From an archaeon (GTDB taxonomy: Archaea; Thermoproteota; Thermoprotei_A; Marsarchaeales; Marsarchaeaceae): a stretch of 43,235 nt of DNA. Position numbers and translations under genes: made by a program. The stretch lies in NCBI GenBank assembly GCA_902812505.1, contig CADDZQ010000006.1, positions 1 to 43,235 of the forward strand. Reading direction: 5' to 3'. Shown here in pieces: positions 1-43,235 of this stretch; position 1 is the first letter of the stretch; every line of letters begins with the position of its first letter. Below the pieces are notes generated by a model. That model worked only from the letters and a program-made list of their open reading frames with translations. It was not told the DNA's origin and did not search any database.

Positions 1-390
1 AAAAGGGGATGTATAGCAGAGGCCTCCTGTCCACAGGCCTCGGTGAAGTCCCAACCCCGCACACAGAATATTTAGAGAAGCATTATAATCACGGTCAGCT
101 GTCCAACCGCATTTAGGACAAGAAAAAACGCGGTCAGACAAGGTTAGGTCCTCTTTTTTGTAACCACACTTAGCGCGGGTTTTCGATGTGTTCCTCGGGT
201 CCACTTTCACCACCACCCTCCCACCAGCTCTCTCAGCCTTGTAGGAGAGGTGGTGAACGAAGAGGGAGAACTCAGCGTGGAGGATGTGCTTCCTCAAAGT
301 TCTGCTCTCATTCCTCTCCACCATCCTCTTGACCTCCAGATCTTACACGTAGATTTCACAGTATTCTCGAACCAACCAAGTAGTGATTAA
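1..390 (-). pseudogene. tnpB: C-terminal relic of a TnpB (IS200/IS605-type) gene
   Basis: Reading the minus strand leftward gives the last part of a TnpB protein: a DLEVKRM block, a helical stretch ending in KAERAGGRVVVKV, then VDPRNTSK, the zinc-ribbon region and CGWTADRDYNASLNIL, which matches the RuvC-III DRDxNA motif. TnpB is the RNA-guided nuclease of IS605/IS607 elements. The copy is broken. A TAA stop at 343-345 lies just before DLEVK, where the family has Glu. The first zinc-ribbon pair reads R-A-K-C instead of C-x-x-C, which one base change (TGC to CGC) explains. The N-terminal half is absent, and homology fades near 390, just before a second, oppositely oriented tnpB relic. The left end may continue outside the window. 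Confidence 0.8.
20..35. repeat. hairpin at the 3' end of the reverse tnpB relic
   Basis: CCTGT-CC-ACAGG forms a small perfect hairpin flanked on both sides by GGCCTC/AGGCCTC sequence. It lies just beyond the DRDYNAS motif of the reverse tnpB relic, where IS605 right ends and the guide-RNA scaffold normally lie. Assignment as an element end is inferred from position only. Confidence 0.3.
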
Positions 391-404
391 ATAACGGTGA
401 ACTT

Positions 405-421
405 CGCCCCTTCTGGGGGCG
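405..421. repeat. GC-rich hairpin, possible IS605-type right end
   Basis: CGCCCC-TTCTG-GGGGCG folds into a 6-bp stem and is followed by GGGATAGGAT. It resembles the hairpin at 1870-1889 after the forward tnpB relic (CCTCGCCC-TTTG-GGGCGGGG followed by AGGAGGTCA). This suggests it is the end of an older related element. It lies between the two back-to-back relics. Confidence 0.35.
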
Positions 422-474
422 GGGATAGGATCGCCATAACCTTTTTTAACTGTTAAATAGCGGATGTAATTACG

Positions 475-1855
475 ATGCCTTCGTCTGGTCAACTTCTCAG
501 ATATGGGGGGCGGGGGCCGACACCTACCCCAGCGATACCAGATGGGGGCATCAAAGAAGTAGAATACACAAACAATAGGGAAAATGTAGTTCGTCTTCTC
601 CCAAACGGTTCGCAGGAAAGGAAACTGAGGAAGCTAGCAGATGCGTCGGCGAAGCTCTTCAACCAGGTGAACTATGAGAGGAGGCAGCAGTCTTCCACCA
701 AAAGTGGATCTAAAAGCCACATATAGCAAGTATTATGAGAAGTACAAGGGCAAGCTAGGTTCAGTTAACGCACAGGCCGTCATACAGAAGAACAACGAGG
801 CGTGGTCGTGGTTCTTCTCTCTATTTAGGCTGAAGGGTGAAGGTAAGCTGCCGCCGTATATGAAACGTGTTGGTCCACTAGGTATTGGAAGGATGGGGAA
901 AGCAAACGGAGGAAGCCAATCCTCGTCGTTAGGCAGGACAGATACGGAGTCGACGCTGAGCACCGCAAACTCATCCTCAGGGACTTCGACGTGGAGATAG
1001 GGTTCGCGGGCAGACTCAAGTGGTATGGAAAACAAGGTCGTCTAGAGATAATCTATGATGAAGCCAAAAACGTCTGGTATGCTCACATATCAGTTGAGGG
1101 TGGTGTTGAAAAAGCAAAAACTGGGAAGAAGAGCAAATACATCGTGGAGGGTGAAAGGAAGAGCATTCAGATTGCCACACCGAAGGGAAACAATGTGGCA
1201 TCAATTGACCTCGGCATCAATGTGCTGGCTAGCGTCACTGTGAGTGACGGTGCTTGGCTGCTGTATAGGGGTGTTAGGGTGAAGGAGGACTACTTCTATT
1301 TTCAGAGGAGGATTGGGGAGGCCCAGTCGCTCGCGGACAGGACAAAGAGTATTGGTGAATACGGAGCATACAAAGGCTTGCTGATTGAAAAGAGGAGGTT
1401 GCATAGGGAGTTGTCGGGGAGACTGCTTCACCTTTACCGTAGCATGGCGTCCCACTTAATCGATACACCCTACAAACTAGGGGTAGCAGCCATCCAGTTG
1501 GGTTACCCCTTTAATATTGCGCAGGACAAAGTTCACTGTGAATGTGTGGTCTCACCGCAGACTGGTGGACACCATAGAACTTAAGGCACAGGAGTACGGT
1601 GTGAAGGTGTGTGAAGCCGTGGAGTATAATACTTCAAAGTGCTGTGCTTATCATAACGTTGAGGTTAGGAGGGAGCCGAGGGGTGTGGTTAGTTGTCCTG
1701 TGGGGCACAGACTCCACAGTGATTTGAACGGTGCGTTGAACATTATGAAGAAAGCAGTAGGAATAATTGTAGACACAGTGAAGAAGCCACTCTCATTCAT
1801 TGTTGACCGCAACAGAGTAGCACCCATACGTAGAGGAAGGGGGTGTAACGCTTGA
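475..1855 (+). pseudogene. tnpB: Frameshifted TnpB (IS200/IS605-IS607 type) pseudogene
   Basis: Four reading-frame fragments join into one TnpB-like protein of about 455 residues. They are 475-about 700 (N-terminal VRLLPNGSQERKLRKLA), about 700-878 (VDLKATYSKYYEKY), about 880-1530 (DRYGVDAEHRKLILRDFDVE, then RuvC-I ASIDLGINVLASV), and 1530-1855 (KFTVNVWSHRRL, CAYHNVEV...CPVGH zinc ribbon, LHSDLNGALNIM). The frame changes near 700 and 878, the latter explained by one lost base in CCACTAGG, and near 1530, where a few bases seem missing before KFTVNVW. At the RuvC-II position the sequence is AAIQLGYP, with Gln where most TnpBs have Glu; some archaeal TnpBs share the GYP form. No tnpA gene is present, so the element was probably non-autonomous before it decayed. 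Confidence 0.85.
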
Positions 1856-1857
1856 GA

Positions 1858-1889
1858 CCTCGGCGGAGGCCTCGCCCTTTGGGGCGGGG
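1858..1889 (+). ncRNA. Hairpins at tnpB 3' end, possible guide-RNA scaffold/right end
   Basis: Directly after the tnpB stop, CCTC-GGCG-GAGG (1858-1869) and CCTCGCCC-TTTG-GGGCGGGG (1870-1889) form two tandem hairpins followed by AGGAGGTCA. In TnpB systems the guide RNA comes from the 3' end of the gene and right end, so position and structure fit. Since the tnpB here is broken, any RNA is probably vestigial, unless it works with a TnpB encoded elsewhere. Confidence 0.35.
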
Positions 1890-1908
1890 AGGAGGTCAGA
1901 GTCCTCAT

Positions 1909-2135
1909 TCCTCCCTTAGGGAAATGGCTTTATTTGGTTATAAATCTTCTTAGACGCAGGGTGCCTCAGGGTCGAAGGCGAGGCGCTCTAATGTGGCCAC
2001 ACCTATACTCTAGGTAACGCATCCGAGTGCCGCTCAGGGATTCCACGTATGGAGACAAGTGTGTTGGCGAACCGAGAAGACCCAACTGTAAAGGTGGTGT
2101 TGTTCGCCTTGGAGGTATGGGCGACCTGATGTGGT
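1909..2135. other. Intergenic stretch, no gene seen
   Basis: No convincing coding frame was found here. A 7-base inverted pair GGCGAAC/GTTCGCC near 2064-2112 encloses about 35 bases and could be a weak terminator structure for the leftward S9 peptidase gene or leftover transposon sequence. Confidence 0.4.
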
Positions 2136-4019
2136 TTATGTTTCTATTTTTGGTGTGAATCCTACTTGTTGCCTCACCAGTTTTGCGTCGAAGAATTGTT
2201 GTATTAGTTTTATTCGTTTGAGTCTGTGTTTGGGTGTGCCGTTAATACTATGGGCGTGGTCGCCTTTTCTGAATACCGCGATGTAGCTTTCCTTGTGCAG
2301 TGTTTTGAGTAGGTGGTGGAAGCTAATGGATTGTTCGAGTGGGCAGCGGTAGTCCTCCACACTGTGGATGAATAGGATGGGTGTCTTTACTTTGTGTGCG
2401 AGGTAGATTGGGCTGAGCTTTCTATACTCTTCGGATTCCAGTGGGTTCTCTCCTATTAGGTCTCTGCAGAACCAGTAGCCGATGTCAGAGTATGTGTACA
2501 TTGTGAACCAATTGCTAATTCCGTTTTCGCTTATGGCGGCTTTAAACCTCTCCGTGTGGGTCACAGCCCAGTTGGTGAGGTAGCCTCCCCCGCTTATCCC
2601 CGTCACTCCCATTCGCTCGGGGTCGACGCCTCCATCTCTCTTTATGAGTTCATCCGCCCCCTTTAAAATGTCTTCGAAATCTTCCTCGCCGTACCTGTGC
2701 ATTATCCGCATGGCGAACTCCTCGTCGTGACCGTCACTTCCACGTGGATTTGTGTAGAGCACATAGTAACCCTTCTGTGCTAGAAGCTGGCCGAGGAAAT
2801 CGAACCTATACCCATACATCCCCTTCGGGCCGCCGTGGATGAACACGATGAGTGGAGCCTTCTTCGATGCATCTAGTTGGGGTTTAAGATACCACCCATC
2901 GATTTCAAGTCCGCCAACACTCCTATACTTTAACTTGTTTAGGGGTTTAAACCCGAGTCTCGCCGCGAGAGCTGTGTTATACGTGGTAAGCCGAGTCTCC
3001 GATCCACTCCACATATAGAGTTCCGCTGGCTGTGTGGGTGATTCTTTAACGTACACAACCCTGTTGGCTGGGCTGACATCGAGCATTGTGACCCAGCAGT
3101 CATCGTAGACGATCCTCTGCTGTGTGTAGCCGTCCACACTCACACGGTTGAGCGCTAACCTGCCCTCCTCCGCGCTCACATAGTATACGAAGCCGTCTCC
3201 ACCTAGTTTTGGAGGTGCCCAAGAGTTGTTCCACTGATACTTCTCCGTTAAAGCCTCGACTTTACCCCCGTCCCACAAATAGATGTAGCTGTGCTCTGCG
3301 TGGTGCGCCTTCTTCGGTTTACCATGTAGGAGCAGGGTTCGTCCGTCGGAGTCAACCGCCGTGTATGAAACATCCTGGAATAGGTCTCGTGAAACACCCC
3401 CCTCACGTATACGCACCGTGAACTTGGTGAATGGGTTATCCCTGCTCGGCGAGTTGTACACGAGGGACTCACCGTGCCATACGGCCACAGTGAGAAGTGG
3501 GATAAGTGGAATACTCTCCTCGAAGCTTTCAAGCACCGCCCCGCTAGCTGAGTCAACAACCCTGAACTCCGCTTTCTCAGAGTCAAAGAAACCCTTAGAG
3601 TTAAACCACACTGGCACATCCTCCTCAAAGTAGAGGTGAGCGTCCCCTCGCTTCCTAGATGTGACGAGGCACAGCCTGTCACCCCGAGGCGACCATAAAG
3701 CATCCACCAGCCATTCAACCTCAAGTAGCCTCCTAGAGGAGCCTGTGAGCACATCCATCACCCATAGCTCAGATTTACTGGTTGAATCACTTGGGATAAC
3801 GTAGCTAAGATGCTTAGAGTCAGGGCTAAACCTAGGCATATACCCCTTAGACACAAACCTCTCCTCCCCGCTTCCAAGGCTCCGCACAACCAGCGTCTGA
3901 TCGTACTTGTCACCCATCAAATCGGGCTTGCTCAGCACGTAAGCACACCACTCACCGCTGCGTGATATCCGCGGGTCGCTTAAACCTACAAGTTCGAAGA
4001 GTGTTTCGGAATCCCACAT
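2136..4019 (-). CDS. S9-family prolyl oligopeptidase / acylaminoacyl peptidase
   Basis: A serine peptidase of the prolyl oligopeptidase clan, probably cytoplasmic, releasing amino acids or acylated residues from short peptides. With the start at 4019 it is 627 residues, normal for the family. The N-terminal half carries beta-propeller repeats (MPRFSPDSKHLSYV, DALWSPRGDRL). The C-terminal third is an alpha/beta hydrolase with oxyanion-region HGGPKG, nucleophile GISGGG (Ser about 476), acid in HSVEDYR (Asp about 556) and base in GDHAHS (His about 588). The open frame reaches 4058, but the ATG at 4019 is preferred because a TTTATA box (4050-4055) lies about 31-36 bases upstream and family homology begins near MWDSETLFEL. 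There is no signal peptide. Exact substrate preference is not readable. Confidence 0.9.
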   Translation of the reverse strand: MWDSETLFELVGLSDPRISRSGEWCAYVLSKPDLMGDKYDQTLVVRSLGSGEERFVSKGYMPRFSPDSKHLSYVIPSDSTSKSELWVMDVLTGSSRRLLEVEWLVDALWSPRGDRLCLVTSRKRGDAHLYFEEDVPVWFNSKGFFDSEKAEFRVVDSASGAVLESFEESIPLIPLLTVAVWHGESLVYNSPSRDNPFTKFTVRIREGGVSRDLFQDVSYTAVDSDGRTLLLHGKPKKAHHAEHSYIYLWDGGKVEALTEKYQWNNSWAPPKLGGDGFVYYVSAEEGRLALNRVSVDGYTQQRIVYDDCWVTMLDVSPANRVVYVKESPTQPAELYMWSGSETRLTTYNTALAARLGFKPLNKLKYRSVGGLEIDGWYLKPQLDASKKAPLIVFIHGGPKGMYGYRFDFLGQLLAQKGYYVLYTNPRGSDGHDEEFAMRIMHRYGEEDFEDILKGADELIKRDGGVDPERMGVTGISGGGYLTNWAVTHTERFKAAISENGISNWFTMYTYSDIGYWFCRDLIGENPLESEEYRKLSPIYLAHKVKTPILFIHSVEDYRCPLEQSISFHHLLKTLHKESYIAVFRKGDHAHSINGTPKHRLKRIKLIQQFFDAKLVRQQVGFTPKIET

Positions 4020-4277
4020 GGACAATCGACTTGAATACTCCCAGCAACCTATAAACACGTTGTACTACAGTTATAACCGATGCGTAACTAAAGGTGAAGA
4101 GTCTAGGCTCTTAGGGCTGAGGTAAAGGGTGTGGAGTCGAGTTCTCACACTCCCACCGACACAAACTCACTACACTATTGTCCAAGCTCGATTCTAACGA
4201 TCAACTCGCGCATAGTTTGAACTTTGTAGAGTGTTGGGGCATAAAGCTTCTAAAAGGGTGAGCGGTTTTATCTATGT

Positions 4278-5750
4278 ATGGCTCAGAAGCTGGGTGCTGG
4301 GGGTACACTTCTACTACTCGCGCTTATGTTGCTCGTAATAAACTATGTTGAGACCATGGTTATACCCGCTCTCCCCACAATCGAGAAGGATTTCTCAACG
4401 AGTGCCACAACCGCTGGCTGGGTTACATCAGCCTATCTAATAGTTGGGGCCGCCACGGCGCCACTCTTCGGCAAGTTGGCTGATAGGTATGGGAAAAAGA
4501 GGATGTATATTTTCGCTGTTGCGTTTTATATTGTAGCTGTGGGCCTAGCTGGATTCTCACCGAATATTGGCTTTTTAATAGGTGCTAGGGCAATACAGGG
4601 TCTGGGCTTCGCTATCTTCCCGATAACCATCGCCATTATCACAGATATATTCCCTAGGGAGAGGGTTGCGTTCGCTCAGGGTGTACTGAGCGGCATGCTC
4701 GGCATCGGTCCAGCCTTAGGGCTCATAGTGGGCTCCTACATAGTCCAAGACTTGGGGTGGCCCTTCGCCTTCCACACAGCGTTCATCCTCTCACTAATCA
4801 TCTTTGTGCTATCACTACGATACCTAAGGGAGACGGATGTGAGAACGAAGGAGTCTGTGGATTATGTGGGTACAGCCATACTCATGACGAGTGTGGTGGC
4901 CCTCCTGGTGTACCTTACACAGGGACCTAATATTGGTTGGCTCATGCCCGAGAACCTAGCCCTCCTTGTGTTGGGAATAGTTATGTTCGGCGTCTTTCTC
5001 CCATATGAGAGGAGAGTGAGGGAACCACTCATGAAGCTGAGCCTGTTCGAGATAAGGAATGTGGCTGTTGCAAACTTAGCGGGGTTAACATCAGGCATAG
5101 GTATGTTCCTATTCTTTATAGCAGTAGTATACTACACACAGCTTCCAAGGCCATACGGCCTCGGCCTCACAATAATACAGTCGGGACTACTTATGGCGCC
5201 GGTGGCGTTGAGTATGCTCGTGTTTGGTCCACTAATGGGGAGACTGATACAGCGTGTTGGACCCAAACCAGTGGTTATAACGGGAACAATAATCGCGGCA
5301 CTAGGGTTCCTCGCAGTCCTCGTGTATAGAGCCACGAAGTACGACCTACTACTTGACGGCCTCATCTCGGGTGTTGGTCTCGTGAGCATAATTGTGCCAC
5401 TAGTAAACATGATCGCGGTCTCCCTCCCAGCGGAGTACAGGGCTGTCGGTCTAGGTATGAACACCCTCCTCAGGGCTCTCGGCAGCTCAATAGGTCCAGT
5501 TGTGGCCACAGTCATTATGACCACATATCAGAGCTGGGATATAGCAATACTCCAGGGAAAAATTCTACCAGTGGGCGAATTCCCCACCCCCACAGCATTC
5601 AATTATATCGCCATCTTTGGAATAATACTCATGCTCCTCACACTCATATTCTCCAGCTTCACCCAGAACTACACATTCAAGCATCCTCTACAGGAGCAAA
5701 AAGTGGTAGAGCAAGTCCCCCAGAGACTTGAACCAATACAACCGGTCTAA
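4278..5750 (+). CDS. MFS drug/solute exporter, DHA2 (14-helix) type
   Basis: A 490-residue membrane protein with about 14 hydrophobic segments, matching the EmrB/QacA (DHA2) branch of the major facilitator superfamily. These are proton-driven exporters of drugs, organic acids or other small molecules. The first transmembrane region has the DHA2-like pattern [13 protein letters not shown], followed by [13 protein letters not shown] (motif A) and [12 protein letters not shown] (motif C-like). The N-terminus is hydrophobic with no cleaved signal. The ATG at 4278 has an AT-rich box (TTCTAAAA, 4248-4255) about 27 bases upstream, consistent with a leaderless transcript. It stands alone between the divergent peptidase and the next rightward gene; the substrate is unknown. 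Confidence 0.9.
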
Positions 5751-6119
5751 TCCAAAAGATCATTTTAAACGAGCTTCCAGTGGTTAAACGACCCGGAACT
5801 GGTACTAACATATATTTATGGGTCTTGTGGATGCGGCTACTATTAATAGGTCGTTTTGTCTTATCCGCAGAGTTTATGCTCGGTGGATGAATTAAATTTG
5901 TGGTCACAAACTTTTTGCAAGATGATGATGTATATTGTGTGAAGACCTTTTTCTGGGTGCTTTTATAGAGTTTCCAAAACTTCCCCTTCCACTTTAGGTC
6001 CAAATTCGCTCTTAACTCTATTGTACCCTGAACACGAATTTTGGGTCTACAGTTTAGGGCGGAGTAGCTCACGGAGTGCTTTTCTGTTTCGCGTTAAACA
6101 TATATCGGCTTTGGTTGTT
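5751..6119. other. AT-rich intergenic region with promoter for the fused dehydrogenase
   Basis: About 370 bases with no supported gene. The 3' end holds TTAAACATATAT (6094-6105), a TATA-like element about 25 bases before the ATG at 6120. No tRNA or stable RNA fold was recognised. Confidence 0.5.
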
Positions 6120-8090
6120 ATGTGTTTTGTGAGGAAGATTAGTTCGGTTGGGGTTATAGGCGCGGGCACTATGGGTCATGGCATAGCTGAAACAGTGGCC
6201 TTAGCGGGTTACACTGTTAAGTTAGAAGACGCGTACACGGACGCTTTGGATAGGGCTATGCGTGCGATACGTGTGAGTCTGGATAGGCTTGTTTCCTCTG
6301 GGCGTATTGATAGGTCTAAGGCGGATGAGGCTTACGCTAGGATTAGTTACCATAGTTCGCTTGAAGAAGCGGTTGAAGGTGTGGAGTTGGTGATAGAGGC
6401 AGTGCCGGAGGACTTGGAGTTGAAGCGTGGTTTGTTCGCCAAGCTCGCTAAGCTCACACCTAAGGGTGTGATACTTGGTAGTAATACTTCTAACATTAGG
6501 ATAACTAGGATTGCGGCTGGGACGGGTAGGGAGGGGGATATAGTGGGAATCCACTTCTTCAACCCACCAGTAATAATGAAGGTTGTGGAGATTATACGTG
6601 GTGAAGGAACATCGGATGAGGTGTTCGAGGATGCGGCGAACTTTGTGTCCTCGCTTGGGAAGAAGCCCATAAGGGTGTTAAGGGATACACCAGGCTTCGT
6701 GGTCAACAGGATAACCGCGCCGGAGGGCCTCCTATTCTGCCTCCTCCTTGACAGAGGCGTTTCACCCGCCGAGGTTGATGCCTACTTTAAGCGTCAGGGT
6801 TTACCCATGGGTCCATACGAGCTTATGGACTATGTGGGTGTGGATGTGGTTGCGCATTCAATGAAGTACTATGGAGAAGAGCTCTCCGCGGACTATAAGA
6901 AGTGTTCCTCCATTGGTGCAATGGTTCAGCGGGGTAGGCTGGGTCTTAAGACTGGTAGGGGATTCTACGAGTGGCGTGAGAACAAGGCTGTTATCCCCCA
7001 GGCGAACCCATCCTCACCAGTTGAACTAATGGATATACTGAGCTTGGAGGTGAACGAAGCAGTAAAACTCGTCGAGCAGGGAGTCGCGAAACCCGAGGAC
7101 ATCGAGGAGGGCGTCAAGCTGGGGCTCAACAGGCCTTTTGGACCCATAACTGCGGCGAATAACATATCTCAGGATGAGCTTAAGACTAGGCTTGAAAGGC
7201 TGAGTTCTACTTTTGGGGTGGAGGTCTTTAAGCCCGCGCAGACCATAGTGGAGGGTAGCCTCAAACAGTTGTTGAGCACCACCCAAGTGCAGCAGGCTGG
7301 CAAACACACGCAGGGTGAGCACTATGTGGCTGTGGATAGGCCATCACCCAAGGTTGCGAGGATCACTATAGAGAACACTAGGAACAACCTTATCAATGCG
7401 GAGGTGCTCGGCCAATTAGAGGAAGCGGTTGAGTCGCTTTGGAATGATAGGGAGGTGGTTGTGATACTTGTCACAGGTAAGGGTGAAAACTTCTCGGCCG
7501 GCGCCCAGCTCAACCAGCTCTTCCAAAGCGGTATGGACTTCGCGGAGATGTCGAGGCGTGGGCAGAGGGTATTCAGGCTACTATCAGAGGTACCCAAGCT
7601 GACCATAGCGGAGATGAAGGGCTATGTACTCGGGGGAGGATTCGAGCTCAGTCTAGCGTGCGACATGAGGTTTTCAACAGAGGAGGCGCAGATAGGGTTC
7701 CCAGAGCTTACACTAGGCCTATTACCCGGGTGGGGTGGAACACAGCGGCTGAGTAGACTCATCGGTCTCTCAAGGGCTGCACAGCTGGTACTCACATCTG
7801 AGAGGATAAGCGGTAGGCAGGCGTATGAGTGGGGCTTGGTCTCCAAGCTTATTTCGAAGGAGAGGGCGGATGATGAGGCTGTGGCCCACGCAGCGGAGCT
7901 CGCCACCAGAGTTGCGCCGGTGGCCGCCGCACTCGCTAAGCGCCTACTCAATAAGGGCTCTGAGATACCTATGGATAACGGCCTAGAGTGGGAGGCCACA
8001 GCCATGGGTCTACTATATGGCACCGAAGATCTCCGTGAAGGTATATCAGCCTTCCTCCAGAAGAGGAGAGCCGAGTTCAAAGGCAGGTAA
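6120..8090 (+). CDS. Fused 3-hydroxyacyl-CoA dehydrogenase / enoyl-CoA hydratase
   Basis: A two-domain enzyme for successive beta-oxidation-type steps: hydration of an enoyl-CoA and NAD-dependent oxidation of the 3-hydroxyacyl-CoA, or the reverse. Residues 1 to about 380 are the dehydrogenase: NAD-binding GAGTMG at 14-19, IHFFNPP with the catalytic His, a PGFVVNR motif and a second C-terminal helical domain. About 400-656 is a crotonase with oxyanion loop NFSAGAQ, GGGFELSLACD and GFPELTLGLLPGWGGTQRL; both catalytic Glu residues are present. The dehydrogenase-first order is that of the archaeal crotonyl-CoA hydratase/3-hydroxybutyryl-CoA dehydrogenase (Metallosphaera type), opposite to bacterial FadB. 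It could serve fatty or organic acid breakdown, or the hydroxypropionate/hydroxybutyrate carbon cycle. The frame opens at 6021, but ATG 6120 fits the TATA box at 6094-6105. Confidence 0.93.
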   Translation: MCFVRKISSVGVIGAGTMGHGIAETVALAGYTVKLEDAYTDALDRAMRAIRVSLDRLVSSGRIDRSKADEAYARISYHSSLEEAVEGVELVIEAVPEDLELKRGLFAKLAKLTPKGVILGSNTSNIRITRIAAGTGREGDIVGIHFFNPPVIMKVVEIIRGEGTSDEVFEDAANFVSSLGKKPIRVLRDTPGFVVNRITAPEGLLFCLLLDRGVSPAEVDAYFKRQGLPMGPYELMDYVGVDVVAHSMKYYGEELSADYKKCSSIGAMVQRGRLGLKTGRGFYEWRENKAVIPQANPSSPVELMDILSLEVNEAVKLVEQGVAKPEDIEEGVKLGLNRPFGPITAANNISQDELKTRLERLSSTFGVEVFKPAQTIVEGSLKQLLSTTQVQQAGKHTQGEHYVAVDRPSPKVARITIENTRNNLINAEVLGQLEEAVESLWNDREVVVILVTGKGENFSAGAQLNQLFQSGMDFAEMSRRGQRVFRLLSEVPKLTIAEMKGYVLGGGFELSLACDMRFSTEEAQIGFPELTLGLLPGWGGTQRLSRLIGLSRAAQLVLTSERISGRQAYEWGLVSKLISKERADDEAVAHAAELATRVAPVAAALAKRLLNKGSEIPMDNGLEWEATAMGLLYGTEDLREGISAFLQKRRAEFKGR

Positions 8091-8137
8091 AGGTTAACGT
8101 AGGGGTCCCGCACTGGTGAGTTGAGTAGCCTTAAGGG

Positions 8138-8572
8138 GTGTTGGTGTTGAGTGGCGGCGGTGAAAGCAATAGCGAAGTGGGTCTATTCAGCATTGTGAGG
8201 TGGGGTGTCGGAGGCACAATCATAGTCATTGGGGGAGCAGTGACCGCCTCCGCGCTCTTGGCGCTTTGGTTCAGATACCACGCCCTACCCGCCCTCCTCC
8301 TCTCAACCCTCACATATGCTGTGGTGGCTGTTGTGGCCTTCGTTAAGATCACAGAGGAGATACAGCCCACGCGCCATATAGATGAAAGCGTAGTGGGCAG
8401 GGTGGGGGTTGTGGTCAGCGAGCCAACACCTTCTAAGCCAGGGGTGGTTAAGATAGGCTCCCAGCTATGGTCCGCCAAGGCGACCTGTGAGCTCAAAACC
8501 GGTGACAAGGTTGTAGTCAGGTCACGGGAGGGCCTCTACCTAATAGTAGAGAAGACCTCGACCACGGATTAA
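8138..8572 (+). CDS. NfeD-like small membrane protein
   Basis: A 144-residue protein (GTG start at 8138; TTG/GTG starts at 8141-8147 are possible) with two hydrophobic segments (about 20-43 and 47-69) and a soluble C-terminal domain, roughly 83-140. The domain reads GRVGVVVSEPTPSKPGVVKIG...GDKVVVRSREGLYLIVEK, a pattern typical of the NfeD OB-fold, which often partners stomatin/SPFH proteins in membrane microdomains. No SPFH gene or NfeD protease domain is adjacent, so this is an orphan short NfeD. It follows the fused dehydrogenase by about 48 bases and may be co-transcribed with it. Function is inferred from the fold only. Confidence 0.65.
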   Translation: MLVLSGGGESNSEVGLFSIVRWGVGGTIIVIGGAVTASALLALWFRYHALPALLLSTLTYAVVAVVAFVKITEEIQPTRHIDESVVGRVGVVVSEPTPSKPGVVKIGSQLWSAKATCELKTGDKVVVRSREGLYLIVEKTSTTD

Positions 8573-8657
8573 TAGATAATACATATCGATTTAAAGTGGG
8601 TTTTAGTTTCAGATATAGAGTCTTGGTTAGAGGCGCCTTATCGCGGCCTAGTAAATT

Positions 8658-9389
8658 CTATGTGTTTAATAATAGTTGTTGGAACCTCTGTGCATTCTTG
8701 GCCATAGCCGTGTTATTGAAGAAGATGTAGCATGTCTTCGGGTTTAGTTGTTCAACCTTTTTCCTGAGTAATTCGAGCTCGGAGTCCGAGTAGTCGTAGG
8801 TGTACCCTTTGCCTCGACCGTGGAGTCTAAGGTAGGCTACATCCGTGTTGAGTAGTGGTTCACGTCTGAATGGGTCGAATACATCCACTAGGTCGAGCTT
8901 ATAGAAGAGGTTGGCAACCTCATCTTGGTACTCGAACCAGCTTGGGTTGCGTAGCTCCACCCCAATCTTTACTGGTCTTTCCACTGAGCCGAAGAATGCG
9001 GCTAGGTTGCCCACGTTCTCAGTGTTCCTCGCAAAGCTAGGTGGAAGCTGGACAACTATGAAGGGTGAACCCAGTTTTCTGGATATCTCAAGCACCCTCT
9101 CCCAGAGCGCGTAGTTCTCCTCGGTGGGTTTGAGTCCACCGTACCTTTCAGGGTCACCTTCAGGGTGGCGGTATCTACGCCAGGTTGGACTTGTAAATGG
9201 GTGTGTTAAACCCTGGTACGCCTTCATGGTAAAGGTAAAGCCATCTCCGAATGCCTCAACCCACTTTGAAGGTGTACCGCTCCTCGGAAGCCTATAAAAC
9301 GTGTATTGGACCTCCATAGCCCTAAACTTTGAGCGATAATCACTAACCCTTAATCCCCCCTGACCGCAACAACCAACCAGCACATTCAC
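8658..9389 (-). CDS. DUF72 (YecE-like) family protein
   Basis: A TIM-barrel protein of the DUF72 family, whose biochemical role is not established. Recognisable blocks are VQYTFYRLP near the N-terminus, FTFTMKAYQGLTH (the F-x-F-x-x-K-x-x-x-x-T-H motif), LGSPFIVVQLPPSF, IGVELRNPSWF, VAYLRLHGRG and the closing CYIFFNNTAMAKNA. The frame opens at 9404, but GTG 9389 is preferred because TTTTAGTA (about 9415-9424) is 26-35 bases upstream and the product then starts MNVLVGCCGQ, like family members. Length is about 243 residues, normal. The downstream end faces the NfeD gene convergently. Confidence 0.85.
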   Translation of the reverse strand: MNVLVGCCGQGGLRVSDYRSKFRAMEVQYTFYRLPRSGTPSKWVEAFGDGFTFTMKAYQGLTHPFTSPTWRRYRHPEGDPERYGGLKPTEENYALWERVLEISRKLGSPFIVVQLPPSFARNTENVGNLAAFFGSVERPVKIGVELRNPSWFEYQDEVANLFYKLDLVDVFDPFRREPLLNTDVAYLRLHGRGKGYTYDYSDSELELLRKKVEQLNPKTCYIFFNNTAMAKNAQRFQQLLLNT

Positions 9390-9426
9390 AAATACTAGAA
9401 ACACTCTAAGAGTACTAAAACTCTAC

Positions 9427-10188
9427 TCAGACGCCCTTCCCCTTTTGGTGGCCCACCAGGTAGAAGAGTATGTACAACGTTGAAAGCCCCAGTAAGACGT
9501 ATACTATTAATGCGTCTAGCGCTCCAACAGTTGATGATGCACCACTCCGCCACAGCCCACCCGCCCTGTAGCCAGCGTATACGAGTACGGCTGACCACCC
9601 CAGTGTGCCTATCATCGTCACCACCCCAAACGCTCGGCTATCCATCTTAAGAAGCCCAGCTGGGAAGCTGATAAGTGTGCGGATCAGTGGCACAAACCTA
9701 GCAAATAGAACCGCTCCAAGCCCACCCCTGTTAAACCACCTCTCGGCGCGGATCAGTGATGACTCACTCACATGTATGCGTTTAAGCACCTTTACAAGCA
9801 GGGGTCTCCCAAGCAGCCTAGCAGCATAATAATCTATATATGCACCCACAAGCCCACCGACCGAGGCCACAATCACGGCTTGGATGAAACCCATCTTACC
9901 TAGGAACACTAAGTAGCCGGCTAGTGGTAAAATGACTTCGCTTGGCACTGGTAGACTAGCGCTCTCTAGAAGCATAAGCACAAAAAGACCTGGGTATCCA
10001 AGTGTCGCCTCAAGCTGTACTGATGACGCAAATAATCCACCTACAACACCCGAAGAGCCCGCAAGGCTCTCGAAGGGTAGCTCGAAGGCGTCAATCGCTT
10101 CAATCAATGTGAGCCCAAAAACCACTAGGGTGATCACGAAAAGAACTTTGCTTCTAGGAAGCCATTCGAAGGCTTGTCGTTGAACCAC
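9427..10188 (-). CDS. DedA/SNARE-associated family membrane protein
   Basis: A 253-residue integral membrane protein of the DedA family (VTT domain), members of which act as lipid carriers or flippases and support membrane homeostasis. The first helix is at about 15-33. The conserved re-entrant region ESASLPVPSEVILPLAGYL lies near 85-103 and the ARFVPLIRTLISFPAGL motif near 160-178; its conserved Arg residues and the Glu of the first motif are present. Two to three further helices follow. The GTG start at 10188 has CTTAAATG about 27 bases upstream, consistent with a leaderless mRNA. It lies 38 bases upstream of the DUF72 start on the same strand, so the two may be an operon, although DUF72 also has its own box. 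Confidence 0.88.
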   Translation of the reverse strand: MVQRQAFEWLPRSKVLFVITLVVFGLTLIEAIDAFELPFESLAGSSGVVGGLFASSVQLEATLGYPGLFVLMLLESASLPVPSEVILPLAGYLVFLGKMGFIQAVIVASVGGLVGAYIDYYAARLLGRPLLVKVLKRIHVSESSLIRAERWFNRGGLGAVLFARFVPLIRTLISFPAGLLKMDSRAFGVVTMIGTLGWSAVLVYAGYRAGGLWRSGASSTVGALDALIVYVLLGLSTLYILFYLVGHQKGKGV

Positions 10189-10414
10189 ACAAATACAACA
10201 CTACTCACACATTTAAGCCTGCAGCAAAATCCGAAAAATAATAGACAAATACTACCTAATATGGGGTGGAGGATGCCTAATGTGTATACAAATACTTTGC
10301 CCATCAGGGGTTGGCTATCAGCTTCTGTATGGGCGCCCAAAAAGCCTCTCTCTATTCAACCATTGCCACCCATCCCCACTTACTGGGTCGAGTATTAAAA
10401 GGTGGCGGGTGAAT

Positions 10415-11404
10415 TCATTTTGCTACCACTGGTTTCTTTGCGAGACCTAGTCTTTGGAGGTCCTCTGCCAGCTCCTTCTTTTCCTCCGGGGTCAGCGGTG
10501 ATACGGGGGGGCGTACGTGGCCTCCGGCCATACCCATGAGTTCGCCCCAGTATTTAACCATCTGGACTGGGAGTGAGCCGCCGGTTCTGGCTACAACTCT
10601 ACTCCACCACATACGCGAAGCCTTTTTAATCGGCCATATCTTCTCGTAGAGTTTCTTGGCCTCCTCAAGGTTCCCCTTCGTGGCTAGCTCGATGAATCTC
10701 ACATAGTCGTGTCTTTCCTCAGAATCAAACCTCCAGTCACTGGTGTTGGCAAACATTACCTGCTGGTGGAAGCCATAGTATGGCTCATAGAAGAATATTT
10801 CCTCGTCTGGCATGCTTATCACAGCCTTGTCACCCGCGAGCAAGTGGGTGTCTATTGATATCTGCATGTTAAAGCTCGCCTCCTTTATCGCAACCACGCT
10901 TGGTATCTCCGCAATCTTGCTTAGAGCCTTCGCTGAGAGTGTGATACCGAACTGGGGGGAGTTATAGAATGCTATACCGATATCGAGCGCCTCCGATACT
11001 CGTCTTACCCAGTCGATGACTTGCTCCTCTGTCTTGGTGAGCATGTAGGGGGCGGCGAGTATGGCTAGGTCGTACCCAGCCTCCTCAACCCTCTTACCCA
11101 AATATATTACGTCTTTAAGGCAGGTATCAGTTATTTGGAAGGCCGTGTAAGCCCTGCCCTTTACAAGTTTGGGCGCGGTCTCTAGGAGACTCAGCCTTTC
11201 AGCCATAGTGAGGCTCCAGAACTCCCCCATATTCCAAGAGAAACCCATACCTTTGGTGCCAAGCTTGATCACGTGCTCCACGTTGTGGGCCAATCCCTTA
11301 ATATCCAGCTCGTCCTCAGGTGTGAATGGGGTTATCATCGTGGTCCACTCGCCAACCATCTCATCCCTAGCCCACTGCTTGGCCTCCCTCTTAGTGTAAC
11401 GCAT
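10415..11404 (-). CDS. Dihydrodipicolinate synthase-family aldolase/lyase
   Basis: A 329-residue TIM-barrel enzyme of the DapA/NanA class I aldolase family. The Schiff-base Lys sits in VVAIKEASFN (K174) and the conserved Tyr in IAFYNSPQFG (Y147), both as expected. The GTTGE loop that binds the keto acid in true DHDPS is replaced by FSWNMGEFW, so lysine biosynthesis is unlikely. An aldolase, hydratase or lyase acting on another 2-keto acid is more plausible. The C-terminus has an extra charged tail. The open frame reaches 11422, but ATG 11404 is chosen because the AT box at 11427-11437 is about 28 bases upstream. That box appears to be shared with the divergent prenyltransferase gene. Confidence 0.85.
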   Translation of the reverse strand: MRYTKREAKQWARDEMVGEWTTMITPFTPEDELDIKGLAHNVEHVIKLGTKGMGFSWNMGEFWSLTMAERLSLLETAPKLVKGRAYTAFQITDTCLKDVIYLGKRVEEAGYDLAILAAPYMLTKTEEQVIDWVRRVSEALDIGIAFYNSPQFGITLSAKALSKIAEIPSVVAIKEASFNMQISIDTHLLAGDKAVISMPDEEIFFYEPYYGFHQQVMFANTSDWRFDSEERHDYVRFIELATKGNLEEAKKLYEKIWPIKKASRMWWSRVVARTGGSLPVQMVKYWGELMGMAGGHVRPPVSPLTPEEKKELAEDLQRLGLAKKPVVAK

Positions 11405-11426
11405 ACCAACTATACGCTCCACTCAA

Positions 11427-11437
11427 GCTTAAATTTT
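11427..11437. promoter_or_regulatory. Shared bidirectional TATA-like box
   Basis: The AT element GCTTAAATTTT is centred near 11432, about 28 bases from ATG 11404 (minus strand) and GTG 11461 (plus strand). It reads as a TATA-like box in both directions and is the only good candidate in the 56-base gap, so both divergent genes probably use it. Confidence 0.6.
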
Positions 11438-11443
11438 TCGTAC

Positions 11444-11458
11444 TACCACTTAGTGGTA
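11444..11458. promoter_or_regulatory. Palindromic operator candidate
   Basis: TACCACT-T-AGTGGTA is a perfect inverted repeat with 7-base arms and a 1-base centre, two bases before the GTG at 11461. It covers the expected transcription start of the prenyltransferase gene, a position where a bound dimeric regulator would block initiation. The regulator is unknown. Confidence 0.45.
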
Positions 11459-11460
11459 AA

Positions 11461-12345
11461 GTGTCGCCACCCAGCGCTTGGCTTAGAGCCGTGAGACCCG
11501 CATACCTACCAGCCTCCCTAATCCCCGTCATAGTAGGCCTAGCCTACGCGTGGGGTGCAGCCCACACCTTTAACCCAGTGTATGCCTCACTAACACTCGT
11601 GGGGATAGCCTTCGCCCATATGAGCGCCGACCTGTTTAACGACTATTTCGACTATATCAACGGAACAGACCAGCTCTCCAAACTAAGAGGCCTAAGCGGT
11701 GGCTCAGGCGTACTTGTGGATAGTGTCCTCAAGCCCAAAGAGGTTTTAAGGGGTGGCTTCACACTCTTGGGATTAGCACTAGCGTGTGGACTCTACCTCA
11801 CCTTAAAGGTGGGTTTACTGGTGCTACTGCTCATGGGGTTAGGCGCACTCTCCATTTATGCCTATACGTCGATACTCCAGAGGGTCGGGCTCGGTGAGCT
11901 CACCCTCGCCCTCGAAAGGGTTGCCACGGTACTTGGCACCTACTATGTTCAGGTTCAAAGAGTGGCTGCTCAGCCTATACTGCTTGGCGTCATACTCGGT
12001 GTCCTATCAATTTATATGGTGTACTACGCGGCATTCCCAGACTATGATGCAGATAGGCAAACCGGTAAAAAAACACTCGTAGTTATTCTAGGGCGCCGCA
12101 CAGCGTTAGAGTTCGCACCAATCCTACCGGCACTATCATATATATTCCTATTCTTCGGCGTAGCGGTAAAACTTCTACCCTACACGACACTCATTACTCT
12201 ACTGATCTTGCCAGCGGCTTACTTTTCAATAACGAATCTCAGAAAGGTGGATGATCAGAAGTCAATTCGAGAGGGGTTAAGACAGACAGCTTTGTTTACA
12301 CGTCTCTACGGCTTGCTTCTTGCCATCTCCCTACTACTATTCTAA
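11461..12345 (+). CDS. UbiA-family prenyltransferase, MenA-like
   Basis: A 294-residue membrane enzyme of the UbiA superfamily that attaches a polyprenyl chain to an aromatic acceptor. The first Asp-rich motif is DLFNDYFDYINGTD (about 57-70), followed by the RGLSGGSGVLV loop typical of MenA, 1,4-dihydroxy-2-naphthoate prenyltransferase. The second Asp motif is FPDYDADRQTGKKTLVV (about 192-208). Eight to nine hydrophobic segments are visible. Menaquinone synthesis is the likely role, though related archaeal enzymes make other prenylated lipids. The GTG start is set by the shared AT box about 28 bases upstream; the internal ATGs are downstream of conserved sequence. Confidence 0.88.
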   Translation: MSPPSAWLRAVRPAYLPASLIPVIVGLAYAWGAAHTFNPVYASLTLVGIAFAHMSADLFNDYFDYINGTDQLSKLRGLSGGSGVLVDSVLKPKEVLRGGFTLLGLALACGLYLTLKVGLLVLLLMGLGALSIYAYTSILQRVGLGELTLALERVATVLGTYYVQVQRVAAQPILLGVILGVLSIYMVYYAAFPDYDADRQTGKKTLVVILGRRTALEFAPILPALSYIFLFFGVAVKLLPYTTLITLLILPAAYFSITNLRKVDDQKSIREGLRQTALFTRLYGLLLAISLLLF

Positions 12346-12483
12346 CACTCATGCCTCTTTGAGCAACGAATTTCCAGCCTTCCAACTTTAAGGTGGAGTA
12401 GCAAACACCCACAGCTCCATTTATACTTTCCACGTAGACTCTAGGTGAAAAAGTTTTGGGTTAGCCCAAACGGATGATGAGTT

Positions 12484-12521
12484 CTAATCCCGGTGTATTC
12501 TTGTAATAAAAAGGGGATTAG
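12484..12521. terminator. Stem-loop between convergent genes
   Basis: CTAATCCC (12484-12491) pairs perfectly with GGGATTAG (12514-12521) across a 22-base AT-rich loop. It overlaps the stop codon of the leftward gene at 12518 and lies after the rightward prenyltransferase gene. This fits a bidirectional terminator, but archaeal termination often does not need hairpins. Confidence 0.35.
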
Positions 12522-13036
12522 GTGTTGTGTGTTTCGCCTTGACGCGTCTTGGTTTCGAGTGAATCAAGGGTTTCATAAATCTCTTTGGCTTCTTCGTCAG
12601 CCTCAGCGTCAAGCATGTACACCCTCGCCTTCCAGTCTGAGAGTTTGAGCCAACTATAGGTAGACTGACTCGCCCACCAGTTCAAGCTCCCTTCAACTAT
12701 CTCCTCAACCTCTCCTTTTACCTCGTAAGGGTTACTGATATTTATAGGTGGGCTCTCGAGCACCACATACACCCTACTAGTACCAGGTGTAACTTCCTCC
12801 TGCGCCAAACCGAATTCGTTAGACGGCTCGATTTTAATCGTGACCATTAAAGGCTGTTTGCCAGGGTCTGGGTTGGGTATAAGTGTTCTTAGCTCCTTGA
12901 CCCCACCACTAGTCTTGAGCCTTTCATGAATCATCTCACCCAGTTTGGCGCTTTGGAAATGTGTCACAAGTAGCTGGCCAACTAGGTTTTCGAGTTCCTT
13001 GTCCCTGCTGCTTTGACCCCAGCTCAAACCAACCAC
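12518..13036 (-). CDS. Hypothetical protein, second gene of an unrecognised pair
   Basis: I do not recognise this 172-residue protein. It is soluble, acidic at the C-terminus, and lacks a signal peptide or transmembrane segment. The N-terminal 50 residues look helical (ELENLVGQLL, LGEMIHERLK). A central predicted beta-rich part contains PLMVTIKIEP and SRVYVVLESPP, followed by WWASQSTYSWLKLSDW and a helical EADEEAKEIYETLD tail. The GTG start at 13036 is 13 bases after the stop of the small upstream gene, suggesting one transcript. Codon use resembles its neighbours and gives no sign of transfer. Confidence 0.7.
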   Translation of the reverse strand: MVGLSWGQSSRDKELENLVGQLLVTHFQSAKLGEMIHERLKTSGGVKELRTLIPNPDPGKQPLMVTIKIEPSNEFGLAQEEVTPGTSRVYVVLESPPINISNPYEVKGEVEEIVEGSLNWWASQSTYSWLKLSDWKARVYMLDAEADEEAKEIYETLDSLETKTRQGETHNT

Positions 13037-13049
13037 TTCACGAGTGCAG

Positions 13050-13199
13050 TTATGGTGCCTTATCTATTAGTTTGAGTGAACCGACTCTGAAGACCACGTG
13101 GTCAGCGAACACCGTAGGGTCGACCACGATATTCCTGTTGGATTCACACAGCGGCAGAAGGGTTTCCTCCTCCTCAACCAAAACCTCTTTTGTATCCAT
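13050..13199 (-). CDS. Small hypothetical protein (49 aa)
   Basis: An ATG at 13199 opens a 49-residue frame, beginning MDTKEVLVEEEETLLPL and ending VGSLKLIDKAP, that stops at 13050-13052. Support comes from context: CTTTATAGC (13224-13232) lies about 25-33 bases before the ATG, as for other leaderless genes here, and the next gene starts 13 bases after the stop. The product is acidic at its N-terminus, with a VVVDPTVFADHVVF-like hydrophobic middle. No family is recognised. A role as a partner of the 172-residue protein is an inference from the arrangement. Confidence 0.6.
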   Translation of the reverse strand: MDTKEVLVEEEETLLPLCESNRNIVVDPTVFADHVVFRVGSLKLIDKAP

Positions 13200-13268
13200 C
13201 AAAGAATATATGTCGGCTCACGCTATAAAGCTTTTGGATAAACCTACACGTCAGCGAATTGGTAGAGG

Positions 13269-14465
13269 CTAATTTGGATATGTGTTGGTTTTACGACTCT
13301 CGGTTTTAGCCATTTTGAGAAATGGTAGAAACAAGGCGGCAACCGCGCCGCTCACAACCCAGCTCACCCGATAGCCCACGAGGGTTACCGAGTAGCCGAA
13401 GAGAACTATGCCCACCGCGCCGCACAGTATGCTCACACTGTTTATTAGGCCTATAGCTAGGGGCGCGTAGCGTTTACCTATCCGTTCAACGTCGGTTGGG
13501 ATGGCGTAGGCGATTGTATACGCGGCTGAGTCGAAGAAGCCTAGAGTAATGGTTGCTAGGAGTAAGCTGTACTGGTCTGTGTATGAGAGGAGGGCGACTG
13601 AGAGTCCAGCTAGTGTTGTGGGTATGACAATGTAGATCCTCCTATCTGGTCTCCTATCGGATATTGAGCCTATTAGTGGCCCACCCAGTAGACCGCCGAA
13701 TAATATAAGGGAGGAGAGCAGGCCCGCTGCGGTGGCGGGTAAACCCAGAGTGTTACTTGCGTAGTCAACGATGAACTGACTAGCAATATAGTAGACGACC
13801 GAGAGGCCAAGGATACCCAAGGCTACACCCCACACGATCCTAGAACTGATTGTGTCAACTATCCCAGATGTTTCACTAGATTTCTCGTCAACAACGCCTC
13901 TGAATACAGCTAGATACTGGGCTAACGCTACCAGTGTGCTCACACCTGTGATTAGGTATGGCGCACGCCAACCCCATGCGGCTGCTGCGGGGGTCATTGT
14001 GAACAGGGTAATTCCACCTCCGAGGTTGAAGGCTGCATTGTATATCCCTATCATAAGCCCAGAGCGACCCCTATAGAGATTGGAGACCACGACCATGGCG
14101 GGTGCAAAGTAGAAGGCTGCGCCTACGCCTGTGATGAATCGGGTTATGACTTGGTTGAGGATGTTCGGTGAGAGTGCTGAGGCGAGTGAGCCAACAGCTA
14201 TGAGTCCCAATCCAAGCGTCACTGCGCGTGAGGCGCCTCTGTGCGCGGAGTATATACCGGCTGGCACCTGTAGTGCGCCTGAGCCCACCATGAAAGCTGA
14301 GAGGAGTTCGCCTAGCTCAGTATAGGTATAGTGTTGGTAGGCTACGAGGGCCGGTGAGGTAGCGGCCGCGTCAAACCAGCAGAAGGTGTAGATGATCCTA
14401 GAGAAGGTTATGGATACGAGTAACCGTGTAGGTGAGCTTGGAAACTTGATACACCTTGGAAGCAC
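13269..14465 (-). CDS. MFS transporter (12 helices)
   Basis: A 398-residue major facilitator protein with about 12 hydrophobic segments. The N-terminal half has GSGALQVPAGIYSAHRGASRAV at the helix 2-3 loop, a degenerate motif A, then RFITGVGAAFYFAP. The second half contains GPLIGSISDRRPDRRIYI, a good motif A repeat. It resembles the nitrate/organic anion or YfkF-type carriers rather than the DHA2 exporter at 4278; substrate cannot be read. It starts with GTG at 14465, about 36 bases beyond the end of the antiporter gene on the same strand (14501), so the two may share a transcript, although AT-rich sequence (about 14478-14490) could also act as a promoter. Confidence 0.85.
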   Translation of the reverse strand: MLPRCIKFPSSPTRLLVSITFSRIIYTFCWFDAAATSPALVAYQHYTYTELGELLSAFMVGSGALQVPAGIYSAHRGASRAVTLGLGLIAVGSLASALSPNILNQVITRFITGVGAAFYFAPAMVVVSNLYRGRSGLMIGIYNAAFNLGGGITLFTMTPAAAAWGWRAPYLITGVSTLVALAQYLAVFRGVVDEKSSETSGIVDTISSRIVWGVALGILGLSVVYYIASQFIVDYASNTLGLPATAAGLLSSLILFGGLLGGPLIGSISDRRPDRRIYIVIPTTLAGLSVALLSYTDQYSLLLATITLGFFDSAAYTIAYAIPTDVERIGKRYAPLAIGLINSVSILCGAVGIVLFGYSVTLVGYRVSWVVSGAVAALFLPFLKMAKTESRKTNTYPN

Positions 14466-14500
14466 ACTTGGTAAACAATTTAGGATTTACTCGATTATAT

Positions 14501-15817
14501 CTAAGGTTTCTCTAGTTGTTGCCTCGCTCGTCTGAGCCTCTTTATCACCTCGTAGAGGTCCTCGTTTGTGCGCCGTCTATATTCTCTTGCAACAAGGAAG
14601 GCTGATACCATGGATGAGAATAGTATAACCATGAAGCTTATGTCGAATATCTTGGAAGCGTAAGGGTAGATGGCTGAACCCGGTGGTATAGAAGCTATGA
14701 GTGTGCTCGCCAACACGGCTACAGTGAGACCTCTTGGATAGAGTGAAATCAGCAGACCTAGGTTGTCACGCAACTCCTGGTCTCCAAGTGTGGTTACTTC
14801 GACCCCAACCACCCGTGGTAGAAGCAGGAAGAATGCGAGCCCGAGTCCTATTAGCGCAGAGTAGGGTTTGAGTGACACGAGCGTGCCCACGAACACGTAG
14901 AAGAATGTTCGCACAAAGAAGTTTATCTCGCCTTCGAAGTTGGTCACATTTCCAAGGTTCACCTTGGAATCCCTGCCAAAGAGTCTTAGGAACAGTTTGT
15001 GGTTTCCGAGCACCAGCCCGAACACGAGCACGCTGAGTACAGCGCTGCCGCCAAGTATGTCGACGAGGGCATATATACCTATCACCACGGCGACGGTGAC
15101 TATATAGGAGTGGGGTATATCGCCCACACGTTCCAGCACGGTCACCCAGATAAGGCCACCCACCGCGCCGATAAATATTCCTGTTGAAACTAGTTCGAAC
15201 AGGTAGCGCGCCACGAACACGATACCAGGGCCTACTTGGGTTGCGCCCTGCGATTGCATGAGTATGTCAAATATTATATAGAAGGCAACTATACAGGTTA
15301 CACTGTTGAATGTGGAGTCTATCACCATACTTGTCAGTGCAGACTCGCTCAACCCAAGTCTCTGGGATACGGGTATAACGATTGTGGCAGTGGTCTCACC
15401 CAGCATCGCACCGAAGAGGGCTGAGACGAGTAGTGGCCAGCCGAAAACATAATGGAATAGTGGTGTTATGAATGCCATTGTGAGGAGCGTGTCTATCACC
15501 GCCATCACGACTCCCCTTCCCCCGCCACTCCCAATGAGTGAAGAAAAGTTAAGGTTGATTGAACCGCTTAGAACGATTATTACGAGTGCGGCGTCGCCAA
15601 AGAAGGGAGCGAGGCTCCTCAACACCTCCACTTGGGTTGGCGATACAATGTGGAGGACTGGTCCTATAAGCATTCCAGCCAACATGAGTGCCAAGTTTTC
15701 TGGCAACCTATACTTATAGAATATCACCTCAGCCAAGAAACCGATAAATATAACACCACCTAACACGACGAGTAGTAAATCCGTGTTAGTTGCGATTAGA
15801 AGACCTGTGTTGAACAT
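14501..15817 (-). CDS. CPA-type cation:proton antiporter with an altered ND site
   Basis: A 438-residue membrane protein of the monovalent cation:proton antiporter superfamily, with about 12 helices: RLPENLALMLAGMLIGP at the start, PFFGDAALVIIVLSGSI in helix 3-4 and LYPRGLTVAVLAS near the end. In the family, helix 6 reads roughly E-S-x-x-N-D. Here it reads IDSTFNSVTCIV (D167, N171, S172), so the transport Asp of the ND motif is Ser and the preceding Glu is Asp. The helix 5 TDP region reads LGETTATIVIPV. D167 may substitute, or the protein may use another mechanism. ATG 15817 is the start, and an arginine-rich helical tail of about 35 residues follows the last helix. Confidence 0.82.
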   Translation of the reverse strand: MFNTGLLIATNTDLLLVVLGGVIFIGFLAEVIFYKYRLPENLALMLAGMLIGPVLHIVSPTQVEVLRSLAPFFGDAALVIIVLSGSINLNFSSLIGSGGGRGVVMAVIDTLLTMAFITPLFHYVFGWPLLVSALFGAMLGETTATIVIPVSQRLGLSESALTSMVIDSTFNSVTCIVAFYIIFDILMQSQGATQVGPGIVFVARYLFELVSTGIFIGAVGGLIWVTVLERVGDIPHSYIVTVAVVIGIYALVDILGGSAVLSVLVFGLVLGNHKLFLRLFGRDSKVNLGNVTNFEGEINFFVRTFFYVFVGTLVSLKPYSALIGLGLAFFLLLPRVVGVEVTTLGDQELRDNLGLLISLYPRGLTVAVLASTLIASIPPGSAIYPYASKIFDISFMVILFSSMVSAFLVAREYRRRTNEDLYEVIKRLRRARQQLEKP

Positions 15818-16029
15818 CTACAAACCCTTCTCTACTATTGTTTGAGTTTCAGGGTTATAGCTGATTGGTGATAATCGTATATAAGGAGTGCGTAGCAAAA
15901 CTTTCATGTTATAAGCTTTCTAAAAACTCGCCCTTTAGAACGGGATATCCCACTTAACTGTACAAACTATTAAAGTAGGGTGTGTTTGACGCTCAACAGT
16001 GGGTATTATTATGTTGGTGATTCTTCTGA
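15818..16029. other. Intergenic region, no gene
   Basis: About 210 AT-rich bases upstream of the leftward antiporter gene and downstream of the glycosyltransferase gene. ATATAAGG near 15879 may be part of the antiporter promoter, leaving a leader of a few tens of bases. Nothing else is supported. Confidence 0.4.
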
Positions 16030-17799
16030 TTACATTTTGACTCTTCTTATCTGCGCTCTTGCCTCTAATATGTAGACGAATAGCGGTATGATGCCTGTTA
16101 TCGTTATGAAAAGCGGTTTATAATTGTAGAAGAAGGCTAGTTTTAGCTCCTCAGCTATGGAGGCTGAGGGTGCATATGTGTCGGAGAGTAGTACTGGGGA
16201 AACAAAGTAGAAGGCGTTATAGGATAACCCCACGAAGAGGAGGGGTAGAGCTGTGAAAACCCAGGTGCTTATTCTCCTTCCCTGCATGATGAGTAGGGGG
16301 ATAACCCATAGGAAATACTGGGGGTTAACATAGTTGTAGGTAAAAAACAGTGTGAGTATTATTATCATGAGTAGAACAGTTGGATCCGCTTTGGGATGCC
16401 TATACGCATACATCAATATGGCCGCGTACACTACAGGACCAGCAAACAGGAAGAATGGCATGGGGGGAGACTTTAAAAAGTAGAGTATCCACTGCCATGT
16501 TAAACCATTCACTGAGAACTCCCCAGCATACGTAGGTACACCCCGCGAATATACTAGTATGCTTAGCGTTTGGAGAGGGTGGCCGAAATATGCGTATACG
16601 CCTATACTTGCTACTGCTACTGGTATGACGCCGATTAGTATGGGTCGTAGCGCCCTTGCCACACCGAGTCTAATTGTCTGTGCGAGGTATATGGGTATGA
16701 GAACCGCTGGCCATAGCTTGATCGCTCCCCCCAAAGCCGCGTAGAGGTGGGCGTAGTGAGTCTTCCCCCTGCTGTAGGAATCGAGTGAGAGTAGTGCTAG
16801 GGCTGCCGCTATGGGGTCGAGTTGACCCCAGATGGCGCACACAAGCAGTGCTAGTGGATTGGCTGCCCACTGCTTTATGGCCACACGTTCACCCACACGT
16901 GAGCGTAGCACCCTGTAGATAACTAAATAGGATAGTATCATGGGTATTTTGAGCAGGAAGACTAGGAGGGGCATGCTGGGCGTGACGTAACCCCTCCACA
17001 CACTGTATATCGCGGTATAATAGCCTGGATACACTGTGGCTGATGTTGGAGGCACAGCTGTATGGGTTATCAGTGAATAAATGAGGAACGCTAGTGCGGA
17101 GTATAGTGGGTAGAGGGGTGGGTAGGCCCACTTAAGCGGGTAAGGGTATGCCGGTGGTTGACCAGGGTTGAAGGGGTTGACGTGTTCAAGCACCCTGATG
17201 CCAGAAGTAATTAGGAAATACACATCATATCTTTGACCTGTAAATGGCGCGATGATGATGTACGCAGCAAGCATGCTTAGGATAAACTTCTTTGGGCTCA
17301 GTTTGTCTGCTAGGAGGATGAGTCCAAGTGTCAACATGATTATTAGGGCATAGAGCGTCCCATCAACTTCAAAGCCTCCAGCGTACTCGCTCACCACAAG
17401 CGTCACGGTGTTTGACACGTATACGCTTGATACCGCCCTTAGCGTGTTCTCCCCATTGTGCGCCCAGTAAGCTGTGACGGGTACGTATACCTGGGTGAAG
17501 CCTATACTGTTACCCGTAAAGGATGTGAGATTCCACCACTCTGAATTGTTATAGTACTGAATGGTGATTATTCTGCCAGCCAGAGTATCAGAGTAGTTCA
17601 CAAAGAATAGCTCGCTGAATGTGTAACCCTCCTTGGGTAGGCTGGTAGGGTATGCTAGATGCGAGGGCTCTAAACCAAGATGCAAGGGTTCGCTCTGCTG
17701 CACCGTGTAAGCTGAGACCGAGAATGCCGTTAAAACTATTAGTCCAATCAAAAGCACCATTGGTTGTAGTCGCAAAAGCATTACGTATATCCGATTCAA
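16030..17799 (-). CDS. GT-C fold membrane glycosyltransferase (putative mannosyltransferase)
   Basis: A 589-residue protein. It has an N-terminal hydrophobic segment (about 12-32), an extracytoplasmic beta-rich region to about 145 with several N-x-S/T sequons, then about 10-12 transmembrane helices. The helical part has features of polyprenyl-phosphate-sugar-dependent GT-C transferases: GQRYDVYFLITSG and a long loop HVNPFNPGQPPAYPYPLKWAYPP after the first helices, WGQLDPIAAALALLSL, and GGAIKLWPAVLIPIYL, where GT87-like enzymes have K-x-x-P. These enzymes act at the membrane in glycan or S-layer protein glycosylation. The fused N-terminal ectodomain is unusual. Acceptor and sugar are not readable. 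Confidence 0.72.
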   Translation of the reverse strand: MNRIYVMLLRLQPMVLLIGLIVLTAFSVSAYTVQQSEPLHLGLEPSHLAYPTSLPKEGYTFSELFFVNYSDTLAGRIITIQYYNNSEWWNLTSFTGNSIGFTQVYVPVTAYWAHNGENTLRAVSSVYVSNTVTLVVSEYAGGFEVDGTLYALIIMLTLGLILLADKLSPKKFILSMLAAYIIIAPFTGQRYDVYFLITSGIRVLEHVNPFNPGQPPAYPYPLKWAYPPLYPLYSALAFLIYSLITHTAVPPTSATVYPGYYTAIYSVWRGYVTPSMPLLVFLLKIPMILSYLVIYRVLRSRVGERVAIKQWAANPLALLVCAIWGQLDPIAAALALLSLDSYSRGKTHYAHLYAALGGAIKLWPAVLIPIYLAQTIRLGVARALRPILIGVIPVAVASIGVYAYFGHPLQTLSILVYSRGVPTYAGEFSVNGLTWQWILYFLKSPPMPFFLFAGPVVYAAILMYAYRHPKADPTVLLMIIILTLFFTYNYVNPQYFLWVIPLLIMQGRRISTWVFTALPLLFVGLSYNAFYFVSPVLLSDTYAPSASIAEELKLAFFYNYKPLFITITGIIPLFVYILEARAQIRRVKM

Positions 17800-18095
17800 C
17801 TGGCAAATGATATATGCTTTATTGTTCTACTTGTATGCGGTTACACATACCCTAAAGAAGTTAGGAATCCCTAGATTTACTAAGTTTTACTGATAGTGGG
17901 TGCATTGGATAGTTACATATGAGTATAAAATGGGGTATCAAGTTTATCTTAGGCGGTAATTCGATGTGATTCTAATTGTGTTTGTTTGTGTTAACTGGTT
18001 ATAGCTGCTTGCAGTATCATTGCTGGCTTTGAAGAAGGGGGAGGCGGGTTAGATTTGGGTGGAAGACTTATATTAGTTGTTTTGGTTGGTTTTTC
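17800..18095. other. Divergent promoter region
   Basis: Almost 300 bases between the leftward glycosyltransferase and the rightward reductase gene. TTATATTA (18068-18075) is a TATA-like element about 25 bases before ATG 18096. AT-rich sequence about 25 bases upstream of the glycosyltransferase start (near 17825) is a weaker candidate. No gene or RNA was recognised. Confidence 0.5.
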
Positions 18096-19064
18096 ATGCA
18101 GTACGCCCGTGTAGGTAACAGTGGGCTTAGGGTGTCGCGCATATGTGTCGGTGGTTTATCCTTCGGTAATGATGAAGAATGGAAGATAGAGTTGGATGAT
18201 GCGCGTAGGGTTGTGAATCGGGCTCTTGACCTGGGTATAAATTTCTTTGATACTGCGAACAGATACTCGAAGGGGAGAAGTGAGGAGATCCTTGGAGAGC
18301 TCCTCTCTGGTAGGCGTGATGACGTAATCATCGCCACAAAGGTGGGTCTTCCGCCAGGTGAAGGTCTAAATGTGCGAGACCTTTCGCGTCGCCATATACT
18401 AGAGCAGATACGGCTTTCCCTTAAAAGGCTTAGAACAGAGTATGTGGACCTCTATCAGATACATAGGTGGGACCCTCAGACACCACTCGACGAAACCCTT
18501 TCAACCCTCACTAGCTTAGTTGAGCGGGGTGTGATTAGATATCTTGGGTCATCCACGCTGTGGGGGTGGCAGCTCATGGAGGCGGAATGCCTTGCGAGGA
18601 TGAAGGGGTATGAAAGATTCATCTCTGTTCAAAACCATTACAACTTGGTCTACAGGGAGGATGAGAGGGAGCTCATCCCCCTATGTCGACATATAGGTGT
18701 GGGCGTTCTACCCTGGAGCCCATTAGCCCGAGGCTTCCTTTCTGGGAAGTATTCACGCGACAAGGTTGCTGACGACCCGAGGTACAAGTCAGATAAATAC
18801 TTGAGGGAGAGGTACTTTCGGGAGGAGGATTTCGACGTTGTGGAGAGGGTCACCGAGTTATCGAAGCAGAAGGGTGTAAGCAACGCGCAGATAGCTTTAG
18901 CTTGGCTGCTACACAAAGATTACGTTGTGGCCCCAATTGTTGGTATGAGTAAGGTGGAACACGTCGAGGAAGCCGTGGAAGCATTAGATGTAAAGCTAAG
19001 CTCCGATGATATAAAATATTTAGAAGAAGCATACAAACCACATCCAGTGCTTGGTAGCCCTTAA
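18096..19064 (+). CDS. Aldo/keto reductase
   Basis: A 322-residue cytoplasmic NAD(P)H-dependent oxidoreductase with the TIM-barrel AKR fold. The catalytic tetrad is complete: D52 and Y57 in FFDTANRYSKGRSEE, K82 in IIATKVG, H123 in YQIHRWDPQTP. The C-terminal cofactor region includes the AKR-like segments LAWLLHKDYVVAPIVGMSKVEHVEEAVEAL. It belongs to the large YghZ/IolS-like group that reduces aldehydes and ketoses; the substrate is uncertain. The ATG at 18096 has a TATA box 25 bases upstream. Its stop overlaps the next start (TAATG), so translation of the exchanger is probably coupled. Confidence 0.92.
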   Translation: MQYARVGNSGLRVSRICVGGLSFGNDEEWKIELDDARRVVNRALDLGINFFDTANRYSKGRSEEILGELLSGRRDDVIIATKVGLPPGEGLNVRDLSRRHILEQIRLSLKRLRTEYVDLYQIHRWDPQTPLDETLSTLTSLVERGVIRYLGSSTLWGWQLMEAECLARMKGYERFISVQNHYNLVYREDERELIPLCRHIGVGVLPWSPLARGFLSGKYSRDKVADDPRYKSDKYLRERYFREEDFDVVERVTELSKQKGVSNAQIALAWLLHKDYVVAPIVGMSKVEHVEEAVEALDVKLSSDDIKYLEEAYKPHPVLGSP

Positions 19065-20050
19065 TGAGCGCCCACATAGCCCAGTCTCTTAGCCAATTAG
19101 GACTACTGCTTGGCTACCTAGCAGCTGTAAGCGTCGGGGGATACACGCTTGGGAGAGCTTCAGAAATACTCTTGGGTAGGCTTCAGGCTAGGGTAATCGG
19201 AGGGGTTCTACTGGGATTCGCTGTGACACTGCCAGAGTATCTCTTCGCATTAATATCCACATTGTCACGTCACAACGACGTAGCGTTGGGCTCCGCCTTC
19301 GGCGGCAACATATTCCTCTTCACCCTCCTCTACGGCGTACTATTCCTAGCCAACAAGTCAGCCAGCGCAGCATATAGAGGACTCATGTTCGATGTGGTGG
19401 TACTTGGTTCCTCAACACTCCTCATACTCTTCGCCTCCATCATTAACACCCTTAACATATACGTGGGCTTAGCGCTAATACTACTATACGCCCTATTTAT
19501 CGCCTACTCCGCAAGGGGGAGTGACGACCTAAGAGAAAACCCAGTTGACTCTCTAAGCATCAAATCAAAGTTCGAATCATTAGGATTCCTCGCAGTGGGT
19601 CTGATACTAACCGTTGGCTTCATTCACCCCCTTGTAAACCAAGTTGTCCTATTCTCCTCCACAGTTGGAATACCCCCAGTGATAACCTCCTTCACACTTG
19701 TACCAGCAGGCGACGAGTTACCTGAACTTGTGGCCATGTTCACACTTCTAAGAAGCGGTTCGAAAAGGAATACGGATACGCAGGGGAGTCAAGCTGCCTA
19801 TGCCAACCTAATTGGGAGCAAAGTGCAGAGCAACACCCTGCTCATAGGCACAATATTGATAGCCGCGTCAATTGTTGGTAATCCAATTGTAGTTTCGGAT
19901 AAGTACTCTTGGTTCACGCTTTACGCCATGGTTGCTACAACTTTTACGGGTATGTTCGCAACATTCTTCACAACACGTAGAAGCGTAGGTGTGCTTCTAA
20001 TAGTCGCATACTTCATTATAATGGGTGTAGCCGTAGGCCTAGGCGTATAA
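19064..20050 (+). CDS. Ca2+/cation antiporter (NCX/CaCA family)
   Basis: A 328-residue membrane protein with two inverted alpha-repeats, as in sodium/calcium exchangers. Repeat 1 is GFAVTLPEYLFALIS plus DVALGSAFGGNIF, with a Glu in the place of the canonical GTSLPE motif. Repeat 2 is VPAGDELPELVAMF plus LIGSKVQSNTLLIG. Ten hydrophobic segments are separated by a short loop (SARGSDDLRENPVDSLSIKS). The second repeat has a polar insert, RSGSKRNTDTQGSQAAY, between its two halves. Motif drift (TLPE for SLPE, GGNIF for GSNIF) means the transported ion could differ from Ca2+. It starts in the TAATG overlap with the reductase gene. Confidence 0.8.
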   Translation: MSAHIAQSLSQLGLLLGYLAAVSVGGYTLGRASEILLGRLQARVIGGVLLGFAVTLPEYLFALISTLSRHNDVALGSAFGGNIFLFTLLYGVLFLANKSASAAYRGLMFDVVVLGSSTLLILFASIINTLNIYVGLALILLYALFIAYSARGSDDLRENPVDSLSIKSKFESLGFLAVGLILTVGFIHPLVNQVVLFSSTVGIPPVITSFTLVPAGDELPELVAMFTLLRSGSKRNTDTQGSQAAYANLIGSKVQSNTLLIGTILIAASIVGNPIVVSDKYSWFTLYAMVATTFTGMFATFFTTRRSVGVLLIVAYFIIMGVAVGLGV

Positions 20051-20139
20051 AAGCAAACCGTTCATAGCGCGAACTTGACGAAGGTGACACTTAGAACAGT
20101 TACAGACCACTTAAGCCTTTGGAGGCCTATCTTCCCCCG

Positions 20140-20355
20140 GTGAAAAAATTGGTTGGTAGGGGCTCTGTACTAGGAGTCTTCGCTGTGCTGGGGTTCGTGG
20201 CGGGAATCGCATTCGGGTTCGCGATACCCTACGTTGTTCCTGCCTTGGCGTACTTGCCAAAAATAGTGACAGCCCAGTGGTTCCTCGCTGGCCTTATGGG
20301 GGCGCTCTTCGCCGTGGTAATAGTCCTCGCGTACATCGCTGCACACCACAACTAA
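20140..20355 (+). CDS. Small two-helix membrane protein
   Basis: A 71-residue protein starting MKKLVGRGSVLGVF, with two hydrophobic stretches (about 9-37 and 43-66) and a short C-terminal HHN. An upstream TTG at 20119 would add seven residues, but GTG 20140 is favoured because CACTTAAGCC (20108-20117) sits about 27 bases before it. No family is recognised. It is separate from the exchanger (about 90 bases downstream) and convergent with the large TrmB gene. Confidence 0.65.
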   Translation: MKKLVGRGSVLGVFAVLGFVAGIAFGFAIPYVVPALAYLPKIVTAQWFLAGLMGALFAVVIVLAYIAAHHN

Positions 20356-20420
20356 AGCTTTTTACGAACCCCAACTAAACTTTTTATTATAGAAGAATCA
20401 AAACCTTCTAATTTTAAGGG

Positions 20421-21797
20421 TTAGCGCTTCGGGTTTTCGTTGTTGTCTGTTCCAAGAGTAGTGGCTGGGGTGGTGGGGTTTTGGAACAAGTAGTCAAGCG
20501 GCTTTGTCTCGTGGTCCTCCTTCCTATACACCCTCTTTCTAGTTATCCAGAGGCGTTTTTGCTCGTCGTATATTGTCTGAAGCGTACTGGTATAGTAGCC
20601 GTACTTTTCGAAGATCGCCTCGCTGAGTACCCCCCAGGCGGTCATCAGGAACTCGGATTTTAACTCCTTGCTCTTCCTGTATGATACTGATGAGGCGTCT
20701 GTGACCTCGTAGAAGAGTGTTCTCAGTGGATCCTCACTACTATAGTTTATCTCGATTTTCTCCGAAACGGAGGCAAGGTCAACCATTAACCTTAGGGACT
20801 CCTCTAAATCGTCTTTGACGAGCTTTAATCCCTCTTCTTCGAGTAGTTGAAGGGCGTACACTCCAGCTTTCCTGATTAGCTCGTCCGCTTTCCTCTCCCC
20901 GAATTCGTCCACTAGTATTTTTCCGAACGCGTAGAGCACAGTGTTATAGTATACCGAGGCCGAAGAAGCCACTCTTGAGACGTCTTCGCCTGATTTGATA
21001 AGCGAGATAATGCTTCCGATATCTGGTAGCTCGACCCATAGGAAGTCGACAAAGGAGATAATGTTCTCAGCCACTCCTTTATCTTTAATATAGATGAGGG
21101 AGTAGTCGGATGGATCCTGTGAGAGTCGGGCTGAGGATATAATAATCGTGGTCTTCCTGTCGATAACTATTAGGTTGTCCTCTGGCTCCTTGTGGACCAC
21201 GTGGACCTCAGCGAAATCCTTGAATCCCTCAAGTTTAGAAATCTGGTCCGCGAGTAGGGGTGCGATGATTCTGTTTTTAACCTTCCTATCATAGGCGGCT
21301 CTTAAATCTTCACGCAACTCTCTGAGAAGTCTGAAGCAGGACCTATTGAGCACCATGACGACCTCCTGCTCCGCTTGGCTGAGCTCATCCCTCAACGCCT
21401 TCGTTCCTTTGCTTTTTTCCTTTATTGTCCAGAACTCTTTTCGCTCAACGCCGTCCTTATCCTTTATTTGGCTGAAGAGGTCGATAAGCCTGTTTAGCTG
21501 TTCTTTCATCGAGTCGAGTTCATCTTTCTTCTTATCTAAGAGGGGCTTAAGCGTGATTTCGGGTGACACAGCCCTACACATATACTTCTTTTCAGGTAGA
21601 AATTCAACGAACCCCTTTTTCTGTAGTTTCCTTACGTTAGCGTAAACCTTGGTTCTTGGAACATTGGCCTTCTGAGCCAGCTCAGACATGGTGCATGGCC
21701 CGTTTTCAACTAGAGCCCAGTATATTCTGGACTCGTGGTCGCTTAAACCGAACTCTGAAAGGTCCTTTTGCTTGGTTGAGTGTTGGGAGTCGGGCAT
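20421..21797 (-). CDS. Large TrmB-family transcription regulator
   Basis: A 458-residue protein. Residues about 15-80 form a winged helix typical of TrmB: LSDHESRIYWALVENGPCTMSELAQ, then recognition region NVPRTKVYANVRKLQKKGFVE. A coiled coil (about 85-112) and a TrmB-like phospholipase-D-fold ligand region (about 125-255; VVMVLNRSCFRLL, NLIVIDRKTTIII) follow. Residues about 275-405 are an extra, mostly helical domain I cannot assign. It is divergent from the division operon across a 160-base gap, so control of that operon is an inference from position. The upstream TATA-like TTTATAAGT (about 21856-21864) and GGTGA before the ATG suggest a leadered transcript. Confidence 0.82.
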   Translation of the reverse strand: MPDSQHSTKQKDLSEFGLSDHESRIYWALVENGPCTMSELAQKANVPRTKVYANVRKLQKKGFVEFLPEKKYMCRAVSPEITLKPLLDKKKDELDSMKEQLNRLIDLFSQIKDKDGVERKEFWTIKEKSKGTKALRDELSQAEQEVVMVLNRSCFRLLRELREDLRAAYDRKVKNRIIAPLLADQISKLEGFKDFAEVHVVHKEPEDNLIVIDRKTTIIISSARLSQDPSDYSLIYIKDKGVAENIISFVDFLWVELPDIGSIISLIKSGEDVSRVASSASVYYNTVLYAFGKILVDEFGERKADELIRKAGVYALQLLEEEGLKLVKDDLEESLRLMVDLASVSEKIEINYSSEDPLRTLFYEVTDASSVSYRKSKELKSEFLMTAWGVLSEAIFEKYGYYTSTLQTIYDEQKRLWITRKRVYRKEDHETKPLDYLFQNPTTPATTLGTDNNENPKR

Positions 21798-21919
21798 AAT
21801 GTATAGTCACCCATAACTACGTGTGGGGTGGGGGGCATGAATGAAGCGAAGAAGTACTTATAAATGTTTCGTACCACACGATTTGTTTCCTCAGGATACA
21901 TCATCTTAGGGAACAACTC

Positions 21920-21931
21920 TCTTATATTTAT
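21920..21931 (+). promoter_or_regulatory. TATA-like box of the division operon
   Basis: CTTATATTTATA lies 27-38 bases before the TTG at 21958, the usual distance of an archaeal TATA box from a leaderless start. It drives the ESCRT-III/cdvA/cdvB/cdvC genes. The adjacent gap to the TrmB gene is where a regulator would bind; no clear palindrome was found. Confidence 0.6.
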
Positions 21932-21957
21932 AGACTTGAAGATACGAAGCGATAATT

Positions 21958-22596
21958 TTGAGTAGGGATTTCGCGTCAAACTGGGACAAAAAAGATTCAA
22001 CCTCCACCACCGACCGGCTAAAGGAAGCTATAAGGCCTCCCGGCCCACTTAAGCCCAGAATTGAGAGTGCTCAAAGATCGCTTCAAATGCAGGTTCAGAG
22101 GCTCGACCAGATCAATAGTAGACTTGTTGAGCGCCAACGGGTGATGTTTGAGAAGGTTGTAGACGCCATAAGACGACACGATCAAGCCCGCGCCACCATA
22201 TATGCGAACGAGGTCGCTGAGATAAGGAAGATGGCGAAACTCATAATGCAGAGCAGGCTCGCGTTAGAGTCAATCATCGTAAGGCTCGGCACGCTCGAAG
22301 ACCTCGGCGACGTGATCACAAACCTCGCTCCAGCCATCGGTGTTGTCTCCTCGATTAGACGTAGCATCGGTCAGGTGACGCCTGAGGCCGACAAGGAGAT
22401 GGGTGAAATATCCAACCTACTTAGCAGTATACTAGTGGAAGCGGGTCAGACTGGTAACTATACGGTGAGCTTCGACACAGCTAATGAAGATGCGCAGAAA
22501 ATAATGGAGGAGGCGGCCGCGCTCGCGGAGACTAGGCTGAAAGACCAGTTCCCAGACCTGCCAACCTCCGCTTCATCCCAGCAGACCAGGCAGTGA
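21958..22596 (+). CDS. ESCRT-III (CdvB-type) paralogue without winged helix
   Basis: A 212-residue Snf7-like polymer-forming protein of the archaeal division machinery. After a polar N-terminus (1-30), the basic helical core runs about 32-160: QVQRLDQINSRLVERQRVMFEKVV, HDQARATIYANEVAEIRKM and LEDLGDVITNLAPAIGVV are typical of CdvB helices 1-4. The C-terminal helix EDAQKIMEEAAALAETRL is followed by FPDLP (198-202), which resembles the proline-rich MIM2-type peptide that binds the MIT domain of Vps4/CdvC. It has no winged helix, unlike the second ESCRT-III gene downstream. The TTG start follows a TATA box by about 27 bases, with cdvA 28 bases downstream. Confidence 0.9.
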   Translation: MSRDFASNWDKKDSTSTTDRLKEAIRPPGPLKPRIESAQRSLQMQVQRLDQINSRLVERQRVMFEKVVDAIRRHDQARATIYANEVAEIRKMAKLIMQSRLALESIIVRLGTLEDLGDVITNLAPAIGVVSSIRRSIGQVTPEADKEMGEISNLLSSILVEAGQTGNYTVSFDTANEDAQKIMEEAAALAETRLKDQFPDLPTSASSQQTRQ

Positions 22597-22623
22597 ATAC
22601 ATAAATTAGGAGAGTAGACCCAG

Positions 22624-23331
22624 ATGTCTCCTGGTTCGGGTAGAAAACTATCCGACGACTCCATGTCGCCTTCGAGGCATCTGGGTAAGACTGTTAAGGA
22701 CGAGTACAACAGAGTTGTCGGATGGGTAGCGGGCTTCTTCAACTATCTTCCAGAGTCAGAGGGGAGCCAGTCTGGTAAGGCGGAGTTCTACTTTGTGGTT
22801 CAGACGACTGATGGCTTCCAAGAAATACCTTCGAGCAGAGTGCTCTCGGTAGAGGAGAACTATATCATAGTCAAGTCCGAGCTCAAACAGAGCCTCAAGG
22901 AGACTAAGGATAGAATTGAGTGGCTCTATGAGAGGATAAGGGCTCTTGAAGAGGCTAGTACGAAGGATAACTCGGCGTCAGACGCCCCAGTGCTCACCGC
23001 GGCGCAACTCCAGCACAAGGTCAGGTTTAACTCACTGGTGGAGAGCATCCACCCTTTACTCGAGGTGGCTCAGAGGCGGGTGGATAGGCTACTTTCCGAG
23101 ATCGAGCTAATTGAGCGTGCAATGGTTGATTTGAACATAGCTAGAACCATGAATGAAATCGGTGAGAAGGATTTTGAGTGCTGGTCGAAGAGGCTTAAGG
23201 ATGGGCTCAACTCTGCTCACCTAGAGTTGAGCGACCTGGATGACCTAGTCAAATCGCTTTCACGGATAGAGAGGGAGTACAGGGATGTCTTCCGCGTTGA
23301 GATAGTGAGTGAGACAGATAGAAGGGAGTGA
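22624..23331 (+). CDS. cdvA: CdvA, archaeal cell-division membrane-recruitment protein
   Basis: A 235-residue protein with the CdvA layout: a PRC-barrel-like N-terminal domain (about 25-85; VVGWVAGFFNYLPE, EFYFVVQTTDGFQEIPSSRV), then long coiled coil (about 86-112 and 130-220). CdvA coats the membrane at midcell and recruits the winged-helix CdvB. In Sulfolobus, recruitment uses a short C-terminal peptide that adds a strand to CdvB's winged helix; here the last residues contain FRVEIVSE, a plausible strand of this kind. The gene lies between two ESCRT-III genes and overlaps cdvB by four bases (GTGA), so they should be translated together. CATAAATTAGG (22600-22610) may be an internal promoter. 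Confidence 0.85.
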   Translation: MSPGSGRKLSDDSMSPSRHLGKTVKDEYNRVVGWVAGFFNYLPESEGSQSGKAEFYFVVQTTDGFQEIPSSRVLSVEENYIIVKSELKQSLKETKDRIEWLYERIRALEEASTKDNSASDAPVLTAAQLQHKVRFNSLVESIHPLLEVAQRRVDRLLSEIELIERAMVDLNIARTMNEIGEKDFECWSKRLKDGLNSAHLELSDLDDLVKSLSRIEREYRDVFRVEIVSETDRRE

Positions 23332-24248
23332 GCTCAGCCGTGGGAACCCTGTATTTTGACTCTTTCCTCAAAAAGAAGAAAGACTTTAAGGATATTCTCG
23401 ACGAGGTTCTCAGGGTTCTTAACGAGCAGCAGGTTCAAATAAGGATGCGTATAGTGAGCCTTCAGCGTAGGGAGAATGAGCTTCTTAGAATGTGTGTGAT
23501 GCTTATACGTCGAAAGGATAGGGCTCGGGCTAGGATATATGCATATGAGACCGTTGAGATACACAGGGTTCTAAGTGTGCTCCAGAAGAGTGAGCTCATA
23601 GTTGAGGCCCTCAGGCTAAGGGTTGGGACAGCAAAGGAGCTCGGTGACGCCGTGGGCACGCTTAGACCGCTAGCGGATGCGCTTAGCAGGGTTAGAGCCC
23701 AACTCCAGGGCTTTGTCCCAGAGGTGGCTAAAAGCATGCAGCAGACAGCCGAGGCTCTAAACGAGGTGCTCAGCGTGAGTGTACCCGAGACAAGCATAGG
23801 CGACTTCTCCTCGCCGCTCAACACTGAAAGTGTGGAGTCCATACTGAGGGATGCCGAGGAGTTGGCGAGTAGGAAGCTTAGAGAAGAGTTAGAGAAGGTG
23901 GAGGAGGCAGACCTTAAACCCATAATCGAGTACATAAGGAGCAACGGTATCGAATCCATACAGTCTGTGGTGGACAACCTCGTCGACACGTTCTCGGTGG
24001 AGGGCTTAGAGGGTGTCGTAGAAGAAAATGTGAGTTCCTCTAAGGATGGTGGTCTACTATATGTTAGGGTTAACGAAACAGACTCCGAGATACCTAGACG
24101 CGTGTATGATTATATTAGGAGTAAGAATGGGGTGCTCGAGTTATCATCATGCTGTAAGGATCTCGGCATCAGTCGTGAATCCGTCATCACAGCTCTGCGA
24201 ACGCTTGAGTCGCAGGGCAAGATCAAACTCGACCATCAGCCAGCGTGA
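23328..24248 (+). CDS. cdvB: CdvB, ESCRT-III with C-terminal winged helix
   Basis: A 306-residue ESCRT-III protein. The basic core is at about 15-150 (QQVQIRMRIVSLQRRENELLRMCVML, KDRARARIYAYETVEIHRVL, AKELGDAVGTLRPLADALSRV), followed by an acidic linker (about 165-250). A winged helix, about 253-303 (RRVYDYIRSKNGVLELSSCCKDLGI, RESVITALRTLESQGKIKLD), should bind the CdvA tail. The linker contains the helix ESILRDAEELASRKLREEL, homologous to the one before FPDLP in the first ESCRT-III protein, but no proline-rich Vps4-binding core is evident here. It starts with GTG in the four-base overlap with cdvA and ends 17 bases before cdvC. Confidence 0.88.
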   Translation: MSSAVGTLYFDSFLKKKKDFKDILDEVLRVLNEQQVQIRMRIVSLQRRENELLRMCVMLIRRKDRARARIYAYETVEIHRVLSVLQKSELIVEALRLRVGTAKELGDAVGTLRPLADALSRVRAQLQGFVPEVAKSMQQTAEALNEVLSVSVPETSIGDFSSPLNTESVESILRDAEELASRKLREELEKVEEADLKPIIEYIRSNGIESIQSVVDNLVDTFSVEGLEGVVEENVSSSKDGGLLYVRVNETDSEIPRRVYDYIRSKNGVLELSSCCKDLGISRESVITALRTLESQGKIKLDHQPA

Positions 24249-24265
24249 ATCTTTGGTGAAAACCA

Positions 24266-25426
24266 TTGGCTTTGGCCGCCTCTGAACTTGAAGGCTTAGC
24301 TAAACGTTATGCTAGTGAAGCGGTGGCAGCGGATAGGCAGGGTATGCGGGGTAAAGCCATCACTAGCTACCAGCAGGCAATCGATGTCCTCAACAAGTTG
24401 GTCACACTCTACCCTGGCTATGAATTAAATGGGATATACATTCAGCGTATAAAGGCGTACCAAGAGAGGATAAGGCTTCTGAAGGGTGAGGTCTACGAGG
24501 ATGATGGTAGTGGGAGCAACCTTTTGCCAAGGAATCAGCAAAGCCCTAGTCAATCCCAGAAGAGCTCGTATGATGACCTGGTCATAAAGGAGAAGCCAAA
24601 TGTTAAATGGGAAGATGTGATAGGTTTAGAGGATGCTAAGAAGGCGATCATGGAGTCTATTGTGTACCCAACCAAGCGCCCAGATCTTTTCCCCCTCGGA
24701 TGGCCGAGGGGTATACTCATGTTCGGCCCCCCTGGTTGTGGTAAGACGCTTCTTGCTGCGGCAGCCGCCTCTGAGATTGAGGCCACGTTTATCAGTGTTG
24801 ACGCGGCTTCAATAATGTCGAGGTGGCTTGGGGAGGCTGAGAAGAATGTTGCGAGGATATTCGCTCAGGCGCGCTCAATCAAGGGTCCTGTTATAATCTT
24901 CATGGATGAGCTCGATGCGCTTCTTGGTATACGCTCAAACGAGGTGGGGGGTGAGGTTAGGGCTAGGAATCAGTTGCTTCAAGAGATGGATGGTTTAGCC
25001 GATAAGGGTAAGACGAACATGGTGTACGTTATTGGCGCAACAAACAAGCCGTGGGTTCTGGATGCACCCTTCGTGAGGAGGTTCCAGAAGCGTATAATGG
25101 TTAACCTCCCAGACTATGATGCTAGGATAAGGATATTCGAGCTTTACACAAAGAACCTCAGGCTTGCCGAAGACGTAGACCTCAAAGAGTTGGCTAGGTG
25201 GACAGAGAACTATAGCCCAAGCGATATCAGGGATGTTTGCCAGAGCGCCCACCTAATGGTGGTGCGAGAACTCTTTGAATCAGATCAGGCCAATAAGCCC
25301 GGTAGCATGCCACGCAGGATAACGATGGACGACTTCAAAAAGGTGTTAGAAAATAGGAAGCCAAGTGTGGCTCCGGACCTACTTGCATCCTATAAGACGT
25401 GGTACGACTACTATAAGGCGTTGTGA
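24266..25426 (+). CDS. cdvC: CdvC, Vps4-type AAA ATPase
   Basis: A 386-residue AAA ATPase that disassembles or remodels ESCRT-III filaments. It has an N-terminal MIT domain (about 1-75; LEGLAKRYASEAVAADRQG, AITSYQQAIDVLNKLV), a flexible linker with GSGSN and QSPSQSQKSS, then the catalytic module. Walker A is GPPGCGKT (154-161), the pore loop is SRWLGEAEKN with W187, Walker B is IIFMDELD (D214, E215). The second region of homology is GATNKPWVLDAPFVRRFQKRI with N260 as sensor 1 and R271/R272 as arginine fingers. The Vps4 C-terminal helix is present (YKTWYDYYKAL). All residues needed for ATP hydrolysis are present. A TTG start follows cdvB by 17 bases. Confidence 0.93.
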   Translation: MALAASELEGLAKRYASEAVAADRQGMRGKAITSYQQAIDVLNKLVTLYPGYELNGIYIQRIKAYQERIRLLKGEVYEDDGSGSNLLPRNQQSPSQSQKSSYDDLVIKEKPNVKWEDVIGLEDAKKAIMESIVYPTKRPDLFPLGWPRGILMFGPPGCGKTLLAAAAASEIEATFISVDAASIMSRWLGEAEKNVARIFAQARSIKGPVIIFMDELDALLGIRSNEVGGEVRARNQLLQEMDGLADKGKTNMVYVIGATNKPWVLDAPFVRRFQKRIMVNLPDYDARIRIFELYTKNLRLAEDVDLKELARWTENYSPSDIRDVCQSAHLMVVRELFESDQANKPGSMPRRITMDDFKKVLENRKPSVAPDLLASYKTWYDYYKAL

Positions 25427-25598
25427 TAGCCTAGGAAAACATCAGGACTTCAAGACATCTCCCTCGATGTACGATGCGATGCTGTGGGATCTTGTGTAGC
25501 ATGGTTGGCGCTAAGATGGGATAAAGAGTGGTCGGCGCGGTTTGGCTTATAGCATGTGTGTTTGCGAGCGCATGTTAAAATCTTTTCGCAGGGCTTGC

Positions 25599-25665
25599 GA
25601 TGGTGTCCAGATACAATTTTACAAGCCTTGGCAGTAAGCCCACCACCTCGAGTCCGGACACCATC
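25599..25665. repeat. Long inverted repeat after cdvC
   Basis: GATGGTGTCC (25599-25608) pairs perfectly with GGACACCATC (25656-25665), with a 47-base loop. GGGCTTG occurs outside the left arm (25591-25597) and after the right arm (25666-25672), and ACAAGCC in the loop could pair with either, giving alternative folds. GTTAAAAT at 25574-25581 would place a transcription start near the left arm. It could be a terminator, a small RNA or an operator; it matches no RNA family I recognise. Confidence 0.45.
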
Positions 25666-25715
25666 GGGCTTGTTGTAAGTAGGTTTTAAATTTGTAAAAC
25701 AAAGTAGAATAATTA

Positions 25716-26078
25716 ATGTCCCAGAAATACATACCCTCGATCAATTATGGGAGCCGCTCTAAGACGCTCAGTAGGAGGATGGATTTGCTCAAGTATGTTG
25801 GAAGGGACATTACACTTCACTATAAGGATGGTAGGACGGATCGGCTCAAGGTTTATAGTTATGAGGGCCCATTCCTCCTACTTGTCGCCCCGAAATCCTC
25901 GCTTGGGCACATTGGTATACAGATCGATAAGTGGGTGATTAGGGAGGAGAAGGGTGAGCTTCACGCTTATCCTAACGGTCATGTCCCAGATTTGGTGCTT
26001 AATCCTCAGACCTCCCCCCGATCTCCTTCGGCTTCCTCTGCCGCTTCAGTTTCTCCCTCTCCTCAACAAATGCACTGA
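25716..26078 (+). CDS. Small LSm-like hypothetical protein
   Basis: A 120-residue protein. Residues about 20-75 (RRMDLLKYVGRDITLHYKDG, RLKVYSYEGPFLLLVAP) have the rough rhythm of an LSm/Sm-like barrel: short helix, then strands around D/G-containing loops. The identity is weak and other small beta folds are possible. The C-terminal 25 residues are Ser/Pro-rich (SPRSPSASSAASVSPS) and are encoded across the 3' end of the convergent TrmB gene (80-base overlap). The ATG has TTTTAAATTT (25683-25692) about 27 bases upstream. Its role next to the division operon is unknown. Confidence 0.6.
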   Translation: MSQKYIPSINYGSRSKTLSRRMDLLKYVGRDITLHYKDGRTDRLKVYSYEGPFLLLVAPKSSLGHIGIQIDKWVIREEKGELHAYPNGHVPDLVLNPQTSPRSPSASSAASVSPSPQQMH

Positions 26079-26673
26079 GACGGCGTGCAAGGCTTTTCGA
26101 GTAGGCTAGCACACCAAGTAGCGGGAAATCAGATTTATCCGGAAACCAAAAGACTGCGTCCTCTAGTATTATTAGGTTGTGCGGTTTATCTGTTACAAGG
26201 ACCTTCCTGTTCTTTGGTAGTCCAAGTCTGCGTAGCCAGGATGGGGTGAGCACAAGTACGCAGTTACCAGTGTTAGAGACGAGTTGAGACGCTTTGCCAG
26301 TAACCTGCTTTTCACCGTAGTAGACGATGGCGCTAATTGCTTCGCTCAACTCAACACCACCCGACCCAAGCTCCTCCAGTAAATTCAGCTTCTCCTCCAC
26401 TTTTTCAGAGAGCTCTCTGCGGATGCGTGGCAGTATAGAGCTCATTGGTAAAGGCTTAAAAAGCCTCGGCCTTCCCTGAGTGCTCTCAACCCAACCCTTC
26501 TCCTGAAGAGATTTTAGGACGGTGTATATCCAGGAGCGCGGTACCCCCGAACGCTCGGCTAACTCGCTAGAAGTGAGTGCGCCATGTGTATAAAGTGAAA
26601 TGCACACCTGCGCCTCATACCTACTTAAACCAAGCTCCATTAATACCCCAAGAGATGATGTGACTCTGCTCAT
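25999..26673 (-). CDS. Second TrmB-family transcription regulator
   Basis: A 224-residue protein when started at ATG 26673. The N-terminal winged helix is clear: LGLSRYEAQVCISLYTHGALTSSELAERSGVPRSWIYTVLKSLQEKGWVE. A helical linker (PRIRRELSEKVEEKLNLLEEL) and a small phospholipase-D-like ligand region follow (AIVYYGEKQVTGKASQL, CVLVLTPSWLRRLG, NLIILEDAVFWFPD). It is shorter than classic TrmB. The longer frame to 26709 is rejected because the shared AT box at 26694-26706 would then be inside it. The gene is divergent from the surface-protein gene and convergent with the LSm-like gene. Confidence 0.82.
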   Translation of the reverse strand: MSRVTSSLGVLMELGLSRYEAQVCISLYTHGALTSSELAERSGVPRSWIYTVLKSLQEKGWVESTQGRPRLFKPLPMSSILPRIRRELSEKVEEKLNLLEELGSGGVELSEAISAIVYYGEKQVTGKASQLVSNTGNCVLVLTPSWLRRLGLPKNRKVLVTDKPHNLIILEDAVFWFPDKSDFPLLGVLAYSKSLARRLSAFVEEREKLKRQRKPKEIGGRSED

Positions 26674-26693
26674 ACACACATAAATATCGATCG

Positions 26694-26706
26694 GACTTAA
26701 ATATAA
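26694..26706. promoter_or_regulatory. Shared bidirectional TATA-like box
   Basis: ACTTAAATATAAC lies about 26 bases from both ATG 26673 (minus) and ATG 26725 (plus). It is the only strong AT box in the 51-base gap, so the TrmB regulator and the surface protein may be transcribed from opposite sides of one element, the same layout as at 11427-11437. Confidence 0.6.
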
Positions 26707-26724
26707 CAATTATTTGTTGGTATT

Positions 26725-28026
26725 ATGCGCCGTAAAGCACTGATACTATTATTGTTTGTGTTAGTCTCATTATCGTTCGTTATGGTAACCCAAGGCGCGC
26801 ACGCGGTTGTTATAGAGCTTCAGCCAAGTTTTCAAACCACGGCTCTGTGGGGTTCACCCCAATCGCCTCTGCTTGCGGCTCCTGGCTCAACAAGCCTCCC
26901 CCTCTATGTTTCAGTAACAAACCTTGGACCCGAGGAATTGTACTCTGTTGTGATGCGTCTGCAGCCATCCTACCCGCTAGTTCCTATCAAGGGTGTTCCA
27001 GGCAATATAACTCTCCGCCTCCCCGCCCTACCAGTGGGGAGCACTGTTGCCCTAGTGGGGTACTTCAATATTTCACCCAGCATTCAACCAGGTGTCTACA
27101 ACCAAACCCTACTTGTAGACTATATGGTGGGTAATCAGACCTATAGTCAGACGCTCAATATAGGTGTACCCATCTTGGGGGAGCCCAAAATCCAGCTTGC
27201 GGGTTTCAGCTATAACCCTATTAGGGTGTATCCGGGTTACCCCTATGCTGAGCTGACGGCTATACTCGTAAATACGGGAACCGCTACGGCGTCATCCGTT
27301 AGTGTAGAGCTCAACATAAGCTATCCAGTATACTCGATATATAATGGGTCAGAGAGTCAAACTGTGGGGTATATGCCTGTAGGGACGCCTGTGGCACTCA
27401 ATTTTATACTCGGCGTCTACAACACTTCCTCAGCGGTCAACACGAGTCTTATACTCATCGTCAGATACAACCAGGGTCAAACCCAGAGGTTTAGTGTACC
27501 TTTTATCGAATATCCTAAGGCCGCTCTCTCAATTGTTGGGGTTACCTCACCAACCGTAAGGGTTGGTGATGAAGCAGACTATGTGACTTTAACGGTAAAA
27601 AACACGGGGGATGTACCGGCTCAATTCCTCACATTCACCCTTCTACCTTCGGATGTATTCCAAGTCAGTGTACCGTCAAGTGAGAACCCCCTCCTCGCCT
27701 TGAGTGCTGTGAACGTGAGTGTAGGTACACTTATGCCTGGACAAGAAGCTAACATAACCTACATAATACAAGTCAACTCCAACATCAAACACGGTGTATA
27801 CCCACTAAGTGTTGTGGCCACATGGCGTCAGCCGGGCGCCACACAACCATTTATCCAAGAGTTAACGGTACCCATACAGGTCCATAGGACACTTATCCAG
27901 AGCTTCCTACACTCATTCGAGAACCTGAATTCGAACCCTGTTTTAGTGCTCGAAACACTACTCATAATAATCCTCATAATTATCGTCATAGCCATAGCCG
28001 TGAGGCTGAGAACAAGGTCCAAGTGA
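26725..28026 (+). CDS. Secreted, membrane-anchored surface protein with beta-sandwich repeats
   Basis: A 433-residue protein with an N-terminal signal peptide (RRK start, hydrophobic about 4-22, likely cut near GAHA), two to three beta-sandwich domains of the COG1361/CARDB or NEW3-like kind, and a C-terminal anchor helix (about 403-425; LETLLIIILIIIVIAIAV) followed by RLRTRSK. The repeats contain VTNLGPEELYSVVM, VNTGTATASSVSVELN and VKNTGDVPAQFLTF, the N-x-G turn typical of such domains. Many N-x-S/T sequons suggest glycosylation. It probably sits outside the cell as an S-layer-linked or transporter-associated protein. Its promoter is shared with the TrmB regulator. Confidence 0.82.
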   Translation: MRRKALILLLFVLVSLSFVMVTQGAHAVVIELQPSFQTTALWGSPQSPLLAAPGSTSLPLYVSVTNLGPEELYSVVMRLQPSYPLVPIKGVPGNITLRLPALPVGSTVALVGYFNISPSIQPGVYNQTLLVDYMVGNQTYSQTLNIGVPILGEPKIQLAGFSYNPIRVYPGYPYAELTAILVNTGTATASSVSVELNISYPVYSIYNGSESQTVGYMPVGTPVALNFILGVYNTSSAVNTSLILIVRYNQGQTQRFSVPFIEYPKAALSIVGVTSPTVRVGDEADYVTLTVKNTGDVPAQFLTFTLLPSDVFQVSVPSSENPLLALSAVNVSVGTLMPGQEANITYIIQVNSNIKHGVYPLSVVATWRQPGATQPFIQELTVPIQVHRTLIQSFLHSFENLNSNPVLVLETLLIIILIIIVIAIAVRLRTRSK

Positions 28027-28238
28027 GTATCAAGAATGATGTTTGGGGACCGTCTGAGAAGCGGAAACCCTTCCTACTAAGGTTTCCAAACTCCACCCCG
28101 CGGTGAGTGGGGTGGTTCGCTTGTAGGAACCGATAATATGTGGTTCAAGAACACATTAATGGCAGCAAAGTTATAACGATGTGCAAGTCTCGTGTTTTTA
28201 AAGTCGGCCTTAAGCGGCTTTTGAATTAAGTTGGGCGT
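28027..28238. repeat. Hairpin cluster, possible terminator or element remnant
   Basis: Three inverted pairs lie close together: GGAAACC/GGTTTCC (28063-28087, 11-base loop), CCACCCC/GGGGTGG (28093-28115), and TTCCTAC/GTAGGAA (28071-28077 with 28123-28129) enclosing the second hairpin. The first and third pairs overlap, so alternative folds exist. The cluster follows the surface-protein gene and precedes a convergent gene. CCCGCGG followed by GTGAG is also seen near 28882-28901. Confidence 0.45.
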
Positions 28239-28604
28239 TCAGATATCACCCGCCTTTTTGTTCGATCCTCTGAACTTGTCAACCGGGTATCTTTGAGCGT
28301 TCTTGGCGAGTTTATGTTCAAGTGTTGATGATAAATCAATGTTGTAGAGTTCTGAGATACGTAAGAGGAAGTAGAAGACGTCGGCCACCTCATCGTAAAC
28401 TTTTTCCATCATTTCGGGGGTTTGAAGCATTGTGTTTATGTCTGTCTCTGACTTAAACCTGAAGAGTTGTAATAGCTCAGCGGACTCGGTCACTAGGCCA
28501 ATAGTTAGCTCTTTGAGATTATGATACTTCCCCCAGTCTCTTTCATCGCAAAACCTTTTCACCTTAAGCTTTAACTCGTCGACGGTCGTGTTGGTATCTT
28601 TCAA
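28239..28604 (-). CDS. MazG-like nucleotide pyrophosphohydrolase
   Basis: A 121-residue all-alpha NTP pyrophosphohydrolase of the dCTPase/RS21-C6 MazG-like group, which hydrolyses dNTPs or damaged NTPs to monophosphates. The metal-binding acidic residues are in TESAELLQLF (E40, E43) and VYDEVADVFYFLLR (E72, D75). The N-terminal RDWGKYHN and C-terminal KNAQRYPVDKFRGS are family signatures. It starts with TTG at 28604; GGTTAAATC about 30 bases upstream fits a leaderless promoter. It stands alone, probably with a cytoplasmic house-cleaning function. Confidence 0.88.
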   Translation of the reverse strand: MKDTNTTVDELKLKVKRFCDERDWGKYHNLKELTIGLVTESAELLQLFRFKSETDINTMLQTPEMMEKVYDEVADVFYFLLRISELYNIDLSSTLEHKLAKNAQRYPVDKFRGSNKKAGDI

Positions 28605-29242
28605 CTCAGTTAGAAAATATGTGTGCCTGATTTAACCTTTTGGACAAAGATAAAGGATTACACATACGTTTAGAGCTTTGAATACTCCCCTTGTCTATAA
28701 GTAATTTAACGGAGGTTCTGTGTACAAATGTTAGGTAGTGTGTTGCGAATCGGCTATACCATTGAATTGTTCTGGGAGCGCTTCAGGTTGGAGACCTGTG
28801 TGGCATCGATATTGACATCACTGGAAAATATGTGGTAGAGGGGTTTGTCAATAGGGACGCCTACTGCTGAGGCGAATAGTCCTATAAGCCCACCCGCGGA
28901 AAAGCGGTGAGCCGAAGACTTACTGCACCTTATGGTTGCCTTTTAGCTATGCCTGTAAGGCTATCAGTCCTTGATATTTCCTCCTTCGAGTTTCCATAAT
29001 CATATTTTGACGTATTGGCAACGCAGCCTAGTAGGTCGTGATTCTCGTAACATATATCACTAAGGCTAAAGCCAATGACTTGTTGTAGGTAGCCCTACTA
29101 ACAGTTGTGCTCCCACTGAGTGTGGAAAGTCCCAATTCAAAACCCATGCGCCACCAAATTAGAATATGGTAATATGTTTCATTGAAAGTCGATTTGGTTA
29201 AGCGTAGCCGAGTTCTTTTTATGGTTACTAGTGTTACTTACC
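28605..29242. other. 640-base gene-poor region with a possible relic
   Basis: No intact gene. Around 28770-28910 one plus-strand frame reads GIDIDITGKYVVEGF and VNRDAYC, then stop codons interrupt SYKPTRGKAVSRR. This looks like a decayed coding region, perhaps transposon-derived, but no family is certain. CCGC-GGAAAA-GCGG near 28886 can form a small hairpin. The region between the two leftward genes otherwise shows no tRNA, repeat array or promoter except for sequence near the MazG-like start. Confidence 0.4.
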
Positions 29243-30832
29243 CTATAATGGTGATGCTGGCACGTCGTTTGAATTGATCACGGCGTCAAGCACCGCTGGC
29301 CTATCCGCTTGAATGAGTTCGTGTATTGCTTGATCCATTTGGCTTATGTCCTCAAGCCTTATACCTAGAGCGCCCATGCTCTCCGCCAGCTTGGCAAAGT
29401 CTGGGTTGTGTAGTTCTGTGCCGTATTCTTGGTACCCCATTAGTTCCTGCTCGATTTTAATCAATCCCAGCTTTGAGTTGTTGAACACGACGACTTTGAT
29501 TGGTCTAGAATATTTGACGGCTGTAAGCATCTCCATCATGGTCATAGAGAAACCGCCGTCTCCGACTAGTGCGACAACGGGCTTATCCGACGCGAAGGAA
29601 ACCCCGAGGGCTCCGGCAACACCGCATCCCATTGTCCCAAGCCATGATGAAGTATAAAACGCGTAGGGTCTACTCAGCCTTAGGTTTTGGGCGCACCACA
29701 GTGTTACGAGGCCCACATCGCAGACTAGTATGGCTTCGGGCGGTAGCTCTTCGCATATTTTGCGCACAAGCGCTTGGGGTGGTATCGGTGTCTCCATCGC
29801 CTTCTCCCGCTGTTCAAGCTCGGAGAGCCACTCCCTCTTTGCATCCTGGAGTTTTAAATAGTACTTGTCCTGTTTTTCCTCAGGCTTTACTGATAATAGG
29901 AACTTCTCAACAGTGGAGACAACACTCAATTCGACACCCATCCTTTTGCCCAGATTTGCTGGTTCGATGTCGACTTGGATCGTGGGTATACCTTTGGGTA
30001 GGAACTCTGTGAAGGGGGAGGATGAGCCAAGCATTATTAATAGGTCGGCGCCGCCTAGGGCGATCGAACTAGGTTTTGCACCAAGTAGGCCGAGTCCCCC
30101 CATTACTTTAGGGTCTGTTTCGGGTAAGACGCCTTTGCCGTTAAGACTGTACACTATGGGTGCGCCTATCCTTTCGGCGAATTCGTCGAGCATGTGGGAT
30201 GCTCCTCTCGCACCTCCACCGATGAGTATGACTGGCTTTGAGCTCGCGTTTATCGCCTCTTCAGCTTTCTTCACGTCGAAAACGTATTCCACGTGCGGAA
30301 GGTCTGCTTGCACTTTCTCATTGGCTTCGACTTTTGACCTAAGCACGTCAACTGGTAGTACTAGATGTGAGACGCCCTTCTCAAGAAGGGATGTCCTACA
30401 TGCGAGAGTCACCATTCGCTGGGCGCTTGCAGGGTTTATTATCTGCCTATTGAATATAGATACATCGTCGAAGAGTTTGAGTAGGTCAACCTCCTGGGGA
30501 GAGTCGAAGCCGATTGTGTCGCTACGCACTTGCCCCGTCAAAGCAATTACTGGGGCATGCTCTAGTTTGGCGTTGTAGAGGCCGTTAAGGAGGTGAACCG
30601 AGCCGGGACCAGAAGTGCCGAGAGCCGCTACAAGTGTGCCAGTGTGTTTCGCTTCAAAACTAGCGGCGAGAGCTCCCCCTTCCTCATGCCTCACCTGGAT
30701 GAATTTAACACTTGGGCTCTTCCTTATGGCTTCAACAAGAGGGTTAATCGAGTCACCAGGCACACCGTAAACCCTTTTGACACCGAACTCAGCAAGCACA
30801 GACACAATTATGTCGGCTACCGAATAATCCAT
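29243..30832 (-). CDS. Thiamine-diphosphate enzyme, pyruvate oxidase (PoxB)-like
   Basis: A 529-residue ThDP-dependent enzyme closest in motifs to PoxB, which converts pyruvate to acetate and CO2 with electrons passed to quinone or oxygen. It has the N-terminal domain VKRVYGVPGDSINPLVEA and RHEEGGALAASFEAKHTG (catalytic Glu), then LGTSGPGSVHLLNGLYNA, a middle domain with ILIGGGARG, and the C-terminal ThDP motif ALVGDGGFSMTMMEMLTA...VVFNN. The ending NDVPASPL is PoxB-like. The PoxB C-terminal membrane helix is missing, so it may be soluble; acetolactate synthase is the alternative. ATG 30832 is preceded by TTATTAAAAAGG (about 30850-30861). Confidence 0.88.
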   Translation of the reverse strand: MDYSVADIIVSVLAEFGVKRVYGVPGDSINPLVEAIRKSPSVKFIQVRHEEGGALAASFEAKHTGTLVAALGTSGPGSVHLLNGLYNAKLEHAPVIALTGQVRSDTIGFDSPQEVDLLKLFDDVSIFNRQIINPASAQRMVTLACRTSLLEKGVSHLVLPVDVLRSKVEANEKVQADLPHVEYVFDVKKAEEAINASSKPVILIGGGARGASHMLDEFAERIGAPIVYSLNGKGVLPETDPKVMGGLGLLGAKPSSIALGGADLLIMLGSSSPFTEFLPKGIPTIQVDIEPANLGKRMGVELSVVSTVEKFLLSVKPEEKQDKYYLKLQDAKREWLSELEQREKAMETPIPPQALVRKICEELPPEAILVCDVGLVTLWCAQNLRLSRPYAFYTSSWLGTMGCGVAGALGVSFASDKPVVALVGDGGFSMTMMEMLTAVKYSRPIKVVVFNNSKLGLIKIEQELMGYQEYGTELHNPDFAKLAESMGALGIRLEDISQMDQAIHELIQADRPAVLDAVINSNDVPASPL

Positions 30833-31002
30833 GCTTTCAATAAGTCACACCTTTTTAATAACGTTGTGCTATATGAATCCCCCGCTAAGCGTAGTTTTAA
30901 ATGTGGTTGCCTGTTACCACACTCAGCAAGACTAATTGTGAGTAGCTAAAGGCGACAAATAGGAGGAGTAAAAAGGTGGATTAGGATTAGGTTGTGTTTT
31001 GG

Positions 31003-32352
31003 TTACTCGGATATCTCCTCTAGTACTCTCCTTGTACTCCTTATCCCGAGTAGAACGAACACTCCTCCTATTGTTGCTTCAATTGCCAGCACTTCGTATG
31101 CACCGAACAGCCCGCCTGTTGCGAAGAGTGCCGCTGTGAACGGGACTGAGAAGATTGGTGCGAGGTGGCCTAAGCCGTCCGTGAGGGCTACACCGTTGCT
31201 CCTTGCACGTGTTGGAAAGTTCTCAGCGGAATAGACGTATAGCATGGTCGCGAGGAAGGTGTTTGAGAATGCTGCCACAAAATACGAGAAGACCTCTTCC
31301 GCGAGGCTCCCTTTTAATCCTATACCAATCATTGAAAGAGCCTGTATAAAGAATAGCAGGGCTATCAGGTACTTCCGCTCAGTTAGGTCAGAGAAGATGA
31401 ATGATAGGAATGCTCCGAGTGCGAACCCAAGGCCACCGAGACCCACTACTGTAAGGCTTGCAACGTAGGCGTAACCGGACGCCGATAACAGTGAGGTAGT
31501 TAGCGCAAGAAATGGGTAAGCGTAAACATAGTAGAGGAGGAAGACGGCTAGCATTAGAAGCACGCGTGGCAGGTGTTTTCTCGTAAAGAGGCTGGTTATC
31601 GGCAGGGTCTTTTCTTCCAGCTGTGACGTTTTAGCTAGGCTAGATATGGGTGGCAGTGTTCCCTTCTTTTTCTGATACGTTGCCTCAGCTAGGCCAATCA
31701 CCCCCTCTGCCTCATTAAACCTCTTCTTCAATATGAGCCAGCGGGGGCTCTCGGGGATGCTTCTCCTCAGATAAAGGATAGCCAAGCCTCCTAGGGCGCC
31801 TATGATAAAATATATCCTCCAACCATAGCTCGCCACAGGTATAACGAATAAACCTATAAGTGGACCTATTCCAGCGCCCACAAACCCGAAGAACGTGCCG
31901 AGACTCTGGAACCTTCCCCTCACACCTGCGGGAGTCATCTCACTCAGATAGGCAGCGGCTATGGCTAGGTCAGCCCCTATACCGATCCCCGTTATAAACC
32001 GCCAGAAGTAGACCTCAAAGATATTCGTGGACAAGCCAGTCAGCAGCGAACCAATAGAATACGAGATAAGTGTAACAGTGAGACCGGTTTTCCGCCCGTA
32101 CTTGTCAGCGATGTGTGCGAAACCAACAGCACCTATGAGGTAGCCCACCAACGCTACGACCGTGCCCACGCTGGCAAGCGTGGTCGCGCTAACACCTAGC
32201 TGTGAGGCTATAGCTGGCGCGGCGACACCCAGCGTGAGAACGTCGTAAAGCCCGAAAAAATAGGCGATGCCAATGAGCACAAGTACGCTAAGGGGCCAAG
32301 GCCAGCTACCGAATCGCTCCAAACGGTTTATTAAAGCCGTCTCAGAAGACAT
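31003..32352 (-). CDS. MFS transporter, sugar/organic-acid porter type
   Basis: A 449-residue 12-helix carrier of the major facilitator superfamily. HIADKYGRKTGLTV is motif A, RFITGIGIGADLAIAAAYLSEMTPAGVRGRFQS is the sugar-porter/aromatic-acid-porter pattern, and the IPESPRWLILKKRF motif follows helix 6. SDLTERKYLI is the second-half motif A. The family carries sugars, aromatic acids or metabolite anions, usually with protons. Its position beside a catabolic island suggests organic acid import, but that is inferred. The ATG at 32352 follows TATTTATATAGATG about 25-32 bases upstream. Confidence 0.88.
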   Translation of the reverse strand: MSSETALINRLERFGSWPWPLSVLVLIGIAYFFGLYDVLTLGVAAPAIASQLGVSATTLASVGTVVALVGYLIGAVGFAHIADKYGRKTGLTVTLISYSIGSLLTGLSTNIFEVYFWRFITGIGIGADLAIAAAYLSEMTPAGVRGRFQSLGTFFGFVGAGIGPLIGLFVIPVASYGWRIYFIIGALGGLAILYLRRSIPESPRWLILKKRFNEAEGVIGLAEATYQKKKGTLPPISSLAKTSQLEEKTLPITSLFTRKHLPRVLLMLAVFLLYYVYAYPFLALTTSLLSASGYAYVASLTVVGLGGLGFALGAFLSFIFSDLTERKYLIALLFFIQALSMIGIGLKGSLAEEVFSYFVAAFSNTFLATMLYVYSAENFPTRARSNGVALTDGLGHLAPIFSVPFTAALFATGGLFGAYEVLAIEATIGGVFVLLGIRSTRRVLEEISE

Positions 32353-32759
32353 TTGAATATTTTATTAGATATCATCTATATAAATATTGTGTGGAAGAGA
32401 TCGATTTCTAGAATTATATGTTAATACTGAACGCCGAATAGAGAGTTGAACATAAAATCGAATTTTCTCAAGTAACATGTTAAGTGATATTTTACCTAGA
32501 GTAGCCTCTAAAGCAAGTGTCTTTAATAGAGGAATTAGCGGCAGCCTTTAATATTTTGTATGATGAAATCTGCGACCCATCATAGCGTTTCGCATTCAGG
32601 CACTCATTATATTTACTTTTAAAAACACCAATATCGAGATTTATAAATAATTATTTGGCTCCGCAAATAGGAGTTGTTCCCTAAGTTGGTAGAAGGGTTG
32701 TGGTTTGCCGGCCTGTTTTCAGGCAAGGTTTATATAGCGTTGGAAAGGCTGAATGTTTA
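32353..32759. other. AT-rich divergent intergenic region
   Basis: About 400 bases between the leftward carrier and the Cox-type island. GGTTTATATAGCG (32728-32740) is a strong TATA-like box about 27 bases before ATG 32760. A run of AT-rich sequence (32600-32650) and a GCCGGCCTGTTTTCAGGC repeat (GCCTG/CAGGC at 32710-32724) might be regulatory. No gene was recognised. Confidence 0.45.
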
Positions 32760-33620
32760 ATGCCCTTCAATATTCAGAGCCTAGAACATTATTATACTCC
32801 AAGAACCGTTGAGGAGGCGTGCTCTTTGCTCTCATCCAACCAGGATTTTATACCAATCGCGGGTGGCAGCGCAATATATATTTTCTCCGCTAAGGGACTA
32901 CTACAAGATATAAGGGGGTTTGTGAGCCTGAGCTCTCTTGGACTTAATGGGATTCATGGTTCTGATGCCTACATCGAGCTTGGAGCCATGGTTACACACC
33001 AAGAATTGCTTGAAAGCCGATTGGACAAGCCCAGCGTTTTAAGTGAGGCCCTACTCGCTATTCCGAAGGAGGTAAGAAGCGTTGGGACAGTGGGAGGCCA
33101 GCTGTGTACATGCTTTCCGAACTTTGATCTAAACGTTGCACTCCTAGCGTTGGACGCGGAGATAATGGTTACTGGAGGCGACCAAGTAAGACGTGAAGGT
33201 ATAGAGAAATTCTTTAGGGGTGTCCTCGAACCGGACCTCAGACCAGGGGAGATTGTGACTGGCATCAAGGTTCCTAGGAAGAGGGGTTTGCTTAGCGGGT
33301 ACAGTAAGGCGGCTCTCACGGCTCATGGATTCAGCTTAATTTCGGTGGGTGTCGCGCTTGAGGTGAATAGAGGCTTCTTCGAAGGTGCAAGGGTCGCTGT
33401 GGGGGGTGCACTCAACACGTCTCCGGTTAGGCTTAAGGGCGTCGAGGACGCACTCAGGGGTCACCCTGTAACACGTGAGACAATAGTGGAGGCTTCTGAA
33501 TCGGCCCTCAGCGAAGGTGCGCTGAATGTGGGCACGGATAACAAGGCTTCCTCAGAGTACAAGAGGCGTCTTGCGTCAGTGCTTATTAAGAGGACTATTC
33601 TACGGGTGGTTGGGTTATAG
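32760..33620 (+). CDS. FAD-binding (medium) subunit, CO dehydrogenase/xanthine dehydrogenase type
   Basis: A 286-residue FAD subunit of the molybdenum hydroxylase family (CoxM/HbaD/CutM). The FAD motifs are recognisable: IAGGSAIY (34-37) in place of AGGTDL, and SVGTVGGQL (about 110-114) in place of TIGGNL. The C-terminal CO_deh_flav domain includes RVAVGGALNTSPVRLKGVEDAL. Members accept electrons from the Fe-S subunit. The longer frame from 32700 is rejected; ATG 32760 sits 27 bases after a TATA box. The gene is followed after 2 bases by the Fe-S subunit, but no large molybdopterin subunit follows, so the electron source must be elsewhere or the complex is incomplete. Confidence 0.88.
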   Translation: MPFNIQSLEHYYTPRTVEEACSLLSSNQDFIPIAGGSAIYIFSAKGLLQDIRGFVSLSSLGLNGIHGSDAYIELGAMVTHQELLESRLDKPSVLSEALLAIPKEVRSVGTVGGQLCTCFPNFDLNVALLALDAEIMVTGGDQVRREGIEKFFRGVLEPDLRPGEIVTGIKVPRKRGLLSGYSKAALTAHGFSLISVGVALEVNRGFFEGARVAVGGALNTSPVRLKGVEDALRGHPVTRETIVEASESALSEGALNVGTDNKASSEYKRRLASVLIKRTILRVVGL

Positions 33621-33622
33621 CT

Positions 33623-34126
33623 ATGCAGATAAGTCTTCGCGTGAATGGTGAACAGGTGGTTGTCGACGATGTTAAAGCTAGGAGCACCCTTCTTGACGTG
33701 TTAAGGGATCAACTTAACCTTAAAGGAGCCAAGAAGGGTTGTGAGGGTGAGGGGTGTGGTGCGTGCACTGTGATTGTTGATTCCCGCCCAGTGTATAGTT
33801 GTATGTACCCTGCGCTAGCCGCCTCTGGTAGAAGCGTGCTTACAGTTGAAGGCTTGGAGGTTGGAGGCCAGCTTGATAGGGTTCAGAGAGAGTTCATAGA
33901 CAGGTGGGCTTTCCAGTGTGGCTACTGCACCCCGGGTTTCATAATGGCATTGGAGGCCTTAGTTAGGGAAGCAGATTCCAATCCAGGTAAATTCAAGGAA
34001 GTGTACGGAGGAAATATTAGAGATATAGTGAAGGACGCGCTTACTGGACACATCTGCAGGTGTACTGGTTATGAGCCAATAGTGGAGACCGCCCTTCTTA
34101 TCCTATCAGAAAAAGGTTTAGACTAA
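33623..34126 (+). CDS. [2Fe-2S] small subunit, CO dehydrogenase/xanthine dehydrogenase type
   Basis: A 167-residue iron-sulfur subunit. The N-terminal plant-type cluster ligands are C40, C45, C48 and C60 (KGCEGEGCGACTV...YSC). The C-terminal four-helix cluster ligands are C99, C102, C135 and C137 (CGYCTPGF, HICRCTGY). All eight Cys are present, so the protein should be functional. It would move electrons between a molybdenum cofactor subunit and the FAD subunit. The large subunit is not next to it. The next gene, encoding a DUF35 protein, begins 30 bases later. Confidence 0.92.
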   Translation: MQISLRVNGEQVVVDDVKARSTLLDVLRDQLNLKGAKKGCEGEGCGACTVIVDSRPVYSCMYPALAASGRSVLTVEGLEVGGQLDRVQREFIDRWAFQCGYCTPGFIMALEALVREADSNPGKFKEVYGGNIRDIVKDALTGHICRCTGYEPIVETALLILSEKGLD

Positions 34127-34156
34127 GCTTATGTTTAAGTCGCAGCTCCATTACTT

Positions 34157-34573
34157 ATGGAGAGCGCCGGTGCAACACTACCTGAGGTTGACGGTGTAAA
34201 CAAGAATTTTTTTGAAGGTTTAGCGGCTGGTAGACTCCTTATACAGCGGTGCTCCACGTGTGGCTCACACCTGTTTTACCCCAAGCCTTGGTGTGTGGTC
34301 TGTGGAAGCCTAGAGCTTGAATGGGTAGAGGCGCCAAAGGAGGGAAAGCTGTACACCTACACAATAATTAACCGTGTGATAGGTAACTCAAAGGAGTTCG
34401 AAAAAGAGTTACCCTACGCTGTGGGCTCCGTTGAGCTCGATGTGGGGGTAAGGGTATACGCGCGGCTGTTAGCCTCGAATCCCTCGAGCATCAAAATAGG
34501 ATGCAGAGTCGTACTCGAGCCGCGAAGGCTGACCGATAAAGTGGGTCTCCCCTACTTTAGGGTGGTGGAGTAG
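34157..34573 (+). CDS. DUF35 OB-fold/zinc-ribbon acyl-CoA-associated protein
   Basis: A 138-residue protein. A rubredoxin-like zinc ribbon (C32, C35, C46, C49 in QRCSTCGSHLFYPKPWCVVCGS) is followed by an OB-fold domain (about 60-135; GKLYTYTIINRVIG, CRVVLEPRRL). DUF35 proteins act as partners of thiolase-fold enzymes, placing the acyl-CoA or bridging active sites, as in archaeal thiolase/HMG-CoA synthase complexes and the bacterial steroid aldolase ChsH2-Ltp2. The adjacent thiolase-like gene, four bases downstream, is the expected partner. Confidence 0.9.
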   Translation: MESAGATLPEVDGVNKNFFEGLAAGRLLIQRCSTCGSHLFYPKPWCVVCGSLELEWVEAPKEGKLYTYTIINRVIGNSKEFEKELPYAVGSVELDVGVRVYARLLASNPSSIKIGCRVVLEPRRLTDKVGLPYFRVVE

Positions 34574-34577
34574 ATAT

Positions 34578-35771
34578 ATGACGGACGTTTACGTTTCCGG
34601 GTACGCGGTTATCCCCCCCTCTAGGGCTAGGGCTGATAGGGGTGAAGCTGTGCTCACAGCCGAAGAGTACCATGCGCGTGCACTCAGCGAGCTTCTACGC
34701 TCACTGGGTATCAGTAAAAGGGAGCTTGATGGGCTGAGCTATGCGTTGGGTATTAACAGGACTCTTTGGCCACACTCACTCATCTGGAGCGCTGAGGTGG
34801 CCCAGAACCTAGGCATCACCCCGAAGCTAACCGTGGTTTCGGATCACGGTGGCATGAGCGCGCTTAGCCTACTCTTTCAGGGATACGCACTCATAAAGAG
34901 TGGGGTGGTTGACCACGTGGTTCTCCTTGGTGTTGACTCGCCGCTTACACCGTCGAAACCGCAAGGCGGGTATAGGCTTGAGAGGACCTGGAGGTATGAG
35001 TTGAACTACGAGTTGCCCTTAGGCATGATTGGACCACTCAGTGAGGCGGCGCTCATAGCAAGGAGACACATGTATGAGCATGGAACCACACCCGAGCAGT
35101 TGGGTTTGGTGGCGGTTTCACAGAGAAAGAATGCATCAAAGAATTCTTGGGCATACCTGAAGCAGCCGCTCACGATGGATGAATACCTCAAGTCCCCCTA
35201 CCTCGCATATCCCGTGAGGATGCTTGACGCCGTGATACCCGTGAACGGAGGCTTCGCGCTAATGCTTTCACGTTCAGACGACGCAAAGAGGTTCACGGAT
35301 AAGCCTGTGCGAATAGAGGGGGTCGAAACCCAGGTGAACTCCGAGCCTCAAAACGAGTTACGCGACATAACAAAGCTGAATATCCCATCAGCCAGACTTC
35401 TTGAAAGGGCTGGTGTCGGCCTAAATGGCATCGACTTCTTAGAGCTCTACGATGATTTCACGGTTGTTGTGCTGATGCAGCTAGAAGCCTTAGGTTTCGC
35501 CTCGGAGGGAGGTGGAAGATTTGTTGAGAAGAATTCTATCACATATGATGGTAACCTGCCTGTTAATACGGGTGGGGGTCAGCTTTCGGGTGGCCAAGCT
35601 GGAACTGCTGGGGGGTTCTCCCTCGTTGTCGAGGCCATCCAACAGTTAAGGGAGGAGGCTGGTGGAAGACAGGTCAAAGGGGCAACTAGGGGGCTTGTGA
35701 CTGGTCTGGGCTGTTTGGGGTATAACCACAACCTGATTAATAGGGGCGTCGCACTCCTATCAAAGCCCTGA
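34578..35771 (+). CDS. Thiolase-fold protein lacking canonical catalytic residues
   Basis: A 397-residue protein with the thiolase/SCP-x fold: N-terminal MTDVYVSGYAVIPPSR, the VSDHGGMSALSLLFQGYALI helix region (about 87-107), LYDDFTVVVLMQLEALGF (about 290-307), and NTGGGQLSGGQAGTAGGF (about 330-347). Ordinary thiolases have a nucleophilic Cys at the position of D89-H90 here and His in the GHPxGATG motif; here that motif is GGQAGTAGG, so both are absent. A Cys remains in GLGCLGYN (C379). Together with DUF35 this suggests an aldolase or lyase of the Ltp2 kind, or another acyl-CoA reaction, but the activity is uncertain. Confidence 0.8.
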   Translation: MTDVYVSGYAVIPPSRARADRGEAVLTAEEYHARALSELLRSLGISKRELDGLSYALGINRTLWPHSLIWSAEVAQNLGITPKLTVVSDHGGMSALSLLFQGYALIKSGVVDHVVLLGVDSPLTPSKPQGGYRLERTWRYELNYELPLGMIGPLSEAALIARRHMYEHGTTPEQLGLVAVSQRKNASKNSWAYLKQPLTMDEYLKSPYLAYPVRMLDAVIPVNGGFALMLSRSDDAKRFTDKPVRIEGVETQVNSEPQNELRDITKLNIPSARLLERAGVGLNGIDFLELYDDFTVVVLMQLEALGFASEGGGRFVEKNSITYDGNLPVNTGGGQLSGGQAGTAGGFSLVVEAIQQLREEAGGRQVKGATRGLVTGLGCLGYNHNLINRGVALLSKP

Positions 35772-35781
35772 TTATGAGCCT

Positions 35782-37104
35782 CTACTCTATATATTTTCCT
35801 GGGTTGAGTAGGTGTCCTGGGTCGAACGCCTCCCTTATTTTCTTCATTAACTCGATGACCTGCGCTCCGTTGTGTTCCCTTAGCTGCCGCTTTAAGAGCT
35901 CTTTCTTCTGGAGTCCAACGCCGTGCTCTCCCGTGATTGATCCCCCTATCGAGATCACGTATTCGCACAGCTCTTGGTAGAACCTTTGAGCTTTCTCTCT
36001 TTGCGAGTCGTCGAAGAGTATTTCTGGATGCAGGTTGCCGTCACCTATGTGCCCCTGTGTTGGTGCGAGGAGGCCGTATTTCTCCTCTAGTTTACGTATC
36101 ATGGCTACGAGGTCGGGTAGCCTGCTTATTGGTACAACCACGTCTTCGACCATATAGTTCTTGGAGAGGGCGCTAACGGCCACCCCACCGAAGGCCCTAG
36201 CCCTATAGAATTCCTCTTTTTCCTCCTCTGTTTGCGCAATCCTGATCTTGGCTTTGGATAGGACGCTCTTTGCCTCTTCTAGGTCGAATTCAGCTAGGTC
36301 TAGGAGTAGTGCTCCTACGCCTTCCACGGGCAGGTTGAAGTGTGCTCTTAACGATTCGAGAACCCTCTGATCCATGTACTCTGCTAGCTCGGGCTGAATC
36401 CTGTGCCTCCTCAGCTCCAAGATGGCTTCGGCTATGTGTGTCTCGTCGTGGAAGAAAGCGAGTAGCCTGGTGAGCTTGTAACGTGGTAGGGGTATTACTT
36501 TGAGCCATGCTTCGACGACCACACCCAAGGTCCCCTCGCTGCCCACCATTAGCCTTACAAGGTCGTAGCCCGCACGATTCTTAAGGAGGGGTTCACCAAG
36601 CTTCACGATTGACCCATCTGGAAGCACCACTTTGAGCGCCAACACCCACTCTCTCATCGTGCCGTATTTAACGCAGCGCATCCCGCCGGAGCCCTGCACG
36701 ACGGCGCCACCCACTGTGCACACAAAAGAGCTAGCGGGGTCGGGGGGAAAGAAGAACCCTTTTTCGGATAGGAATCTATTTAGGTCGTCTAGTACGACTC
36801 CCGCCTCCACGTGGACTACCCAGTTAATATCGTCGAACTCGATGATACGCTTCATAGATGAAACATCAACCACCACACCCCCCTTATTCCAGAGCACACC
36901 CCCAAGGCTGCTGCCTCCACCCCAGGGTGTGAGGCTTAACTCATGTTTGCGTGTAATTGTGACAGCGCTCACCACTTCCTCTGTGGATTTGGCCTTCACA
37001 ACTATTCTGGGCTCCACGGGATAATGTGTGAAGTCCTCTCGATACTTCTCAGTGTTTGACACCACCTCTAAACCTGACTGTGAGAACTCTTCTTCAAGTG
37101 TCAC
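35782..37104 (-). CDS. FAD-linked oxidase, glycolate/D-lactate oxidase (GlcD) type
   Basis: A 440-residue enzyme of the vanillyl-alcohol-oxidase fold, probably oxidising a D-2-hydroxy acid such as D-lactate or glycolate. The FAD-binding part holds PWGGGSSLGGVLW (about 60-72) and TVGGAVVQGSGG; the C-terminal part has GHIGDGNLHPEI and ITGEHGVGLQKKE, whose His residues bind the substrate-activating metal, and AFDPGHLLNPGK near the end. It is usual in length for GlcD/DLD but has no adjacent Fe-S partner such as GlcF. It runs antisense to the neighbouring genes, with 10 bases between its stop and that of the thiolase-like gene. Confidence 0.9.
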   Translation of the reverse strand: MTLEEEFSQSGLEVVSNTEKYREDFTHYPVEPRIVVKAKSTEEVVSAVTITRKHELSLTPWGGGSSLGGVLWNKGGVVVDVSSMKRIIEFDDINWVVHVEAGVVLDDLNRFLSEKGFFFPPDPASSFVCTVGGAVVQGSGGMRCVKYGTMREWVLALKVVLPDGSIVKLGEPLLKNRAGYDLVRLMVGSEGTLGVVVEAWLKVIPLPRYKLTRLLAFFHDETHIAEAILELRRHRIQPELAEYMDQRVLESLRAHFNLPVEGVGALLLDLAEFDLEEAKSVLSKAKIRIAQTEEEKEEFYRARAFGGVAVSALSKNYMVEDVVVPISRLPDLVAMIRKLEEKYGLLAPTQGHIGDGNLHPEILFDDSQREKAQRFYQELCEYVISIGGSITGEHGVGLQKKELLKRQLREHNGAQVIELMKKIREAFDPGHLLNPGKYIE

Positions 37105-37189
37105 AATAAGCCTACATGAAACATGGATATAAGCACTCAGCGAGTCCTTTATTATCTAAGGAAACATATTTTAGAGCCCTGAAAATAAG

Positions 37190-38662
37190 ATGCGTGTGAA
37201 CAGTATACTCTTACACGAGATTCTCAGGCGTGGCGACCCTAAGAGTGTGTGCATAATAGACACTTATGAGGGGAAAACGCTTAGCTATGAGGAGCTGTAT
37301 TGTGCTGCCTCACAATTCGCCGACCACCTGAGAGGACTCGGTGTTAAGCTTGGCGACAGGGTTGGAATTCTACTTCCTAATGGTTGGCGGTTTGCTACAT
37401 CACTCTATGCCGTCTCTATGTGTGGAGGCATCGCTGTGCCCATTGATTACAGGTCTAGTGATAGGGAAGTTGAATCCTACCTTAAGGATTCAGGGGCAAG
37501 CCTAGTTGTGTGCTCATTTGAAAGACACGTCGACGCGTCTGCAGGAATCCGTGTCGCCGAGTTTTTAGAAAATAATGGTGATGGTGGGGCTTCTGCTGCC
37601 TGTGATTCATGGGTGGAGGCGGAGGATGCCTGCATCTTCTATACGGGTGGTACGACAGGTATACCCAAAGGTGTGGTCTTGACACACAAGAATATTCTTA
37701 CCGTGCTTCGGGGACTAAGTGTGGCGTGGGGTCTCAGGCAACGCGAAGAGGTGTTTATACAGGTTCTCCCCATGACTCATAGTGGCGGTCTAAACTGTTG
37801 CTTTAACACAGCCATTTACAGCGGTGGGAGGTGTGTGATAATGAGGAGGTTTAACCCCGAAGAGCTTCTCCGATATATTGAGGAGTACAGGGTCAGTGTG
37901 TTAGTGGGTGTGCCAACGATTTACGGAGAGCTTGTGAGAAAGCTTGCAACTTCTTATTGGGATGTGGGTTCGCTTAGGGTGTGCTTCTCCTCTGGAGCAC
38001 CGATACCGGAGAAGGTTGCACGGGAATTCGAAAGACTCACTGGGGTGGTGGTGAATGTTGGCTGGGGGCTCACGGAGGCTTCACCGCAGCTCACCGTGTC
38101 ACCCCTTGGCGTATTCAAACCCAACTATGTGGGTGTTCCCATTAGTGGAGCTGATGTAGCCGCCTTCGATGGGGACACACGTCTACCCATGGGTGCAGTG
38201 GGTGAGCTTGGAGCAAAAGGTGAGCAGGTTATGAAGGGGTATTGGAATAATAGGGAGGAAACTATTAAAGTCTTCAATTCTTCAGGCTACCTGCTCACTG
38301 GTGATGTTGGCTACGTGCTCCCAGAAGGCGTCTACCTTCTCGGTCGAAGAAAGAACCTGATAAACACTGGGGGCTACAAGGTTTGGCCGCACGAGGTTGA
38401 ACACGCAATCATGGAGAACCCACACGTGAAGGAGGCGGCGGTCATAGGTGTCGAAGACGAGAAATATGGAGAAGTTGTGAAGGCGTTCGTTGTAACCGAC
38501 GGTAAGATTACACAAGAGGAGTTAAGAGCATTCTGCAGAACGTTGCTAGCAGGCTATAAGGTACCCCGCATCATCGAATTCAGAGAAGAATTACCCAAAT
38601 CGAGCGTCGGTAAAATTCTGCATAGGGCGCTAAAGGAAGAATCAAAAAACAAAGGTTTTTAG
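37190..38662 (+). CDS. AMP-forming acyl-CoA ligase
   Basis: A 490-residue ANL-family enzyme that activates a carboxylic acid with ATP and CoA. The P-loop is FYTGGTTGIPKGVVLTH; GWGLTEASP binds adenylate; LLTGDVGYVLPEGVYLLGRRKNLINTGGYKVWPHEVE holds the conserved Asp and hinge; the catalytic Lys is in KSSVGKILHR. Substrate could be an aromatic or medium-chain acid. It starts at ATG 37190, 25 bases after ACATATTTTA (37165-37174), and is followed after 23 bases by the cyclase gene, probably in the same operon. Confidence 0.9.
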   Translation: MRVNSILLHEILRRGDPKSVCIIDTYEGKTLSYEELYCAASQFADHLRGLGVKLGDRVGILLPNGWRFATSLYAVSMCGGIAVPIDYRSSDREVESYLKDSGASLVVCSFERHVDASAGIRVAEFLENNGDGGASAACDSWVEAEDACIFYTGGTTGIPKGVVLTHKNILTVLRGLSVAWGLRQREEVFIQVLPMTHSGGLNCCFNTAIYSGGRCVIMRRFNPEELLRYIEEYRVSVLVGVPTIYGELVRKLATSYWDVGSLRVCFSSGAPIPEKVAREFERLTGVVVNVGWGLTEASPQLTVSPLGVFKPNYVGVPISGADVAAFDGDTRLPMGAVGELGAKGEQVMKGYWNNREETIKVFNSSGYLLTGDVGYVLPEGVYLLGRRKNLINTGGYKVWPHEVEHAIMENPHVKEAAVIGVEDEKYGEVVKAFVVTDGKITQEELRAFCRTLLAGYKVPRIIEFREELPKSSVGKILHRALKEESKNKGF

Positions 38663-38685
38663 TCGACCTAACACTAACACATCAC

Positions 38686-39546
38686 ATGTCGGCTAGCGAT
38701 CTCACCGGAGCCCTAACACTTATTACCCCAGAAGTTGTTCGGGCGGCGCTGCAATACGTAAGGAAAGGCTTGGTTGTGAGCCTTGCACACACGCTTGAAA
38801 ACGGTATGCCGATACCCGACTTCCATGGTCCCTATGTGATGACCGCTCACAGGACGGTTGAGGGGACACTCCGCCTCTTCGAGGGCTTAAACAAGAATAG
38901 GCTTGGCTCAGTTGTGTGCAGATATGAGTTGGCGGATCACACGGGCACCCACCTAGATGCGCTCAACCACGCCTCCGAGGGATATGAAATGTACGCTGGG
39001 CTAGATGCGAGGGACATCACCACTGATACTGGCACACTCAAGCTCGGGGTTGACACGCTCCCACCAATAGTCACGAGAGGTGTACTACTCGATTTTCCAA
39101 GCCACTATGGAGTTGACATGTTGGATGAAGAGTATGAGATACAAGCCGAAGAGGTATGCGGCCTACTCGAACGATACGGCGTCACTCTGAGGAGGGGCGA
39201 CGCCGTGTTGTTCTACACAGGATTCTCCAAGCTCTGGATGAAGGATAATCCTAAGTACCTCGGCTACGCTCCGGGTGTAGGCGAGGCGTGCGCCGAGTGG
39301 CTGGCCGCGCAGAAAATAAGCGTCGCCGGCTCTGACACTTCAAGCTTCGACGTAGTCAAAAAGAAATCCGAAAAGCTCTTTCCATGCCACCAAATACTCA
39401 TCAAGCGAAACGGAATACCCCTCGTGGAAAATCTGAGACTCGAAGAATTATCGAAGATAGGTGTCCACGAATTCCTCTTTGTATGCACCCCACTCAAATT
39501 CAAGGGGGGTGCGGGGTCACCCGTCACACCAATAGCGGTATACTAA
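38686..39546 (+). CDS. Cyclase-family (kynurenine formamidase-like) metal hydrolase
   Basis: A 286-residue member of the cyclase superfamily, with the metal motif HTGTHLDALNH (H-x-G-T-H-x-D-x-x-x-H). Further conserved parts are GDAVLFYTGFSKLWM, SVAGSDTSSFDV and the closing PLKFKGGAGSPVTPIAVY. Known members hydrolyse N-formylkynurenine, isatin or cyclic amides and lactones, binding Mn or Zn. No kynurenine pathway genes are nearby, so the substrate is likely another amide, ester or cyclic compound of the acid-catabolic island. It lies in the ligase operon. Confidence 0.87.
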   Translation: MSASDLTGALTLITPEVVRAALQYVRKGLVVSLAHTLENGMPIPDFHGPYVMTAHRTVEGTLRLFEGLNKNRLGSVVCRYELADHTGTHLDALNHASEGYEMYAGLDARDITTDTGTLKLGVDTLPPIVTRGVLLDFPSHYGVDMLDEEYEIQAEEVCGLLERYGVTLRRGDAVLFYTGFSKLWMKDNPKYLGYAPGVGEACAEWLAAQKISVAGSDTSSFDVVKKKSEKLFPCHQILIKRNGIPLVENLRLEELSKIGVHEFLFVCTPLKFKGGAGSPVTPIAVY

Positions 39547-39621
39547 GCTCGCAGCCACTGCCTCAACACCATTCATATTAGGGTGGCCACCATTCAACAC
39601 GGTAGCATAAAATAGTAAACG

Positions 39622-39635
39622 ATTCATGCATGAAT
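39622..39635. promoter_or_regulatory. Perfect 14-base palindrome upstream of the permease
   Basis: ATTCATGCATGAAT is a perfect palindrome, about 50 bases upstream of the TATA-like CTTAAAAG (39684-39691) before ATG 39715. The position suits an activator or repressor site. The regulator is not identifiable; the TrmB proteins of the window are possibilities only. Confidence 0.35.
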
Positions 39636-39714
39636 GTTGATCGTTCAGAATCTTAGCTGACGTTTACACAAATTTTCAAAATACTTAAAAGCACACTCCG
39701 AACTATATGCACTT

Positions 39715-41328
39715 ATGTCGCATGATAAGAAATCTTCCGCGCCGTTCGTGCGCGAGTCAACCGGTTTAGTAAAGAGTGTCTCCGCGCTTGATGTCTTAGC
39801 CTTCACACTTTTAGCGGCTGGACCACTGGTGCTCATACCTCTTGGGGTGCTAACTCTCCCCTCGGTTTACGAGGGGTCGAGTCTACTTGTAATATTCGGC
39901 CTATCGCTACCCATACTGATCGCTCTAGCCTTCAACACGGTTGCACTATCATCTACGATGCCTCGTGCTGGCGGTGACTATGTTTTCGGCTCAAGGATTA
40001 TCCACCCAGTTTGGGGCATGATTCCCTCATTCATGGCCCTCTTCTCATTTGTGGTGGGTATAGGAACCCTATCGGTGTTAATGCTGCAAGCCTTCCTCGG
40101 CCCAGCTTTCCTAACATCCTACCCTCAGACTGCGCCCACGATCGTCCAAGTGATCTATACTTCAAAACTCGACTTACTCACGATATCCGCACTCCTACTC
40201 CTACTCGTGTTCGGCCTAGCTATGGTCAGTAATAGGGTGTGGTTTTGGTTTATCCGTGTCCTCTCGCTGATAGCCTTCGTAGGCGTCCTAGTCCTAAGCT
40301 TCTACCTGTTCTCCACACCGCACGCCACGCTCGTCCACAACTTCGACACACAGCTGGCGACGGGTTTCAACACCTCTCAGGTTTACGCCAACGCCACCGC
40401 TAGTGGTTGGAATCCAACCCTGAGTGGCTCCCCCCTCACAACCGCGGGCGCCATGGTTTTCGTGTTCTTCTTCCTCGCCGCACCCATATCCGCATACTTC
40501 GCAGGCGAGATAAAGAATACCCTTAGAAGTATGAGTGTGGGTGTGATGGGTGGCACACTCGTTTCCTGGGTGATTGCGGCTATGGGTGTGGCTGCCTTCT
40601 TCGTGGGCTTCGGCTACAGGTTCCTCTCAGCCTACGGCTTCGAAGCCCTAGTCAACCCATCCACCGCTACAAGTGGAGCGTTCAGTGTGAACGCCCTAGT
40701 GTTGGCGGCCGTCGCGAACCCCAACACAGCCTTCTTCATCGGTCTCGGCTTCTTCCTCGCAGTGTTAGGCCTCGTAGCCGCACCCATACTACCAGCAAGC
40801 AGGATACTCTTTGCGTGGAGCTTCGACCAGCTTATACCCAAAGCCTTCGCATCAATATCGGATAGAACACACACCCCCATCTTCTCACTGGGCATCATAT
40901 GCGCCCTAACAATCATAGTTGCCGCCCTCGACACATACCTCTCGAGCGTGCTTGGAAGCTTCCTGGCGACAACGCTGATAGTGGCCATAGCTTTTCTGCC
41001 GAACGGTGTCACCGCCCTAGTCTTACCGTTCAAGGCCCCAAGCGTTTTCCAAACGGCACCACTAACAGTGAAGAGGAGTATTGGGAGGCTCCCACTCATC
41101 ACTTTGACCGGGCTCATACACACACTTGGTCTGGGCGCGATAATACTACTCGTGTTCCTGAACCCGGCGAGTGCAGGTACAAGCACGGGTACACTCTCAG
41201 CCGGCGCCCTAGGAGTTGTGCTCGCAGGCCTCGTGGCCTCCATAGCCTTCTACCCCGTGGCGAGGGCGATTAGGCGTAGGTCAGGTGTGGACATAAGCCT
41301 AGCCTTCAAGGAGATACCCCCAAACTAG
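39715..41328 (+). CDS. APC-superfamily amino acid/organic cation permease
   Basis: A 537-residue membrane protein with about 12 helices. VSALDVLAFTLLAAGPLVLIP is the first helix, and MPRAGGDYVFGSRIIHPVWG is the conserved APC segment after helix 2. FFLAAPISAYFAGEIKNTLR corresponds to the FxGxE region of helix 6. LPASRILFAWSFDQLIPKAFASISDRTHTPIFSL is typical of amino acid permeases. The long extracytoplasmic loop after helix 5 holds NTSQVYANATASG sequons. Substrate is probably an amino acid or related compound taken up with protons. It starts at ATG 39715, with a CTTAAAAG box about 27 bases upstream. Confidence 0.9.
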   Translation: MSHDKKSSAPFVRESTGLVKSVSALDVLAFTLLAAGPLVLIPLGVLTLPSVYEGSSLLVIFGLSLPILIALAFNTVALSSTMPRAGGDYVFGSRIIHPVWGMIPSFMALFSFVVGIGTLSVLMLQAFLGPAFLTSYPQTAPTIVQVIYTSKLDLLTISALLLLLVFGLAMVSNRVWFWFIRVLSLIAFVGVLVLSFYLFSTPHATLVHNFDTQLATGFNTSQVYANATASGWNPTLSGSPLTTAGAMVFVFFFLAAPISAYFAGEIKNTLRSMSVGVMGGTLVSWVIAAMGVAAFFVGFGYRFLSAYGFEALVNPSTATSGAFSVNALVLAAVANPNTAFFIGLGFFLAVLGLVAAPILPASRILFAWSFDQLIPKAFASISDRTHTPIFSLGIICALTIIVAALDTYLSSVLGSFLATTLIVAIAFLPNGVTALVLPFKAPSVFQTAPLTVKRSIGRLPLITLTGLIHTLGLGAIILLVFLNPASAGTSTGTLSAGALGVVLAGLVASIAFYPVARAIRRRSGVDISLAFKEIPPN

Positions 41329-41848
41329 CAAAACAAGTAGGTCAGTGTAGGATTATCACCGGATGCAAGTTAAGCGCTCACCGATACTGGTAACACCTCC
41401 AGTTTATAGCTCACCCCACCCATATTAACACCAAGCACACCTACCAGAGGTCTAGAAGGGATATTCCTGGGTGCGTCCCCAATGGGTGAGGCTCCCTGGA
41501 TACCCCGGTTCTTCTCTCGAATCCACGTAGCGCTCACTTTCCCCTCCGTCAAGCCGCTTCTTCGATAACCTCGTGGGCTCCACACCTGTGGAGGGGTCAG
41601 CCTAAATACTAGCCCAACACGTCCTCAAATAGTTAACGTGGCTATTCAAACCTATATGTAGGTGGTCCTGCTTGTTGGAGCCCTAAGTGTGGGTTTGTGT
41701 TCACCGCCCGCTAACGTGGGTTTACACGTAGTAGCGTCATCACATTGGAACACCCTTGGGTTTTAGGCGTCAAACAATGTTTTACCCATATGGATATAGT
41801 TAATAGTATTTCAAGCGGTTTAGGGTGCTACGAAAAACTTTTTAGTGT
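41329..41848. other. 520-base gene-free region
   Basis: No gene is supported. A minus-strand frame (41370-41585) has no recognisable family and lacks an RBS or TATA box. CTCCACA-CC-TGTGGAG (41578-41593) is a perfect 7-base hairpin. The DNA is not obviously repetitive and gives no tRNA or CRISPR signal. Confidence 0.4.
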
Positions 41849-42637
41849 ATGCTTGGAATTCATTTGATAGCTTTGGGAAATATAGAGTCGTTTCGGGAAG
41901 GTGGCGTGCTGACCATTAGGTTTAACAGGGCAGAGAAGCTGAACGCCTGGAGCAACGCGTTTGTGGATGAGCTCTCCGCTGAGCTCCGCGGGGCGGCTGA
42001 GGACGAGCAGGTGCGGGTGGTGGTGCTCACAGCCCAGGGTAAGGCCTTCTCAGTTGGAGGAGACCTCAACGAGTTCATATCCTCAACACCCGACCAGGTG
42101 GCCGCCTTTAATAAGAAGGTGATAGCCCTCTTCTCACTTATGGAGAGTGTGCGTAAACCCATAGTGGCGTCGGTTAACGGCTTCTGCAACTTGGAGACCA
42201 TACAGGCGTGTGACTATGTTGTGGCCGCGAGGTCAGCGAAGTTCGGGTTACCCGAAGTGAATGTGGGTATAAGCCCCGGTGCGGGCATACTTGTACGGCT
42301 CCCACGCCTGATAGGGAGGTTGGCGGCTAAAGAGATCGCCTTCTTCGGTGAATGGATAAGCGCTGAGCGAGCGTGTGAGCTCGGGGTTGTCAACAGGGTT
42401 GTCGACGATGACAAACTCCAGGATGCAACTAGGGAGGTGGCCTCCAAGCTCGCCGAGAAACCACCGCTCACCTTGGGGGCCATCAAGGCTGTGATAAACA
42501 AGTCTTGGGGGATGGAGCTCGACGGCGCGATGGAGTACCAGTTACGTGAGAATATGAGTCTATTCTATACCGAAGATTTAAAGGAGGGGATACGAGCCTT
42601 CCTCGAGAAGAGGAAACCAGCCTTCAAGGGTAGATAG
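41849..42637 (+). CDS. Crotonase (enoyl-CoA hydratase/isomerase) family protein with a shortened oxyanion loop
   Basis: A 262-residue crotonase. Canonical parts include LTIRFNRAEKLNAWSNAF, FSVGGDLNEF (first oxyanion residue) and GLPEVNVGISPGAG with Glu at 136. In the second oxyanion region, family members usually read NGxxLGGGxELxxxCD; here it is NGFCNLETIQACD (110-122), so the GGG turn is replaced by a single Asn and the loop is three residues shorter. The following GGTQRL is ILVRL. This argues for a changed reaction or a poor hydratase. It may start at ATG 41849, or at TTG 41864 or 41873 nearer the CTTTTTAG box. The PaaK-like ligase follows after three bases. Confidence 0.82.
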   Translation: MLGIHLIALGNIESFREGGVLTIRFNRAEKLNAWSNAFVDELSAELRGAAEDEQVRVVVLTAQGKAFSVGGDLNEFISSTPDQVAAFNKKVIALFSLMESVRKPIVASVNGFCNLETIQACDYVVAARSAKFGLPEVNVGISPGAGILVRLPRLIGRLAAKEIAFFGEWISAERACELGVVNRVVDDDKLQDATREVASKLAEKPPLTLGAIKAVINKSWGMELDGAMEYQLRENMSLFYTEDLKEGIRAFLEKRKPAFKGR

Positions 42638-42640
42638 GCC

Positions 42641-43235
42641 TTGGATCAGAGGTTCTGGGATAGGCACGCTGAGACCCTGCCGAAAGAGGATATCAGGGAG
42701 ATACAGCTTCGAAGGCTGAGGGAGGTAGTGGAGAAAGTGTACACAAACGTGGGATTCTATAATACAAGGCTTAAGGCTTTGGGTCTAAACCCTTCAGACA
42801 TCTCATCACTCAGCGACCTCGTAAGGCTTCCCTTCACAACTAAGGCGGATATAAGGTCCAACTACCCCTTCGGTCTGCTCGCTACACCCAAGAATCAAGT
42901 GGTGGAGGTCCACATGTCTTCTGGAACCACGGGTGTGCCCACACCCAACTACCTCACACTCAAAGACGTGGAGAACTGGTCGGAGGTCTCTGCGCGCTCG
43001 CTCACAGCGGCTGGGCTCAAACGGGAGGACGTGTTCCAGATAACCCCCAGCCTAGGGCTCTTCACAGGTGGCTTCGGCTTCTTCTATGGTGCCCGAAAGA
43101 TAGGCGCATTCATAGTGCCCACGGGGGCGGGTAACACTAAGCGCCAAGTGGAGATCATGCGTGAGCTAGGCACCACCTCCATCTCAGCCATAGCCTCCTA
43201 CCTCAACAGGCTCACCGAGGTGGCACACGAGATGG
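42641..43235 (+). CDS. Phenylacetate-CoA ligase-like enzyme (partial, cut by window end)
   Basis: The first 198 residues of a PaaK-type AMP-forming ligase are present; the gene runs off the right edge. MDQRFWDRHAETLPKEDI and VYTNVGFYNTRLKALGLN match the PaaK N-terminus, LVRLPFTTKADIRSNYPFGLLA is a strong family signature, and the P-loop is SSGTTGVPTPNY (S93-Y104). PaaK-like enzymes activate phenylacetate or other aryl acids with ATP and CoA. It starts with TTG three bases after the crotonase stop, so the two are one transcript. It differs from the ANL ligase at 37190, so two acid substrates are probably activated. Confidence 0.9.
   Translation, partial: MDQRFWDRHAETLPKEDIREIQLRRLREVVEKVYTNVGFYNTRLKALGLNPSDISSLSDLVRLPFTTKADIRSNYPFGLLATPKNQVVEVHMSSGTTGVPTPNYLTLKDVENWSEVSARSLTAAGLKREDVFQITPSLGLFTGGFGFFYGARKIGAFIVPTGAGNTKRQVEIMRELGTTSISAIASYLNRLTEVAHEM

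Follow-up and report, generated by a model that had tools for sequence, protein, structure and literature searches.

Among models for how eukaryotic ESCRT division arose, archaeal Cdv is the closest. Views of its evolution have so far come from Sulfolobus and a handful of ammonia oxidizers, and the loci of these organisms looked unrelated. In Sulfolobus, cdvA, cdvB and cdvC form a single locus, and the genes for CdvB1, CdvB2 and CdvB3 are dispersed (PMC5840170); CdvB1 and CdvB2 act in constriction and abscission (PMC11796394, PMC12818579). Proteins of the CdvB class combine a Snf7 core with a MIM2 motif and a broken winged helix, and those of the CdvB1/B2 class carry the core and MIM2 with no winged helix (PMC8970359). 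The main thaumarchaeal locus is composed differently, with a short cdvB, a gene for the coiled-coil protein arCOG08707 and cdvC, while cdvA lies elsewhere (PMC10936438, PMC5840170). The arCOG08707 protein has been described as similar to no known protein (PMC10936438).

Another arrangement is found in the genome of a hot-spring archaeon of Marsarchaeota group 2 (GCA_902812505.1, contig CADDZQ010000006.1), within a window of 43,235 nucleotides, the whole stretch of DNA analysed. Four open reading frames, all on the forward strand, follow one another in the order leader ESCRT-III, cdvA, cdvB and cdvC:

21958..22596, + strand: leader, a CdvB1/B2-type ESCRT-III gene that starts at TTG; 212 aa without a winged helix
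22624..23331, + strand: cdvA; coiled coil and, at about residues 20-83, a beta barrel of PRC type; 235 aa
23328..24248, + strand: cdvB; 306 aa, ESCRT-III core and C-terminal winged helix, no proline MIM2
24266..25426, + strand: cdvC/Vps4; 386 aa, MIT, AAA and Vps4_C domains

The initial annotation had proposed this order, an ESCRT-III paralogue ahead of cdvA, cdvB and cdvC, and the reading frames together with NCBIfam, Pfam and phmmer comparisons bear it out. Its spacing of 28, -4 and 17 bases stands for the second and third junctions; the first gap is 27 bases. The best NCBIfam match of the leader is CdvB1/B2 (NF041005, E 4.8e-59), although its 199 bits fall below the equivalog cut-off of 350, and it also matches Sulfolobus CdvB2 (9s97; phmmer 8.8e-45). 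CdvA is recognised by Pfam PF18822 (34.8 bits, cut-off 30), and its AlphaFold model (AF2, pLDDT 82) retrieves S. islandicus CdvA 9s9i in Foldseek (E 1.1e-8, TM 0.79 on the target). The cdvB product matches NF041008 (CdvB; E 6.7e-25) and CdvB 9s9j (phmmer 5.1e-16), and its AF2 model finds CdvB2 (E 3.9e-7) and CdvB (E 1.6e-5) in Foldseek (9s9j and 9s99). CdvC matches NF041006 (E 1.6e-156) and Pfam AAA, MIT and Vps4_C, the MIT domain scoring 27.6 bits, slightly below the cut-off of 30. The locus thus has the hallmarks of a Cdv system, a CdvA that joins a PRC barrel to a coiled coil and a CdvC with MIT, AAA and Vps4_C. Matches of CdvA to VirD1/GvpG and of the leader to leucine-zipper families were dismissed as coiled-coil background.

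The order leader-cdvA-cdvB-cdvC was sought in about 100 genomes, one even draw in which families are GTDB family codes. It occurs complete and on one strand in 18 family codes of TACK archaea, Bathyarchaeia among them, and two further such loci are interrupted by contig ends. It is also present in every Marsarchaeal genome with an intact locus; such repetition, in Marsarchaeota and in many other families, is not the product of chance. The families that carry it are dispersed over the CdvC tree, as an ancestral state predicts, and on the Sulfolobales side there are intermediates in which the leader is inverted (f59, f60). Because this order is scattered in the CdvC tree, and its leaders are for the most part orthologous, it is most readily understood as the ancestral layout of most TACK archaea from which the textbook layouts are derived, a reading to which a probability of about 0.78 may be attached. 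The initial annotation's suggestion of an ancestral division set gains support from the same two observations. It had also named wide prior description of this order as grounds for withdrawal: the order is indeed widespread in genomes, but no description of it was found in the running text of published work.

The leader is a genuine ESCRT-III protein, heading a compact operon before cdvA, and the tree of these proteins agrees with the profile matches. Leaders, Sulfolobus CdvB1/B2, the inverted copies of f59 and f60 and the thaumarchaeal main-locus genes form one group, apart from most CdvB proteins (SH-aLRT 83, no bootstrap value); a phylogeny against CdvB, CdvB1 and CdvB2 had been suggested at first. 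Within it, Sulfolobus CdvB1/B2 are sister to the inverted copies (100/94); the leader shares a group with them and is not their one-to-one orthologue. Deep forks of this tree are weak and CdvB branches long, and there is one exception, the CdvB of f38, which branches beside its own leader. On the Sulfolobales lineage the leader would have been inverted, then relocated and duplicated to give CdvB1 and CdvB2.

Sulfolobus homologues of CdvB1/B2 have been found in secreted vesicles (PMC3684127), and the leader could on that account be a vesicle-forming ESCRT-III parked beside the operon, or part of a second or alternative division set. This is very improbable, as the leader belongs with CdvB1/B2 and has stayed coupled to cdvA-cdvB-cdvC over deep divergence, no second cdvC was found, and FtsZ was not detected in ten Marsarchaeales genomes. 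Two additional ESCRT-III paralogues are dispersed from the operon. The four genes are an ordinary Cdv set, of CdvB1/B2 type plus CdvB, and the only one found; the notion of an alternative division set, also raised at first, loses its footing.

A different history is hinted at by the position of Marsarchaeota themselves. By RpoA1 and by GTDB class they belong on the Sulfolobales side, whereas the leader tree and the concatenated tree of leader, CdvA and CdvC place them outside it (AU p 3e-4 and 4e-5, respectively); the CdvA sequence by itself has diverged too far to place them (AU p 0.08), and CdvC by itself does not settle their position (p 0.077). Such conflict makes transfer of the locus plausible and suggests that it may have arrived in Marsarchaeota horizontally; the layout as a whole could in part have been spread in this way. 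Taken further, a CdvB1/B2 gene might have joined the front of an ancestral cdvABC operon, in Marsarchaeota or a related lineage, and the resulting locus might have been disseminated horizontally. That scenario is unlikely, since transfer into Marsarchaeota leaves the wide spread unexplained: leaders are mostly lineage-congruent in the 18 family codes, which range over the CdvC tree, and the inverted-leader intermediates lie on the Sulfolobales side.

If the four-gene order is ancestral, the Nitrososphaerales locus would have arisen through the departure of cdvA and the decay of cdvB, of which a short coiled-coil protein is left. Across genomes, the gene that separates leader and cdvC displays graded decay, with E-values from 1e-71 down to undetectable. 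In ammonia oxidizers, the coiled-coil neighbour of cdvC is probably arCOG08707. Compared directly, the profile of this protein from f11 matches CdvB at a probability of 1-3%, and only intermediates bridge the two: proteins that f61, f43 and f47 encode at this position are reached from the f11 product at 96% and in turn reach CdvB at 96%. With shuffled columns, 0 of 60 profiles reach either the intermediates or CdvB, the reversed profile stays at or below 4%, and the controls together (CdvA, MIT, the 60 shuffles and the reversed profile) give about 4% or less. The low direct score, and the published lack of any relative for arCOG08707, would fit an unrelated coiled-coil newcomer, but the intermediates match both ends at about 96% against such controls, and a newcomer is correspondingly improbable. 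Profile chains and shuffle controls support the view that the ammonia-oxidizer protein is a degenerate CdvB.

Three short elements bear on how the Marsarchaeal proteins may work together:

22549..22563, + strand: MIM2-like motif FPDLP of the leader, putative CdvC docking site (pattern scan)
23287..23310, + strand: VFRVEIVS at the C-terminus of CdvA, residues 222-229; E3B/BWI-like candidate strand for binding the winged helix of CdvB
24081..24218, + strand: winged-helix domain of CdvB, residues 252-297 (alignment, AF2 model)

The pattern scan finds the MIM2-like motif in all Marsarchaeal leaders, which have the CdvB1/B2 architecture of core and MIM2 with no winged helix. In Marsarchaeal CdvB, the pattern [FLIVM]P.[LIPVMA]P is absent from all six proteins scanned (0/6), although it is crude and a divergent motif could exist. 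In alignment, residues 252-297 of CdvB correspond to the winged helix seen in CdvB proteins of other families, and the model shows helices there; this region matches the Sulfolobus ESCRT-III winged helix 2xvc weakly (E 0.18), and nearly every family examined, early Nitrososphaerales included, has the domain in its CdvB. Marsarchaeal CdvB, with ESCRT-III core and winged helix, is therefore CdvB-like by descent and winged helix, its MIM2 missing. VFRVEIVS agrees in position and pattern with CdvA C-termini from other families and is a candidate partner of this winged helix.

A role of the operon in division, to which the lack of a detected FtsZ in this uncultivated lineage lends indirect support, can be outlined on this basis. 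A single promoter before the leader would yield a polycistronic, probably leaderless, mRNA. CdvA filaments, built from PRC barrel and coiled coil, may mark the division site, where the C-terminal strand of CdvA would hold CdvB via its winged helix. CdvB would then recruit the leader protein, which would make the constricting polymer, and CdvC would remove subunits through MIM2. As the leader has a recognisable MIM2 and CdvB does not, CdvC in Marsarchaeota probably acts mainly on the leader.

The surroundings of the operon are themselves conserved:

20119..20355, + strand: 78-aa protein, conserved beside cdv and assigned to no Pfam family; two apparent transmembrane helices
20421..21797, - strand: candidate regulator of the TrmB family (Pfam TrmB 1.1e-20); 458 aa, oriented divergently to the operon
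21923..21932, + strand: probable promoter of the operon, a TATA-like box (TATATTTATA) some 25 bases ahead of the TTG of the leader
25716..26078, + strand: 120-aa protein, conserved downstream of cdvC in Marsarchaeota

In four Marsarchaeal genera, the aligned start, which is not ATG, has a TATA-like box 25-30 bases ahead of it. Full-length TrmB-family homologues are divergent from cdv in f1, f12, f11 and f47 and at loci L014, L019, L021 and L023. The 78-aa protein adjoins the cdv locus in all 23 genomes checked, which are Marsarchaeal, Bathyarchaeal and f12 (f1, f10, f12, f25, f28, f37, f41). Both are undescribed conserved neighbours of cdv, the former probably a regulator and the latter probably a membrane partner. 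An operator was sought in the 160-bp gap between regulator and leader; its one perfect inverted repeat is confined to the L002 genus and does not recur in other genera, and it was set aside for that reason. Over 86 aa, the 120-aa protein is 56-63% identical to its counterparts in three further genera, and it has no Pfam or NCBIfam match.

A broader reading, with somewhat better than even odds, derives the majority of TACK cdv loci from a single extended ancestor, comprising the two-helix protein and/or the TrmB-family regulator, a CdvB1/B2 leader, cdvA, cdvB and cdvC. The main-locus 'cdvB' of ammonia-oxidizing archaea would then be the leader, their orphan coiled-coil protein would be a CdvB in decay, its winged helix lost when the partner strand disappeared from CdvA, and the TrmB-family gene and the membrane protein would be unrecognised parts of the division machinery. 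A shared four-gene ancestor, if true, would make both CdvB1/B2 and CdvB ancient, give a reason for thaumarchaeal CdvBs that have no winged helix and provide an origin for the orphan protein. Two new candidate division genes are thereby named, the TrmB-family gene and the gene for the 78-aa membrane protein, and Marsarchaeota provide a natural case of a CdvB that has seemingly lost its CdvC docking motif.

Set beside the known systems, the Marsarchaeal operon shares with Sulfolobus the same protein families and the A-B-C order with similarly close spacing. It differs in being headed by a CdvB1/B2-type gene, whereas the Sulfolobus CdvB1/B2 genes lie elsewhere, and in having cdvA second in the operon, where Sulfolobus cdvA has its own transcription unit. 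The thaumarchaeal locus likewise begins with an ESCRT-III leader, ends with cdvC and has a divergent TrmB-family gene upstream, but cdvA has moved away, and the position of CdvB is taken by a short protein, read here as a decayed CdvB devoid of the winged helix. The Bathyarchaeial loci (L004-L013) have the identical four-gene order and the same two-helix membrane protein upstream, with no adjoining TrmB-family gene. Unlike its Marsarchaeal counterpart, Bathyarchaeial CdvB retains an LPEPP (MIM2-like) motif, and Bathyarchaeial CdvA often carries LPEPP as well as the terminal strand, so that the two interaction types described by Frohn et al. (PMC8970359) occur together.

The cdv operon opens with an ESCRT-III gene of the CdvB1/B2 type (the leader) that is followed by cdvA, by cdvB, whose product carries a winged helix at its C-terminus, and by cdvC. 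AlphaFold models of the window CdvB and CdvA agree with the solved structures of their Sulfolobus counterparts, and the window CdvC is 99% identical to that of ECH_B_1, its closest named relative; the genome is that of a Marsarchaeota group 2 archaeon. It contains two additional ESCRT-III genes outside the locus, and trees identify one of these two as a Marsarchaeal duplicate of the leader. FtsZ was looked for in ten Marsarchaeales genomes and not found. The operon and its neighbors are:

20119-20355, + strand: 78-aa protein without a Pfam family, apparently with two membrane helices
20421-21797, - strand: TrmB-family gene (458 aa), a candidate regulator divergent from the leader
21958-25426, + strand: cdv operon of four genes, with gaps of 27, -4 and 17 bases
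25716-26078, + strand: 120-aa protein without a known family, conserved 3' of cdvC in every Marsarchaeal locus examined
25999-26709, - strand: second, shorter TrmB-family gene (236 aa) downstream of the operon

Loci surrounding cdvC were annotated with profiles made in this analysis. The order leader-A-B-C recurs in all 13 of the closest named loci (three Marsarchaeota and ten Bathyarchaeota) and in one locus labelled Methanomethylicia. Within a TACK genome sample comprising one even draw, it is complete and on the same strand in 18 GTDB family codes (f1, f10, f16, f19, f20, f24, f25, f28, f36, f37, f38, f40, f41, f42, f49, f50, f52 and f55), while loci of f26 and f57, ended by contig edges, are compatible with it. 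Taxon names were given to codes solely where contigs could be matched to named loci. An extra CdvB1/B2-type gene 3' of cdvC creates a five-gene arrangement in four families (f24, f40, f42 and f50; loci L200, L198, L140 and L202), and in f42 an ESCRT-III/CdvA pair occurs a second time, 1.7 kb downstream. Sulfolobales-side families have A-B-C, or B-C with A elsewhere; in f59 and f60 of this side, A-B-C is adjoined at cdvA by an inverted leader gene. Many Nitrososphaeria have leader-B-C without A. Four small, incomplete f57 genomes (G305-G308), from the same taxonomic order as Marsarchaeota, lacked a match to CdvC at E 1e-80, reflecting either real loss or missing contigs; a leader-cdvA pair lies at a contig end in G307.

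Most simply, leader-A-B-C can be read as the ancestral order and the textbook layouts as its derivatives, although the deep forks are weak and several trees were quick builds. The ESCRT-III tree separates most CdvB from a single group (SH-aLRT 83) that unites the leaders with Sulfolobus CdvB1/B2, with the inverted f59/f60 copies and with the ESCRT-III encoded at the main locus of f11, f43 and f47; the CdvB of f38 groups with its own leader. The leader tree places the inverted copies as sister to Sulfolobus B1/B2 (100/94), and families with the four-gene layout are scattered across the CdvC tree. An earlier published depiction of this order is possible.

For Marsarchaeota, we lean towards transfer of the whole locus. 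One species marker, RpoA1, places Marsarchaeota alongside f57 and the Sulfolobales side. The leader tree rejects uniting them with Sulfolobales-side genes (AU p 3e-4) or with their order-mate f57 (p 3e-6), and the combined leader, CdvA and CdvC tree likewise rejects the Sulfolobales side (p 4e-5); neither CdvC (p 0.077) nor CdvA (p 0.08) alone decides the placement. The cdv loci of Marsarchaeota, f12, f11 and f47, together with four named Nitrososphaeria loci, share the 458-aa TrmB-family gene, and this common neighbor agrees with a link of Marsarchaeota to f12 and Nitrososphaeria. No shared operator was found, nor any mention of TrmB together with CdvB in the literature searched. The 78-aa protein adjoins the cdv locus in 23/23 genomes (f1, f10, f12, f25, f28, f37 and f41, including Marsarchaeota and Bathyarchaeia); several Nitrososphaeria encode it far from the locus, and in G213 (f19) its gene and a different ESCRT-III gene are 89 bases apart. 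The 236-aa TrmB-family gene was seen in the window and ECH_B_1 and was not found at the corresponding place in other Marsarchaeal genera. In locus L002, the 120-aa gene begins about 20-40 bases after cdvC.

Comparison of the gene between leader and cdvC, confined to the single GTDB order Nitrososphaerales, suggests a progressive decay of CdvB. The fullest products have 247-299 aa and match ESCRT-III clearly (down to 1e-71), intermediate products have 136-235 aa and matches of about 1e-16 to 1e-5, and most f11 genomes encode 153-192 aa without a detectable match. Early members retain the winged helix, its erosion being visible in some. In profile comparison, the f11 protein and the intermediates match at 96% (E 4.9e-9), as do the intermediates and CdvB (96%, E 1.4e-9); CdvA and MIT control profiles scored close to zero, the observed value was not attained by any of 60 column shuffles, and reversed profiles reached about 4% at most. 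The f11 main-locus ESCRT-III matches the leader profile at 99.5% versus 73% for CdvB. The short coiled-coil protein just before cdvC in f11 (L143, L146-L148, L155, L319 and L331) is linked to CdvB through the intermediates and is likely to be a decayed CdvB. From its position and size it is probably arCOG08707, described as a coiled-coil protein of Thaumarchaea that is encoded upstream of cdvC and resembles no known protein (PMC10936438); the f11 genomes are probably those of ammonia oxidizers.

MIM2 motifs and TATA boxes were called by simple patterns. Marsarchaeal leaders end in FPDLP, a MIM2 (putative CdvC docking site) of the CdvB1/B2 type, and the simple pattern found such a motif in 0/6 Marsarchaeal CdvB; CdvB of most other families has a MIM2-type motif. 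Marsarchaeal CdvA terminates in a strand-like VFRVEIVS, a candidate partner of the CdvB winged helix, and other CdvA have PIPVRV, VVVYVKE and similar stretches at the same place. In the proposed mechanism, the order of action would be that of Sulfolobus (PMC12818579, PMC11796394), taken over by analogy. Frohn et al. (PMC8970359) divided the interaction types between Cren- and Thaumarchaeota; because several Bathyarchaeal CdvA combine LPEPP with a terminal strand, these types look like the two ends of a gradient.

Follow-up and report, generated by a model that had tools for sequence, protein, structure and literature searches.

A winged-helix CdvB without an MIM2 motif in the Cdv operon of Marsarchaeota

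Which ESCRT-III subunit of a Cdv operon docks on CdvA, and which recruits the ATPase CdvC? In Sulfolobales, the winged helix of CdvB binds the E3B tail of CdvA, and its MIM2 binds the MIT domain of CdvC (review PMC5840170). An earlier note on the DNA analysed here proposed that these two binding motifs are split between two paralogues, one binding CdvA and the other recruiting the ATPase. The window, that is, the whole stretch of 43,235 nucleotides, derives from Candidatus Marsarchaeota G2, a hot-spring archaeon, and its CdvC shares 99% identity with the CdvC of the MAG ECH_B_1 (record NEXG01000013). Marsarchaeia possess CdvABC, on which PMC9723716 says no more.

The cdv gene run and its two ESCRT-III proteins

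The locus consists of four genes on the + strand: ESCRT-III #1 of the CdvB1/2 class (21958-22596; 212 aa, TTG start), CdvA (22624-23331; 235 aa), a CdvB orthologue (23328-24248; 306 aa, GTG start) and CdvC, a Vps4-like AAA ATPase (24266-25426). CdvA was recognised by the Pfam domain CdvA (PF18822) over residues 104-222, with 34.8 bits, above the cut-off. The CdvB gene lies between those of CdvA and CdvC and overlaps the former by 4 bp. The span considered in the earlier note (22547-24237), from the FPDLP motif to the winged helix, covers the first gene in part. About 25 bp upstream of the start codon of ESCRT-III #1, a TATA-like box, TTATATTTATAG (21922-21933, + strand), was read from the sequence and represents a possible promoter for the four-gene run. 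In addition, a TrmB-family regulator gene (20421-21797, - strand) is divergent from the operon and is a candidate for controlling it; a similar regulator occupies the same divergent position in genome G005 (L018:2190-3503).

The closest solved relative of ESCRT-III #1 is S. acidocaldarius CdvB2 (9s97), with an E-value of 9e-45 over a full-length alignment, compared to a weaker 5e-21 against CdvB, and in the tree it adjoins the CdvB1/2 group (92/82). It comprises an ESCRT-III core and a C-terminal MIM2 core without a winged helix, and fits the CdvB1/2 class of Frohn et al. 2022 (PMC8970359), which combines Snf7 with a two-proline MIM2 and no winged helix. The MIM2 core, FPDLP (residues 198-202; 22549-22563, + strand), is located immediately C-terminal to helix 5; the earlier note had placed it after a helix. 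The alignment pairs it with FPSLP of CdvB2 and with LPDLP of S. islandicus CdvB, the site at which MIM2 starts in Sulfolobus CdvB2 (KEKFPSLP) and CdvB (ELLPDLP). The core pattern, hydrophobic-P-x-hydrophobic-P, arises anywhere in ~5% of shuffled copies of ESCRT-III #1 and within the last 25 residues in 0.6%; as the orthologues in other genera of the family also carry FPDLP letter for letter, a chance occurrence was ruled out. Against the four-proline MIM2 consensus of Kojima, a motif that sits between helices 1 and 3 of the MIT domain, FPDLPTSASSQQTRQ has the core only, lacking the xxP-hydrophobic-P extension. FPxLP is near-universal among CdvB1/2-type proteins, and the FPDLP seen here is, by its sequence, nothing special but the usual MIM2 core of this class with its two prolines.

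The core of the CdvB orthologue matches S. islandicus CdvB (9s9j), with an E-value of 5e-16 by sequence and a TM-score of 0.86 on the target by structure. Its C-terminal broken winged helix (residues 254-300; 24087-24227, + strand), modelled by AlphaFold with a pLDDT of ~92, was superimposed by Foldseek onto the broken winged helix of S. solfataricus CdvB (2xvc) at 1.1 Å over 48 columns, with a probability of 1.00. A tandem winged helix, hinted at by a weak EAP30 match (E 0.0025), was ruled out, as the model has a single winged helix plus a separate helix. According to the alignment of 101 winged-helix CdvBs, MIM2 is expected at residues 188-196 (23889-23915, + strand), a segment devoid of proline: at the MIM2 position of S. 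islandicus CdvB (9s9j), the window CdvB reads EELEKVEEA.

Neither the MIM2 core nor the MIM1 consensus was found anywhere in the window CdvB. The earlier description of this protein, a C-terminal winged helix and no MIM2-like proline motif, thus stands. The MIM1 consensus was also not found in the four CdvBs tested, apart from one relaxed match inside the ESCRT-III core of one protein; MIM1 as a substitute for MIM2 was rejected, its consensus having no match in them. An assembly or annotation error, or an MIM2 frameshifted off the protein, was likewise rejected, given the same architecture in six genomes of four genera and frame-intact CdvBs without the core. Frohn et al. 2022 (PMC8970359) define the CdvB class by Snf7, MIM2 and a broken winged helix; the second protein has Snf7 and the winged helix but lacks MIM2, and we therefore call it an MIM2-less CdvB orthologue rather than a member of the class by that definition.

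Distribution of MIM2 cores in Marsarchaeota and related archaea

Ten genomes from two families represent the order. In the family of the window, the winged-helix CdvB lacks the MIM2 core in all six genomes (four genera), and every locus whose neighbours were read shows the gene order of the window, with FPDLP at the end of its first protein. Each family genome encodes four ESCRT-III paralogues, except G005, a small assembly that yielded three. The third groups with ESCRT-III #1 in the tree (100/100) and has LPDLP or FPDLP at its C-terminus; the fourth, on a long branch, has LPxPP. Three of the four paralogues thus bear an MIM2 core, CdvB being the sole one without, so the asymmetry proposed earlier holds in 6/6 genomes, whereas a two-way split between paralogues does not. 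Moreover, since FPDLP is the standard motif of CdvB1/2 proteins, nothing has moved there, and the change is a loss from CdvB. The Marsarchaeota CdvB group is solid in the tree (100/99); on its long branch, its placement among winged-helix CdvBs is weakly supported. In the sister family f2 (G006-G009, 62-80% complete), neither a winged-helix CdvB nor an MIT-domain protein was found, although CdvB1/2-like proteins are present.

The class set comprises 101 winged-helix CdvBs out of 229 genomes, in which the MIM2 position was counted relative to the alanine conserved in helix 5. A core lies at +7 to +15 in 63 of the 101, and 2 have one further downstream only. Another 28 lack the core yet retain a proline between +8 and +13 (e.g. 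LPEPEKL, LSPIPVQL). The remaining 8, with neither core nor proline, are the six Marsarchaeota proteins and those of two genomes of one genus in family f12, in which the loss is apparently an independent event. At these f12 loci (L218 and L219, genomes G177 and G176), CdvB continues as if helical where MIM2 would be expected. The joint presence of motif and winged helix that the earlier note ascribed to Sulfolobus CdvB was seen in all 31 CdvBs of Sulfolobaceae (family f9, so assigned because its CdvBs match those known from Sulfolobus).

Beyond the class, the core is present in 28 CdvBs (27 from Bathyarchaeota/Bathyarchaeum records and one from Methanomethylicia) and missing from 17 others, encoded by MAGs of deep Nitrososphaerota and their relatives; ten of these lack it completely. 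The Nitrososphaerota proteins checked do have a winged helix (profile comparison, probability 100, E 1e-39). The occurrence of MIM2-less CdvBs in Marsarchaeota, f12 and Nitrososphaerota suggests that the motif was probably lost from winged-helix CdvB more than once; Marsarchaeota are one clear, fixed case, and not a unique one.

The weakened cores of winged-helix CdvBs in several families, and the missing ones in the two other class genomes and several deep Nitrososphaerota, are compatible with neutral drift, in which the MIM2 of CdvB would be redundant among several MIM2-bearing subunits and be lost without a change in mechanism. However, overexpressed MIM2-less CdvB in S. acidocaldarius accumulates in wide, unconstricted rings (PMC10017037), which argues that the motif is not redundant there, and the segment that replaces it in Marsarchaeota is conserved rather than degraded. 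We thus regard drift as unlikely.

Three related systems allow a closer comparison. Deep Nitrososphaerota (e.g. L097, L101, L102) share with Marsarchaeota the MIM2-less winged-helix ESCRT-III beside CdvC and a CdvB1/2-type neighbour with a C-terminal core of the FPDLP/FPEIP type, yet they are a separate lineage, and CdvA was not recognised in their cluster. Their winged-helix ESCRT-III lies directly upstream of cdvC (L101:4135-4995, L102:4054-4989, L097:4144-4992, L089:4138-4986), in contrast to two surveys in which thaumarchaeal CdvBs are said to have no winged helix (PMC8970359, PMC11188069). Bathyarchaeia (L068-L124) have the gene order of the Marsarchaeota run (21958-25426), namely CdvB1/2, CdvA, winged-helix CdvB and CdvC, but their CdvB retains an MIM2 core (KLPEPP). 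The grouping of Marsarchaeota CdvC with those of Bathyarchaeia and Nitrososphaerota in the CdvC tree (96/91) fits the gene order common to Marsarchaeota and Bathyarchaeia; the named loci had been collected by Marsarchaeota CdvC patterns, so this sample is biased towards close relatives. Sulfolobales (S. acidocaldarius, S. islandicus and Metallosphaera sedula) resemble Marsarchaeota in the hydrophobic-alternating C-terminal tail of CdvA, the CdvB core with its broken winged helix, the two-proline CdvB1/2 paralogues and a single MIT-bearing CdvC. They differ in that Sulfolobus CdvB carries MIM2 (LPDLPHPP), absent from Marsarchaeota CdvB, and in the head of the operon, which in Marsarchaeota is a CdvB1/2-class gene.

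The MIT domain of CdvC and the tail of CdvA

The MIT domain of CdvC (24299-24484, + strand) is related, with an E-value of 7e-12, to the S. acidocaldarius MIT domain whose solved structure (2w2u) includes a CdvB MIM2 peptide. In a Pfam scan of CdvC, AAA and Vps4_C scored above their cut-offs and MIT reached 27.6 bits (cut-off 30); in the genome search, the same MIT domain rose above the cut-off with 31.3 bits. In each family genome, CdvC was the sole MIT-domain protein recovered, and a second Vps4 was ruled out by this single match. No FtsZ/tubulin-family match was found in the ten genomes of the order, several of which are incomplete, and FtsZ as the actual division protein was rejected on this ground, with the same scope. 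One MIT protein in each family genome and the failure to detect FtsZ make it probable that these archaea divide by the Cdv set, and that the MIM2 tails are the only known points at which the ATPase can grip it.

Human VPS4A relies on V13 to bind MIM2 and on L64 to bind MIM1 (PMC11218997). A hand alignment placed at the V13 position of Marsarchaeota MIT a small Ala16, as in Sulfolobus, and at the L64 position a polar Gln66, invariant in the family. From these two residues, the MIT domain of CdvC looks suited to binding MIM2 rather than MIM1.

This bears on a predicted helix specific to Marsarchaeota that replaces MIM2 in CdvB (residues 197-222; 23916-23993, + strand), followed in the AlphaFold model by a disordered stretch that leads to the winged helix. 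The helix may itself have become the MIT-binding element, in which case CdvB would be extracted directly by CdvC. It occupies the MIM2 site of the relatives, four Marsarchaeota genera share the pattern EYxKxNGIxSI in the segment beyond helix 5 (family alignment), and the helical MIMs of eukaryotes offer a precedent (PMC5840170). On the other hand, the pLDDT of the helix is only ~55, the hand alignment puts a polar residue where MIM1 would contact MIT, and the CdvBs tested gave no MIM1 consensus apart from the relaxed core match. We consider such an exchange rather doubtful.

CdvA ends in an E3B-like tail, FRVEIVSE (residues 223-230; 23290-23313, + strand), identified by comparison of CdvA tails, in which F-R/K-V-E-I is conserved across four genera. 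The tail directly follows the helical domain, whereas many other CdvAs, including those of Sulfolobales, insert a proline-rich linker before it. Outside Marsarchaeota, the CdvA tails (nearly all from Bathyarchaeia) bear an MIM2-like core in 25 of 27 cases, typically LPEPP before VVVYVKE; Bathyarchaeia CdvA (L068-L124, e.g. L069:3323-4057) thus holds an MIM2-like core and an E3B-like strand in one tail. No E3B-like tail was recognised in the few deep Nitrososphaerota CdvAs inspected. Two further CdvA-domain matches, both weak (22-23 bits, below the cut-off), lie in 563-aa frames at G000:C32:10752-11033 and G000:C4:43467-43751.

Docking of this tail onto the winged helix was modelled with CdvA and CdvB from genome G001 folded as one chain, the two genes being in frame, with the TAA stop read as Gln and the linkage acting as an artificial tether. 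The model has no strand at the CdvA tail or at the wing, and the tail has a pLDDT below 50, in a shallow alignment with only four sequences for the CdvA half. A mixed alignment with distant CdvAs was excluded, as these were misaligned onto CdvB.

CdvB also contains a conserved hydrophobic-alternating stretch just N-terminal of the winged helix, GLLYVRV (residues 242-248; 24051-24071, + strand; pLDDT ~32), which is strand-like and resembles the CdvA tail. Conceivably, this stretch could complete the broken wing in cis, so that CdvA would recruit CdvB otherwise or not at all. Its conservation in four genera, and stretches of similar character that precede the winged helix in Bathyarchaeia, speak for such an arrangement. 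Nevertheless, it pairs with the wing in neither AlphaFold model, and the CdvA tail retains a conserved VEI stretch of its own, which makes completion in cis highly improbable.

Division of labour and the removal of CdvB

Starting from what is directly observed, namely gene content, the presence or absence of motifs, their conservation and the winged-helix fold, we propose as the most likely arrangement a division of labour in which CdvB docks on CdvA and other subunits recruit CdvC. By analogy with the experiments in Sulfolobales, CdvB, devoid of MIM2, would dock on the CdvA tail through its broken winged helix, and CdvC would be recruited by the two-proline MIM2 tails of the CdvB1/2-class subunits, that is, the operon mate and the paralogue encoded elsewhere, perhaps joined by the fourth paralogue. 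The MIM2-bearing CdvB1/2-class subunits would co-assemble with CdvB, which would then be removed indirectly, as a passenger of extracted neighbours and/or by the proteasome. All six genomes of the family encode 20S proteasome subunits along with a PAN-type ATPase. The broken winged helix of S. acidocaldarius CdvB bears a cell-cycle degradation signal (PMC12909875).

This division of labour is favoured by six MIM2-less CdvBs alongside core-bearing paralogues, by the 2xvc-like winged helix together with the VEI tail of CdvA conserved in four genera, and by the single MIT protein, apparently suited to MIM2, the lack of a detectable FtsZ and the proteasome/PAN genes. It is also in line with published work on CdvB1/2: CdvC depolymerises filaments of M. 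sedula CdvB1, which raise its ATPase activity eightfold (PMC9542132), and deletion of MIM2 from CdvB1 or CdvB2 leads to division phenotypes (PMC10017037, PMC11796394). It is weakened by the low affinity for MIT of the two-proline CdvB1/B2 peptides of S. acidocaldarius in isolation (Kd >100 uM, compared to ~30 uM for CdvB; PMC5840170), by the missing tail-wing pairing in the tethered model, artificial and shallowly aligned as it is, and by the extra CdvB helix, which is conserved and could itself bind. Altogether, we consider it evenly poised whether anchoring and ATPase recruitment reside on different ESCRT-III subunits of one Cdv operon.

Ring constriction in S. acidocaldarius is regarded as requiring that CdvB first be removed by way of its MIM2 (PMC10017037). 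A native CdvB without MIM2 is of interest because, in Sulfolobus, constriction is blocked when a comparable truncation is overexpressed; with no detectable FtsZ, either CdvB is removed differently in Marsarchaeota or constriction proceeds without its removal. We tentatively suggest that either CdvC acts on CdvB1/2-class polymers only and CdvB exits otherwise, or CdvB has evolved a helical MIT-binding element. If the CdvA-anchored layer is never a direct substrate of CdvC, the order of disassembly in Sulfolobus would not hold in Marsarchaeota, and CdvB would leave by passenger extraction or through the proteasome. The definition of CdvB as Snf7 plus MIM2 plus winged helix, drawn from few organisms, fails to cover TACK archaea, and Marsarchaeota offer a natural counter-example for testing models of stepwise ESCRT-III disassembly.
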